From IMG/VR virus record IMGVR_UViG_3300030101_004083, positions 1-49,339 of that record: a stretch of 49,339 bases of DNA; one strand, given 5' to 3'. Positions within the stretch are counted from its first letter, which is position 1; each line of letters opens with the position of its first letter. Both the position numbers and the translations under genes were made by a program. Origin of the DNA: a virus. The notes under the pieces were generated by a model. It worked only from the letters and a program-made list of their open reading frames with translations. It was not told where the DNA came from and did no database searches. Shown here in pieces: positions 1 through 49,339 of the stretch.

Positions 1-1
1 T

Positions 2-709
2 TTTAAGGAGGCAGTTCCATATATGTTCTGCATATTCCTTGCGTTCATGCTATTAAACAAGTGTGAGCAGGAGAAGGAGTACAAGCAGGAGATACAGCGA
101 ATCAATAACAATAACGTTGCGCTACTAGATACTATCCGAAACTACATGGATAGCGATGGTTTACACGCTGCGGATATCAGGGCACTGAACCTAAAGCTGG
201 ATGAACTAGCGGACAGCGTATCAGTAGATAGGTCTCAACCACCTGTAACTATAACCAATCAGACAACAGAGATACGAGAGACTATTGAAGTACCTGCGTT
301 TATATACGACACGATTACAATAGTGAACACCGACACGTTCTACAAGCAGATATATGTGGAGCAGAAAGATACCTTCGGCAAGAGTAACAGGTCCATCGAG
401 GTGACTATACCTACTGATGGCGTAGTAGTGGCGGATGCCATAATAAACTTGGAGCAGGACATATGGGTTGAGAACACCATTGAGAAGAATAATAAGACGG
501 GCGAGGTATTCTTTAGAATGAGAACCGACTACCCAGGAGTTACGTTCAATAATGCAAGTGCTATACTGGTAGACCCGAAGCAACTCGTTAAGGTACGAAA
601 ATCTTTTGGTGTTGGTTTTCAGACAGGTATAGGCATCACAACAACGGGCCAAACAAGGCATTACATAGGTGTGGGTATCCACTATTCGCCTAAGTTTTTA
701 CAATGGTAA
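2..709 (+). CDS. Spanin-like membrane-anchored coiled-coil protein (5' end possibly outside window)
   Basis: The first ATG is at 23, but the frame is open to the window edge, so the true start may lie upstream. An AAGGAGG at 5-11 could alternatively serve the ATG at 23. Counting from that ATG, a hydrophobic segment (about residues 1-11) is followed by a Lys/Glu/Gln-rich coiled coil (about 13-65), then a beta-rich part ending in a Gly/Tyr-rich tail. An N-terminal anchor plus coiled coil next to a holin suggests an inner-membrane spanin or lysis accessory protein. Similar proteins (DUF6808-like) sit beside holins in Bacteroidota phages. This is inference from topology and context; no catalytic motif is present. 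Confidence 0.6.
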   Translation, partial: FKEAVPYMFCIFLAFMLLNKCEQEKEYKQEIQRINNNNVALLDTIRNYMDSDGLHAADIRALNLKLDELADSVSVDRSQPPVTITNQTTEIRETIEVPAFIYDTITIVNTDTFYKQIYVEQKDTFGKSNRSIEVTIPTDGVVVADAIINLEQDIWVENTIEKNNKTGEVFFRMRTDYPGVTFNNASAILVDPKQLVKVRKSFGVGFQTGIGITTTGQTRHYIGVGIHYSPKFLQW

Positions 710-730
710 AAAAGTATTAATTTTAAGGGC

Positions 731-991
731 ATGAAACTGATAACGAAAGAGACCGTTGTCGGCATGCCAATGTCAACCTTTGTATGGATAGTGGGAATTA
801 TATTCTCAGTATTCGTGGCATACTTTGAATTGAAAGCTGAAATAGACGAGGCCAAGAAGTTGCCTCCGCAAGAGATATCCGCTGAAGAGATTAAAGTTTC
901 TCTTGATGGAATCCAAAGACAGCTTGATGTAATGAATAATAAAATCGACAAACTAGATGAAAGACTTTACGAGCTCAATTCTGGAGAGTAA
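731..991 (+). CDS. Small single-pass membrane protein with coiled coil, lysis cassette
   Basis: 86 residues. A hydrophobic segment at about residues 15-31 is followed by a charged, heptad-like stretch to the C terminus, which predicts one membrane span and a coiled coil. It lies between a spanin-like gene and a 3-TM holin gene and overlaps the holin start by 35 nt, so it is probably co-translated with it. I infer an accessory holin, antiholin or spanin partner. No enzyme motif is visible, and the family was not firmly recognised. Confidence 0.6.
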   Translation: MKLITKETVVGMPMSTFVWIVGIIFSVFVAYFELKAEIDEAKKLPPQEISAEEIKVSLDGIQRQLDVMNNKIDKLDERLYELNSGE

Positions 992-1211
992 AGGTTGGGA
1001 GATGTTTCGTGCTGGCTGGAGACCGACTATAGGTTGGGTGTGTGGCTTGGCACTTTTATACAACTTTATCGCTAGAGATATTATTGTTATCTTCACAGAA
1101 CGCTTGGGAGAGCCTGTGCAGATGGAACACTTAATAACTGTCCTTGTAACAATGCTTGGTCTAAGCGGAATGAGAACATACGAAAAAGTAAAAAATGGGG
1201 AAAATATCTGA
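957..1211 (+). CDS. Holin (3-TM, gene-transfer-agent type)
   Basis: 84 residues. A conserved GWRP motif near residue 20 leads into a first hydrophobic segment (about 25-45). A second hydrophobic segment (about 58-72) ends in a GxxxxRTYEK signature. Both are typical of the 3-TM holin family first described for gene-transfer-agent release (PF11351-like). It would form lesions in the inner membrane so that muralytic enzymes reach peptidoglycan. The gene overlaps the preceding small membrane protein by 35 nt and the next gene by 17 nt, consistent with a tightly coupled lysis operon. The amidase lies about 19 kb downstream in the tail cluster. Confidence 0.75.
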   Translation: MKDFTSSILESKGWEMFRAGWRPTIGWVCGLALLYNFIARDIIVIFTERLGEPVQMEHLITVLVTMLGLSGMRTYEKVKNGENI

Positions 1212-1482
1212 TACTTCAAAGTACGCATCGGCAACACCAGAAGCTGCTGATTTTGTAATAGGAACTGATGCGGGGTCTTCGAACGCCACCAAAACATTTA
1301 CGATGGCTAATATAACTAGTCACGTAGCTGCTAATGTTGGCTCTAATTTAATTATCAGTTCTTCCGTACCATCAAGTGCTTCGGACACAGGAACAGCTGG
1401 ACAAATAGCATTTGATTCTACTCACTTTTATGTTTGTGTTGCCACAAATACTTGGAAGAGGGTAGCCATAAGCACTTTCTAA
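1195..1482 (+). CDS. Small virion-type protein, decoration or tail-fibre-like
   Basis: 95 residues, rich in Ser, Thr, Ala and Gly. The C-terminal part (about 62-95) carries a GTxGxIAxD segment followed by YVCVATNTWKR, a signature often seen at the ends of marine phage fibre or decoration proteins. It starts inside the last codons of the holin gene and ends in a TAATG overlap with the next start. A structural role is inferred from composition and the C-terminal signature; the assembly step is unknown. Confidence 0.55.
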   Translation: MGKISDTSKYASATPEAADFVIGTDAGSSNATKTFTMANITSHVAANVGSNLIISSSVPSSASDTGTAGQIAFDSTHFYVCVATNTWKRVAISTF

Positions 1483-1700
1483 TGCAAATCAGAAAAATTT
1501 CAATAGGGGCGGACTACAAGAGTAGTGCGATGCACTACATCGTGGGGCAAGAGGTGCTTGGCGGTGGATATAAAATACATTTGATACAGGCTGATGATAA
1601 TCAGCACAAGGTTTGGGTTGAGAAAAACAACGAAGTGTTATTGTGGAAGTCCTTTGGGCCTACAATGCCTGTGTCAGTAGAATATAATATAAATTTTTAA
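1482..1700 (+). CDS. Conserved small phage protein of unknown function
   Basis: 72 residues from the ATG at 1482, which overlaps the previous stop as TAATG. The frame continues upstream, but that part is antisensical overlap with the preceding gene. The protein has a compact alternating pattern (SIGxDYK near the start, a YKIHLI strand, an EVLLWK strand, a short hydrophobic end) like a small beta sandwich. Proteins of this pattern are common in marine Bacteroidota phages near terminase genes. The function is unknown. The next gene begins directly after the stop codon. Confidence 0.6.
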   Translation: MQIRKISIGADYKSSAMHYIVGQEVLGGGYKIHLIQADDNQHKVWVEKNNEVLLWKSFGPTMPVSVEYNINF

Positions 1701-2270
1701 ATGCAATCAATTCATTCGTTTTTAGTTAAACCTAAAGGCGGACGGAGATACAACAACACTAAAAAGATAGGTGACGTTGATTTTATTTTAAGTGTATCTC
1801 CTGACGACCACACGGTCACAAACAGAGAGGCTGTCGTCGTCTCAGTTCCAGTTAATTATGACGGGGATGTTGAGGTTGGGGACACAATCTTGGTTCATCA
1901 CAATGTTTTTAGGACCTACCACGACATGAAGGGTAGGCATAGAAGTGGCAAGAGTTTCTTCAAAGATGACCTATTTCTAGTTGACCACGACCAATTCTAC
2001 CTATACGATAATGGAGAGGGATGGAGGGCGCCAGGTAAATATTGCTTCATAGAGCCTGTTGCTCCTGAACATACGTGGTTGGTTAGTTCTTTTTCAGAAC
2101 AGCCACTTGTAGGAAAGATTCGTTATATTAATAATGAGCTGTTAGAGATGGGGTTGCAGGTTGGCGACAGAATATCATTTAGTCCTGATAGCGAGTATGA
2201 GTTTAGAGTAAACGATGAGAAGCTTTATAGGATGTTTACTGAAAACATTACGATTCATTGGAAAAGATAG
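1701..2270 (+). CDS. GroES-like co-chaperonin (gp31-type), putative
   Basis: 189 residues. The protein reads as two GroES-like halves. The first has a conserved NREAVVVSVP strand, a VGDTILVHHN strand and a basic flexible loop (about 73-88). The second has VGKIRYxNxELLxxGLxxGDxISFxPDSEYEF followed by KLYRM and an ending resembling the GroES 'DI' terminus. Phage co-chaperonins such as T4 gp31 act with host GroEL in folding the coat protein. Placement just before the terminase and capsid genes fits. The assignment rests on motif pattern, so a related beta-barrel protein of other function remains possible. Confidence 0.5.
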   Translation: MQSIHSFLVKPKGGRRYNNTKKIGDVDFILSVSPDDHTVTNREAVVVSVPVNYDGDVEVGDTILVHHNVFRTYHDMKGRHRSGKSFFKDDLFLVDHDQFYLYDNGEGWRAPGKYCFIEPVAPEHTWLVSSFSEQPLVGKIRYINNELLEMGLQVGDRISFSPDSEYEFRVNDEKLYRMFTENITIHWKR

Positions 2271-2437
2271 AAAGGTGGCTTCAATGCGGATGCAAGTTGA
2301 AAAGAGTAAAAGGAAAATATAGATGGCAGAGATGCCCTGATGCAATTTGGATTTATGAGCAATTCGAAAAAACAAGAGACTGGAGCTGGGACAAAAAATA
2401 CAGCGAACACTTCAGAGATAAAGAAAAAAATTATTGA
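2258..2437 (+). CDS. Small Trp- and Cys-containing protein, TTG start, overlapping
   Basis: 59 residues if translated from the TTG at 2258, the only plausible start in the frame (stop at 2240-2242, no in-frame ATG). It begins WLQCGCKLKR, then KYRWQRCPDAIW, and is rich in Trp, Tyr, Lys and Cys, which looks like a real small protein, perhaps metal-binding (CxC and a later C). It overlaps the preceding gene by 13 nt and the following gene by about 80 nt. It covers a stretch that would otherwise be an 84-nt gap. It could be missed by callers because of the TTG start. Confidence 0.4.
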   Translation: MEKIERWLQCGCKLKRVKGKYRWQRCPDAIWIYEQFEKTRDWSWDKKYSEHFRDKEKNY

Positions 2438-2666
2438 TGCAGGGTACAAGGCTGTACAGCAACTCATCAAGGTGGCTGAGGAGAATATCATAAAACCAGA
2501 CCCTGACGATGAACTTGCTGCTGATAGGCTAAAGAATGCCGCTGCAACAAAGAAGCTAGCCATATTCGATGCGTTTGAAATACTATCAAGAATCGAGGCA
2601 GAAAAAGAGGCACTTAACGAGGTTAAAAGTTCAACTAGAGGGTTTGCTGAACGAAGGTCAAAATAG
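2355..2666 (+). CDS. terS: Putative terminase small subunit
   Basis: 103 residues from the ATG at 2355; an ATG five codons earlier at 2340 is also possible. A Lys/Thr/Gly-rich N terminus is followed by helical segments, including DAGYKAVQQLIKVAEE and an Ala/Lys-rich helix around residues 50-85. Size, helical makeup and position directly before the large terminase are those of a small terminase subunit in Bacteroidota phages, which would recognise the packaging site. No clear DNA-binding motif can be named, so the call is contextual. It overlaps the annotated start of the large subunit by about 100 nt. Confidence 0.5.
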   Translation: MSNSKKQETGAGTKNTANTSEIKKKIIDAGYKAVQQLIKVAEENIIKPDPDDELAADRLKNAAATKKLAIFDAFEILSRIEAEKEALNEVKSSTRGFAERRSK

Positions 2667-4887
2667 TTTATATCGAGTTGTAGACTCAGGTATTCCCAAG
2701 CAAGTCATAAGACAGAAGAACAAGGGGAAGAGCTGGAAGTATGGCTACGACGAAAAATACGATATTATAATCATCTCAAAAGATGGCACGCTAGGGAAGG
2801 TGTATAATATTAATGGACTTATTATAGGTCTACCCCAACAACCCAAGACTGTGTACTCCAGGAGCAAAAAGAAAGATGAACAGTACTGGGAGCGCAAAGA
2901 ATACCCCAGACAATTACATAGAATAAAGTCAATCTTCCAATGGAATGAGATGTTGTCTGACTTTAAGTCAATGTGGGTTGACTATATCGAGCAGGAGTTT
3001 GATAACCGAGAGAATGGTTTTTGGTATATGAACCATGGTGAGCCAACCTACCTCACGGGTTCTCATTACATGTACTTGCAATGGACTAAGATTGACGTTG
3101 GGTATCCTGACTTCAGGGAGGCCAATAGAATATTCTACATATACTGGGAGGCATGCAAGGCGGACAAGAGATGTTTTGGCATGTGTTACCTAAAGATTAG
3201 GCGTTCAGGTTTTTCGTTTATGGGAGCCTCAGAATCTGTAAATATTGGGACACTAGCTAAGGACTCTAGGCTTGGGGTGTTGTCAAAGACAGGGGGTGAT
3301 GCTAAGAAGCTGTTCGTAGATAAGATTGTACCGATAGCCAACAACTATCCATTTTTCTTCAAGCCGATACAGGACGGTATGGATAAGCCAAAAACTGAGT
3401 TGGCGTTTCGTGTTCCAGCTTCTAAGATTACAAAGAAGAATATGCACGAGGTTATGGACGATGATATGGATGGCCTTGACACCACAATTGATTGGAAGAA
3501 CACAGCCGACAATAGTTACGATGGTGAGAAACTAAAACTATTAATACACGACGAGAGTGGTAAGTGGGACAAGCCTGAGAACATTCTAAACAATTGGCGT
3601 GTAACTAAGACCTGCTTGAGGCTAGGTAGTCGTATCGTTGGCAAGTGTATGATGGGGTCTACGTGTAACGCATTGAACAAGGGGGGTGACAACTTCAAGA
3701 AACTGTATATGGATTCCGACCCATCCAATAGGAATCCTAATGGTCAAACGAAGAGTGGCTTATATTCTTTGTTCGTTCCTATGGAATGGAACTTCGAGGG
3801 GTATATAAACAAGTTTGGGTGGCCTGTGTTTGATACACCAACTGTCTCCCTTGAGGGAGTAGACGGCGAGATGATACATACAGGAGCAATAAGCTACTGG
3901 GAAAATGAAGTGAAATCATTAAAAAGTGATGCGGATGCGCTAAACGAGTTTTATCGTCAGTTTCCTAGAACAGAGTCTCACGCTTTTAGGGATGAGAGTA
4001 AGTCATCCATATTTAACCTAACCAAGATATATCAGCAGATAGACTACAATGACTCGGTTATAAAAGACCACTATGTTACAAGAGGCAAGTTCTATTGGAA
4101 GGATGGTCCTGACAGCAGGGTGGTTTGGACTCCAGACAATAAGGGAAGATTTTTAGTTTCATGGATTCCGCCTAGACACCTTCAAAATAAATTTATAGAG
4201 AGAGGTGGAAGAAAAAGACCTGGCAATGAGCACATGGGCTCTTTTGGATGTGACCCTTATGATATATCTGGCACTGTAGGTGGAGGCTCATCAAATGGAG
4301 CTCTTCATGGCCTAACTAAGTTTCATATGGATGAGGGTCCTTCTAATGAGTTTTTCTTAGAATACGTTGCGAGGCCGCAGACGGCAGAAATGTTTTTTGA
4401 GGATGTACTTATGGCGTGTATTTTTTATGGTATGCCCATATTGGCGGAGAATAATAAGCCCCGACTATTATATCATTTTAAAAACAGAGGGTACAGGGCG
4501 TACTCTATGAACAGGCCCGACAAGGCCTCTAACAAGCTCTCTAAGACCGAGAAAGAACTTGGCGGTATACCAAACTCATCTGAGGACATAAAACAGTCTC
4601 ACGCAGCCGCTATAGAGTCTTATATAGAAAAATACGTTGGCTTGGATATGTCTGGAGAGCACAGGGATTCTGGAGACATGGGGACTATGCCATTTACTTC
4701 CACTCTAGTAGACTGGGCTAGATTTGATATAAACAACAGAACAAAGCATGATGCCTCCATAAGCTCTGGACTAGCCATTATGGCTAATCAAAGACACACA
4801 TATAGACCCGAAGTTAAACAATCGAAAATAAAAGTTAACTTTGCAAGGTATAATAACAAGGGAAACATAAGCGAATTACTAAGCTAA
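2569..4887 (+). CDS. terL: Terminase large subunit (packaging ATPase and nuclease)
   Basis: 772 residues from the ATG at 2569. A TTG at 2644 would remove 25 basic residues that lie over the end of the small-subunit gene and may be the better start. A divergent Walker A-like stretch (RRSGFSFMGAS, about 211-221) is followed by KLLIHDES (about 322-329), which fits Walker B with the catalytic Glu. Further on, GCDPYD (about 562-567) fits the first acidic site of the RNase-H-like nuclease. The protein powers DNA translocation into proheads and cuts concatemers. The portal ATG follows the stop codon directly, as usual in packaging modules. Confidence 0.85.
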   Translation: MRLKYYQESRQKKRHLTRLKVQLEGLLNEGQNSLYRVVDSGIPKQVIRQKNKGKSWKYGYDEKYDIIIISKDGTLGKVYNINGLIIGLPQQPKTVYSRSKKKDEQYWERKEYPRQLHRIKSIFQWNEMLSDFKSMWVDYIEQEFDNRENGFWYMNHGEPTYLTGSHYMYLQWTKIDVGYPDFREANRIFYIYWEACKADKRCFGMCYLKIRRSGFSFMGASESVNIGTLAKDSRLGVLSKTGGDAKKLFVDKIVPIANNYPFFFKPIQDGMDKPKTELAFRVPASKITKKNMHEVMDDDMDGLDTTIDWKNTADNSYDGEKLKLLIHDESGKWDKPENILNNWRVTKTCLRLGSRIVGKCMMGSTCNALNKGGDNFKKLYMDSDPSNRNPNGQTKSGLYSLFVPMEWNFEGYINKFGWPVFDTPTVSLEGVDGEMIHTGAISYWENEVKSLKSDADALNEFYRQFPRTESHAFRDESKSSIFNLTKIYQQIDYNDSVIKDHYVTRGKFYWKDGPDSRVVWTPDNKGRFLVSWIPPRHLQNKFIERGGRKRPGNEHMGSFGCDPYDISGTVGGGSSNGALHGLTKFHMDEGPSNEFFLEYVARPQTAEMFFEDVLMACIFYGMPILAENNKPRLLYHFKNRGYRAYSMNRPDKASNKLSKTEKELGGIPNSSEDIKQSHAAAIESYIEKYVGLDMSGEHRDSGDMGTMPFTSTLVDWARFDINNRTKHDASISSGLAIMANQRHTYRPEVKQSKIKVNFARYNNKGNISELLS

Positions 4888-7332
4888 ATGAAAGATGTCA
4901 AAGTAAACATTCCGTCAATGTACTTCCCTAGCCAGTTTGTGTCAGATGAACAGAAGGCTAGTGTAGAGTATGGATTAAAGATAGGTCAAGCAATCCAATA
5001 CGAATGGTTTAGAAGAGATGGCAATAATGGAAGATACTATGATAGATATAGAAACTTTCACAAGTTAAAATTATACGCTCGTGGTGAGCAATCTATTGCT
5101 AAGTATAAAAAAGAACTTGCTGTAGACGGAGACCTAAGCTACCTTAATTTAGACTGGACACCCGTACCCATACTACCTAAGTTTGTAGACATTGTAGTTA
5201 ATGGGATGTCGAGCAGACCTTTTACTGTTAAGGCAGAGGCACAAGATGCTATGTCTGCTGACGAAAAAAATGCATATCAAGAAATGGTTAGGGCTGATAT
5301 GATTGCCCAAGATGTTCTGCAAACAATAAAAGATGATTTTGGCGTTGATGCGTTTAATATATCTCCAGAACAATTGCCAGCCAACGACGAAGAGTTAAAC
5401 ATACACCTTCAGCTTAATTACAAGCCAGCAATAGAAATAGCAGAAGAGACGGCTATAAACACAATACTTGAAGAGAACGACTACAGCGATGTAAGAAAAC
5501 GGGTTGATTATGATTTAGCTGTTTTGGGAATGGGAGTGGTTAAGCATGAGTTTAACCCTGGAGCTGGCGTTGAGGTTAATTATGTAGACCCAGCGAACCT
5601 AATACACAGCTACACCGAGGACCCTTATTTCAAGGATTGTTTTTATTGGGGAGAAATAAAGACCGTTCCAATTACGGAGCTTGTAAAAATAGACCCATCG
5701 TTAACTCAAGAGGACTTAGAGAAAATATCAAAATACAGTCAGAACTGGTATAATTATTATAATGTTCAGCAGTACTATCAAAATGATACATTCTATAGAG
5801 ATACGGCCACCCTTCTTTACTTTAACTACAAGACCACAAACACTTTTAAGTACAAGAAAAAAATATCTGAAGGTGGCGCTGTAAAAATGGTAGAAAAAGA
5901 TTCTGCATTTAATCCTCCACCAGAAATGGTTGAAGAAGGCAGATTTGAAGTGGTAGAAAAAACTATTGATGTTTGGTATGAAGGTGTAATGGTTATGGGA
6001 ACTGATATTGTCCTTCGTTGGAACATGATGGAGAATATGGTTCGACCTGCGTCTGCCTCTCAGCATGCACTGCCTAATTATGTGGCTGTCGCTCCAAGAA
6101 TGTATAAAGGCAATATTGAATCTCTTGTTAGAAGAATGATTCCATATGCTGACCTGATTCAGATTACGCATCTGAAAATTCAACAGGTGATGAATCGAAT
6201 GACACCAGATGGAGTTTTTATTGACGCCGACGGATTAAACGAAGTAGACTTGGGTACAGGAGCGGCGTATAATCCTGAAGATGCACTCAGACTGTATTTC
6301 CAGACAGGTTCTGTTATTGGTAGGTCTTATACTCAAGATGGAGAATTTAATAACGCTAGAGTTCCTATTCAGCCGATTACAGGACATAATAGTCAGGGTA
6401 AATTACAGGCATTGATAGGTAATTATAATTATTATCTAGACATGATTCGAAGCGTAACTGGACTTAACGAAGCAAGAGACGGCTCAACTCCAGACCCTCA
6501 CGCTCTAGTGGGTGTTCAAAAACTTGCTGCTGCAAACTCAAACACAGCCACAAGGCATATACTTGAATCAAGTATGTTTATAGTCAAAAGGCTTTCTCAG
6601 GCTTTATCTTGTAGAATAGCCGACATCCTTGAGTATTATGATTTTGCTGAGGAATTTGCAATGCAGATAGGCAAATACAATCTTTCTATGCTTGATGACA
6701 TCAAAGACTTATACATGAGAGACTTTGGTGTATTCATAGAAATAGCGCCAGACGAAGAACAAAAAGCTCAACTAGAACAAAACATCCAAATTGCTCTTGG
6801 CAAAGGCGATATAAATCTTGAAGATGCCATAGACATAAGAGAGATTAACAACACTAAGGTTGCGAATCAACTTCTAAAAATAAAAAGAAGTAGAAATGCT
6901 GAAGAGGAGCGTGAAAACGAAATGATAAAGCAGCAGATGCAACAACAGATGCAGATTCAACAACAACAACTTGCTGCTCAAAACGCTCAGCAAAAACTAT
7001 CTATGGAGCATCAGGTTACTCTTAGAGAAATTCAAGCACAAGTGGCTTTTGATATAGAGAAGATGAAAAATGAAGCTCAAATAAAAAGTCAGTTAATGCA
7101 GCAGCAATTTCAATATGACTATCAAATAGCCATGACTAAAGAGCAAAAGCTCGATGAAAGAAGTAGAGAAAAAGAGGATGCTAAGGATGAAAGAATTGAC
7201 AGGCAAAACACACAACAATCAAGATTAATAGACCAGAGGAAAAAGGGAACTGCTCCAATTAACTTTATGGAAAAATCTGACGACTTGAATAAGATAGTAG
7301 AGGGTGTTGGTGACCCATTCGCTCCAAAATAA
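4888..7332 (+). CDS. Portal protein
   Basis: 814 residues, adjacent to the large terminase. The N-terminal half contains the conserved portal-like stretch of Tyr, Trp and Pro (around residues 80-110, ending PKFVDIVVNGM). It also has a mixed region around 195-260 and a C-terminal segment (about 670-790) very rich in Gln, Glu, Lys and Met that predicts a long coiled coil or crown. Portal dodecamers form the DNA entry channel and bind the terminase. Length and order (terminase, portal, scaffold, coat) match podovirus-like Bacteroidota phages. Confidence 0.85.
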   Translation: MKDVKVNIPSMYFPSQFVSDEQKASVEYGLKIGQAIQYEWFRRDGNNGRYYDRYRNFHKLKLYARGEQSIAKYKKELAVDGDLSYLNLDWTPVPILPKFVDIVVNGMSSRPFTVKAEAQDAMSADEKNAYQEMVRADMIAQDVLQTIKDDFGVDAFNISPEQLPANDEELNIHLQLNYKPAIEIAEETAINTILEENDYSDVRKRVDYDLAVLGMGVVKHEFNPGAGVEVNYVDPANLIHSYTEDPYFKDCFYWGEIKTVPITELVKIDPSLTQEDLEKISKYSQNWYNYYNVQQYYQNDTFYRDTATLLYFNYKTTNTFKYKKKISEGGAVKMVEKDSAFNPPPEMVEEGRFEVVEKTIDVWYEGVMVMGTDIVLRWNMMENMVRPASASQHALPNYVAVAPRMYKGNIESLVRRMIPYADLIQITHLKIQQVMNRMTPDGVFIDADGLNEVDLGTGAAYNPEDALRLYFQTGSVIGRSYTQDGEFNNARVPIQPITGHNSQGKLQALIGNYNYYLDMIRSVTGLNEARDGSTPDPHALVGVQKLAAANSNTATRHILESSMFIVKRLSQALSCRIADILEYYDFAEEFAMQIGKYNLSMLDDIKDLYMRDFGVFIEIAPDEEQKAQLEQNIQIALGKGDINLEDAIDIREINNTKVANQLLKIKRSRNAEEERENEMIKQQMQQQMQIQQQQLAAQNAQQKLSMEHQVTLREIQAQVAFDIEKMKNEAQIKSQLMQQQFQYDYQIAMTKEQKLDERSREKEDAKDERIDRQNTQQSRLIDQRKKGTAPINFMEKSDDLNKIVEGVGDPFAPK

Positions 7333-7339
7333 AAAGTTG

Positions 7340-7347
7340 TAACTTTG
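7340..7347 (+). promoter_or_regulatory. Candidate -7 promoter element (TAnnTTTG) before the scaffold gene
   Basis: TAACTTTG followed by C, 17 nt before the scaffold ATG, matches the Bacteroidota -7 consensus TAnnTTTG. No convincing TTTG -33 element lies at 17-23 nt upstream. It could drive scaffold and coat synthesis separately from the portal. Confidence 0.35.
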
Positions 7348-7363
7348 CACAAAATCTAATTAA

Positions 7364-8428
7364 ATGGAAATTAAAGTAAAAGCGTTAGGCTCTGTAGAAG
7401 AGAAGTCTAAACAAGAGATAGAAAAAGATTTGCTAGATAAGCATGAGGAGGAGCAAAAGCAAATAGAAGAAAATAAGGTTCAAGAAGAACCAAAACAAGA
7501 AGAAAAAAAGTCACTTAGTGACGAAGATGTTCTTTCATATATATCAGAGAGGTACGGAAAGAAAATAGATTCTTTCGATGAGCTTACCGCTGAGAGAAGT
7601 CAATCTGAAGAATTGCCAGATGATATAAAAGCGTACTATGAGTACAGAAAAGAAACTGGCAGAACCATGGAGGATTTTTTAAGACTTAACTCAAATACGG
7701 AAGACTTAACGGACGATGAAATTTTATTTAACTATTATAAATCGGTTGAACCAGACCTCGATGATACGGATATAGACATACTAATTTCTGATAGATTTGA
7801 TATTGAAGAAGAAAACACTAAAGATTCTAACAGAAAGAAAGTAGATAAGAAAAGAGAATTAGCCAAAGCTAAAAAGCACTTCGAGTCTCAGAAAGAGAAA
7901 TATAAAAAGCCACTTGAGTCAAGGGCAAACGAGATTTCTAAAGAAGAGATTGATGCTTACAAAGAGTACGTTAATCAAGCAAAAACCCAGGAGGAGCAAA
8001 ATAAGCGACGAGCGGAGTTTTTTGAAGAGAAAACAAGGGCTGTTTTTAATGATGACTTCAAAGGTTTTGAGTTTTCTATTGGAGACAATTCTTATACATA
8101 CTCACCTGGCGAAACGAGTCAAGTTATGAATGACCAATCATCTCTAGAAAATTTTATAGTGAAATTTATAGATAATGATGGTATGATTAATGACGCTCGT
8201 GGATACCACAAGGCAATGGCGGCGGCCATGAACCCAGATAAGTTTGCCAAGTTCTTTTATGAACAAGGGCGAGCTGAGGCTATAGAGAGTGATGCAAGGC
8301 GTGCTAAAAATATTAATATGGATGTCAAGCAAGCTCCACAATTCTCTAATAAAGGTGGGTTCAATGTTCGTAATGTCGGTGAAAGCCGAGGGAACGGACT
8401 TAGGATAAAAAGTATTAAAAAAACATAA
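7364..8428 (+). CDS. Putative capsid scaffolding protein
   Basis: 354 residues, strongly charged. The first 50 residues are Lys/Glu/Gln-rich, followed by a long helical acidic and basic region (to about 225), then a compact C-terminal part with aromatic residues and a basic tail (KSIKKT). High charge, low Cys content, predicted coiled coil, and position between portal and coat genes are the usual features of a scaffolding protein that directs coat assembly and leaves or is degraded. No protease motif is visible in or next to it. A TAnnTTTG element precedes it. Confidence 0.65.
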   Translation: MEIKVKALGSVEEKSKQEIEKDLLDKHEEEQKQIEENKVQEEPKQEEKKSLSDEDVLSYISERYGKKIDSFDELTAERSQSEELPDDIKAYYEYRKETGRTMEDFLRLNSNTEDLTDDEILFNYYKSVEPDLDDTDIDILISDRFDIEEENTKDSNRKKVDKKRELAKAKKHFESQKEKYKKPLESRANEISKEEIDAYKEYVNQAKTQEEQNKRRAEFFEEKTRAVFNDDFKGFEFSIGDNSYTYSPGETSQVMNDQSSLENFIVKFIDNDGMINDARGYHKAMAAAMNPDKFAKFFYEQGRAEAIESDARRAKNINMDVKQAPQFSNKGGFNVRNVGESRGNGLRIKSIKKT

Positions 8429-8437
8429 AACAAAAAA

Positions 8438-9895
8438 ATGGCAGGTTCATTAGCGAGCACTCCAGGTTTTAATTTACAACCTAGTGCAGAGAGGGTCGCA
8501 ACCTCTACAAATTATTTAACTGACTTCAACTTTTTGAATCAGTATTTACCAGACGTTTACGAGGCTGAGTTCGAGCGTTATGGCAACCGTACTATCTCTT
8601 CTTTTTTAAGAATGGTAGGTGCAGAGATGCCAACTAACTCTGACTTAATCAAGTGGTCTGAGCAGGGTCGTCTACATATTAAGTATGATGAAGTTCAAAC
8701 AGAATCAAACCCAGGAACAAAAACATCAGCTATCACATTTAAAATCAATGATAGCTTAACTGCTTTAGGTTTCCAAAATGGTCAAATCGCATTGAGAGAG
8801 GGCCAGACTGTTATGATTTCTGACAACACTCCTGGTTCTACATTGTCGAACAAAGGTGTTATTGTTGCTGAACCAAGTTATGCTAGTTCGCCCCCAACAA
8901 TCAGCGTCGCTCTTTATGAGGCAGACCAAGTAGTTCCAAAGGACACAAACTTATCTTTATTCGTTTATGGTTCAGAATTCAAAAAAGGAACTTCTGGAAT
9001 GAATAACTCTTTAGAGGCTGATGGTTTAATTTTTGACAACAAGCCAATTATTATCAAAGACAGATATTCTGTTTCTGGCTCTGACATGGCTCAAATTGGA
9101 TGGATTGAAATTAGCACTGAAGACGGTGGAACAGGATACCTATGGTATCTAAAATCAGAGCATGAAACAAGACTTCGTTTCGAAGACTACTTGGAGACTG
9201 CATTGGTTGAGGCTGTTCCTGCTGCTGACGGTTCTGGTGCAGAAAATTCACTAGGATTCACTTCAGCTACAAAAGTTACTGCTGGTACTGAGGGTGTATT
9301 CCACGCTGTTGAAAACAGAGGAAATGTTTGGAGTGGTGGTAACCCAACTACCCTTTCTGACTTTGACGCTGTTATTCAGAGACTTGACAAGCAAGGTGCT
9401 ATTGAGGAAAACGTATTGTTCTTAAACAGACAGTTCTCTTTCGATATTGACGACATGCTTGCTGCTCAAAACTCTTATGGTGCAGGAGGTACTTCTTACG
9501 GTCTTTTCGACAACGACGAAGAGATGGCATTAAACCTTGGATTCTCAGGATTCCGCAGAGGTTATGACTTCTACAAGACTGATTGGAAATACTTGAATGA
9601 CCCAACACTAAGAGGTGGATTAGTAGGTGGAGCTATCAACGGACTTCTTGTTCCTGCTGGTTCTACAACTGTTTATGACCAAGTTCTTGGTAAAAACGCT
9701 ACTAGACCATTCTTACACGTTAGATACCGTGCATCAGAAACTGAAAATAGACGATACAAAACGTTTATTGTTGGTTCTGCTGGTATGGTTGATGGCCGTG
9801 TTGGAACGAGCTTAGATGCTATGGAGGTACACTTCCTCTCTGAAAGAGCGGTATGTGTAATGGGAGCTAACAACTTCTTTATCTTCAAGGGATAA
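8438..9895 (+). CDS. Major capsid (coat) protein
   Basis: 485 residues. The N terminus (residues 1-60) with NYLTDFNFLNQYLP and the ERYGNRTISSFLRMVGAE stretch is characteristic of coat proteins of marine Bacteroidota podoviruses. The body is beta-rich, with few charged runs. The coding region is unusually regular in codon choice compared with its neighbours, as expected for a very highly expressed gene. A strong terminator follows 15 nt after the stop codon, which supports its role as the most abundant late product. Confidence 0.85.
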   Translation: MAGSLASTPGFNLQPSAERVATSTNYLTDFNFLNQYLPDVYEAEFERYGNRTISSFLRMVGAEMPTNSDLIKWSEQGRLHIKYDEVQTESNPGTKTSAITFKINDSLTALGFQNGQIALREGQTVMISDNTPGSTLSNKGVIVAEPSYASSPPTISVALYEADQVVPKDTNLSLFVYGSEFKKGTSGMNNSLEADGLIFDNKPIIIKDRYSVSGSDMAQIGWIEISTEDGGTGYLWYLKSEHETRLRFEDYLETALVEAVPAADGSGAENSLGFTSATKVTAGTEGVFHAVENRGNVWSGGNPTTLSDFDAVIQRLDKQGAIEENVLFLNRQFSFDIDDMLAAQNSYGAGGTSYGLFDNDEEMALNLGFSGFRRGYDFYKTDWKYLNDPTLRGGLVGGAINGLLVPAGSTTVYDQVLGKNATRPFLHVRYRASETENRRYKTFIVGSAGMVDGRVGTSLDAMEVHFLSERAVCVMGANNFFIFKG

Positions 9896-9910
9896 TATTT
9901 CCTAACTAAT

Positions 9911-9936
9911 GGGGGGAGGCAACTCCCCCCTTTTTT
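9911..9936 (+). terminator. Rho-independent terminator after the coat gene
   Basis: A perfect 8-bp stem (GGGGGGAG with CTCCCCCC) closes a GCAA tetraloop (GNRA type) and is followed directly by six T. This is an ideal intrinsic terminator on the + strand. It would isolate the coat mRNA or cause partial readthrough to the downstream virion genes. Confidence 0.9.
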
Positions 9937-9948
9937 AAATTAAATCAA

Positions 9949-10677
9949 ATGAAAAATAAAATCTACGTTTTAAAAAGTAAAGCTGCGCCGTTAAGCTTTA
10001 TTCTGGCTTCAAGAAACACTCATAGAAAGCCACTTCTACATTTTGACGGAAAAACTAACAGAGCACTTCGATACGCTTCAAATCAAAAAAGTCCATTTGA
10101 GGATGAACAGGATGGCAATGCCATAATAGAACCTGTTGTTTTTGAAAATGGTTTCTTAAGCGTTCCGCAAACAAATCCTGTATTACAACAATTCCTAGAA
10201 CTTCACCCAGGGAATGGTCAGCTATTTGAAGAGGTGAACGTTGAGCGAAATGCTCAAGAAGAACTTGATAATATAAGTCACGAAGTTGATGCGCTAATTG
10301 CTGCAAAGCAAATGGATATATCAACCATGGAAACTGTAGCTCGTGTTCACCTTGGGGCAAGAGTTGACACAATGTCTTCTGCTGAAATCAAAAGAGATGT
10401 TCTAATGTTTGCCAAAAACAGTCCTCAGGCTTTCTTAGATGCCATAGAGGATTCAAGCATTGAAATTCAAGACTTAGTAGCTAAGCTATTTGATAAGAAT
10501 TTATTGTCTCTTAGAAATAAAAACAAAGACATTTATTACAATCTTCCAAACAACAAAAAGAAGCTAAGTAATGTCCCATATGGTGAAGACCCAAGGGATA
10601 TTGTGCTTAATATTCTTGTTAATGATGAAGAAATAATGAATGCACTTGAAAAACAATTGATGAAAATAGAAGAATAA
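9949..10677 (+). CDS. Conserved virion-associated protein following the coat gene
   Basis: 242 residues. The N-terminal 90 residues hold a conserved segment with RALRYA, SPFEDEQDGNAI and VFENGFLSVPQTNPVLQ, which recurs after coat genes in marine phages. The rest is helical and charged, with a leucine-rich central part. A head-assembly or structural role is inferred from place and conservation; no catalytic site is seen. It lies between two strong intrinsic terminators (9911 and 10732), so it is effectively a single-gene unit reached by readthrough or by its own start. Confidence 0.6.
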   Translation: MKNKIYVLKSKAAPLSFILASRNTHRKPLLHFDGKTNRALRYASNQKSPFEDEQDGNAIIEPVVFENGFLSVPQTNPVLQQFLELHPGNGQLFEEVNVERNAQEELDNISHEVDALIAAKQMDISTMETVARVHLGARVDTMSSAEIKRDVLMFAKNSPQAFLDAIEDSSIEIQDLVAKLFDKNLLSLRNKNKDIYYNLPNNKKKLSNVPYGEDPRDIVLNILVNDEEIMNALEKQLMKIEE

Positions 10678-10731
10678 TAAATATTTATTTATATATTTGA
10701 TTCGATAGATAGTTCATAATTATTGTTTAGA

Positions 10732-10756
10732 GGGCCTCCCATGGAGGTCCTTTTTT
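10732..10756 (+). terminator. Rho-independent terminator
   Basis: GGGCCTCC pairs with GGAGGTCC (eight pairs, one G-U) around a three-base loop (CAT), followed by six T. It closes the unit of the preceding gene and sits just upstream of a TATCTTTA promoter-like element. Confidence 0.85.
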
Positions 10757-10762
10757 ATTTAC

Positions 10763-10770
10763 TATCTTTA
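10763..10770 (+). promoter_or_regulatory. Candidate promoter element (TATCTTTA) after a terminator
   Basis: TATCTTTA lies directly after a terminator T-run and 21 nt before the next ATG. The same terminator, TTTTTTATTT, TATCTTTA arrangement recurs at 12065-12102. It is one base away from TAnnTTTG. Confidence 0.4.
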
Positions 10771-10790
10771 ACTTATCATAATTTGTCTGT

Positions 10791-11096
10791 ATGTATAAGT
10801 ATTTACTAGTTCCCGTATCAAATGCAGGCAATGTGTTAATTGGTATTGAGGGGGCGATTCTGATTAATCAAGCATCTACAACCACAGTAACCATTGACTA
10901 CGACGGTGGCTCTACAACCACCATTACTCACAGCACAATGTCATCAAGCGATGAGACGGTAAGAGATAGAATTATAGACTCAATATTAGCTTTAACATCT
11001 AGGTCTTCTTCAGAGGCCTTTATTACCGTTTCACTGGCTGGACTAGTTAGTGCGGCTGGCTCTGCCGTCACCATATCTGGTATAGCAAATGCTTGA
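10791..11096 (+). CDS. Small virion protein, first of three related genes
   Basis: 101 residues starting MYKYL. A strand-rich, Thr/Ser-rich segment (about 31-50: TVTIDYDGGS then THSTM) is followed by a helix and a hydrophobic Gly/Ala end. The same pattern, MxKYL start and T-x-x-Y-x-x-G-x-T then H, occurs in the genes at 11123 and 11785, so the three appear to be paralogues. A decoration or tail-tube-type role is likely from place and beta content, but no specific function can be assigned. Confidence 0.6.
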   Translation: MYKYLLVPVSNAGNVLIGIEGAILINQASTTTVTIDYDGGSTTTITHSTMSSSDETVRDRIIDSILALTSRSSSEAFITVSLAGLVSAAGSAVTISGIANA

Positions 11097-11108
11097 AAGT
11101 ATTTTACT

Positions 11109-11116
11109 TATATTTG
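11109..11116 (+). promoter_or_regulatory. Candidate -7 promoter element (TATATTTG)
   Basis: TATATTTG followed by CAGA lies 6 nt before the ATG of the second small virion gene. The same string plus CAGA recurs at 11741, so it is a repeated element. It fits TAnnTTTG of Bacteroidota. A TTG lies 13 nt upstream, closer than the usual 17-23 nt. Being so near the ATG, any transcript would be almost leaderless. Confidence 0.4.
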
Positions 11117-11122
11117 CAGAAT

Positions 11123-11740
11123 ATGGAAAAATATTTACGTATAAACTCACTAGCTATAGCCAAGGGCACAGGCACGAGTACTAGCCCCGACACAGACAAT
11201 GAATTAAAAGGTGCAGCGGGTACTGATTTTACAGCAATGGGTGTTGAAGCAGGAGACTTCGTCTTAACTTCAACAGGAAAAGACAATGGGCCTGCGTATA
11301 CTCTTGATAAAGTAGTAAGCGTAACTGACGCTGATGAATTAATACTAAACACAAGTTCTACATTTGCGATACCTTCAGACAATCAGTTTACAGTATACGA
11401 TAAGGATACTCGAAGAGATACCATTATTAGATGTAGTGACATTGCATCTATAGTTCAAGTCGGAGGGCCAAGAGAATTCGCTGCGGGGTCTCCAATTGTT
11501 TGCTTGGTATATAATGGCATTGAGATTCAGTATGCGAGCGGGGCTATGTTAACGATTGTATTTGAAGGTAACGACCCAAGCGAAGCAAAAGCAGGGGCCT
11601 TCTATGATGCTCTTATAAATCAGATAGAAACACACTTGCAGTCTAGCGCTACTAATGTAATGGCAGACTTTGTTATTCCTTCAGGTTCAGAAGAGTTTGT
11701 AGCTATACAGAGAGGTTCAGCATCAGTTGTAGTTTCTTAG
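11123..11740 (+). CDS. Small virion protein with inserted beta module, second of three related genes
   Basis: 205 residues from the ATG at 11123 (MEKYL); an in-frame TTG at 11093 would add ten residues over the promoter-like element. Residues about 30-92 carry a module with the pattern F-x-x-x-x-V-x-x-GD-x-V ... V-x-D-x-L-x-L ... F-x-x-Y-D. Related modules are in the genes at 12108 and 13996. The C-terminal part (about 130-205) resembles the other two small proteins (IEIQYASG then TIVFEGND). It therefore looks like a paralogue that gained a domain. Virion role is inferred. Confidence 0.6.
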   Translation: MEKYLRINSLAIAKGTGTSTSPDTDNELKGAAGTDFTAMGVEAGDFVLTSTGKDNGPAYTLDKVVSVTDADELILNTSSTFAIPSDNQFTVYDKDTRRDTIIRCSDIASIVQVGGPREFAAGSPIVCLVYNGIEIQYASGAMLTIVFEGNDPSEAKAGAFYDALINQIETHLQSSATNVMADFVIPSGSEEFVAIQRGSASVVVS

Positions 11741-11748
11741 TATATTTG
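11741..11748 (+). promoter_or_regulatory. Candidate -7 promoter element (TATATTTG)
   Basis: TATATTTG followed by CAGA, identical to the element at 11109, starts immediately after the stop codon of the upstream gene and 37 nt before the next ATG. It fits TAnnTTTG. No TTTG at the standard -33 distance is present. Confidence 0.4.
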
Positions 11749-11784
11749 CAGAGTATTTTTTTTAATTACCATAAAACTTAAAAC

Positions 11785-12039
11785 ATGGAAAAATATCTTA
11801 AACTAACACAACTAAGCGACAGATTAGTAAAAGTTAACAGTATTGTAAAACTAGTTGTTTCATCAACCAACTTAACAATCACCTATGAGAACGGGGCTAC
11901 AGTGACACTAGCTCATGGCAGCGCCCCTACTGCAAATGTTGCAGAACTAGAGGATGCTATTGTATTGGCACTTGCAACTAAGTGGAATGAGATTGTTCAC
12001 CCAGTTACACTAACTGAAGCACCAACAGCAATATCATAA
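11785..12039 (+). CDS. Small virion protein, third of three related genes
   Basis: 84 residues starting MEKYL. It contains LTITYENGATVTLAHGSA (about 30-47), matching the strand-G-strand-H pattern of the gene at 10791, followed by a helix and a short polar end. It is preceded by a TATATTTG element and followed 26 nt later by a strong terminator, so it can be made as a monocistronic message, which suggests a high copy number. A decoration or tail component is likely; the exact role is unknown. Confidence 0.6.
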   Translation: MEKYLKLTQLSDRLVKVNSIVKLVVSSTNLTITYENGATVTLAHGSAPTANVAELEDAIVLALATKWNEIVHPVTLTEAPTAIS

Positions 12040-12064
12040 TAGATACTGTTGCTTTAATTTATTA

Positions 12065-12088
12065 GGGGTCGGTTTCGACCCCTTTTTT
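12065..12088 (+). terminator. Rho-independent terminator
   Basis: GGGGTCG pairs with CGACCCC (seven perfect pairs) around a GTTT loop, followed by six T. It ends the small virion protein cluster. A TATCTTTA element follows at once. Confidence 0.88.
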
Positions 12089-12094
12089 ATTTTG

Positions 12095-12102
12095 TATCTT
12101 TA
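12095..12102 (+). promoter_or_regulatory. Candidate promoter element (TATCTTTA) for the tail operon
   Basis: TATCTTTA then CC, 6 nt downstream of a terminator T-run and 5 nt upstream of the connector ATG at 12108. It repeats the arrangement at 10763 and resembles TAnnTTTG. It would start the connector, tail and internal virion protein transcript, which has no further terminator to 32831. Confidence 0.4.
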
Positions 12103-12107
12103 CCGTT

Positions 12108-13073
12108 ATGATTAACGAAGTTCGCCAAACTGTACTCGCTATAGCGAATAAAAACAACTACGGATATATACCACCAGAGGATTTCAACAATTACGCTCGG
12201 CATGCTCAGCTAGATATATTCAAAGAATATTTCTATGATTATAATGACCAGGTAAACAAGTTGAACAAAAGAGTTGCTGTAAATCAATCTACAGCCATTC
12301 CTGCCGCAACAAATGAAGCGTATGCTAATATTTCTGAAAGAAAAAGACAGGTTATAGAAATTTTCTCAAAAATATCTCCACTGGCAAACGTGACGCTCAG
12401 TCATGTGTTTGATACGCCAACAGATATGTACCTACTTAACAGGTTGTTTTTTTACAACACTCAAAAAAAAGAGGGAACTCAAACTTCTTTTGGAAGCGCA
12501 AATCAACTGGTAGATGTTACTACAAATAATTTTACATCAACTGTATCTGTTGGAGACTTAGTTGTAAATACATACGACCAAACTTCTGCTTTTATTGCTC
12601 AGGTTAATAGTGATAGTGTTATAACAATAACAGAGGATATATTTGCAGACTTGGGAGGTGGCGTTCTTATGACATATAAAGTATTTAACCCAAGCAAGTA
12701 TGCCGAAGTTGAAATACAAGACGCATCAAAAATATTTAGTTTGGCTTTGTCAAACCTAACCGCTCCAACCACAATGTTCCCATCGTGTCTGATTCAGTCA
12801 AACAATGTGATTATGTATCCAAACACGATAAACAACCTGGGAAGTGTTGTTGCTCAGTATATTAGACACCCACTTGACCCTGTATGGACTGGGTTTGGTG
12901 AAAACCAATTCAACCCATCAGAAGTTGGGTACAGAGATTTTGAGCTTCCAGAGTCAGAGATACCACTTCTTGTGACTAAAATATTGCAACTAGCTGGCGT
13001 TTCGATTAGAGACCAAGAATTATATCAGTATACAGTTGGGGAAAATGCATTGGATATAAAAGAGGATGAATAA
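12108..13073 (+). CDS. Head-tail connector (neck) protein 1
   Basis: 321 residues. The N terminus begins INEVRQTVLAI and continues with a helical part typical of neck or adaptor proteins. The middle (about 133-198) holds a beta module with VSVGDLVVNTYDQ also present in two other virion genes here. The C-terminal third includes YIRHPLDPVW and FELPESEIPLLVTKILQLAG, a strongly conserved signature of Bacteroidota podoviruses and crAss-like phages. It probably joins portal and tail. The stop codon overlaps the next start by one base (TAATG). Confidence 0.65.
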   Translation: MINEVRQTVLAIANKNNYGYIPPEDFNNYARHAQLDIFKEYFYDYNDQVNKLNKRVAVNQSTAIPAATNEAYANISERKRQVIEIFSKISPLANVTLSHVFDTPTDMYLLNRLFFYNTQKKEGTQTSFGSANQLVDVTTNNFTSTVSVGDLVVNTYDQTSAFIAQVNSDSVITITEDIFADLGGGVLMTYKVFNPSKYAEVEIQDASKIFSLALSNLTAPTTMFPSCLIQSNNVIMYPNTINNLGSVVAQYIRHPLDPVWTGFGENQFNPSEVGYRDFELPESEIPLLVTKILQLAGVSIRDQELYQYTVGENALDIKEDE

Positions 13074-13996
13074 TGGCTTATTTGACAGGATATCAATATT
13101 ATGAGAATGCAGGCGCAGTGCCTGAAAATGCTAACTGGGGTTCATATCAATATGTCGCTCTAAGTGACATTGTAAATAACTTTATGATGATGTATACAGG
13201 GCAAGATAAGCTACTTGCTAATGTATCTAGAGCTCAGGTTATATTTCACGCTAAGCGTGGCATTCAAGAATTAAATTATGATGCCTTCAAGGAGATAAAA
13301 GCACTAGAGCTAGATGTTTCTGAAAATCTAAGGTTTATACTTCCCAACGATTACGTCAACTGGATTAGAGTGTCAATGTTTAAAGACGGTTGTCTATACC
13401 CTCTTACGGAAAATGTTCAGGCTAATACTGCAATAGCATACCTTCAAGATAATGACTCCAACATATTGTTCGACGAATCTGGAGATATACTTCAAGCAGA
13501 GCAGTCAGGTTTTGATATTGGAAGAATAAACAAAACAAATAAAAGTATTTACCTTAATGAGGGTAGTATATACCACGGGCAAGAGGGATACTTAATAAAT
13601 GGAAAGTATTATTTTGATTTTCCAATCGGTGCTAGATTTGGATTGAACTCAGAGACGGCATTTTCAAATCCAACATTTAGAATAGACAACAGGGGCGGAG
13701 TAATAAATTTTTCCTCAGATATGTCTGGTCAAAAATGTATACTTGAATATATTTCAGATGGCATGGAGGGAGGAACTGATTCCCTTGTTAGCATTAATAA
13801 ATTATTTGAAGAATACATATATGCCTATATAAAATATATGCTTGTTAATTCAAGGGTAGGGGTGCAAGAATATGTCGTTAGACGTTCACAAAAAGACAAA
13901 TCAACTTTGCTTAGGAACGCTAAAATAAGAATGAGTAATATACATCCTGGAAGACTTTTAATGAATTTAAGAGCACAGGGAAACATAATTAAATAA
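13073..13996 (+). CDS. Head-tail connector or tail tubular protein 2
   Basis: 307 residues. Features include a segment with RAQVIFHAKRGIQELNYDAF (about 59-78) and LPNDYVNWIRVSMF, both recurrent in marine phage tail tubular or connector proteins. A C-terminal helical and basic region (about 240-307) ends MNLRAQGNIIK. It overlaps the previous gene and the next gene by one base each, so three virion genes are translated as a coupled set. The role as second neck/tail adaptor is inferred from order and conserved segments. Confidence 0.6.
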   Translation: MAYLTGYQYYENAGAVPENANWGSYQYVALSDIVNNFMMMYTGQDKLLANVSRAQVIFHAKRGIQELNYDAFKEIKALELDVSENLRFILPNDYVNWIRVSMFKDGCLYPLTENVQANTAIAYLQDNDSNILFDESGDILQAEQSGFDIGRINKTNKSIYLNEGSIYHGQEGYLINGKYYFDFPIGARFGLNSETAFSNPTFRIDNRGGVINFSSDMSGQKCILEYISDGMEGGTDSLVSINKLFEEYIYAYIKYMLVNSRVGVQEYVVRRSQKDKSTLLRNAKIRMSNIHPGRLLMNLRAQGNIIK

Positions 13997-16900
13997 TGAA
14001 AGAAGTACGGACGTTTCTGAAGGGTCGCATGAATAAAGGTGTCGACCAAAGAATTTTACCCGAAGGTGAATACATTGACGCTACAAATGTTAGAATAAAC
14101 AGTTCGGGAGATAATGATGAAATAGGTGCAGTACAAAATGTAAAAGGTAGCAGAAGACTTACAGAGTTAGAGTTCAATGGCGCAAGAATATCCTTTGACG
14201 CTGTTTGCATAGGGGCGTTTTCAGATGATACTAAAGAAACCATATACTGGTTTGTTCATGACCCTGGGGGTACTAATGCGGCTGGAGCAACCGTTCCTGC
14301 TGTTGATATGATTGTTTCATACAACATGAACACCGACCAATTGCTATACCACGTAATAAGTATTTCTATTTTAAATTTTGACCCTAAACATCTTATAACG
14401 GGTGTAGATAAAATAGGAGACCTATTATTCTTTACAGACGACCTGAATCCGCCAAGAAGAATAAACGTAACAAGACACTACCTGTTTCCTACAGGAAGCC
14501 CATTGGCTGATAATGTTACAGAGGACGACATAAGCGTTATAGTAAAGCCACCTCTTGCTCCCCCCACAATAAACATGATTGAAACTGGGGCTGAAGAAAA
14601 TTTTATTGAGGACAAAATGCTCTCATTCGCATATAGATATAGATATTTAGATGGAGAGTATAGCGCACTTTCTTCTTTTAGTGAGCTGGCATACGAGGCT
14701 AAGGAGTTTGTGTTTGATAGGGCCACCTATGACAACGAAGGGATGGTTAACCACTTTAATGCTGCTGAGGTTACGTTTAACACTGGAGACAAGAGAGTTA
14801 CCGATATACAACTATGCTATAAGATAAGCGATTCAAACTCGATAAGCATAGTTCAAAACTATGACAAGGCTGAGCTTGGATATCCAGACAATGTTGAAAA
14901 GACAATTGTGTTTGACAATAGCAAGGCGTATGCTGCATTACCTCCCAATCAACTAGCCCGTGCCTTTGATAATGTTCCTCTAAAAGCAAAAGGGCAAACA
15001 ATATCTGGCAATAGATTGGTGTACGGAAATTATCATGACGGGAGAGACCTTGTAGATGAAAACGATGATAAAGTAAAGATTAATTACACGGCACAGAGAA
15101 AAATTGCCACGGGAGATGTTTTTAAAACTTCTGCAACAATTTCAATCAATAACGCCGATTATAATATAGAGGGCTCAACAAAACAACTTCTTAACGATGC
15201 CGCCATAGATTTTTCTGGAATGAGTCTAAAGAAGGGCAATGTTTTTAGTCTGCTTTTTACATTTACCAGAAATGCTGGCAAATCATCATACTCTACCACG
15301 GTGGATGAGCCAAATACATTTCAATTTGAAATTAATTATAGGCTTCCAAGAGACCACACGTCGGTGCATGATTTATTTACTAGCGAAGAATATATAAGAA
15401 CGTCTGGATTTGATGTTACATCTACTGGCTCAACAAACATAAACTCCATACTTCCATCAAACGTAGTTACTGACAACAAACTTTGCAATTTCAATACAAC
15501 ATTCACAGACGCATATATGTGTGCTTATGAAAGTTCAAGAAGTAGAGCAGGGCTTTCTATAATAGGGAATGGTATTGAAGCCCTTGGAGTTAATTTATTG
15601 GGGTCTTTAGTTGAAACTAGACAAATAAAATTTACCTCAACGGCGGGTAGTAATGTTGTCAACTTCACATTTCCTGCTTTTAAGCTAAATGACACATCAA
15701 CAGACTCTTTTGAGTATTTTGATATTACTAACGTAGACTTCTTCTCATCTCAAGGAGCAAGAGGAAACAAATCGCTACACAGTAACAGGGATTATGACCT
15801 AGGCATAGTTTATTTGGATGACCACAATCGGGCCACAACAGTCTTAACTTCTGAAGACAACACCGTTTATGTTCCTGCGAGCGGAAGTGATGAGATAAAT
15901 AAAATTAGAGTTACAATCCCAACTTCTCAAAAACCACCCGCCTGGGCTAATAAATATAAATTCTTTTTGAAAAGTTCTGAGGGTGATTACGAAACAATAT
16001 ACTCTGATGTGGTATATGTAGACCCCACTGATGGCACATCTTATTTTAAACTAGATGGAGACAATCAAAATAAAATGAAGGTGGGTGATGTGTTAACCGT
16101 AAAGGCTGATTCTACTGGTGCATTAGACAGCTTGTCTAAAGTTACTGTCTTAGACATTCAAGCCTTTGCTAATAACGAGATACCAGGGAATACATCCTCT
16201 TTAAAGGGACTATACATGTCTCTTAATCCTGGCAATGAAATGTCTGTTGAAAAAGCAGGTACAGATGTAGTTAATATGGATGTTGCATCTCAAGCCAAAA
16301 CTATTCATCTTTTTCAGCAAGGAATAATGAGAATAAGGCTTTATGACCAAGGCTTTAGTGACATACCAATAAATGCTGGAGATAGAGTTTCTTTAAAAAT
16401 AGTTCACAAAAGAGCTCAAACAACAAACAATTGTAAGTCGATTAGAGATGAGTTTATAATGGATAATTTTGTGGCTATCTCAAGCTACGATAATTTTCAA
16501 GATTTCTTTAATAATCATAACGGTGGTATAAGTTGGAGTGACATAAAAACAAGCTCTGGAGCTACATCACTTGATATTGATTATGATTCAGCAACGGGGA
16601 CGTACAGTAATAATAATTTTGGAACGCTTGGCGTGCTTAGCAGTAGTTTTGCTGTAGCTACAAATGTTAATATAGGCAATCCTCTTGTAAACTCACAGGT
16701 TTATAGCGCAACTTCTCCTGAGGGGAAACACAGATTTCAATTCGTAAATAATACCTCAGTATATGGGAATGGACTTGAATTATGGACACAATGTGGTCTG
16801 CCTGGGTGCAGACGTGGAAAGCCTGCCGTAACAAAGGCAAGAATACAAATTATAAGAAACTCGGGACTTTATATTTTCGAAACTCAAGCCGAAGAAATAT

Positions 16901-19900
16901 CTTCTGAAATATATTATGAAGGTAACGAGGTGTTTGATATCGCAACTGATGGCGCAAACAAGTTAATACACAAGGGGAATGTCCAAGACCAAAACACGGC
17001 TTCGCTGCAAAGCGCTATATCTGATTTGAATTTTCACAACTGCTTTACATTTTTCAATGGGGTTGAGTCTATGAAAGTTAGAGACAGGGTTGTTGGTAGA
17101 AAGTTTTTTATAGGAGAGAGGGTTTCTATAGAGTCAGATACCGAATACAAAGATGCAGATAGATTTGCTTCTTTATCATATAGCGGAGTCTTTAATGATG
17201 AGACTAATTACAATGCTTTAAATGAATTCAACCTCTCAGATATAAATTACAAAGACCTAGATAAAAACTTTGGAGCTGTAATGGTATTGTCCGACAGAAC
17301 GGAAGATATACTTGTGCTACAAGAGGATAGAATATCTAGAGTTTTGGTGTCTAAAAACATATTATCAGACACTTCTGGGAATGAATTACTTTCTAAGTCT
17401 AACAATTTCTTGGGCAATCAGCTTCCAAGGCCAGAAGAGTTTGGTATTAGTAGAAATGCTGAGAGTTTCGCTAAGTATGGATACGACTACTATTTCACCG
17501 ATGCCAAAAGAGGTGCAGTAGTAAGAGTGTCTGGCACTGGAGCAAGGGGAGATAATGACCAAGTCGCTATCGTGTCTAATGTTGGCATGAGGTCATACTT
17601 TAGAGATAACTTAAAGGAGTCTATAAATAAAATAAATATTGGTGAATACGATTCTCATTCTCAAGAATATGTTTTATCATCAACTGACAGCAGCCTTCCA
17701 GAGCCTACATTTGTGGAGCCCTGCAACATAATAATGACTAAGAAAATAGAGGCTGTTGATGCCACTTCGTCAACTAGGACTACAAAAACACAGGTAGACC
17801 TTGGCAATACCATAGGAAGTGTAGCCATAGCGGTTACTATATCAGATATAAAAGACTTTGTTGTTAGCGGCTCAGTAACTGACAATCCCACGGTAAAACT
17901 AACGGGTACGGCTACCGATACTGGAGTGCCTAGTAAAGTGTCTGCAAATAAATTGATTGATGAGGGGCAAACATTTTCAACTAGCGTTTCTACAGGCGAT
18001 ATGGTGAGAGTTGATAATACCACTAAGTTTGCAACAATATCTTCCATAGACTCTAACACCACTCTTACACTTAGCAGTGATATAATTTTGAGTGGCGAAG
18101 CCTACTCCGTAATATCATCAGAACTTGATGAAAGAGTAGTTGATAGCAAGGCGACATTTGTTACTAGTGGGGTTGACAACTCTTGTCAGTTTAAAAATAA
18201 AAGAACAGGTCAAACAGCAAATGTTACTGTCGTAGTTTCTGAAACAGAAATAGTACTAGCAAGTGCAATATTTACTGTTGACGACCCTTATGAAATAACT
18301 AAAGCCGTAACAACGGGTATAACACCAACCATAAAGCTAGGTGGAGTAACTCAAGGGGGAAGCGGCTCTGCAATAACGAGCTCTAGTACGTATACCTTTA
18401 GCAAGTCTTCTTCGACACCAAACCTTATAGATTTAGACATAACATATCCAGGGCCTATAATGGGTACGTTTACAGTTTCTGCTCCATGCCCAACGGCCAC
18501 ATCTTTAAATGTTACATACATTGTGTTAAGCAGCAATGAGAGTGCAGATGCCCAACTTGGATATGCTTTTTCTAGAACTGAAAGCGGTGGTTTTTCAGCA
18601 CTTGAGGGAGGACAATTTGTGCTTTCATCAGGCACGGGCACTGTTGTAAGTGAATTCATAGAAACGGCGGGACTACCTGGTAACGGAGTTATACCCGCTT
18701 CTGGAGACACCTTAAGAATGGCTGCATTTAATAGTGAATCATTTACTTTAGATGATATGACTGCCGCCGAACCTGTTCATAGGTTTAGAATACTTGAAAC
18801 TTCGGCTCAGTACACGGCATCTGATATTCAAACAATACTAGCCGATTCTGAATTGAAGTCTCCCACATCTATTTCTGCAAATAGCGCAGGGGATGGATAC
18901 TTTGCTGACTTTGATTATGTAAGAGGGGTTGGAGAAAACTATCTGTATTTAATATGGGACTTAAGAAATGTAAATCAACATAATTTCTACGAAGTAGCTC
19001 CTGCGTCTTCAATCAGCGACAACCTAGAAACTGTTTGTTGTTCCACAGGGGGTAGTCCAACAGCAAGATTTGTTGATGCAAATGATGAGCGAAAAGTTAC
19101 AGGTGTATTTACAGATAGAAATTTAAGCACGTCTGTTGCAAATGGTGTATATGCTAGAGGTGCAGTTGGGGGCTCAGTGGGATATTTAATTAATTCGGGT
19201 GCTTTATCTGATATATTAGAGTGTCCTACTTGCGCCATAAGTTGTTCAGGTTTTGACGTTAACTCTGGCACTATAATATCGGAGCAACAAACTAATATAT
19301 TCCCTATTGACGTTACCTCCGCAACGGGAGCGGTTGTTATAAGAATAAAGCCAAACAGAACAGAATCTGGAGCTCTTTCAAACACAGATTATGCGGGTAT
19401 GCTTGTAGCCAGTCTTGGAACAAGTACATTTAATTCTTGCACATCTTCACTTGTTGGCTTTATAGATAGTTTTTGGTCTCATAATGGAATTATATCTCCA
19501 CTTCCATCATCAGGTAACGCTACCATTCCTTTTGTACTAAATCAATATGATGGCTCTACGTATACTCAGGCGGGAACTCAAAATATTGTGGTGAATAGTG
19601 CAGACGTAACGGCAGCTACAGGAGGTGCGGAATATGTAATGGTAGTTCCCAAAACATCAGCATCTCCATCTAGGTTGTTGCTAAACTTTTTCTCTGTTAA
19701 ATCTCAATTCTTTAACATAACGGCAGCATGCCCAGCAGCACTACCATCATTTCAAATTGCAGGCCCTATAACGGTTTATCATTCTACATTTACAGGCGGA
19801 ACAGGAGGGACTCCTGCAAGATTCAATCATGTGTTTACTGACGCAAACGGCACAACAAAGCTAGCAGCGGGTACTTATAACACAGTAGGCGTTACTGGAG

Positions 19901-19953
19901 TGTCTAGTATAGTGGTCGATGCGAATGGTATCATAACAACAGTTAACACATAA
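13996..19953 (+). CDS. Very large tail/stabilisation protein (1985 residues)
   Basis: The N-terminal region (KGRMNKGVDQRILPEGEYIDATN, about 9-31) and the IGDLLFFTDDLNPPRRIN region (about 138-155) match the stabilisation or tail-needle-type proteins of Bacteroidota podoviruses and crAss-like phages. These plug the portal and form the tail hub. The rest is beta-rich. Two consecutive copies of a small beta module lie at about 1319-1375 and 1380-1435. The last 600 residues are Ser/Thr/Gly-rich with scattered Cys pairs and look like repeated Ig-like or receptor-facing domains. Translation is coupled to the preceding gene by a TAATG overlap. Confidence 0.7.
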   Translation: MKEVRTFLKGRMNKGVDQRILPEGEYIDATNVRINSSGDNDEIGAVQNVKGSRRLTELEFNGARISFDAVCIGAFSDDTKETIYWFVHDPGGTNAAGATVPAVDMIVSYNMNTDQLLYHVISISILNFDPKHLITGVDKIGDLLFFTDDLNPPRRINVTRHYLFPTGSPLADNVTEDDISVIVKPPLAPPTINMIETGAEENFIEDKMLSFAYRYRYLDGEYSALSSFSELAYEAKEFVFDRATYDNEGMVNHFNAAEVTFNTGDKRVTDIQLCYKISDSNSISIVQNYDKAELGYPDNVEKTIVFDNSKAYAALPPNQLARAFDNVPLKAKGQTISGNRLVYGNYHDGRDLVDENDDKVKINYTAQRKIATGDVFKTSATISINNADYNIEGSTKQLLNDAAIDFSGMSLKKGNVFSLLFTFTRNAGKSSYSTTVDEPNTFQFEINYRLPRDHTSVHDLFTSEEYIRTSGFDVTSTGSTNINSILPSNVVTDNKLCNFNTTFTDAYMCAYESSRSRAGLSIIGNGIEALGVNLLGSLVETRQIKFTSTAGSNVVNFTFPAFKLNDTSTDSFEYFDITNVDFFSSQGARGNKSLHSNRDYDLGIVYLDDHNRATTVLTSEDNTVYVPASGSDEINKIRVTIPTSQKPPAWANKYKFFLKSSEGDYETIYSDVVYVDPTDGTSYFKLDGDNQNKMKVGDVLTVKADSTGALDSLSKVTVLDIQAFANNEIPGNTSSLKGLYMSLNPGNEMSVEKAGTDVVNMDVASQAKTIHLFQQGIMRIRLYDQGFSDIPINAGDRVSLKIVHKRAQTTNNCKSIRDEFIMDNFVAISSYDNFQDFFNNHNGGISWSDIKTSSGATSLDIDYDSATGTYSNNNFGTLGVLSSSFAVATNVNIGNPLVNSQVYSATSPEGKHRFQFVNNTSVYGNGLELWTQCGLPGCRRGKPAVTKARIQIIRNSGLYIFETQAEEISSEIYYEGNEVFDIATDGANKLIHKGNVQDQNTASLQSAISDLNFHNCFTFFNGVESMKVRDRVVGRKFFIGERVSIESDTEYKDADRFASLSYSGVFNDETNYNALNEFNLSDINYKDLDKNFGAVMVLSDRTEDILVLQEDRISRVLVSKNILSDTSGNELLSKSNNFLGNQLPRPEEFGISRNAESFAKYGYDYYFTDAKRGAVVRVSGTGARGDNDQVAIVSNVGMRSYFRDNLKESINKINIGEYDSHSQEYVLSSTDSSLPEPTFVEPCNIIMTKKIEAVDATSSTRTTKTQVDLGNTIGSVAIAVTISDIKDFVVSGSVTDNPTVKLTGTATDTGVPSKVSANKLIDEGQTFSTSVSTGDMVRVDNTTKFATISSIDSNTTLTLSSDIILSGEAYSVISSELDERVVDSKATFVTSGVDNSCQFKNKRTGQTANVTVVVSETEIVLASAIFTVDDPYEITKAVTTGITPTIKLGGVTQGGSGSAITSSSTYTFSKSSSTPNLIDLDITYPGPIMGTFTVSAPCPTATSLNVTYIVLSSNESADAQLGYAFSRTESGGFSALEGGQFVLSSGTGTVVSEFIETAGLPGNGVIPASGDTLRMAAFNSESFTLDDMTAAEPVHRFRILETSAQYTASDIQTILADSELKSPTSISANSAGDGYFADFDYVRGVGENYLYLIWDLRNVNQHNFYEVAPASSISDNLETVCCSTGGSPTARFVDANDERKVTGVFTDRNLSTSVANGVYARGAVGGSVGYLINSGALSDILECPTCAISCSGFDVNSGTIISEQQTNIFPIDVTSATGAVVIRIKPNRTESGALSNTDYAGMLVASLGTSTFNSCTSSLVGFIDSFWSHNGIISPLPSSGNATIPFVLNQYDGSTYTQAGTQNIVVNSADVTAATGGAEYVMVVPKTSASPSRLLLNFFSVKSQFFNITAACPAALPSFQIAGPITVYHSTFTGGTGGTPARFNHVFTDANGTTKLAAGTYNTVGVTGVSSIVVDANGIITTVNT

Positions 19954-19954
19954 T

Positions 19955-20833
19955 ATGCTGGTAAGAAAAGGAGATACAGGACAAGAAGTAAAACAGATTC
20001 AGCGAGAACTCGACATTGAGGCTGATGGCGTTTTTGGCCCTATAACTGAGTCCGCTGTGATGAGATTTCAGGTTGAAGAGCATTTAGACGTAGACGGTAT
20101 AGTAGGCCCAAAGACTTGGGCTGCTTTATTTGGATTGACTACAGACATCCAAGAGTCACTAGACAGTCAACACGGAATTGTTATTAACCATCACATGCTA
20201 CCCAAGCGTGAGTACTTTAAAGGTCCAACTAAAAAGGAATGGCTGTTCTTACACCACACAGCAGGATGGCATAATCCATATCGCACTATTGACCATTGGG
20301 GTAGAGATAGTAGGGGCAGAATTGCAACCGAGTTTGTCTTAGGTGGGCCATCTATATTTAACGATGAGTTCAAGTACGACGGTGAGATTGTTAAGTGTAT
20401 ACCTGATGGGGGGTATGCTTGGCATTTAGGAAGGAACGGATATCAAGAGATGCATACAAACAGTGTGGGCATAGAGGTGTGTAACTTCGGATACTTAAAG
20501 GATGGAAAGACTTATGCTGGCCATACTGTTCATAAAGACCATACCGTTGAACTAGCAAAAGAGTTTAAGGGGTATAAAAATTGGCACAGATACTCTGACG
20601 CTCAGATTGAGTCTTTGCGTAAACTAATATTGTTTATTGCAGACAGAGACAAAATAGATGTCAGAGAGGGCCTACCTGCCCTAATAAAAGAAAAGGGGGC
20701 CGATGCCTTCGAATGGAACGAGAAAGCCTACTACGGGCAAGTTAGGGGCCTTCTATCGCATTCTAACACCAATAAGGGTAAGAGCGATATGTTCCCACAG
20801 GAAGAATTATTAACCATGTTAACAGAACTATAA
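19955..20833 (+). CDS. Endolysin: peptidoglycan-binding domain plus N-acetylmuramoyl-L-alanine amidase
   Basis: 292 residues. Residues 1-60 are a PG_binding_1 domain (KGDTGQEVKQIQ, DGVFGPIT and DGIVGPKTWAALFG). Residues about 94-280 are a zinc amidase of the Amidase_2 type: LHHTAGW (His100/101), WHLG (His157), VGIEVCN (Glu174), and SHSNTNKGKSD, with His269, Lys276 and Asp278 as likely zinc and catalytic residues. There is no signal peptide. It cuts the amide bond between muramic acid and the peptide stem. It lies between two tail genes and overlaps the following start (TAATG). It may be virion-borne for entry, act in lysis with the holin at 957, or both. Confidence 0.88.
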   Translation: MLVRKGDTGQEVKQIQRELDIEADGVFGPITESAVMRFQVEEHLDVDGIVGPKTWAALFGLTTDIQESLDSQHGIVINHHMLPKREYFKGPTKKEWLFLHHTAGWHNPYRTIDHWGRDSRGRIATEFVLGGPSIFNDEFKYDGEIVKCIPDGGYAWHLGRNGYQEMHTNSVGIEVCNFGYLKDGKTYAGHTVHKDHTVELAKEFKGYKNWHRYSDAQIESLRKLILFIADRDKIDVREGLPALIKEKGADAFEWNEKAYYGQVRGLLSHSNTNKGKSDMFPQEELLTMLTEL

Positions 20834-21645
20834 TGGCATATACAATAACATATACACCAACATCTCCAGACAGCAATGCAGGTGGATGGGTTTCGTTTTA
20901 TACGTTTCACCCAGAATACATGATTGACATGAACAGTGACTTTTTTTCTTTTAAAAATGGAAACCTAAACATTCACAACACAGATGACAATGGAAGGGCT
21001 ACTTTTTATAGAGAGGAGGGGATTGATGGGGACAGTTCGTTAACTCCATTTGGGGGCTCTAATATTAAAACTTGTTTCAACGAAACGCCAATAAAGTCAA
21101 AAGTTTTTAAAGCAATTAGAGTTGTATCTGATACAAATGCACTTTCAAGTAGCCTTCAAACGGATATTAATTCTGGGTCAGTATCTAGTTTTACTAGAAA
21201 AGAAAACTCATCATATTCATCTATAAAGCAAGACTCTCCGCCACCCGAAGAGATGAGGTATTTCCAGGGTGTTGGGGAGGCAGGCGCTGGCACGGGAGCG
21301 GGTTCTGGAGAAGACCCCTCAACAACGGACAAAATAGAGTTTGGGGTAGGCTTTCCCTTGAACTCTGCAATAAGAGTTAACGATGCCATATACGCAAACA
21401 GTGTTTTAATAGGTTTTGTGACTAAAGTTGTTAATAGGAGAGACAGGGTTGCAATAGAAATTGTAGACGATGCGGGTCGCCCCGCACCTGCATCAGGAAA
21501 CTTTATATCTTTTGTGGCTAGAAGCAGCGAAAACGAATCTAGTGGTATCACTGGTCACTTTATGGATGCGACAATAAACATAAACACACCGTTGCCTGCT
21601 GAATTGTACGCTCTGGAGGCTGACTATATGGAGAGTAAGCCGTAG
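20833..21645 (+). CDS. Tail structural protein, possible tail spike base or fibre
   Basis: 270 residues. It has a GGWVSFYTFHPEYMIDMNSDFFSFKNGNLNIHN segment (about 17-49) that is widely conserved in marine Bacteroidota phage tails. A Gly/Ala-rich linker follows (about 147-162: GEAGAGTGAGSGE), then a beta-rich C-terminal domain. The linker separates two domains. Start overlaps the endolysin stop by one base. No enzymatic motif is visible. The assignment as tail protein is by conserved segment and place. Confidence 0.6.
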   Translation: MAYTITYTPTSPDSNAGGWVSFYTFHPEYMIDMNSDFFSFKNGNLNIHNTDDNGRATFYREEGIDGDSSLTPFGGSNIKTCFNETPIKSKVFKAIRVVSDTNALSSSLQTDINSGSVSSFTRKENSSYSSIKQDSPPPEEMRYFQGVGEAGAGTGAGSGEDPSTTDKIEFGVGFPLNSAIRVNDAIYANSVLIGFVTKVVNRRDRVAIEIVDDAGRPAPASGNFISFVARSSENESSGITGHFMDATININTPLPAELYALEADYMESKP

Positions 21646-21652
21646 TTTTTAG

Positions 21653-21660
21653 TATATTTG
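21653..21660 (+). promoter_or_regulatory. Candidate -7 promoter element (TATATTTG)
   Basis: TATATTTG, 17 nt before the ATG of the first internal virion gene, matches the elements at 11109 and 11741. It would let the internal virion proteins be expressed separately from the tail genes. Confidence 0.35.
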
Positions 21661-21677
21661 TAAAATATACTTTTTCT

Positions 21678-22511
21678 ATGGCAAACGGGTTTAACAAATT
21701 TGGAAACTTTAATCCGCGTTCTGGAAGCCCCAACTTTGGGATGAGCGGCAATCTTTATCAGGATTACTTAAAGAATACAAACCCTCTTCTTTATAATCAA
21801 AAATTTGGAGGGGCATTAACTGGTTTTACAAGCAACATCGGTAGTGGTGGCGCAGGTCAAGCTTTAGGAGGCGCAGGCAAAGCTCTAGGCCTACTAGGCA
21901 AGATTGGTGGTGCTGTAGGTACGGCAATGCCTGTAATTGGTGCAGTAGCGGCTGGTGTTGGAGCGATAGTTAATATTGCAAAAGCAATTAAGCAAAAACG
22001 AATGGCTCAAGAAAAAGATACTATTGCCAGGAATCAACTTAACAAAGCAATAGCTGAAATTGGAAGAACAGAGTCCGAGGAGATAAGAATTAATAATATG
22101 GCTTTTGAGGAGGGGCAAAGACAGGCTCAGGTCTCACAAGCTCAGCAGATTGATGCGGCTCAAGCCGCAGGCCCAAGAGCTGCCCAAGCAACGGCTCAGG
22201 CTATTCAAAGTGGTACTGTGGGTCAGCAGTTTGCATTAGCCGCTGAAAAAGCAAAACAAATAGAAGCGAGACAAGCAAACATAATTCAAGAAAAACAGCA
22301 GCAAGCACAACAAATGGCAGGTCTATATAGTGCTGAAGCAGATTACGCAAGGGCTCAGGCTGAAGATTTACGTGGAGCATCAGCAGCCAATGTGGAATCT
22401 GGCATTAAAGGTGTTTTTGGTATGGCCCCTGCTCTGGCCCAGGGAGTACCATTATATGGAACAGAAGCATATAATCAGTTCTATTTCCCAAGCAATCAAA
22501 CAGGAGCATAG
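21678..22511 (+). CDS. Internal virion (ejection) protein, first of three
   Basis: 277 residues. The N terminus is Asn/Gly/Phe-rich. A glycine- and alanine-rich hydrophobic region (about 60-100) could cross or insert into a membrane. A long Ala/Gln/Glu-rich coiled-coil region follows (about 105-235). This makeup is typical of ejected internal proteins comparable to T7 gp14. The last base overlaps the GTG start of the next gene. A TATATTTG element precedes it. The function in forming a DNA delivery channel is inferred from composition and the two large genes that follow. Confidence 0.6.
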   Translation: MANGFNKFGNFNPRSGSPNFGMSGNLYQDYLKNTNPLLYNQKFGGALTGFTSNIGSGGAGQALGGAGKALGLLGKIGGAVGTAMPVIGAVAAGVGAIVNIAKAIKQKRMAQEKDTIARNQLNKAIAEIGRTESEEIRINNMAFEEGQRQAQVSQAQQIDAAQAAGPRAAQATAQAIQSGTVGQQFALAAEKAKQIEARQANIIQEKQQQAQQMAGLYSAEADYARAQAEDLRGASAANVESGIKGVFGMAPALAQGVPLYGTEAYNQFYFPSNQTGA

Positions 22512-24235
22512 TGGCAATTAATCAAGACTTTAGACAGATAGAGTTTTTCAAGCAAACGCCAAGAGACGTAAGTAAAGACGTCATAGATTGGTCAGATATA
22601 ACTGGAAAATTCGTAGAATTTATTCAGCTTGAAAGAGATAGAAGAGGAGATGCCAAGGCAGAGATAGATAAGAACGTAGCATCTGCTATTGGCTCGATGG
22701 ACGACCTTGAAACGGGTATGGATGTCGAATTTAACAATTTTATGTTTAATAGTGCAAACAACTTAAGGCAGTATCTCTTAACTCAAGAAAAATTACTCAA
22801 GTCAAACCAAATAAGTGTAAGCGAGTTTAACAAAAGATTAGCAAACACAAACAGCTCTTTGAAAAATTTCAAAGATTATATGAACACATATAATGGAGCG
22901 ATTCAAAACAGAGAATTTATAAGAAGAGGATTTGACCAGGATGGAAATAAAATAGACGGACCAGGGCTAAGTTCAGCAGATGATTGGCTTATGATGTCGA
23001 CTGGCAAGTACATGGACTTTGGAGATACAGAATATGTTGTAAGTAAAGATGGAGTGGGTGGTATTGTAATGCTAAGTGAAGACCTCACAGCTCCATACGA
23101 TATTTCTACAATACAATCTATGGGGAATCTAAACAACATGTCGCAACAAATGTTTATGGCATACGACCCATTTGGTGACATTAAAAGTTTTGTTGACGAA
23201 ATAGGAACAAGCACACAGGGTAATTACTATTACAATGTAAAGAGCGAAAAATTTAATCCTGAGTATGATAACGCAAAAAATGGATACATAGGTGCTATTA
23301 TAAACAGCGATGACAATCTTATATCTCTTGTGTCCGACTATATTCCAGGGTACGACCCAATGGAGAAAATGACATATGACCAGTCAAAAAGGGGAGATGA
23401 AAACTTTCTTGTTATGACTTTAGAGTCTGGCAGAGTAGTCCCCGACAGAAGTAGCGCAGGGTGGAAAAAGGCCACAAAAGATGCTGAAAACTTCCTGTCA
23501 ACACAAATAGATGTTCAAACAAAAGAAGAGGCTACAAGAAACAGGTATACTCCTGACCCTGAAAGAAGAGACAAAAAAGATTTAACAGAGCTCTACAGAC
23601 AAATGGAGATAGCCTACTCCACGGGAGACCAGGGTGCGATTCAATTGGCCGCACAGACAGCTGGATTTGAGATTGGCCTTGATAACACTAGTGGTGTGCC
23701 TACGGGTACTATTCAGGGTCAGCCATACCCTCTTGATACTCCTCAAGGATATCGCCAATGGCTTTTGGCGGCAGGTCAAGCGGCTAGTAAAAATTTAAGT
23801 TTAGCTGGTGAAAGGTTTGATGCTGGAGACTTTGGCAATGCTCAGATTACTACCAATGTTGTAAACATATTGGGTGTGCCTCCTGAAAAAGATGGTAACA
23901 CATACCCTTCAGGGATTGAAGGTCCATATATTGTACCAGATGGAGAGAGCCCTGTAGCGGTATCTAATTTCTCTAATCCGTCTGCTCTTGGGTATCAGCT
24001 TAAATATAACAGAAATGATTCAGAAGCTAGTAGAAAGGCAGTAATTAGTCGTGCATATGAGGGTTTGGCGGAACAGCTTAACGGAACACTAGATGTTGAT
24101 TTGGTTGGTGGTAACTGGACTGTTATAATAGACGGGAAAGACGTAATTAAAACATTCTCAAGAACATTTCAGGACAATATTGATGACTTGGACGACAAAA
24201 TTTTAAAAGACTATAATATTCTTGTTAATGATTGA
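22511..24235 (+). CDS. Internal virion protein, second of three
   Basis: 574 residues, GTG start at 22511 that overlaps the previous stop (TAGTG), chosen because the coding pattern begins there. It is mainly helical and charged in the first 110 residues, with later Gly/Asp/Pro-rich stretches and a predicted globular C-terminal part. No catalytic motif is recognised. Position between a gp14-like protein and a giant protein matches the middle member of the three-gene internal core set of podoviruses (gp15-like place). Homology to T7 gp15 itself cannot be shown from sequence reading. Confidence 0.55.
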   Translation: MAINQDFRQIEFFKQTPRDVSKDVIDWSDITGKFVEFIQLERDRRGDAKAEIDKNVASAIGSMDDLETGMDVEFNNFMFNSANNLRQYLLTQEKLLKSNQISVSEFNKRLANTNSSLKNFKDYMNTYNGAIQNREFIRRGFDQDGNKIDGPGLSSADDWLMMSTGKYMDFGDTEYVVSKDGVGGIVMLSEDLTAPYDISTIQSMGNLNNMSQQMFMAYDPFGDIKSFVDEIGTSTQGNYYYNVKSEKFNPEYDNAKNGYIGAIINSDDNLISLVSDYIPGYDPMEKMTYDQSKRGDENFLVMTLESGRVVPDRSSAGWKKATKDAENFLSTQIDVQTKEEATRNRYTPDPERRDKKDLTELYRQMEIAYSTGDQGAIQLAAQTAGFEIGLDNTSGVPTGTIQGQPYPLDTPQGYRQWLLAAGQAASKNLSLAGERFDAGDFGNAQITTNVVNILGVPPEKDGNTYPSGIEGPYIVPDGESPVAVSNFSNPSALGYQLKYNRNDSEASRKAVISRAYEGLAEQLNGTLDVDLVGGNWTVIIDGKDVIKTFSRTFQDNIDDLDDKILKDYNILVND

Positions 24236-27200
24236 GGAAAATAATGTAGACAACACCCCAGAAACACAGGAAGAATTAGTAGAAGAGCAAGATTTTGTTC
24301 AGCAAGATTCTTCTCCAGGGGATGAGGAAGAATTGGTAGGGGAGCAGGAAGATGCTCAGCAAGAGCCCGAAGAGGATGCAGTTCCAAGGCCTATATTTAG
24401 AGCCTTTAGTCCTTATTCAAGGATAATGCAGAGAAATCGCATGCTCGAATTACAGTTTAGGTCTCGTGATTTCGCTAGGTACAAGCAGGGTATTCAGGAA
24501 ACTGAGGGCATAGATACCGATATGATGTCCTTCAGCCTCACAAAAGGTTTTTCTGACTTAATGCAAACCCCCATATACGAGAAATTTATAGAAAATATAA
24601 ATTTTAATAAGCCTATTTTAGATGAGATTACAACTCAACCTGTATTTAATAATTACGCATCCTATAGGGCATTTCAGGCTGAGAGTGCTGACCTTTTTGA
24701 TAAAGGCTCTAGCCCAATAGAAAGAAAAGTAGCCTTGAATAGGCTGATGACTCAGTTTAATCAAGCTCCTAAGTTTGATTTTTTTGAAACAGATGATGGT
24801 TTGTCATCGGCTGAGTCGCCATACCTATTTGATGGAGATATGGGTAGAGCTCCACTTATACAATATTTTGATAAATCTTTTTCACCTACATATGTGTCTA
24901 GTGGATTAGTTAAGCCATTGGTGCAATCATACAATGTGCCTTTTGGAGAAACAGGTGCTGTGCCAGGCACATATTTTTCCTCCGATTCAGATGCTAGTAT
25001 TGGTCCTTTGCTGTATCAACTTGGCTCAGATGTATACGTACCATCTAAGTATCTTTTTGATAAAAAGTATCAAAGAAAAAATACAAGAGACGTACAGAGA
25101 ATTACAAATAACATTGGCTCCTCAGGGGTTAATATTTTTAATGAAGCCGCAAGAGTACAAGCCATATCTGGTGGTCAAATGGGTTATAGTGTTTCAGAAG
25201 ATGTGTCTCCTCATGCAAATTGGATAGACGAAGGAAACGGGTTATTTTCTCTTTCATCAGTAGATTTTAAAAACCTTGATGATGAGTCGAAGGCAAAAAT
25301 AATTGGCTCTATTCAGACATCTTTAATGACAATGGATGGGCCTAGCTCTCAATCGTTACTGCAAAATTCAGAAGAAGCAGCAGCATTAGAGGAACTAATG
25401 AAAGATGATGATGCGGTCATCGTATATGACCAAAGAAATGGTCAAATAACATTTGCTAGTTCAAAAGAAAGGATTGACGCCACCCCGTTAGGCGTTGGTC
25501 AGGTTAATGCCATAAAAGAAGGGGTAGCAAGAGATATTTCTTTTCAAGGCATGAGTCAACAAGAGATAAAACAACTGGAGGGTGTCGCCGACCAGATGGA
25601 TAATTACTTGAGACTTGCATCTCTTTTTGCGATTGATGGGGAAGAACTATCAAACTCAATGAAATATATACAGGAAGAGAACTTAAATCTTCTTAGTCCT
25701 AGTGATGCATATGGCTTTTTAGACAATGAACTTGATATCGCTAAAAAGTTTGATATAATTAATGAAATAACATCTCCTGATTTAAATCCGACTCAAAAGG
25801 CGGAGGTTTTGCTTTCTAGAGCGGGGGTGGGATTTACTAGTCCTTTCACAACCGAAATTCAAGCATATTTAAGAGAGGCTGGGTATAATCCTGGAGAGGT
25901 TGACAATATGTCGTCAAAAGAGCTTTTCGATAACTTCAAAAAAGAAGTTTCGGGTAAGGATTGGGTTAAGATTATGAGCGACATGAGGGAGGGAACTCCA
26001 ATAGTGAATTTAATCGACGAATATATTCCCTTTTTAACAGAAAAAAGAAGAAAGAGAAACATTTTAGCTGACGCAACTATAGACCTAAACGAAGAGCTTT
26101 TAGGGATGGTGTTTGTAATGGACTACTATGCCAGAGTTTTGGAGTCTGTAAGTTCAGTTGACATTGGCGATGTATACACATTAGAAGACGGGACTCCAAT
26201 GATAGACCAATATGGCAACACCATGAGTCCTGAAAAGCTAGATATAATGTTTGCCATAAGCAACTCTTTGGCTGAAGACCAGAGATATATGAATAGAGTT
26301 AAATATACCCCCTCTATCATAAATGATATTTTAGAAAATAAAGACGCCGCAGAAATATTTAAAGAAAGCGTATTTACCTCAACACTTTATTTTTCAAAAA
26401 TGGCGTTTGCCGAGGAATCTAGGGGAACGGGTAAACAAACAGCAAAAGATTATAAAGAGTTTTTGAAGAGGGAATATCCAGACATGGATAAAAGCACATT
26501 AAAAGATTATGTTAAGGCCTACAAAAACAATCCATTTCCAGATGTACAACCAAGGGGTGGGGCGCCTGGCAACTTAGAGCGAATCATTCCAATGACCTTA
26601 AATATGTTTGCCAACCCATTGCTAAAAACATACCAATACTTTGCTTTTGATGAAGATGAAGCGAGAGGGGTAGAAATGAGAAGTCAAATGGGCTTGGCAA
26701 ATAATGTTTTTTATGTTAACGCCGCCCCTCCAGCTAATATTAAGTTTGAAAAACAAGGAACTTATGTTGGTTTAAATGGGTCTCCTCTTGCCATTAGCAC
26801 CTTTGACGGTACTGTAAGGCCTACTTTTACAATGACGAGGCGTGAAGAGGGAGAAACGGGATACATGAGCACGGTTCAGAGCGTTATGGAGGGAACAACA
26901 TCGTCGGTTCTTGCCTTTATGAGTGGTGCTAGGGCGGTAGGAACCCTGCTTAGCGGTGTATCCGCTCTTTCTCCAGGAGCATCACAAATAATTCAGCTAG
27001 GGTTGCCTTCTTTTGTTATGTCTTTTAATGATTTAAACAGAGACGAACCATTTTTTCAGCAAGCAATCTCAAAGGCCATATATGCTACTGGGTTGGGTTT
27101 TGCAAACAGATATCTACCATCTATAGAAAGATTAAGCATAGGCAAGAGCTTTGGTGTTGGACCTTTAGGTGCAGCAGGATTTGAGCTGATAGAAGAGAAA

Positions 27201-30200
27201 GGCATTGAACCTCTTCTCTTGGATATTGGAAGAGGGGTTGTTGGATTAGAGTACGAATCTAATTTAGAACAGAGCATAGCGTCTTTTCAAACCATAGAGG
27301 GCAACATTGAAAATGCAGGAATTATGTTAACGGGAGGCCTCATGCATCGAGCAACCGATGGCATCAATGAAGTTGACCTTACTAACAATAGAGCGCTAGT
27401 AACAATGTTTGCAAATAACCCTTACATGTCCTCTGCATTAATTAAGGAATACGCCAAAAAGGGAATCATAGACATAAATCAATCTGTAAAACTTTTAGGA
27501 GCAAACAGAAACGTTTTCTCTAGTGTTTCGAAACTGTATGGGGTGGAGCTAAGTAATGATGCTCTAGGGCAATTTGTAGTATTAGATGCCAAGAGAAACT
27601 TGCTCAATGAAAACACACCAGAGGGTTATGAAAAAGATTTAGAGCAAGTAAACTCTGAGATATCAGAACTCCTAGATTTAAATAAAAAACACCAAGAGGC
27701 TACTAAAGACAACGACTATGTTATTAATGGAGAGGTTGTCAGTAAAGAAAAGATGTTCGAATACCTAGAAGGGGGTAAAAAGTTTGGCGATTTAGTATAC
27801 ATTTCAGGTAAGGATACTGAGCTTACTGCAATACTTTCAGACCAAGAATACAAACTTTCTGTTTTGGGTCAATCTATTATTGAGATGGGTAATCCAGAGC
27901 GATATGCTGAATTGGTTACTGATTTAGATAACAAAACCACAGCTACCATAGATAGGCTAGGAGGTGTAGAATTACAAATAGATTTAGCCACATCTTCTTT
28001 GGCTTCTGAATTTCCTGAAATTAAATTTAAAATTCACGAAAATCAGGGGTCTTTTGTTGCCGCAACTGGCATGAGAGCAAAAGGGGCCTTTGACCCAGAG
28101 TACAATGTAATTCATATTAATGCCGCTAGGGCAGATAAAACTACTGTGGGGCACGAGGTTTTTGAGGCCATTATATATAACTCAATGAATACAGACCAGG
28201 CCTTCAAGGTTGATATGGTTACGCTTGCTAATGATATTATGAACAATGTTGATGCAGACACTAGAGCTCAATTAGAATCGTTTGTATCTCAATACGAGGC
28301 TGGTGACATAAGCAGAGAGGCCGTGTCGCAGTTTTTTGGTATTGTTTCGGCTAACACAAACATTGAAGAGGTCAAAACCAAGTCTGCTAATTTCTTTAAT
28401 GTGCTGGCGTCTAGGTTTGGTTTAGCTACAGAAATCAACACAGATGAGGATGCTATTTCTGTTGTTGAGTCAATGGCTAAAAATATTGCCACTGGTGAAC
28501 CAGTTGGCCAAGTAGTAACCATGGAAGGAGAGCCAAGCATAGCTATGGCCGCACAACTTGATGAAGATTTTGGCGCTCAACAAAACAGAGATGCAGCCAA
28601 CGATTCTAGAGAAAAAATTAATTTCCTTGAAAAAGGACAAATAAGGGAAGACGGCTCTAGAGTTTACAAAGAAGAACCCCCTCAGGGAGTTGATTACGAG
28701 GTTGAGTCAGGGATTTTGGGAACAAGAAAGAGATATGTTGTATCTCAAAGTCAATATGAAAGCGCCAAATCTAACTTTGAACAGAGTTTAGAGTCCTCTG
28801 AGTCTTTAGCAAAACTAAAAGAACAATATATTTCAGAGGGTGCAGGCGCTCTTGACGCAGGTCAAATAAGTGAAATAGTTGAATCACTTGTCAATCAAAA
28901 CAACCCTCAATCTGCTGAACAGATATATCAAGAAAATATTGGTCAAATATCTTCTGAAGAATCGGCAAACCTAGTAGATATAATAAATAAAGGTTACGAA
29001 GCAATGGGGTCCTCTCAACGTGTAAGCTTGGAGGCTACCACAGAAGAGGTTACTCCCGTAGCTGAGGAAGGCGTGAGTGTGATTGATGAGAAATTACAAC
29101 AGCGAATTGACAATTTAAACAAATCTAGAGCCGACGCCAAAAGTAATATTAAACGTGGCAAGATGGGTGCGGACCCTGAAATCACAGGTATGATGACTCA
29201 GCTGTTTAATATAGACCCTGTAAATATTTCCGACAAAGAAGCTCAGCTAATACCAGGAGAAAAAATACAATACCAAAATAAGGATGCAACTGTTGTATCT
29301 CAGGATGCAGATGGTGTGGCATTAAGGCTTGAGGATGGCACAGAGATTAATGTTCAAAGGCAAGACATATCTTATAGTTTCCTAGACAGATACACTCAAG
29401 TGGCTGAAATGATGAGTGCCAGAGCTCTTGAGCTTCCGCTTTCAGAAAGAGAGGCTATGATGCGTCAGGCTGAATCTATATTTAACAATATGAATGAGGC
29501 TGAGGCGTTACCATCTGAGAGCGTTACAGAGGAAATGTCTGAAGAAGAAAAAGCTGAGATGGCTAACTCCTCAAGAGAATCTGTTTTTGGTATTGTGGAA
29601 ACATATAATTCACCTGAAGGGGGAGATATTATTTTGGACAGAATACCAAATCAAGATTCAAGAAGAGTAGCCGATGAGTTGTTTGCTATTACAGAAGAAG
29701 ATTTTGACCAGTTAGACCTGAAAGATAAAGTTCTTCTTTCTGATGTAATGAAAAACATTAACAATGGCTTTGTGTCTAACAACGCATTTAGATTGTCTCA
29801 GCAGATAAATGTATCAAGAAACTCAAAAGATTTATTAGACAAAGTATCTACTTCATTAGGTGTTGGGGAGACTATTCTTAATCTAGGCTCCATAATTAGG
29901 GGTAACGTTGTAAGAAGAATTTCTAGAGGAGGTAAGAGTCAGTTTAATCAAATGTTAAGATTAAATCCAAAGATAGCCGTTGATAGACTTTTGGGTAATT
30001 TTAATGATAGGTCAATATATGACAACACTTTTGGAAAGCTTGATGGGGCTTATGAGGGATATCAGTTTGATTTGTCATCTGCGGAATCTAGGCTTAAGGA
30101 AGCAAGCAATTTAATTGACGATGCGGTTAAGTTAAGATTGGGACGAAGAGCGGATTCAGGTAAAACAATAAGAAGAAGAACTGCCGCCCAAACAATGGAG

Positions 30201-32831
30201 TCCAGATACTTGATAAAGGCTCTTGAATTACAAAGAGAGTATGATTCAAATCCAAGCATGCAAGGAAACACTGTTTTCTCTGCTGCTGAATGGATTGACG
30301 CTAGGTTGAAGGACAGGACAATTAGCCGTCAAGAAAGGTCTGCGCTTCGCAATGTTAGAAATAAAATTAGTGTTTTTGATGGTGTTTCATTTGAAGAAGG
30401 GTTGTCAGCAATGCAAGAGCGCAATAACATCAGTGAGAACGAGATAAAAGCATTTGAAATAATATCAGAAGTTAATGCAGAGTTAGCTCCTATGGCTATG
30501 ACGGCATCTAGTTTATACAGAGGTGAAAGTGCGGAGTCTTATTCTAACTATACTAGACACAAAGTTGAGGGTGAGGGAGAAGATACCCCAGAAAAATTTG
30601 TCGCTAGATTTGGTGATAGAGCGTTGAGCACAAGAGGGGGAACTACATATGGAAGGACAAAGGGTCTAAGCTCAATAAACTTTGACGCAATAACGACCGC
30701 CTATGATGCCGCATCAAACACGCTAGTTGATTATTACATGACGCCAGCCATAGGCGAGGTAAATAATACAGTATCTCGTGCGCTGGAGGAAATTGAAAAC
30801 AAATACGGAGACGACGATAAGGGCTTAGCAAATGATGTTCAATATAAAAAGCTCTTAGGACTTCAAGAAACTATTAAGCAAACAGAAAATAGAGTTTTAA
30901 GGACACAGGTTAAAGAGGGTTCAAATGAAGTAGCTAACATAATATTCTCAGCAAACGTAGCTCAGAGGTTGGCAAACTTTACTCGACCATTTGCCGAATT
31001 TATATCCAACCTTTCAATGCTAGGACTAAAGACGCCTAAATCAGGTAGTCAGGGTGTAACAGTGCTATCTCAAAATAAACTACTAAGTGACGGTAGGTTA
31101 GCAAAAGTGTTGTCTAACTTGGGCTCTACACAAATTCAAAGGCTTACGGGCGCAACAGATATTGCGTTAGCAACTGGAGGCGAGGCTGCTGGGCCAGGGA
31201 GTCTTAGGATAAAGGGTAGGGGTAGAGAGTTTTTTGAGGCTGCAATTGGAATACCTAGTAAAGCCGCAGACGTTGTGATGTCTACTCCAGATATGGCTGT
31301 CGGATTGCCAGTTTGGTTTGGCTCTTTTGACTCCAAATTCGAAAGCATAACGGGTAAATCTCCAGACTACAATGCAATTATAAGTGGTAACGAAAGATAC
31401 CTAAGGCAAAACAAAAATGCCCTATCAAGGGCAACCCAATTTGCGGATAGAAGGTCTATAGCTCAGTCAGCCACGAAGACAGCTTTCTCAGGAATAGAGG
31501 CCTTTAAGGGTGATTTTAGAACTGGAGAGACTAACACGCTAAGAAGAGCAAATGGTTTCATGAGAAACTTTGCTAGGTTCGAGTTTGAAACACAAGTGCA
31601 GGGTATACAGGCGCTTGTAAATGATGGTGAGATGAGCAAGAGTGAGGCGGTGGGAGCAATTGCTGGAAGTGCGGCTAGATACTTTACATATTCAGCGTCC
31701 ATGGGATTCCTAAAAGACATATTTAGTAATATATTTTCGGACGATGATGAGGAAGAATCCTTAGATAATGCATTCCTTATGGATGATGGATTGTCTTATA
31801 GATTTGAAAAATATGAGGATATACCTAAAGACTTGAGAGAATTGGCCACCATAGAGTCAGGGGCGGCTGGGTATTATATTGACAGAGAGGTTGCTGAATC
31901 GTGGGAAGAAAACCAAGGAGACGTTTTACTTGAGCAGGGTATGAGGGGGCTTGGTCAATATGCATTTCAATTTGTTACTGGTGGAGGTGGAGGTATATCA
32001 AGTCAGTTGTTTAATGCAGCTATGAACCTTTCGTTTGGTGAAGAAGTTTTAGCCAGGGCTTTTGGAACTTTAGATGAAAATGAAGTGTATGAGGGTTACG
32101 AAAATTCTGTTTTATATTCTAAGTTTTCAAAATTGGTTCAAGATATAGAGGAGGGTAAATCAGTTAATTTAGCTAGAGAGGCTTTTAATATAGCGGCGCC
32201 AATAGCTGACCCTCTATTTAGCAGAACTGAAGACTTTATTGAATTATTCTCAAAAAGACAACGACTAATAAATGACATTGATGACCCAGAATCAACTTTG
32301 ACCGAAGAAGAGATAGCTGAAAAACAAGAGGAAATAGCCCAGCTAACCTCTGACCTCATAAAACAAGGAAGTTTAAGTGTTTTAAATGTTATGTTCTCTG
32401 GCCCAATAGCCAATACAATTATAGACAGTGAGCTTGATGAGATATCTGATAGGTTTTATGAGTCAGAGGTTAGGCCACCAAAAGAAGAGGACGAAAAGAT
32501 TTACGAGAGACAAATGCCTACGGCAAGCAAGCCAAGGATTAGAGAAACATTTAGCGTCAAGGGGGTTGATGGCGTGGAGGACATTATGAATTTTAATTCT
32601 GGAAGAAACTCGGAGTACAGCATAATGGATGAAATAATAACCTATGAAACTAGACCAGAAGTTTGGGAAAGAACATATAACCCTAGCAAAAAGCACAGGA
32701 ATGATAGAGGGAGTGTATATGGAAGATACACCAACAATACTCCTCTAACCAAGGAGCAAATATTTGATTATATCATTAATAATTCAGATGCGCCAGAGGT
32801 AGTTGAATATTTCCAACAACTGAAAGACTAG
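24228..32831 (+). CDS. Giant internal virion protein (about 2867 residues) with zincin-like and LPD38-like regions
   Basis: ATG at 24228 overlaps the previous stop by 8 nt; a TTG two codons earlier is also in frame. The first 50 residues are Glu/Gln-rich. A hydrophobic stretch is near 880-940. Around 1265-1315 the protein reads like a zincin: YNVIHINAARADKTTVGHEVFEAI, but the site is HEVFE (His1309) instead of HExxH, so it is probably inactive or altered. The region from about 2230 to 2500, with SKAADVVMSTPDMAVGLPVWFGSF and a hydrophobic end, resembles domains of phage polyvalent proteins (LPD38-like). It is probably injected with the DNA. It ends in a CTAG shared with the convergent gene. 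Confidence 0.6.
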   Translation: MIEENNVDNTPETQEELVEEQDFVQQDSSPGDEEELVGEQEDAQQEPEEDAVPRPIFRAFSPYSRIMQRNRMLELQFRSRDFARYKQGIQETEGIDTDMMSFSLTKGFSDLMQTPIYEKFIENINFNKPILDEITTQPVFNNYASYRAFQAESADLFDKGSSPIERKVALNRLMTQFNQAPKFDFFETDDGLSSAESPYLFDGDMGRAPLIQYFDKSFSPTYVSSGLVKPLVQSYNVPFGETGAVPGTYFSSDSDASIGPLLYQLGSDVYVPSKYLFDKKYQRKNTRDVQRITNNIGSSGVNIFNEAARVQAISGGQMGYSVSEDVSPHANWIDEGNGLFSLSSVDFKNLDDESKAKIIGSIQTSLMTMDGPSSQSLLQNSEEAAALEELMKDDDAVIVYDQRNGQITFASSKERIDATPLGVGQVNAIKEGVARDISFQGMSQQEIKQLEGVADQMDNYLRLASLFAIDGEELSNSMKYIQEENLNLLSPSDAYGFLDNELDIAKKFDIINEITSPDLNPTQKAEVLLSRAGVGFTSPFTTEIQAYLREAGYNPGEVDNMSSKELFDNFKKEVSGKDWVKIMSDMREGTPIVNLIDEYIPFLTEKRRKRNILADATIDLNEELLGMVFVMDYYARVLESVSSVDIGDVYTLEDGTPMIDQYGNTMSPEKLDIMFAISNSLAEDQRYMNRVKYTPSIINDILENKDAAEIFKESVFTSTLYFSKMAFAEESRGTGKQTAKDYKEFLKREYPDMDKSTLKDYVKAYKNNPFPDVQPRGGAPGNLERIIPMTLNMFANPLLKTYQYFAFDEDEARGVEMRSQMGLANNVFYVNAAPPANIKFEKQGTYVGLNGSPLAISTFDGTVRPTFTMTRREEGETGYMSTVQSVMEGTTSSVLAFMSGARAVGTLLSGVSALSPGASQIIQLGLPSFVMSFNDLNRDEPFFQQAISKAIYATGLGFANRYLPSIERLSIGKSFGVGPLGAAGFELIEEKGIEPLLLDIGRGVVGLEYESNLEQSIASFQTIEGNIENAGIMLTGGLMHRATDGINEVDLTNNRALVTMFANNPYMSSALIKEYAKKGIIDINQSVKLLGANRNVFSSVSKLYGVELSNDALGQFVVLDAKRNLLNENTPEGYEKDLEQVNSEISELLDLNKKHQEATKDNDYVINGEVVSKEKMFEYLEGGKKFGDLVYISGKDTELTAILSDQEYKLSVLGQSIIEMGNPERYAELVTDLDNKTTATIDRLGGVELQIDLATSSLASEFPEIKFKIHENQGSFVAATGMRAKGAFDPEYNVIHINAARADKTTVGHEVFEAIIYNSMNTDQAFKVDMVTLANDIMNNVDADTRAQLESFVSQYEAGDISREAVSQFFGIVSANTNIEEVKTKSANFFNVLASRFGLATEINTDEDAISVVESMAKNIATGEPVGQVVTMEGEPSIAMAAQLDEDFGAQQNRDAANDSREKINFLEKGQIREDGSRVYKEEPPQGVDYEVESGILGTRKRYVVSQSQYESAKSNFEQSLESSESLAKLKEQYISEGAGALDAGQISEIVESLVNQNNPQSAEQIYQENIGQISSEESANLVDIINKGYEAMGSSQRVSLEATTEEVTPVAEEGVSVIDEKLQQRIDNLNKSRADAKSNIKRGKMGADPEITGMMTQLFNIDPVNISDKEAQLIPGEKIQYQNKDATVVSQDADGVALRLEDGTEINVQRQDISYSFLDRYTQVAEMMSARALELPLSEREAMMRQAESIFNNMNEAEALPSESVTEEMSEEEKAEMANSSRESVFGIVETYNSPEGGDIILDRIPNQDSRRVADELFAITEEDFDQLDLKDKVLLSDVMKNINNGFVSNNAFRLSQQINVSRNSKDLLDKVSTSLGVGETILNLGSIIRGNVVRRISRGGKSQFNQMLRLNPKIAVDRLLGNFNDRSIYDNTFGKLDGAYEGYQFDLSSAESRLKEASNLIDDAVKLRLGRRADSGKTIRRRTAAQTMESRYLIKALELQREYDSNPSMQGNTVFSAAEWIDARLKDRTISRQERSALRNVRNKISVFDGVSFEEGLSAMQERNNISENEIKAFEIISEVNAELAPMAMTASSLYRGESAESYSNYTRHKVEGEGEDTPEKFVARFGDRALSTRGGTTYGRTKGLSSINFDAITTAYDAASNTLVDYYMTPAIGEVNNTVSRALEEIENKYGDDDKGLANDVQYKKLLGLQETIKQTENRVLRTQVKEGSNEVANIIFSANVAQRLANFTRPFAEFISNLSMLGLKTPKSGSQGVTVLSQNKLLSDGRLAKVLSNLGSTQIQRLTGATDIALATGGEAAGPGSLRIKGRGREFFEAAIGIPSKAADVVMSTPDMAVGLPVWFGSFDSKFESITGKSPDYNAIISGNERYLRQNKNALSRATQFADRRSIAQSATKTAFSGIEAFKGDFRTGETNTLRRANGFMRNFARFEFETQVQGIQALVNDGEMSKSEAVGAIAGSAARYFTYSASMGFLKDIFSNIFSDDDEEESLDNAFLMDDGLSYRFEKYEDIPKDLRELATIESGAAGYYIDREVAESWEENQGDVLLEQGMRGLGQYAFQFVTGGGGGISSQLFNAAMNLSFGEEVLARAFGTLDENEVYEGYENSVLYSKFSKLVQDIEEGKSVNLAREAFNIAAPIADPLFSRTEDFIELFSKRQRLINDIDDPESTLTEEEIAEKQEEIAQLTSDLIKQGSLSVLNVMFSGPIANTIIDSELDEISDRFYESEVRPPKEEDEKIYERQMPTASKPRIRETFSVKGVDGVEDIMNFNSGRNSEYSIMDEIITYETRPEVWERTYNPSKKHRNDRGSVYGRYTNNTPLTKEQIFDYIINNSDAPEVVEYFQQLKD

Positions 32832-33538
32832 ATATTCATCATCACATTGATGGCAGTGTGACCCCCTATGACTACCCCGCAAGCGATGGCAGGCTTTTTA
32901 TAGTTGCGAGCATAGGCTTGGGAAAAACTTTCCCTATCTATGCCACACCCCACCTGCATAGCGAATATATTTTTATCCTGACCGCACATATGCTCGACGT
33001 AGCACTGCGTGTGGATGTGCCCTTGCACGCAGCTAATCATATCGTTCTTCACTCTGGTGCGGGATGTCCCTCCCTCCCCATGCACGTATTGCACGCCATC
33101 AATAACAAATCGTGGCTGCCAATCCCAGTTAGTGCCAAGCACTTCATTATAGGATTTAATCCAAGCCTTAGGTATGCTAGATGAGAACGCCTTGCGGGCT
33201 ATAAGCCTGTCATGGTTGCCAATACAAACCGTGGCGGTCTTAAATGCCTTGCTCCACTCCTGAACCTTCTCTATCGCAAAGTCAAGCTCCATTCCACCTG
33301 ATAGACCATTGGGGTCTGTCTCATGGTATGAGGCATAGTGATTATCCACGATGTCCCCACAGAAGTGTACGGCATTACAGTTAAATTTTTGATAAGTCTC
33401 TAGACAGAAATCAAGGTATCCTGGTAGACAGAAAGGTTCGTGGATATCACCCACGACCAATAAACGTTTCTCGTTACTTGTAAGGTTGTTGTATGCCGCT
33501 AGCTTTTGCCCCCTAAGTCTAGGTCTAACTTCAGTCAT
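32828..33538 (-). CDS. Calcineurin-like metallophosphoesterase
   Basis: 236 residues with a complete metallophosphoesterase motif set: GDIHE (Asp31, His33), GDIVD (Asp62), GNHDR (Asn108, His109), a HGEGG segment and GHIHT. These bind two metal ions. Phage members include phosphatases and nucleases acting in DNA or nucleotide metabolism; the substrate here is unknown. It lies at the promoter-distal end of the - strand replication arm. Its stop codon occupies the same CTAG as the + strand giant gene. Its start overlaps the upstream small gene by 8 nt. Confidence 0.85.
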   Translation of the reverse strand: MTEVRPRLRGQKLAAYNNLTSNEKRLLVVGDIHEPFCLPGYLDFCLETYQKFNCNAVHFCGDIVDNHYASYHETDPNGLSGGMELDFAIEKVQEWSKAFKTATVCIGNHDRLIARKAFSSSIPKAWIKSYNEVLGTNWDWQPRFVIDGVQYVHGEGGTSRTRVKNDMISCVQGHIHTQCYVEHMCGQDKNIFAMQVGCGIDRESFSQAYARNYKKPAIACGVVIGGHTAINVMMNI

Positions 33539-33653
33539 TTTCGATGGATTTCATTATGTCGGTAATTTTGGCACAGAGCACCTCAACCTCATCGTAATCC
33601 TCGTCCGCCCAGGCTTCGTACAAAGAATTGACAAGGTTGTGAAGTTCTTCCAT
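33531..33653 (-). CDS. Small acidic protein, 40 residues
   Basis: Reading the - strand from an ATG at 33653 gives 40 residues beginning MEELHNLVNSLYEAWADEDY and ending MKSIEND. It is a charged helical peptide with a strong coding-like amino-acid pattern. It overlaps the metallophosphoesterase start by 8 nt, which suggests translational coupling. It fills the gap between that gene and the one at 33695. No function is recognised. Confidence 0.55.
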   Translation of the reverse strand: MEELHNLVNSLYEAWADEDYDEVEVLCAKITDIMKSIEND

Positions 33654-33694
33654 CGTTGTCAATATGTGTAGAAACCTATGTGCGTGCCGTATCA

Positions 33695-33931
33695 TTACCT
33701 ATCCATTGCCCTGACCATTGTATCGCCTAAAGTTTTATCTATCCTACCTACACCTTTGTATATCTTTTTAGATGCCACCTTGACGCTTCTGATTTCTTCT
33801 TTTGTAGAATCAAGGCCTAGGTTTGTATACATAACACAATCCATTTCTAGTAAGGCGTCTATCTTGCGCCTGTCAGACCAAGTCTTATATCCGATTATCT
33901 TGTCAATCTTAGACTCTATGCTCTGATTCAT
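33695..33931 (-). CDS. Small hypothetical protein, early region
   Basis: 78 residues from the ATG at 33931; a GTG two codons upstream is also possible. Basic and helical, with SKIDKIIGYKTWSDRRKIDALLEMD and a Lys/Arg-rich C-terminal half. The basic character and place between a DnaA-like protein and the phosphoesterase suggest nucleic acid binding, but no motif proves it. Spacing to the upstream gene is 13 nt, consistent with one transcript. Confidence 0.55.
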   Translation of the reverse strand: MNQSIESKIDKIIGYKTWSDRRKIDALLEMDCVMYTNLGLDSTKEEIRSVKVASKKIYKGVGRIDKTLGDTMVRAMDR

Positions 33932-33944
33932 TGTCACAATTTAT

Positions 33945-34364
33945 TTACTTATTGTCGAAAGATTCCAGCAACTTTTCAACAAACACTATCTTTTTGCCTA
34001 TTGTTGTGAACGATTCTATTGATTCCAGTATGCTTATAGCCCTATTTCTTGAGCTTGTTTCTTGTCCATTTTGAACCAAACTCTCCGTGTGACCATAGTC
34101 GCTAATATACGTTTCATCAGTAGCAAGTAAACTTTTGTGAGTTTCTAAGCCGTGTATGATGGTTGCGTGGTGTCTTCCAAAAATTCTGCCTATTTGACTC
34201 AGGCTTGCACCATACTTGTAATATAATATGTTGTACGCCATGCATCTAACCCTAACCAGCTCATGCTTTCTTGTCTTGCTTAATAGAGTGTCTACATCTA
34301 CATTGTTAATTTCAGCAATTTGGTTCTTTATTGCCTCGAATGTTCCCGTCCTGTTCGATTTCAT
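33945..34364 (-). CDS. Stand-alone DnaA domain IV-like DNA-binding protein (copy 1)
   Basis: 139 residues. Residues about 11-75 match the C-terminal DNA-binding domain of DnaA: TRKHELVRVRCMAYNILYY, then SLSQIGRIFGRHHATIIHGLE, where the GRxHATxxH run is the signature that contacts the DnaA box. There is no AAA+ ATPase domain, so it can bind but not open DNA by itself. It could recruit the host initiator, mask host origins or act as a regulator. The upstream gene overlaps it by 53 nt. A divergent second copy is at 42441. Confidence 0.7.
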   Translation of the reverse strand: MKSNRTGTFEAIKNQIAEINNVDVDTLLSKTRKHELVRVRCMAYNILYYKYGASLSQIGRIFGRHHATIIHGLETHKSLLATDETYISDYGHTESLVQNGQETSSRNRAISILESIESFTTIGKKIVFVEKLLESFDNK

Positions 34365-34665
34365 TTATAGTTTTGTTTAGGTTCAAGTAGTCTAAATATT
34401 CGTCTGATGTTATCTCATCCATGTTCATGATGAAGAACGGCTCGTCGCCGTCGTTAAAATACTCCATCTCCATGAATATATCGTTGTTATCTTCATCTTT
34501 AACGATGAACCCAACTTGCTCTGGGTGCTCTTCTGTTATATCTAACGAATTGAAGTTAGAAGCCACAAGTTTCATCGCTGAGTTCCTCACTTCCCTCGGC
34601 ATCTCTATCAGCTTGTCTATTATGAAGTCGTTCATCTGAACCATAGACCTCAGTCCTGCATCCAT
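34312..34665 (-). CDS. Hypothetical acidic early protein
   Basis: About 117 residues from the ATG at 34665. Other in-frame ATGs are at 34716, 34644 and 34635, and all overlap the VRR-NUC gene, so the start is uncertain. The core has DFIIDKLIEMPREVRNSAMKL followed by an Asp/Glu-rich C-terminal part with many Asn. It is sandwiched with overlaps between a nuclease gene (about 110 nt at the chosen start) and a DnaA-like gene (53 nt). An acidic protein co-expressed with nucleases might be a partner or inhibitor, but that is only inference. Confidence 0.5.
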   Translation of the reverse strand: MDAGLRSMVQMNDFIIDKLIEMPREVRNSAMKLVASNFNSLDITEEHPEQVGFIVKDEDNNDIFMEMEYFNDGDEPFFIMNMDEITSDEYLDYLNLNKTINEIEQDGNIRGNKEPNC

Positions 34666-34873
34666 GTCTTTCGAGTTCCTTGAGCCTATATTCTTGTAGT
34701 TTCGATAATTTTCCATTTTTAGCTTTGATTTCAGAAAATAAAACATCTGTATTGGGAGGTATAGCAATGAGGTCAGGAATCCCATTCTTGTTGGTTTTTA
34801 TTAGTTTAATAACATAGTATCCTTCGGCTTCGAGTTCTTTAATTCGTTTGGATTGTATTTGCTGTTCTCGCAT
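34556..34873 (-). CDS. VRR-NUC type nuclease
   Basis: 105 residues. Residues 1-80 have the VRR-NUC pattern: an N-terminal helix with QSKRIKELEAEGYYVIKLIKTNKNGIPDLIAI, then a strand with SEIKAKNGKLSKLQ. Asp34 in GIPD and the Glu-Ile-Lys of SEIKAK supply the PD-(D/E)xK active site. Such small nucleases resolve branched DNA or nick substrates during phage replication. The last 25 residues overlap the next gene and are compositionally odd, so this overlapping tail may be incidental. It forms a nuclease pair with the gene at 34885. Confidence 0.75.
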   Translation of the reverse strand: MREQQIQSKRIKELEAEGYYVIKLIKTNKNGIPDLIAIPPNTDVLFSEIKAKNGKLSKLQEYRLKELERHGCRTEVYGSDERLHNRQADRDAEGSEELSDETCGF

Positions 34874-34884
34874 CCTTTAAGATA

Positions 34885-35274
34885 CTAGAATTTAAGTTTT
34901 TTAATGTCCCAGTAATTACCCAATCCATTTAGGGCATCTTTCACATTTTTATGTGCATTATACCACTCACCGTCCATATAGTAGGACAATACGTCGCATA
35001 GGTGCAACTGAATTGGGTCAGCTCCTAATTGATTGTGCACGATGTGCATGGCTATGGCTTTGTCTGTGTGCCACGAATCGACAAGTCTTTCAAGTAGCAA
35101 CCTCTGACCTGTCGGAATGCCTGAGCTTTTGACATCCTTCAGCTCCATAAATATTATGGCCTCGTTGTTGAACTCTAGCACGGCATCAATGTCCGTTGGG
35201 TGTAGCTTGCCGTTTTGCAACCCAGTAAAATCAATAGGCTGCTTTATGTGGTCTACGTTCCTAATCAGCGTCAT
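34885..35274 (-). CDS. PD-(D/E)XK-like nuclease, small
   Basis: 129 residues. PTDIDAVLEFNNEAIIFMELK (about 27-47) has the shape of a PD-(D/E)xK core: Asp residues before a strand, then E-L-K in the next strand. A helix with QRLLLERLVD follows. This suggests a resolvase- or recombination-type nuclease. It lies 11 nt upstream (in transcription order) of the VRR-NUC gene and overlaps the small gene before it by 14 nt. The exact cleavage specificity cannot be read from sequence. Confidence 0.6.
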   Translation of the reverse strand: MTLIRNVDHIKQPIDFTGLQNGKLHPTDIDAVLEFNNEAIIFMELKDVKSSGIPTGQRLLLERLVDSWHTDKAIAMHIVHNQLGADPIQLHLCDVLSYYMDGEWYNAHKNVKDALNGLGNYWDIKKLKF

Positions 35275-35548
35275 CAGAAGAAGTCATCATCTCCAGAAGC
35301 TCTTCTATTTCCTCTCTACTGACTCCATTAAAGTCGTTAGCATATATTGGCGTGCCTTTACCTACGTAAGCACCCCACACGTTGTACTCAAGATACTCAA
35401 CAGCCTCCTCGTGAGACATGCCCTCCTCCATCAGTATATCCACCATTTTTATTTTTGAATATATAATCCTTGGCAGTTCAATCCATTCATCGCTAACACC
35501 TAGAATGGCCTTGTCAAATCCATCTGCAAATAATGTTTGTGGTTTCAT
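35261..35548 (-). CDS. Conserved small phage protein (replication arm)
   Basis: 95 residues with a widely seen phage pattern: DGFDKAILGVSDEW, then a YSKIKMVDILMEEGMSHEEAVEYLEYNVWGAYVGKGTP run (about 30-67). The second half resembles a small helical regulator. Homologous-looking proteins occur in many phages near helicases, function unknown. It overlaps the helicase stop by 4 nt and the downstream nuclease start by 14 nt, so these genes are translated as a chain. Confidence 0.6.
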   Translation of the reverse strand: MKPQTLFADGFDKAILGVSDEWIELPRIIYSKIKMVDILMEEGMSHEEAVEYLEYNVWGAYVGKGTPIYANDFNGVSREEIEELLEMMTSSDDAD

Positions 35549-36774
35549 AAAAAATCTTTTTTAAAGTGAGATAATGTATAGTCCTTCTTTCCGCTAACTG
35601 TCTTGTAAATCTTGGTCTCGATTCCCTTTTCAGCAAAGACCCAATAGATGTCATTCTTGAGTCTGTCCTTCGTGGTCATCCTATCCCTAGATTGCCAGTA
35701 CGATGTAGCACTGAAGTCTATGTTGTAGTAAACTAACGCATCCGCTTCTCGTAGACTTATTCCTTCCCGACCACTTACAATTTGTAATGCGATATTCTTA
35801 TTTGTGCCATTGAACTCATCTAGTTCGGTACACAGGTTGTCTTCAAATATTTTCTTTAGAGCATTCAGCTCCTCCTTGAACTTGTAGAATATGCCTATCT
35901 TCTTGCCCTTGAACCTTTTCTTAATAAATTCAGCCTTGCTGTAGTCGAGGACCATGCTATTGCCGCTTTCAAACTTTATGGTTCCGCTACACATTTGGTG
36001 TATCTTGCTCATTAATTTTACCGCAGTATCTGCAAGTATCACCTCCTCTGAGCCCTCGATAACTAAGTCCCTTTTGAGCTTGTTTATCAGCTCATATGTC
36101 CTGTCGCACATCTTAACTCTGAGGACATTCTCTTGAGTATCTACCTCAAATCCAGCATCCTTCTGAGAGAACGATATCATATACGGCCTCATCAAGTCCA
36201 TAGCCCCCTTCGTAGCACCGCTATAGTCCTTTACCTTGTGATGTCCTAGGTTTCGCTCCTTAATTATAACATACCTATCTGCAAACCTATAGAAGTTTTT
36301 GAACTCCGAGTACGGATTCCCTGGTATGCCATACACCTGATGGAATATCTGAGAGTATGATTCAGGGGTGGGTGTTCCCGAAAGTAAAATGACCTTGGCC
36401 CTCGTCTTCCTGATGAGTGTGAACACACCCTTCGCCCTCTTAGATGGCTTAGGGAATGCCCCAAGCCCGTGGGCCTCATCCAGCACAATAACATCCCATT
36501 TGGTATGAGGTGCTTTGTGCATCGACTCGTAGTTAATCACCGTGAGGTCGTAATTTGGTGCGTACATATCGTAGTCATCCTGTATTGAACTAATGGCTTT
36601 TTTCTTAGTCAGGAACAGAACGTTCTTTGCGCCAACCTCCCTACATATTCCAAGGCTAGTTAACGTCTTGCCTGTCCTAACCTCCATCGCCAAGTAAACG
36701 AATCCGTGAGACTTGACCATGTCAGTAGCCCTACTTATTATGTCCTGCTGATAGTACCTAAAACGGAACATCAT
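35545..36774 (-). CDS. SF2 DNA helicase (DEAH-box)
   Basis: 409 residues. Motif I is MEVRTGKTLTS (RTGKT at 33-37), motif II is LDEAHG (Asp99 to His102), motif III is LSGTPTPES (131-139), and motif VI is QSRDR (361-365). Two RecA-like halves are implied, and the short length fits compact phage SF2 helicases of the SNF2/UvsW-like type used in replication or recombination. The gene overlaps the primase-helicase stop by 17 nt, so both are co-expressed. ATG at 36774, with a second ATG at 36771. Confidence 0.8.
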   Translation of the reverse strand: MMFRFRYYQQDIISRATDMVKSHGFVYLAMEVRTGKTLTSLGICREVGAKNVLFLTKKKAISSIQDDYDMYAPNYDLTVINYESMHKAPHTKWDVIVLDEAHGLGAFPKPSKRAKGVFTLIRKTRAKVILLSGTPTPESYSQIFHQVYGIPGNPYSEFKNFYRFADRYVIIKERNLGHHKVKDYSGATKGAMDLMRPYMISFSQKDAGFEVDTQENVLRVKMCDRTYELINKLKRDLVIEGSEEVILADTAVKLMSKIHQMCSGTIKFESGNSMVLDYSKAEFIKKRFKGKKIGIFYKFKEELNALKKIFEDNLCTELDEFNGTNKNIALQIVSGREGISLREADALVYYNIDFSATSYWQSRDRMTTKDRLKNDIYWVFAEKGIETKIYKTVSGKKDYTLSHFKKDFL

Positions 36775-39154
36775 TGTCGCTTTGGTTGCTGAACAAAATC
36801 CACTTCCCTTCCATGTCCTTGCCTTCCTCTACATTGGAATACTTAAACGTGCCGTAGGCTCTGAGCCACCGATGGAACTTTATCCTGGACACGGACATCT
36901 TGGCCTTCGGTGCGAAGTCAGGATAGTCATCAGTAAACCTCATGTACAACTCATTGGCACGCAGCCTAATGTTAGGCCTTATTAGGTCTGATGGCTTTGC
37001 GCCATCTATCAATCCACACCATTCAATAAACTCGTGACAGGTCTCAGCACTGAGCTTACGTATGGCCAAGTTGACGAACTCACTCTTGATAAGGCCATCC
37101 TTCATGTACATCTGTAGGCACGATATCATGTAGTTGTCGAAGTCACACCACTCGTCATCATCCCAATCCCCGAACATCAACTTGCCGAACTCATCTAATG
37201 GAGTGAAATCCTTGCTATAATGCTGGTGAAGCTCAAGCTCCCACTTACGTCGCTCAAAGGAATTACCCTTGCCCTTGATGGCGTAGTTGGTTGTGATGGC
37301 AATCTTAGGCGACCTCTTGAAAGGAATCTTGATTGCATCCTTATTCTTCTTCTCTAGCGTTAGCCCCTCAGTAACTACCGAGAACAACCGCTCAAAGTTG
37401 AACGCCTTGCGTACATCATCGAAGCATAGTATCTGAGTGTCCGCTGATACTAATTGATAAGCAAATGAACGCTCGAAAGTAAATGACTTGCCATCAATAG
37501 TGACCAGTTTCTTCATCTGAGATAGGGCATTCATTACTATACCCTTACCTGTGCCACCCTCAGGGTTGTCGCTTATCACCTCGTCATTTAATATGACTGC
37601 TGGACAGTACGACATGTTCTTGTACCCATGCATCAGGAAGCCAATGGTAGACTCCATAGATAGAATACGATTCTCGTCCTTGCCACATATGTTATGAATG
37701 AACGTCTTGTAATCGCAGTCCCTGGGCTTACACATCAGGAAGTTCCTGTCAATGACGTGGTCTTTCCAAACGTATCCACCCAAGTCCATGTAGTCGATAG
37801 GTATTATATCGGTTGGAGTTATCTTGACCGCACAGTTACGATAGTACAGATAGCTTGAGTCCTTCTCGTCTTCAATGAAGTACACGTCGATAGACGACAG
37901 AAGAGTCAGGAACTCCTCACGGAAGTACTTAACGCTCTCAGCAAAGTAGTTGTACACCGACAAGTCCTCCAGGTCTAGCACGTAGTTCAATACGAAGTCC
38001 TTTATCTCCTTCTCTGAGGTATGGTCAATCAAGTTATTGGTCACCTTTACAAATACGTAGTTCTTACTACCCTCAGGGTTGTACTTATAGAACCCATTAT
38101 CCTCCAAGAACAACTTAAAGGATAGGGGGACTATAGACACCTTACCCTTGTCCGATTTAGTCCAGAACATCTGCTCCTCTTGCTCTTCCTCAACAGTTCT
38201 TATGATACCATCAATATCAACGCCCTTCTCCTCCAATGGCTCAAGAGTGCATCGTATCTCCTTCTTAGATACTCCAGACCGCATCTTGTCCCTGACATAC
38301 TGCATCTTGTCTTGGTCCTCATAGTATCTACTACCAAACTTTGCCGTATGGCTGTACGCCGAAACAATAGTAGCCATAATCTCATCCTCATTGAAACCTT
38401 CTGCTGCATATTGACGTAAATAAAACTCGGCAAGACTCCTATTTATTCCAAAATCATTAAAAGCCGCCGCTAATATGTAGACGTTATGATTCCTTTGCCC
38501 TTCTACCATTGGGTACTTCTTCTCCCACCACTTCACCAGTATGTCAATGATTTTGTTTTCATCCGTGATTGGTATCGAGGGCTTGTCCCTGTTCTTCATC
38601 ATCTCCGTGTAGCTATCTTCCTCGACCTTATCCCAAACCGAACTGGTCTCGTTGATGTGAATCAGGGGGTCATAGGACTCGTAGCATACACGGCTAACGT
38701 TCTTACACGTCTTATCAAACTTGTCGGACTTGAAGTACTTCTCAAGGCTGTTGAAATAGTTCTTGTGATTGCTTTCATCAGCTGGAACTTTCACCAGTAC
38801 CTTCAGACCCTTTCCCGATGGAGAAAGGAATACCGAATAAACAAACTTGTTCTGCTTAAACTTCTCCTTATCCTCTAGCAAATCCTTTTGCCTATCGTAG
38901 CCATCGAAGTCAAGGCACATCAAGCCACTATGTTTTACTAGGGCATTGTCCGCTCTCTTCTTAAATGTCCCTGAGAAACATATGGCGGGTAGGTCTTGCT
39001 TGAGTTCGTTTCTTCTTGTCTTATCTCGTTCGGTTCGGATTTCCTTTATTGTCTCTTTGGAGGCTCCCTCTCTTATCCTCTCCAAGATGTGCATTACATG
39101 CCTTTCAAAGGGCTGTGTAGTGTCTTTTATGTTTTTGAATATAGATATTGTCAT
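36758..39154 (-). CDS. BT4734-like primase fused to SF3-type helicase
   Basis: 798 residues. Residues 1-165 match the BT4734/VirE-N primase-like domain of Bacteroidota mobile elements, with CFSGTFKKRADNALVKHSGLMCLDFDGYD and SPSGKGLKVLVKVP. A helical middle part follows. The C-terminal half holds a helicase ATPase with NPEGGTGKG (Walker A, about 530-537), a LCFDDVRK Walker B (about 573-580), and a KIAITTNY motif (about 616-623) as in D5/SF3 helicases. It would prime and unwind phage DNA. It is the first gene after a 200-nt repeat-bearing gap containing a terminator and a candidate promoter. Confidence 0.8.
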   Translation of the reverse strand: MTISIFKNIKDTTQPFERHVMHILERIREGASKETIKEIRTERDKTRRNELKQDLPAICFSGTFKKRADNALVKHSGLMCLDFDGYDRQKDLLEDKEKFKQNKFVYSVFLSPSGKGLKVLVKVPADESNHKNYFNSLEKYFKSDKFDKTCKNVSRVCYESYDPLIHINETSSVWDKVEEDSYTEMMKNRDKPSIPITDENKIIDILVKWWEKKYPMVEGQRNHNVYILAAAFNDFGINRSLAEFYLRQYAAEGFNEDEIMATIVSAYSHTAKFGSRYYEDQDKMQYVRDKMRSGVSKKEIRCTLEPLEEKGVDIDGIIRTVEEEQEEQMFWTKSDKGKVSIVPLSFKLFLEDNGFYKYNPEGSKNYVFVKVTNNLIDHTSEKEIKDFVLNYVLDLEDLSVYNYFAESVKYFREEFLTLLSSIDVYFIEDEKDSSYLYYRNCAVKITPTDIIPIDYMDLGGYVWKDHVIDRNFLMCKPRDCDYKTFIHNICGKDENRILSMESTIGFLMHGYKNMSYCPAVILNDEVISDNPEGGTGKGIVMNALSQMKKLVTIDGKSFTFERSFAYQLVSADTQILCFDDVRKAFNFERLFSVVTEGLTLEKKNKDAIKIPFKRSPKIAITTNYAIKGKGNSFERRKWELELHQHYSKDFTPLDEFGKLMFGDWDDDEWCDFDNYMISCLQMYMKDGLIKSEFVNLAIRKLSAETCHEFIEWCGLIDGAKPSDLIRPNIRLRANELYMRFTDDYPDFAPKAKMSVSRIKFHRWLRAYGTFKYSNVEEGKDMEGKWILFSNQSDNDVPF

Positions 39155-39309
39155 TTATTATGATGATTTTATGACGAGAAAAGTTATATATATCAAGGGT
39201 TATGACGACCTGACGACTTTATATCCCAAAATATCCGTTGTAAAAATTATTTACTTAGTAAAAAATATTATTAGTGTTAGAAACCAAAAAGTCGTCATAT
39301 GGTTGCCCT
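39155..39309. repeat. AT-rich gap with TGACGAC repeats, candidate origin or operator
   Basis: The gap upstream of the primase-helicase holds TGACGAC at 39203-39209 and 39211-39217 as a direct repeat and the inverted GTCGTCA at 39291-39297. The outer TATGACGAC (39201-39209) and GTCGTCATA (39291-39299) form a perfect 9-bp inverted repeat. A related ATGACGAG starts at 39171. The rest is very AT-rich. Repeats beside a replicative primase suggest a replication origin or a repressor site. There is no supported gene; a 46-codon + frame here is discussed under rejected items. Confidence 0.45.
39260..39290 (-). promoter_or_regulatory. Candidate promoter for the primase-helicase operon
   Basis: On the - strand TTTTTG (39290-39285) is followed after exactly 17 nt by TATTTTTT (39267-39260). 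This approximates the Bacteroidota -33 TTTG and -7 TAnnTTTG boxes at proper spacing. It lies between the upstream terminator and the primase start, where a promoter is needed. Confidence 0.3.
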
Positions 39310-39333
39310 AAAAAAGGGGAGCATTAGCCCCCC
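39310..39333 (-). terminator. Rho-independent terminator (- strand)
   Basis: Read on the - strand GGGGGGC pairs with GCTCCCC (seven pairs, one G-U) around a TAAT loop, followed by six T. It ends the transcript of the recombination genes (39356-40909 and upstream) before the primase operon. Confidence 0.8.
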
Positions 39334-39355
39334 TACCTTAGGAAGATGAGCGTTT

Positions 39356-39586
39356 TTAGAAAGGTTGCTCTTCCTTTACCTTGGGTTCGTAGGTGTCCAG
39401 TTCCACATAGTAACTGCCACCCTTGCTTTGATTGATGTTGAGGTTTACCCAACCGTTCTTTGTCCTATCCTTAATAAACTGAATAGCATCCTCTGCTTTC
39501 AAGCTCATCCGTCCGACAACGAAGTCAGGTGCATTCTCATTACGTTTGAATGAGAATCCGTTTGCGAAAATTTTCTCTTTATTCAT
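39356..39586 (-). CDS. Conserved small DNA-metabolism protein, function unknown
   Basis: 76 residues: KIFANGFSFKRNENAPDFVVGRMSL, then AIQFIKD, then GWVNLNINQSKGGSYYVELD. The beta-rich, OB-like look, size, and place next to a recombination exonuclease suggest a small single-strand-binding-like or annealing accessory protein, but the match is only by pattern. Similar proteins are common in marine phages. It is the last gene before a - strand terminator, with 11 nt separating it from the exonuclease gene. Confidence 0.6.
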   Translation of the reverse strand: MNKEKIFANGFSFKRNENAPDFVVGRMSLKAEDAIQFIKDRTKNGWVNLNINQSKGGSYYVELDTYEPKVKEEQPF

Positions 39587-39597
39587 ATTAAATTAAT

Positions 39598-40335
39598 TTA
39601 AAGTTCCTCCACAATATAGTGGTTTTCAATTGATTCATCAGCATTGTCACCAAAGAATCTGTTATATACTTCTGATGCCCTCTTTACCTTCTGCTCACCA
39701 GACCGCAGAAATTCATCCGAGCAATGAAACATACCCATTGCCAACGTGCTCTTGTCGATAACCCAAAACTCCATAGGCAAACCAAACAAAGTTTGGTAAA
39801 TGTATGCTTGACTATCGTAGTTATACTTATACGCCGAGTGCCTGAAGCTATTTATGGACGACGTAGTCTTAAGGTCTATGATTTTATCCTTAGTTATGAT
39901 ATCTGCCTTGCCCTTCCAGGGTAGGTCATTGATACTGCCCACCTCGGGAATCTCATAAATATTACCCTCCTCATAGATACCCTCAAAGAAATCAAAGTTA
40001 CCCTTGATGGCATCCACCATCTTGTCGACTTGGTCTTGTTCGTGACACAGTAGCGCCATTTCTCCATCTCTTGTTGCATCCTTATACAACTTAGTAGACC
40101 TAGTCGTAGCATCAATACATCGTATCTTCTTAGCCTTCTCAGGCTCAAGGACAGACCAATGAAAATATCTACCCATCAGCATAGCCTTGCTATCCGACTT
40201 ACCCTTGCGAAACATCAAGGGGTTGTTGAGTAGCATTGAGATGTCGGAGTTGGACAGCCACTTCTGCCCAAACTCTCCGTAATACATCTCATCATTCTTG
40301 AGCTTTGCTACTGCACTCATATGACCCCTAGACAT
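39598..40335 (-). CDS. Recombination exonuclease, PD-(D/E)XK (RecE/Cas4-like)
   Basis: 245 residues. A conserved N-terminal WLSNSDISMLLNNPLMFRKG segment is followed by GRYFHWSVLEP. The catalytic core has WKGKADIITKDKIIDLKTTSS (about 138-158), with Asp in KADI and D-L-K as the PD-(D/E)xK site, and YNYDSQAYIYQ (about 170-180) as the Gln/Tyr motif of RecB-like nucleases. It would resect double-stranded ends for strand annealing. Its start overlaps the stop of the annealing protein gene by 8 nt, a classic exonuclease and annealase pair. Confidence 0.8.
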   Translation of the reverse strand: MSRGHMSAVAKLKNDEMYYGEFGQKWLSNSDISMLLNNPLMFRKGKSDSKAMLMGRYFHWSVLEPEKAKKIRCIDATTRSTKLYKDATRDGEMALLCHEQDQVDKMVDAIKGNFDFFEGIYEEGNIYEIPEVGSINDLPWKGKADIITKDKIIDLKTTSSINSFRHSAYKYNYDSQAYIYQTLFGLPMEFWVIDKSTLAMGMFHCSDEFLRSGEQKVKRASEVYNRFFGDNADESIENHYIVEEL

Positions 40336-40909
40336 TCTTCTTGAGTTCTTTGATTACCGCTTGAGACAGCTTCGTGTACTTTGTCTCTAGCATCTTAACC
40401 AAGTCATCAAACACACCCTTGTCCTTGTTGGCCTGTACATACTTAACAACCTTGTCCCAGTTGTCATCACCAACCTTTAGCGTAGGCTTCTTGACAGGCT
40501 TCTTAGTGGCGGGTGTAGGCTCACTGCTAGGTAAGTCCTCACCTGTCCATAACTGAAGCCCTAGACCGTGCATGGCAATCGCCTTGGCAGTTGACCTTTG
40601 GATAGTCTTGTTGACATCGAATGCCGTCATTGTATCCACTGACATTGCCTTGTTACGATAATCCATAACGGGTAACATATCAATGTGCTCTAATCCATCA
40701 ATGGTGATGCCTACCTTTACGTATGCCGTCTGTCCATCACTGAAGAAGTTCAACCCAGTATGCTCATGCTCGTACACTGTACGCTGTGCATCGGGATAAT
40801 GCTTCTTGACTAGTGACCAAGCATCAGCCCACGACACATAGTCGAGCTGACCTTTACGCTTGATACGGTCTTTGAAATTGATACTACTTAACTTTTGAAA
40901 AACGCTCAT
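40328..40909 (-). CDS. Single-strand annealing protein (DUF1071 / Sak-like, Rad52-type)
   Basis: 193 residues. Residues about 22-125 contain the DUF1071 pattern: LDYVSWADAWSLVKKHYPDA, then DGQTAYVKVGITIDG, then LPVMDYRNK and DVNKTIQRSTAKAIAMHGLGLQLW. Rad52/Sak-like annealases use this fold to pair complementary strands. A Pro/Lys linker (about 130-142) leads to a basic helical C-terminal part, as in Sak proteins. It pairs with the exonuclease gene downstream. The upstream hypothetical gene overlaps its start by 26 nt. Confidence 0.8.
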   Translation of the reverse strand: MSVFQKLSSINFKDRIKRKGQLDYVSWADAWSLVKKHYPDAQRTVYEHEHTGLNFFSDGQTAYVKVGITIDGLEHIDMLPVMDYRNKAMSVDTMTAFDVNKTIQRSTAKAIAMHGLGLQLWTGEDLPSSEPTPATKKPVKKPTLKVGDDNWDKVVKYVQANKDKGVFDDLVKMLETKYTKLSQAVIKELKKNV

Positions 40910-41201
40910 AATACTTATTTAATTTTGATTTAGCTAATCTCCTAACGTTCTCGGAGTCTGAGTTATTGTACATGTTGGTGTACTTTTCTAAATATAATGT
41001 TTTAACTCCTTCCACCCAACCTTTTTCGAGCAAAACATCTACCTCTTCATCCTTTAACTTTCGACTTCTTATTTCTGATAAACTAGACACCAGCACATCG
41101 CCGTTATCTTTTTTTTGAATTTTATATCCAATAAAGAAGCAACTATTACTGGTAATTATACCTTGATTGCTATCTCTTGAATTTTGCCATAACTCTTCCA
41201 C
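40884..41201 (-). CDS. Hypothetical basic early protein
   Basis: 105 residues from a GTG at 41201. The central part is SSLSEIRSRKLKDEEVDVLLEKGWVEGVK (about 39-67), followed by a Lys/Tyr/Asn-rich helical end (YLEKYTNMYNNSDSEN and on). The segment LxxxGWVEGVKxLxLxKYxxxYNNSDSE looks like a short DNA-related or structural helix-rich motif. Function not recognised. It overlaps the annealing protein start by 26 nt, and the small membrane ORF at 41170 overlaps its start. Confidence 0.55.
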   Translation of the reverse strand: MEELWQNSRDSNQGIITSNSCFFIGYKIQKKDNGDVLVSSLSEIRSRKLKDEEVDVLLEKGWVEGVKTLYLEKYTNMYNNSDSENVRRLAKSKLNKYYERFSKVK

Positions 41202-41328
41202 TGAAAAATATATTTATAAATAATAATAAAAATGATAATAGAAAAAACTTTATACTGCTCAAGAAGAATATGCCATAGTGCATACATAATATAGAGCAAA
41301 CAGTTATTAATGCTGATAAATTTTTCAT
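41170..41328 (-). CDS. Small hydrophobic membrane protein, 52 residues
   Basis: ATG at 41328 shares an ATGA with the stop of the lipoprotein gene (41325). The 52-residue product has two hydrophobic runs (about 5-24 and 28-42) and a short basic tail (MAKFKR). An ATGA overlap with an upstream gene is strong contextual support, although the end overlaps the next gene start by 32 nt. A small membrane peptide beside a lipoprotein could be an envelope or superinfection-exclusion factor; that is inference only. Confidence 0.45.
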   Translation of the reverse strand: MKNLSALITVCSILCMHYGIFFLSSIKFFLLSFLLLFINIFFSGRVMAKFKR

Positions 41329-41669
41329 TCAGCACTCCACTTAATAATTTCTCCCGTACATGGATTTGCAATACTGTCAACCCACGTGTACTCCCAGTAC
41401 TCTTTTGTTGTATCGGGCAGGAACGCACCCCTAACTGCATTATGCAACATGGTGTCCTCACGATAGATGGAGTATCCATCCATTGTAATATCAATGGGAA
41501 CCTTTTTAAACTCATAGTATACCAAATCCCTGAACATACTATCAGGAGGGAACGCAAACCTTTTGTGTTTTACTACATGAGGCTTGTGACTATATGTTGG
41601 CATCGCAAGTTCATACCTTACTACGTGGCAACTGCTTATTAGCAGTGCAATTACTAATAACTTCTTCAT
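41325..41669 (-). CDS. Putative lipoprotein
   Basis: 114 residues. The N terminus MKKLLVIALLISSC is a signal peptide with a lipobox ending in Cys14. The rest has many aromatic and charged residues (residues 35-65: VKHKRFAFPPDSMFRDLVYYEFKK), probably a small beta domain. Phage lipoproteins in the early region often block superinfection or alter the envelope, but nothing here proves a role. ATGA overlaps connect it with the gene before it and with the small membrane ORF after it. Confidence 0.6.
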   Translation of the reverse strand: MKKLLVIALLISSCHVVRYELAMPTYSHKPHVVKHKRFAFPPDSMFRDLVYYEFKKVPIDITMDGYSIYREDTMLHNAVRGAFLPDTTKEYWEYTWVDSIANPCTGEIIKWSAE

Positions 41670-41827
41670 ACTTTACTATATTGAATTACTGTGAAAAAAT
41701 CCTCTTTGCTCAACTCTAATACAAAATCAAGTGAGCATTGAGTTAACGTGAACGGCTCCCCTCCATCTTCTATCGGGCGTATCAACCCCTTGCCGTCTAT
41801 GATACAATTAACTGACTTTAGATACAT
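41666..41827 (-). CDS. Small hypothetical protein, early region
   Basis: 53 residues from the ATG at 41827 (an earlier ATG at 41863 lies over the upstream small gene). It reads MYLKSVNCIIDGKG, then PIEDGGEPFTLTQCSLDFVLEL. A beta-rich, possibly compact fold with two Cys is suggested. The stop shares an ATGA with the lipoprotein start, and the start overlaps the 35-residue gene before it by 20 nt, so it belongs to a translationally coupled chain. Function unknown. Confidence 0.5.
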   Translation of the reverse strand: MYLKSVNCIIDGKGLIRPIEDGGEPFTLTQCSLDFVLELSKEDFFTVIQYSKV

Positions 41828-41915
41828 CTTTTTTAGTTTCTGCGTACAACTTGGCGCCTTCATGCACCAGAGGGTGTACTGTTTTAATAAATTCTATATA
41901 CTTTTTTACATCCAT
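41808..41915 (-). CDS. Very small protein, 35 residues
   Basis: Reading the - strand from the ATG at 41915 gives MDVKKYIEFIKTVHPLVHEG and ends DVSKVS. The ATG overlaps the stop codon of the upstream 70-residue gene by one base (TAATG), which supports translation. It is a charged amphipathic peptide. It explains the gap before the gene at 41666 better than the longer start of that gene. No function is recognised. Confidence 0.5.
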   Translation of the reverse strand: MDVKKYIEFIKTVHPLVHEGAKLYAETKKDVSKVS

Positions 41916-42127
41916 TATTCCTTTATTTCAAATTGCCATTTACAAGCCAATAGAATGACATTGAGTTCATCTTTGACCTTACTTATATTATCCCTTACCT
42001 CCATCCTTGTATTGTTGTCCATAACATCCATTAGCTGATACATATCTAATAGGTTATCCTTTATAACGCCAACGTGCTGTTTTATATTGCGTAGACGTTC
42101 ATCTTTTTGGTGCCTAGTTAATTCCAT
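41915..42127 (-). CDS. Small helical hypothetical protein
   Basis: 70 residues, highly charged and predicted helical throughout (RHQKDERLRNIKQHVGVIKDNLLDMYQLMDVMDNN). The heptad-like pattern suggests a coiled coil or dimerising regulator. There is no known motif. Spacing of 2 nt to the upstream gene and a one-base overlap with the downstream gene place it inside the same transcript. Confidence 0.5.
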   Translation of the reverse strand: MELTRHQKDERLRNIKQHVGVIKDNLLDMYQLMDVMDNNTRMEVRDNISKVKDELNVILLACKWQFEIKE

Positions 42128-42129
42128 TA

Positions 42130-42438
42130 CTATTTTAAAATTTTAATTAAATACTCCTTGAGTATATCCTCAAGATACCCTTGCTCGACCTCCTCTAGAA
42201 AATCAACAGTCCATTCCTGCTGATAGTGACCACCCTCCATGTACGGATTGGAACTATCTAGCACACGATACTGCATCCCCTCATCGTAGTAGAACTGCTG
42301 AAGTACGTCGAAGTCTACTGTCGTGGTTTCCCACTTTATATTCTCTGCATCCCCATCTCTTGTGAAATCAACCTCCAGGTCAATACAATATCTAGGCTTA
42401 TCTATTTCTCTGATTTCTTCAATGTGTAATTTTCTCAT
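42130..42438 (-). CDS. Hypothetical acidic protein, early region
   Basis: 102 residues. The N-terminal half reads HIEEIREIDKPRYCIDLEVDFTRDGDAENIKWETTTVDFDVLQQFYYDEG, the C-terminal half ends in EQGYLEDILKEYLIKILK. Acidic, with many aromatic residues. It could be a small protein-binding or inhibitor-type early product. The region upstream of its ATG contains an AACGTT (42447-42452) that also encodes the last codons of the previous gene, so a promoter or operator may overlap that gene end. Function unknown. Confidence 0.55.
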   Translation of the reverse strand: MRKLHIEEIREIDKPRYCIDLEVDFTRDGDAENIKWETTTVDFDVLQQFYYDEGMQYRVLDSSNPYMEGGHYQQEWTVDFLEEVEQGYLEDILKEYLIKILK

Positions 42439-42440
42439 AT

Positions 42441-42779
42441 CTATATAACGTTTGATTTAATATTAAATTGTTCAACATGTTCTTCGTATCTGTCAGCGAC
42501 ACCGTCCAAAGCATCAACTAATCTGTTGAAGTCATCATGATGTCTTCTGTCCATCTTGTTTACATAAAAATGTATCTGATGAGGACTAGGTCTTTTAAGA
42601 ATTTGTGCTATTCTTGTTTGGCTTAATTCAAATCTGTAGTAAAGCAGTTGAGAAACTGCACATCTAACGTGAACGTTATCGACACAATTTTCCTTACCTA
42701 ATACACTTTCAGAATCAAATCCTTGATTGTCTACCTCTTCCCAGATGGCATCCATAAAACTATTTAGTATTCTACTCAT
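42441..42779 (-). CDS. Stand-alone DnaA domain IV-like protein (copy 2, divergent)
   Basis: 112 residues. Residues about 28-80 follow the DnaA C-terminal plan: VHVRCAVSQLLYYRFELSQTRIAQILKRPSPHQIHFYVNKM. Arg and Tyr positions and the helix spacing match the copy at 33945, but the GRxHATxxH signature is replaced by KRPSPHQIHFY, so base contacts probably differ. There is no ATPase domain. Two different DnaA-type domain IV proteins in one phage suggest recognition of two site types or host origin control. Its stop overlaps the AACGTT element before the next gene. Confidence 0.55.
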   Translation of the reverse strand: MSRILNSFMDAIWEEVDNQGFDSESVLGKENCVDNVHVRCAVSQLLYYRFELSQTRIAQILKRPSPHQIHFYVNKMDRRHHDDFNRLVDALDGVADRYEEHVEQFNIKSNVI

Positions 42780-42964
42780 GATTCCTTATCTATGTTAACT
42801 ATTACCCACTCGTGTGAGCCTTCCTTCTTAAACTCTTCAATTTCCTTTTCATCCTCAAGGTAGAAGAAGATGTCATCATCATCACAGCCTACCTCTCCAA
42901 TCTTCATAACTACATCTTGAATATTTCCATTGTCAAGCCATTTTATTGTTGCATCATATCTCAT
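42776..42964 (-). CDS. Small acidic hypothetical protein
   Basis: 62 residues: DATIKWLDNGNIQDVVMKIG, then GCDDDDIFFYLEDEKEIEEF, then a short EWVIVNI end. A beta-alpha-beta-like small fold with a strongly acidic middle. Similar short proteins are frequent in early regions of Bacteroidota and marine phages. ATGA overlaps on both sides (with 42441 and 42961) show that it is part of a coupled operon. Function unknown. Confidence 0.55.
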   Translation of the reverse strand: MRYDATIKWLDNGNIQDVVMKIGEVGCDDDDIFFYLEDEKEIEEFKKEGSHEWVIVNIDKES

Positions 42965-43239
42965 GATTCCTTATTTAATTGTTTAATAAATTCTACTACT
43001 GCTTTGTGCGTTTCTTTTCTGTCGCAATCCAACAGAGCGTGTGTTATATCTCCCACTTCGTTTTCTTCAGCACCACTTTCATAACACTTGTCTACTACTG
43101 GCATCAACCAATCCCAAGAGGTGTGGTATTGTAGGTCTGATAAACTTCCATAGTATTCTTGTTTTTTATCTGAAATAAAACCCGACCTACTCAAAGGGCA
43201 TAACCCCATAAATTCTGCTATTAACTTATTCTCTTTCAT
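42961..43239 (-). CDS. Conserved small phage protein of unknown function
   Basis: 92 residues: KENKLIAEFMGLCPLSRSGF near the N terminus, SDLQYHTSWDWLMPVVDKCYESG in the middle, and a helical end. The KLIAEFMG start is a common signature of small proteins in Bacteroidota phages and mobile elements, with unknown role. It is preceded by a copy of the bipartite leader element (43262-43287), so it may have its own promoter. Confidence 0.6.
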   Translation of the reverse strand: MKENKLIAEFMGLCPLSRSGFISDKKQEYYGSLSDLQYHTSWDWLMPVVDKCYESGAEENEVGDITHALLDCDRKETHKAVVEFIKQLNKES

Positions 43240-43261
43240 AATTTCAATTGTTTAATATTAT

Positions 43262-43287
43262 AACGTTCAATCTTCAATTGTATTGCC
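43262..43287 (-). promoter_or_regulatory. Bipartite leader element (imperfect) before 43239
   Basis: On the - strand GGCAATACA, 11 nt, AACGTT, then TATAATATT and the leader of the next gene. The spacing equals that of the other copies, but the upstream half is less conserved and lies in the end of the tiny gene at 43267. Confidence 0.5.
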
Positions 43288-43353
43288 CACATGATAAAGT
43301 ATTCCGAAAATTATCGTTAGGCAAAAAACCACTAGTATAATTTTTGACATCAT
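43267..43353 (-). CDS. Tiny membrane peptide, 28 residues
   Basis: ATG at 43353 (a second at 43350) shares an ATGA with the stop of the upstream gene. The 28-residue product starts MMSKIILVVFCLTIIFGILY, one hydrophobic span, and ends HVGNTIED. The ATGA coupling is the main support; the length is at the limit of detection. A single-span phage peptide may act on the host membrane. Its final codon overlaps the AACGTT element of the next gene. Confidence 0.4.
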   Translation of the reverse strand: MMSKIILVVFCLTIIFGILYHVGNTIED

Positions 43354-43682
43354 AGTAATTCTTTTATGTAGTCATCAGACGCACCATCAAAGTCCCCATC
43401 CTTTGAAATATCTCCTAAGATGTTTTGCAGTAGGTCGCAATCCACACTGTCGCCTATATATCTGTCAAATAGCGTCTCTAACTCTTCGGGCAATCTGTAT
43501 TCAATGAAATCCTTAATGTCATCATCGTCAAGTTCTTCCTCCTCTTGACCTAGCATACGCCGTGCTTTGTTTTTTTCTTCATGCTCTTCAATGAAATCAT
43601 CTTTGAGTTCTTCAATGGCATCCCAAACTTTGTTTTCACATAGCATATCTCTAATCTCTTCTTTTGATAATTCGTAATTCAT
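43350..43682 (-). CDS. Acidic hypothetical protein
   Basis: 110 residues, extremely rich in Asp and Glu (EEEELDDDDIKDFIEYRLPEEL, about 46-67). Predicted helical. Acidic small proteins in early phage regions can mimic DNA, but that is only a possibility here. It is preceded by a perfect copy of the bipartite element (43705-43730) and its stop shares an ATGA with the 28-residue membrane peptide. Confidence 0.55.
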   Translation of the reverse strand: MNYELSKEEIRDMLCENKVWDAIEELKDDFIEEHEEKNKARRMLGQEEEELDDDDIKDFIEYRLPEELETLFDRYIGDSVDCDLLQNILGDISKDGDFDGASDDYIKELL

Positions 43683-43704
43683 AATTTCTGTTGTTTAATA
43701 GTTT

Positions 43705-43730
43705 AACGTTGTGTTTATTCTTTTATTGTG
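43705..43730 (-). promoter_or_regulatory. Bipartite leader element before 43682
   Basis: On the - strand CACAATAAA, 11 nt, AACGTT, then TAAACTATTAAAC and the leader to the ATG at 43682. It lies partly in the C-terminal codons of the gene at 43715. One of six near-perfect copies. Confidence 0.6.
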
Positions 43731-43930
43731 TCTTTTAGTAAAAAATATTTTATACCTCCAAAGTATATAGCCATCAATAGTATACCTATAAGATTGAAAA
43801 ATAGGCTCTTTAACTCTGCTGAATTTTCGCATGTATCTACCCTCAATCCAGTAAAAAGTATAAATGCAAAGCATATATTCTTCAAGGCTCCGAAAAGTTT
43901 AGCCGTTGCTTGTGTTATCTTGTTATTCAT
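43715..43930 (-). CDS. Small two-span membrane protein
   Basis: 71 residues with two hydrophobic segments (about 12-28 and 44-63) separated by a polar loop containing Cys34, and a charged end. Function not recognised. It is separated by only 2 nt from the upstream gene at 43933. Membrane proteins in this region might protect against other phages or modify the envelope, but there is no specific evidence. Confidence 0.5.
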   Translation of the reverse strand: MNNKITQATAKLFGALKNICFAFILFTGLRVDTCENSAELKSLFFNLIGILLMAIYFGGIKYFLLKDTIKE

Positions 43931-43932
43931 AT

Positions 43933-44217
43933 TTATATGTTTGTTGTATCAATATTCATTTCTTTCAATATGTCTATCACTTCCTTTGTCAATTCAAATA
44001 CTCCATCATATCCATACAATACGCCGTCCTGTATTTCAAGCATACCCGCCCCGTAGAATTCATCCCCTCCACTTTCGACATCGTACATTTCAAATCCTGC
44101 GCTTTCGTCATCTATCCATACGGATACGTTTAGCACTACTTCCTTTGGTTCTCCCATCATCCCAAAGCTATTTTCATAGTATGCGTGGGTCTTTACTTGT
44201 TTGTTAACCTTTCTCAT
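43933..44217 (-). CDS. Conserved small phage protein of unknown function
   Basis: 94 residues from the ATG at 44217; an earlier in-frame ATG at 44277 is inside the neighbour. Pattern: a polar N terminus, EVVLNVSVWID, then AGFEMYDVESGGDEFYGAGMLEI and a C-terminal YDGVFELTKEVIDIL. The GFEMYDxESGGxEFYAxGxLxxxxxxxYDGVFELP run occurs in many early phage proteins without known function. It starts 5 nt after the stop of the gene at 44223. Confidence 0.6.
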   Translation of the reverse strand: MRKVNKQVKTHAYYENSFGMMGEPKEVVLNVSVWIDDESAGFEMYDVESGGDEFYGAGMLEIQDGVLYGYDGVFELTKEVIDILKEMNIDTTNI

Positions 44218-44222
44218 GTGTT

Positions 44223-44516
44223 CTATTGTTTTATTTGTGTTAAGTTGCCGTTCCATTCTTCGCCGTTTAGATACCAAACAAAGTTCTTTTGATGGATATT
44301 TACATTAGGTAATCCGTTTAAGCGTTCCTTTGTGGTATTCGTTTTCCATCCAGCGTCCGTAATCATTAGCGTACCATCCCCATGCAATACCGCAATCGTG
44401 TTGCCGTGAAGTTTTAGATAGAAGCTATTATCAAAACTTGTGACCTCCATGTTCTGTCGCTTGAATGTTTGGCGGTTTAAAAATGCGTTTACTGAATCTA
44501 TTGTAATTTTTCTCAT
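44223..44516 (-). CDS. Conserved small phage protein of unknown function
   Basis: 97 residues: KRQNMEVTSFDNSFYLKLHGNTIAVL, then GTLMITDAGWKTNTTKERLNGLPN, then VWYLNGEEWNG. This LKLHGNxIA and TNTTKERLNGLPG pattern is widespread in marine and crAss-like phages and plasmids, with unknown role. An AACGTT at 44536 with TATAATATAAAA stands before the ATG; the upstream half of the bipartite element is not conserved here. Confidence 0.65.
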   Translation of the reverse strand: MRKITIDSVNAFLNRQTFKRQNMEVTSFDNSFYLKLHGNTIAVLHGDGTLMITDAGWKTNTTKERLNGLPNVNIHQKNFVWYLNGEEWNGNLTQIKQ

Positions 44517-44535
44517 GTGTTCTATTTTATATTAT

Positions 44536-44541
44536 AACGTT
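44536..44541 (-). promoter_or_regulatory. AACGTT plus TATA-like leader before 44516 (half-element)
   Basis: On the - strand AACGTT is followed by ATAATATAAAATAG and the ATG at 44516. The distal half at 11-nt spacing is degenerate because it lies in the end of the gene at 44548. Confidence 0.4.
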
Positions 44542-44547
44542 TAGTTT

Positions 44548-44865
44548 TTAATCATTAGTATTTAGCCAAAAGAATAATTTTTGAAGGGCGCTATCTTCTG
44601 ATAACATTACCGCCCCGTATGGTATACCATCATCATTAAGGGCTTCTGACATTTCAAAAGGACATCTGAACGTTAATACCTTATCTTCATTTGTATTTGA
44701 TAAGACAAAATCAGCTATTGAATATTTGCCTTTAATAAACTTTGCCCATTCATACTCACCTTCTGTTAATTGATATTCGAAGGGGCTACCGCTTGATGAA
44801 AATGAATCTTGTAATTCATATAAATCATCAGTTTTTAGGATTTCATTTGATGTGTATCTTTTCAT
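44548..44865 (-). CDS. Hypothetical acidic protein
   Basis: 105 residues beginning MKRYTSNEILKTDDLYELQDS. A mixed strand and helix pattern with FEYQLTEGEYEWAKFIKGKYS, followed by TFRCPFEMSEALNDDG, and a hydrophobic FFWLN near the end. No family recognised. Its promoter-like leader is the bipartite element at 44888. It is the last gene before a GC-rich hairpin at 44931 in the transcription direction from 44965. Confidence 0.5.
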   Translation of the reverse strand: MKRYTSNEILKTDDLYELQDSFSSSGSPFEYQLTEGEYEWAKFIKGKYSIADFVLSNTNEDKVLTFRCPFEMSEALNDDGIPYGAVMLSEDSALQKLFFWLNTND

Positions 44866-44887
44866 AATTGTTTGTTTATATAGTTAT

Positions 44888-44913
44888 AACGTCTGTATTT
44901 CTAGTTTATTGTG
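44888..44913 (-). promoter_or_regulatory. Bipartite leader element before 44865
   Basis: On the - strand CACAATAAA, 11 nt, GACGTT, then ATAACTATATAAAC and the leader to the ATG at 44865. It stands alone in a 99-nt intergenic gap, so it is not explained by coding. Confidence 0.65.
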
Positions 44914-44930
44914 TGCGTGAGTGTGAACAC

Positions 44931-44945
44931 CCCCCCGCAGGGGGG
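44931..44945. other. C/G hairpin between early genes
   Basis: CCCCCC (44931-44936) pairs with GGGGGG (44940-44945) around a GCA loop. Without a T-run on the - strand it is not a classic terminator. It could slow RNA polymerase or protect the upstream mRNA 3' end. Confidence 0.5.
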
Positions 44946-44964
44946 CGCACAAACAAACAAACAA

Positions 44965-45261
44965 TTATTGTGGGTAGTCTTCGAAGACCTCAAGCCCATA
45001 CCATAGGACTAGATGGTTCACTAAGGTTTCTGCGTTGTCAAAATCCGTTTGGATGTCTCCAAACATTTCAATTTCCTTTTTATTGCATAATCCTATGGCT
45101 TCGAATACTGAAAGGTCATGTTTTTTTAGCCATTCTTCACATTTGTAGTAACCTATTAGGTAGTAATCATCATTGAAAATGTCCCATCCGTCTAAGTTTT
45201 TGTCGTATTCTAACTGCTCTTGAATGTATTCAGTTAACTCTTTTCTGATTGAATCTTTCAT
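44965..45261 (-). CDS. Conserved small phage protein of unknown function
   Basis: 98 residues. Pattern: YIQEQLEYDKN near the N terminus, then FNDDYYLIGYYKCEEWLKKHDLSVFEAIGLC, and a helical acidic end. The DYYLIGYYxCExWLKKHxLSxFEAI core is found in many phage early regions, function unknown. It has its own copy of the bipartite leader (45281-45306), which is among the best conserved. Confidence 0.65.
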   Translation of the reverse strand: MKDSIRKELTEYIQEQLEYDKNLDGWDIFNDDYYLIGYYKCEEWLKKHDLSVFEAIGLCNKKEIEMFGDIQTDFDNAETLVNHLVLWYGLEVFEDYPQ

Positions 45262-45280
45262 GTTGTTTGTTTATTATATT

Positions 45281-45306
45281 AACGTTTAAGGTTTGGTTTT
45301 ATTGTG
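45281..45306 (-). promoter_or_regulatory. Bipartite leader element before 45261
   Basis: On the - strand CACAATAAA, 11 nt, AACGTT, then AATATAATAAACAAAC and the ATG at 45261. Only its upstream end overlaps the previous gene's stop codon. Confidence 0.65.
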
Positions 45307-45550
45307 CCAATTCTAAAATAAATTTTTCTAGGTCTAGGTCGTATATGTTTTCATTTTCAACTTCGTCAGCCATCCCGTATACTGACAGTGTTTCAAAGAA
45401 CTCTAAAATTTGCTCAGTCGTGTATTGTTGGGCGAATTCGTGGTAAAGCATTTCTACAATAGACTCCAATTCATAGCGACTGTATACCTCCAAGACGTGT
45501 ACATAGTGACCGCCGCGACTCTTTATAATATTTGATAGTATAGTATTCAT
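45299..45550 (-). CDS. Small hypothetical early protein
   Basis: 83 residues: SRGGHYVHVLEVYSRYELESIVEMLYHEFAQQY, then helices, and an ENIYDLDLEKFILEL end. Likely all-alpha. Function unknown, although proteins with this IYDLDLExF ending occur in related phages. Its stop codon is read from the CACAATAAA half of the next bipartite element, so the element doubles as coding DNA. Confidence 0.55.
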   Translation of the reverse strand: MNTILSNIIKSRGGHYVHVLEVYSRYELESIVEMLYHEFAQQYTTEQILEFFETLSVYGMADEVENENIYDLDLEKFILELAQ

Positions 45551-45569
45551 ATTGTTTGTTTTATATATT

Positions 45570-45595
45570 AACGTTTAATGTTTTACTTTATTGTG
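45570..45595 (-). promoter_or_regulatory. Bipartite leader element before 45550
   Basis: On the - strand CACAATAAA, 11 nt, AACGTT, then AATATATAAAACAAAC and the ATG at 45550. The upstream half encodes the final residues (HNKVKH) of the gene at 45575. Confidence 0.65.
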
Positions 45596-45796
45596 CGTGA
45601 TTGTGAATTCATCAAGAATTGTACGCGCAACCCAGAAGAGTTGACCTATCATCGTAATGATACCTATGTTAACCCATAGCTCGAACTTTTCATTTATGCC
45701 TTTTGCGTTGCCAATGTTTAGGAAAGCGACTAGGACAGCCAATGTAAATGATGCAACCATCAATTGATTTAGACTTGTTTTAATTGTGTTTATCAT
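45575..45796 (-). CDS. Small two-span membrane protein
   Basis: 73 residues with two hydrophobic segments (about 12-30 and 43-60) and a short polar loop between. The C terminus HNKVKH is encoded by the bipartite element of the next gene. Leader of this gene is CACAATAAAC plus a short A-rich run, without the AACGTT half. Function unknown; membrane placement suggests an envelope role. Confidence 0.55.
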   Translation of the reverse strand: MINTIKTSLNQLMVASFTLAVLVAFLNIGNAKGINEKFELWVNIGIITMIGQLFWVARTILDEFTITHNKVKH

Positions 45797-45801
45797 AATT
45801 T

Positions 45802-45999
45802 CTAGTTTATTGTGTTTATAAAATTTGGCTTTTGAGATAGGTCAACTTTTGAAAGTCTTAATTTGTCGTAATCTTTGAATATCTCAATTACTCTTTCATT
45901 GTTTACGTCAATGGTCTTGTCACTTGTATATAGAATTTCTTCCATGTAATCGGGCTGTCCAATTTCAACCCCCCAAAGTATGTACTCTATTTTTCTCAT
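45802..45999 (-). CDS. Conserved small phage protein of unknown function
   Basis: 65 residues beginning MRKIEYILWGVEIGQPDYMEE, followed by a polar middle with ERVIEIFKDYDKLRL and a KVDLSQKPNF end. The EYxLWGVxxGxxDxxxExxL pattern is widely seen in small phage proteins. No molecular role is known to me. It is preceded by a copy of the bipartite leader with a hairpin merged into its upstream half. Confidence 0.6.
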   Translation of the reverse strand: MRKIEYILWGVEIGQPDYMEEILYTSDKTIDVNNERVIEIFKDYDKLRLSKVDLSQKPNFINTIN

Positions 46000-46018
46000 G
46001 TTGTTTGTTTTATATTAT

Positions 46019-46044
46019 AACGTTGTGTTGTTTGGTTTATTGCC
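46019..46044 (-). promoter_or_regulatory. Bipartite leader element before 45999
   Basis: On the - strand GGCAATAAA, 11 nt, AACGTT, then ATAATATAAAACAAAC and the ATG at 45999. The first two bases belong to the 3' arm of the hairpin at 46042. Confidence 0.6.
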
Positions 46045-46057
46045 CCCCGAAGGGGGC
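46042..46057. other. Strong hairpin with UUCG loop on - strand, T-run on + strand
   Basis: GCCCCC (46042-46047) pairs with GGGGGC (46052-46057). On the - strand the loop is a C(UUCG)G tetraloop; on the + strand five T follow (46058-46062), so it would act as a terminator for + transcripts. On the - strand it may stall polymerase just before the next leader. Confidence 0.6.
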
Positions 46058-46064
46058 TTTTTGA

Positions 46065-46307
46065 TTAGTCGATGTATTTGTCCACGAATTTTACGTATGC
46101 TGAATTAGTTAAGCCTTTCTTTGCAATTTTCCACCTTAGTATGTCAACGGCATCTTTCATGTCTTTTCTTTCATCCTCTTTTATGCAAGTATCATCTTCA
46201 TAGGTAACCAATAGCGCGTACTCAATCATTGACATTTCCTCAGAGGTCAAGCGTGTTGTTATTGTCTTATATTCGCCATTGTGCCTTAGGTATGTAAATT
46301 TCTTCAT
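46065..46307 (-). CDS. Small hypothetical early protein
   Basis: 80 residues: MKKFTYLRHNGEYKTITTRLTSEEMSMIEYALLVTYEDD, then a helical half with KDMKDAVDILRWKIAKKG. The charged pattern suggests a small regulatory or nucleic-acid-associated protein. Its leader is a textbook copy of the bipartite element. Its stop is followed by a hairpin with UUCG loop. Function not recognised. Confidence 0.55.
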   Translation of the reverse strand: MKKFTYLRHNGEYKTITTRLTSEEMSMIEYALLVTYEDDTCIKEDERKDMKDAVDILRWKIAKKGLTNSAYVKFVDKYID

Positions 46308-46327
46308 GTTTGTTTGTTTTATATATT

Positions 46328-46353
46328 AACGTTGTGTTGTTTGGTTTATTGTG
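46328..46353 (-). promoter_or_regulatory. Bipartite leader element before 46307
   Basis: On the - strand CACAATAAA, 11 nt, AACGTT, then AATATATAAAACAAAC and the ATG at 46307. It lies wholly in a 47-nt intergenic gap, giving the clearest copy of the family. Confidence 0.7.
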
Positions 46354-46354
46354 T

Positions 46355-46681
46355 TTACCCGTTTTTAATTGCTCTTTTGAATGCTGACTTGATATGTCGT
46401 AGGTTGTAGCTTAGACCTTGTTTTTGGTCTTCGACCATCCAAAACTCTTGTTCAGGGTTCAGGTCAAAGAATTCGACAGGTTCAATTGCCTGGTAGCGTC
46501 CACTCCCTCCGCATATTGTAACTTCTAATCCGTCCACTTCTATTGGCTTTGATAGCTCCATATAGAATTCATGAGTGCTACCCATGTAACTGAAAGCCAT
46601 TAAGCCCTTTTCGTTTATTACTTTCAACATCTCATTAATCTCATCTATTGAGTTGATGTATCTTTTCGGTAGTCTTTTCAT
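46355..46681 (-). CDS. Hypothetical early protein, first gene of the small-gene cluster
   Basis: 108 residues: KRYINSIDEINEMLKVINEKGLMAFSYMGSTHEFYMELSKPIEVDG near the N terminus and YNLRHIKSAFKRAIKNG at the end. Mixed alpha and beta. It is the first gene in the transcription direction from the repeat-rich region at 46682-47249, so it may be expressed earliest. Its leader is AAACAAACAGAAA before the ATG but lacks the AACGTT half. Function unknown. Confidence 0.5.
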   Translation of the reverse strand: MKRLPKRYINSIDEINEMLKVINEKGLMAFSYMGSTHEFYMELSKPIEVDGLEVTICGGSGRYQAIEPVEFFDLNPEQEFWMVEDQKQGLSYNLRHIKSAFKRAIKNG

Positions 46682-46749
46682 TTTCTGTTTGTTTGTTAGA
46701 TAATCGGCTTTGTGCCCTTGTCACTATAAAGACGCCCTAGGTATATGTT

Positions 46750-46763
46750 ATATTGTGCAATAT
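46750..46763. promoter_or_regulatory. Palindrome ATATTG-TG-CAATAT, possible operator
   Basis: A perfect 6-bp inverted repeat with a 2-nt centre, 69 nt upstream of the first early gene. Typical size for a dimeric repressor or activator site. Confidence 0.4.
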
Positions 46764-46977
46764 TGTATTTTTTTTTAAATTAATTTACAAGTCGTTGACA
46801 ATCAATGAGTTACAGGGGAAAAAAAGTTTAAATTATTCGTGCGCACGGGCGTGTGGGGTTATACAAAAGGCGAAATTGCGCGTAAGCGCAAAACTCAAAG
46901 GGGCGTGTATGACTGGTCATCGAAGGGAAAAAGTCGCTTAAATCGAAGCTATGGACGTAGCGAAGAAATAGCGGGAA

Positions 46978-47072
46978 CGTAAAACGTCCGACTTTATTGT
47001 GTAGCCTTAAAATTTATTTTGCAAAGCGTAAAACGTCGGGGCGCCCTTGTTTAGAAAAGTGCGTGAAACGTC
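46978..47072. repeat. Direct repeats CGTRAAACGTC (three copies)
   Basis: CGTAAAACGTC at 46978-46988 and 47027-47037, CGTGAAACGTC at 47062-47072. Start-to-start distances are 49 and 35 nt. A weaker TGTAAAACGTA lies near 47189-47199. On the - strand each reads GACGTTTYACG and so includes the AACGT-type half of the bipartite element. Confidence 0.6.
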
Positions 47073-47092
47073 AAGGCTCTCACATTATTGTG
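47067..47092 (-). promoter_or_regulatory. Bipartite element in non-coding region
   Basis: On the - strand CACAATAAT, 11 nt, GACGTT. Same spacing as the gene-leader copies, but about 390 nt from the first - strand gene. It shares its GACGTT with the third direct repeat. Confidence 0.5.
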
Positions 47093-47237
47093 TATGCATA
47101 GTAAAAAAGCAAAAAAAATGACTAGGCACATGATGACAGGCACCCCCCCCTATGGTTGCGTAGGTCATTTTTATTTTTGCAGTACTGCTGTAAAACGTAT
47201 ATACAACCCGAAACCTACAAGTGTCTCGCAAAATTTG

Positions 47238-47245
47238 TACCTTTA
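47238..47245 (+). promoter_or_regulatory. Candidate promoter element (TACCTTTA)
   Basis: TACCTTTA then CCC, 4 nt before the ATG at 47250, resembles the TATCTTTA elements at 10763 and 12095. It would give an almost leaderless transcript on the + strand. Confidence 0.3.
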
Positions 47246-47249
47246 CCCT

Positions 47250-47429
47250 ATGACAGACTTAAGAATGACCCCACAGGGTAGAATGAGCAGAGCTATACCT
47301 GGACAAACCGAGATTCAGCGATTGACAGAACTCAAGAAAATGAAAAAGCGTGAAGATAAAATCTCCATGATGACCGATGCGATGAGTCGCAAGGAAATGA
47401 TGGATGAGCTTAAATTACGTTACAAGTAG
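47250..47429 (+). CDS. Small basic protein, lone + strand gene in the right arm
   Basis: 59 residues from the ATG at 47250; an upstream in-frame ATG at 47088 would add residues from the non-coding region. Reads MTDLRMTPQGRMSRAIPGQT and then a Lys/Glu/Met-rich helical half (RLTELKKMKKREDKISMMTDAM) ending RYK. It is the only + strand gene between 32831 and the window end and overlaps the 3' end of the convergent gene by 20 nt. A regulator or structural peptide is possible, but no known family is recognised. Confidence 0.5.
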   Translation: MTDLRMTPQGRMSRAIPGQTEIQRLTELKKMKKREDKISMMTDAMSRKEMMDELKLRYK

Positions 47430-48060
47430 TATAGAAGTAGTTATCACTATCTTCGGTTATCCACTTTTCGTGCCCCTCAGCATTATATGTCTGGGTGCAT
47501 ACCTTGTAGTCAGGCTTCTTTGGAAAATCTTTCGTGGTGAATGATGGTTCAACCCATCGCACCCTATTGTTAGGTTGCAGAGCGAAGCACCCGTTATCTA
47601 GTATTATTATATGATGCGACTTATGTTCGTGTGGAGTCTCACTTAGTGTGAGGTCAGCATTCTCATTTGTCTCACATGCCCATTGTATAGTACATAGGTA
47701 TTCACCATCGTACCACTTACGGTCCTTCATAAACACCGATGCTGTCGCATCTGCTATATATGCCAACTCCACAACGGAGAACGTCTTACTGAAGCTATTC
47801 CATAGACACAGCTGGTGGAACGGAATATGTGGTGCATCATGAGGATTAGCATCCTTATCTATCAGTGCAGAGCACGGAAGTTTATCTCTCATTACGCCAT
47901 TCTCAAGAAGAACCTGGAACAGGGGTACTTGACCTGGGAGACATCTAACGGATACAATCCGCCCTAGTAAGAACTCACCGTGGTGAGATTTCATATCGTA
48001 TAAGTATTCAGCACGTACCCACACATCTACAGGTGGGAAGCTAGATTCTATGTAAGCCAT
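47410..48060 (-). CDS. Conserved marine-phage protein of unknown function
   Basis: 216 residues. The N-terminal part reads SSFPPVDVWVRAEYLYDMKSHHGEF and then VSVRCLPGQVPLFQVLLENGVMRDKLPCSALI. The centre has PFHQLCLWNSFSKTFSVVELAYI and YLCTIQWACE. The end has CFALQPNNRVRWVEPSF. This set recurs in marine phage genomes without a known role. Multiple Cys and His are present, but no clear metal site. It overlaps the downstream convergent gene and the upstream 60-residue gene by about 20 nt each. Confidence 0.65.
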   Translation of the reverse strand: MAYIESSFPPVDVWVRAEYLYDMKSHHGEFLLGRIVSVRCLPGQVPLFQVLLENGVMRDKLPCSALIDKDANPHDAPHIPFHQLCLWNSFSKTFSVVELAYIADATASVFMKDRKWYDGEYLCTIQWACETNENADLTLSETPHEHKSHHIIILDNGCFALQPNNRVRWVEPSFTTKDFPKKPDYKVCTQTYNAEGHEKWITEDSDNYFYTTCNVI

Positions 48061-48223
48061 TTATATAGTTTATTATTAAGTTAATTGCTTGTCTATCGTC
48101 TTTAGACTTGCTTATGATATCATTAATCTTTCCTGCAATATAATATCTTTCAGACGATGCAGCCCTATCTTTTGCCGACTGTATAAACGGAGTTATACTT
48201 TCGTCCCATCTTGGATTTTGCAT
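48041..48223 (-). CDS. Small hypothetical protein
   Basis: 60 residues, helical and basic (FIQSAKDRAASSERYYIAGKINDIISKSKDDRQAINLIINYI). It overlaps its neighbours by 20 and 31 nt, a sign of coupled translation. Function unknown, though place next to a large conserved protein and an exported peptidase suggests a lysis or virion-exit region. Confidence 0.5.
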   Translation of the reverse strand: MQNPRWDESITPFIQSAKDRAASSERYYIAGKINDIISKSKDDRQAINLIINYINGLHRI

Positions 48224-48393
48224 GATACTAGTTTATAGGTTGTATTATTATCAGAGTTCCTATTGAGTATGTTAACAAGCTCCATCGCTTCGCTAGCCCT
48301 CTCAATCTGAAGAACCTCACTCATTCCGTTTAGCAGGTACACGTTTATGGACTTTGGTCCTACGTATACTTCCTTTAATATCTTATACCCCAT
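48193..48393 (-). CDS. Small hypothetical protein
   Basis: 66 residues: MGYKILKEVYVGPKSINVYLLNG, then helices with EVLQIERASEAMELVNILNRNS. A beta-hairpin plus helix arrangement is plausible. It overlaps the M23 peptidase stop by 11 nt and the next gene by 31 nt. No function recognised. Confidence 0.5.
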   Translation of the reverse strand: MGYKILKEVYVGPKSINVYLLNGMSEVLQIERASEAMELVNILNRNSDNNTTYKLVSCKIQDGTKV

Positions 48394-49027
48394 AGTCGTA
48401 TCTGTCTTTTATTAATGTTAACGTATCTCCTTGCACTAGGTCAGGGTCTATAGGCACACCCAAGAACCGAACCTCGAAGTGGAGGTGTGGCCCTGTCGAC
48501 CTACCTGTCGAACCTATTATACCTATCCCCTCGCCTGCGCTCAGGGTATCACCCTCTTCTACTAGCAGCGACCAGTGATGAGCGTAGTAAGTCTCCAACC
48601 CATTGAAGTGTCTTACCACAACTAAGTTACCGTACCCACCATTGTATCCCGTCTCGGCATACCGCACTACTCCATCCCATACGGAGCGAGAGGTATCCCT
48701 GTTACATCCTGCATAGTCTATTCCGTAGTGCATCCTGCCCCATCTCCATCCATAGCCACTTGACACATGACCCGTTGAGTGGAAATCAAACGAATCCAAG
48801 TGTAGTGTTATGGAGTCAACGGTGCTGTCGTGTCTGTAGTGTATGTATGGACAATAGTCATTGTACATAGTGTCCAAAAAGAGAGGGGGATTTTCAGCCT
48901 CAATGACATCCACATCCCCCTCCCCTACACATAAAAAGAAATCCTCATCAAAGGTACAACTACGATTAAATGCTATGGTAATATCTATCAACAATATTAC
49001 CGCAACTATTGCTATTATATTTTTCAT
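48383..49027 (-). CDS. Exported M23-family peptidase (LytM-type)
   Basis: 214 residues. A hydrophobic N terminus (MKNIIAIVAVILLIDITIAF) is a signal peptide or anchor. The peptidase domain spans about 85-195: SGYGWRWGRMHYGIDYAG holds zinc ligands His100 and Asp104, YYAHHW holds the conserved His150, and GPHLHFEVR holds His181 and His183. M23 enzymes cut peptide bridges in peptidoglycan. Signal-borne export contrasts with the signal-less amidase at 19955. It shares four bases with the downstream-coded gene at 49024. A lysis or cell-wall remodelling role is likely. Confidence 0.85.
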   Translation of the reverse strand: MKNIIAIVAVILLIDITIAFNRSCTFDEDFFLCVGEGDVDVIEAENPPLFLDTMYNDYCPYIHYRHDSTVDSITLHLDSFDFHSTGHVSSGYGWRWGRMHYGIDYAGCNRDTSRSVWDGVVRYAETGYNGGYGNLVVVRHFNGLETYYAHHWSLLVEEGDTLSAGEGIGIIGSTGRSTGPHLHFEVRFLGVPIDPDLVQGDTLTLIKDRYDYGV

Positions 49028-49260
49028 TCTTCTTTTCTGTATATTATATATGATGGCAGTTCACTGCCAGGAGAGTAGGACACTATAATTTTGTCCCATC
49101 CATTAGTAAGGGTATATACGATATTGCTATCTATTATTTGGGTCATAACCCTGTAGCCGTCACGATTGGATTCCTTCATGAGCTGCGATTGTGTTAATCC
49201 AAAATACGAATGTTGTCCGTAACAACAAGACGTAATCAAAAAAAATATTAAAGTTTTCAC
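49024..49260 (-). CDS. Small exported protein, possible lipoprotein
   Basis: 78 residues from a GTG at 49260. The start MKTLIFFLITSCCYGQ is a short signal peptide with a lipobox-like LITSC (Cys12). The mature part is beta-rich with TLTNGWDKIIVSYSPG. It could be an outer-membrane lipoprotein such as an o-spanin partner or an envelope factor. The stop overlaps the M23 start (ATGA), so export of both is coupled. The tRNA lies 6 nt upstream. Confidence 0.55.
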   Translation of the reverse strand: MKTLIFFLITSCCYGQHSYFGLTQSQLMKESNRDGYRVMTQIIDSNIVYTLTNGWDKIIVSYSPGSELPSYIIYRKEE

Positions 49261-49265
49261 CTCTG

Positions 49266-49339
49266 TACTCCCATCAGGACTCGAACCTGAAACCTACTGC
49301 TTAGAAGGCAGTTGCTCTATCCAGTTGAGCTATAGGAGC
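49266..49339 (-). tRNA. tRNA-Arg (anticodon TCT)
   Basis: A complete 74-nt cloverleaf on the - strand: 7-bp acceptor (GCTCCTA with TGGGAGT), 4-bp D-stem (GCTC/GAGC), anticodon stem ACTGC/GCAGT with loop CTTCTAA (anticodon TCT), variable AGGTT, and T-arm TCAGG/CCTGA with loop TTCGAGT. The discriminator is A, and CCA is not encoded. The 5' base is the last base of the window. It reads AGA codons, used often in these AT-rich genes. Confidence 0.93.

Follow-up and report, generated by a model that had tools for sequence, protein, structure and literature searches.

A one-per-genome DNA control site with a fixed core and phage-specific repeats in phages of flavobacteria

The non-coding gap at positions 46682..47249 of IMG/VR virus record IMGVR_UViG_3300030101_004083 (49,339 bp; this whole stretch is referred to as the window) is, as judged from sequence comparison, a real DNA control site that occurs once per genome and is common to many phages of flavobacteria. 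It probably marks the point of genome cleavage for packaging or the start point of replication. As a unique genome-handling site, it would most likely serve for terminase recognition and cutting of concatemeric DNA, a reading to which we assign a probability of roughly 0.4. No description of the site was found in a search of the open literature.

The start of replication and packaging in podoviruses of flavobacteria is largely unmapped. The site provides one concrete address per genome, including the cultured phages elemo, phi38:1, Calle and phi18:3, and both questions therefore become testable with existing isolates and reads.

Layout of the non-coding region

The gap separates a minus-strand gene on the left (46355-46681) from a plus-strand gene on the right (47250-47429). 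Throughout the window, late genes are carried on the plus strand and early genes on the minus strand. A TTG-started frame opens within the gap at 47088, and protein alignment to relatives was obtained only from the ATG at 47250 on. The features of the region are as follows.

46682..47249, no strand: whole non-coding region between strand-opposed genes, without a credible ORF
46742..46801, no strand: A+T-rich stretch by composition, 18% G+C, kept in close relatives
46876..46891, no strand: perfect hairpin TTGCGC-GTAA-GCGCAA, GNRA-type
46976..47001, minus strand: bipartite element copy (AACGT..TATTGTG) overlapping repeat 1, with early-promoter spacing, conserved in L084 and L085
46978..46988, plus strand: direct repeat 1, CGTAAAACGTC, an exact CGTRAAACGTC copy, conserved in G001-G004
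47027..47037, plus strand: direct repeat 2, CGTAAAACGTC, an exact CGTRAAACGTC copy
47062..47072, plus strand: direct repeat 3, CGTGAAACGTC, an exact CGTRAAACGTC copy
47067..47092, minus strand: second bipartite element copy, overlapping repeat 3, with early-promoter spacing
47103..47255, plus strand: conserved core, the sole profile match in the window (E=6e-9)
47103..47122, plus strand: A-block of the core, from the alignment
47143..47150, plus strand: C-tract of the core, eight C, from the alignment; a G-tract or missing in some relatives
47203..47217, plus strand: ACAACCCGAAACCTA element
47238..47245, plus strand: Bacteroidetes-type -7 promoter element TACCTTTA; TAnnTTTG stands here in most relatives
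47250..47429, plus strand: small gene of 59 aa, whose relatives share GLTVKNGRLINNRPDG-TGI in the alignment

Much of what the sequence-only reading had described in the gap was confirmed by counting. The region is non-coding as proposed, and the three CGTRAAACGTC repeats are its only exact copies in the whole window (0.01 expected), all on the plus strand and all inside the gap, with irregular spacings of 49 and 35 nt. Clustered copies were also observed at the same location in the close relatives G001-G004, where the perfect form ACGTRAAACGTC occurs exactly once per genome and always within the gap. The palindromes reported earlier also stood up, with eight perfect 8-base palindromes present against 3.1 expected (P=0.012). 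The left 340 bp of the gap showed 84% identity in G003 and G004. Part of the gap had been described as richer in G and C, and values of 0.42-0.48 were indeed measured locally against 0.18 in the neighbouring A+T-rich stretch, although the effect is modest. The GNRA hairpin is present, but its folding is unremarkable (z of -1.5) and one pair is broken in the close relative L084; it is probably incidental.

The bipartite element had been noted in the gap as well, and the two copies listed above were found. In the window as a whole, AACGT-N(14-18)-TATTG occurs 11 times against 0.8 expected. Seven other copies (43262 to 46328) are located 20-23 nt upstream of minus-strand early-gene start codons. 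Within 42961-46360, each of seven minus-strand early genes has its own CACAATAA-N14-ACGTT-AATATATAA element, and this pattern suggests that these genes are individually promoted and nearly leaderless.

Relatives of the 59-aa gene were found at 49 viral loci. In the window, its Bacteroidetes-type promoter element ends in A, not G, and lies directly ahead of the ATG at 47250. At its 3' end, the gene shares 20 bp with the 3' end of a ferredoxin-like gene (phrog_3704) on the opposite strand (window 47410-48060). The ferredoxin-like protein is 94-98% conserved in close relatives, while the adjoining non-coding region diverges.

The conserved core and its repeat array in relatives

A DNA profile (nhmmer) was derived from 36 distant loci; the window, G001-G004, MW202828 and the elemo phages did not contribute to it. 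Most genomes tested were matched, each at a single above-background site. E-values were 3e-10 for MW202828, 6e-6 for elemoA, 5e-8 for G003, 2e-9 for G004 and 6e-4 for G001, reaching 4e-37 in others; no match was obtained in G002. About 106 distinct copies of the core were collected. The motif comparison in related phages that had been proposed as a check showed that several groups of phages have the core in common.

The left part of the core was also detected in the Cellulophaga phages phi38:1 (4e-6) and Calle (3e-6), and weakly in phi18:3 (0.0025) and phi19:3 (0.01-0.09). In all four phages, the match falls in a junction of low coding content, flanked by genes on opposite strands. The core lies around 30045 in elemoA, at 34307-34378 in phi38:1 and at 35204-35292 in Calle_2. 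The right half, from ACCC to the promoter, was not detected in the junctions of phi38:1, Calle, phi18:3 and elemo, and the profile found no site in Panino, Gundel and Leef.

The core has a fixed order and spacing, with an A-block, a C- or G-tract, TTTCC and TATA-ACCC, preceded by short repeats. Upstream of most relatives of the small gene, same-strand repeats are followed by AAAAAGCCAAAAAATC, the C/G-tract, TTTCC, TATA-ACCC-AAACACTA and TATCTAATAA, and then by a TAnnTTTG promoter of the Bacteroidetes type. The idea that the C-tract is essential for cleavage was weakened, since the tract is missing in L299, L029, L407 and L374.

The repeat word itself differs in nearly every phage, with GGACGG, GGGAACCAA, GGCAGG, GCTGTAG and GGTGGT found among the relatives. 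By this comparison, the CGTRAAACGTC repeats are the window phage's version of an array that differs in almost every relative. The repeat tract ranks among the most repetitive stretches in most genomes tested, and one contig carries two repeat-number variants of it, one at either end. Host recombination (Chi) sites were considered because some arrays are G-rich, like known Chi words, and this candidate was dropped because the word differs in nearly every phage.

The frozen core and the changing array suggest a lock-and-key specificity. A tentative extension, which we regard as rather doubtful, is that a family of cis-acting sites spans Elemovirus, Pervagoviridae, Pachyviridae and other flavobacterial phages, each with a fixed core of about 150 bp and a fast-changing repeat array. 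In this extension, the repeats would specify which phage's DNA is cut or copied. A conserved enzyme would have a variable partner that reads this code, and co-infecting relatives would thereby be kept separate.

Further elements were observed to the left of the site. The palindrome TGTCTTYRAAGACA, possibly a phage operator, is dispersed at 11-14 copies per genome in G010, G011, G015, G018 and G024 (L180, L182, L181, L208 and L223), with one location just left of the repeat tract; it is absent from the window and from elemo. Another non-coding stretch (L082:6300-6950, L019:1400-1800, L056:1300-1750) shares the words CGCGCTCGTTTTTC and TACGCCGCGC and gave no match in Rfam.

With respect to genome context, the window terminase is 71% identical to that of MW202828, a podovirus with a circular genome of 60,850 bp, and 45% identical to those of the Flavobacterium elemo phages. 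G001 and G002 are near relatives, colinear with the window. Approximately 6.9 kb of the genome, from the window's end at 49339 round to its start, is absent from the window, as shown by G003, which bridges the two ends (G003:3449-10302). The matching stretch of L082 contains GroES- and GroEL-like genes. The first gene of the window is matched at both ends of the G001 contig (114-1335 and 59484-59998), with identities of 94% and 90%, and this contig may represent two diverged copies or a strain mixture.

Candidate functions of the site

Under the packaging reading, the terminase would recognise and cut concatemeric phage DNA at the gap, and the genome end may include a short terminal repeat. 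Recognition and cleavage would take place at the fixed core (A-block, C/G tract, TTTCC, TATA|ACCC), and the phage-specific direct repeats, CGTRAAACGTC three times here, would be bound by a partner protein that varies between phages. The same region would also contain the promoter of the small rightward gene, together with elements that resemble the leftward early promoters.

This reading is slightly favoured over a replication origin because the terminase is common to the site-bearing phages and the replication genes are not, because three contig ends coincide, and because a relative has predicted terminal repeats. Among site-bearing isolates, the terminase is 38-71% identical to that of the window, and the site, one per genome, is conserved along with it; Panino and Gundel, however, have related terminases and lack the site. 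With the window primase-helicase as query, tblastn found nothing in phi38:1, Calle and phi18:3, and in elemo the match was confined to the first 320 residues of the query; the DnaA_C protein was not detectable in the site-bearing elemo phages. A cis-site conserved in this way calls for an equally conserved reader, which should be sought in the packaging module or in a host factor, and we infer that it is the packaging machinery that recognises the core.

Three contigs from different metagenomes break at the same aligned bases, with L044 and G048 stopping at TATAT| and L226 starting at |GCCC. By analogy with these contig ends of other phages, a cut or genome end would be predicted at about 47204-47206 in the window, within the ACAACCCGAAACCTA element. 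Two more contigs start within about 8 nt of the aligned break, and contig starts generally pile up in the gap. L229 was rejected as an exact contig end, as it starts about 7 nt inside. G048 stops 116 nt past its repeat variant and not at the 127 nt that a simple k-mer overlap would give and that its other end shows, which counts for a terminus. As a physical terminal repeat G048 was rejected, the end on the overlap side being an assembly feature. The presence of the G/C tract in either orientation and the retention of the site in MW202828, where the small gene does not lie beside it, were also counted for a terminus. It follows from MW202828 that the site does not serve solely to express the small gene.

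Several observations weigh against a terminus. The database entries for elemo, Calle, phi38:1 and phi18:3 are circular assemblies or begin at differing positions, published PhageTerm analysis gave no ends for Calle, and almost all of the 68 elemo records have their ends at other places. The repeats of the region explain many contig ends, assembly artefacts are possible, and the last bases of L044 differ from its relative. The terminase genes lie about 10 kb away, and the related terminase of Panino occurs without the core.

A replication origin, somewhat less probable, is the main rival candidate. In this case, an initiator particular to each phage would bind the repeats as iterons, melting would occur at the A/T-rich stretch and the A-block, and the helicase-primase would load at the core. 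Same-strand, phage-specific repeats do adjoin an A/T-rich conserved core once per genome, with three clustered direct repeats beside the 18% G+C stretch, as in an iteron origin, and both a D5-like primase-helicase and a DnaA_C protein are among the products of the phage. The spacing of the repeats is irregular, however, and the site is retained where the replication genes are unrelated and also in elemo, which lacks detectable DnaA_C; another initiator may act in such phages.

The sequence-only reading had suggested an origin or master control region, with GC skew as a check and two DnaA-domain proteins as possible ligands. The global GC-skew minimum was located at most 600 bp from the site in most of 15 genomes; the window and G001-G002 have it 2.2-2.4 kb rightward of the site, at the main strand switch. 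Skew tracks the gene strand: minus-strand third-position skew is nearly equal in both arms (0.002 in one and -0.022 in the other), so that gene direction explains it. Third-position skew revealed no composition switch beyond gene direction, and GC skew was rejected as proof of an origin. The two-protein proposal held for the protein at 33945 (PF08299, 52 bits). The protein at 42441 gave no PF08299 match and resembles the 33945 family only weakly (34% over 56 aa, E=0.004). As had been remarked, no classic DnaA box (TTWTNCACA) is found in the gap, and such boxes are not enriched across the 15 genomes (1 seen, 1.3 expected); an oriC-like origin based on them was discarded. What stands of the earlier proposal is a unique cis-acting region in several phage groups, with an origin as one possible role.

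It is rather unlikely that the repeats and core are operators and promoters controlling a switch between the leftward early and the rightward genes. The gap does part strand-opposed genes, it holds two copies of the early-promoter element, and in most relatives the core is followed by a TAnnTTTG promoter. A role in transcription alone is nevertheless less likely because the left core is kept in MW202828, elemo, phi38:1 and phi18:3, where the promoter-gene pair is missing. In addition, the core reaches about 140 bp upstream of the -7 element at fixed spacing, which is far for a single promoter, and the bipartite early promoter is limited to the window's close kin.

A structured non-coding RNA is highly improbable and was rejected: hairpins and palindromes are individually visible in the gap, but an Rfam search gave no match, the mean folding z from TTTCC to ACCC over 36 loci was +0.07, RNAalifold found no consensus structure on either strand, window segments folded no better than shuffles, and a hairpin between TTTCC and ACCC that looked covarying on visual inspection failed the shuffle test.

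Comparison with known systems

For Tenacibaculum phage Gundel (Pachyviridae, MT732474), terminal repeats of 322 bp were predicted by PhageTerm (PMC8776804). Its record places them in an extended non-coding region that is flanked by divergent genes, as in the window, and the terminases are related (32%). At 54 bp from their end, the Gundel repeats include a C6 run. In contrast, the core profile did not match Gundel, so that its C-run was rejected as the same core; the gene order also differs, and the ends are software predictions.

The early/late junctions of phi38:1, Calle, phi18:3 and elemo have a core of the same profile in a non-coding junction, with repeats on the left. They differ from the window in their repeat words and in the undetected right half of the core.

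In the iteron origins of lambda and P4, direct repeats lie next to A/T-rich DNA. The window site is similar in its phage-specific direct repeats near A/T-rich DNA, and its phage encodes a P4-like helicase-primase. It is unlike these origins in the irregular spacing and in a core conserved where replication proteins are not. The T7 concatemer junction is flanked by arrays of short repeats, and a short same-strand repeat array likewise stands beside the putative genome end in the window. The site resembles a phage terminus region or an iteron origin and is filed as neither.
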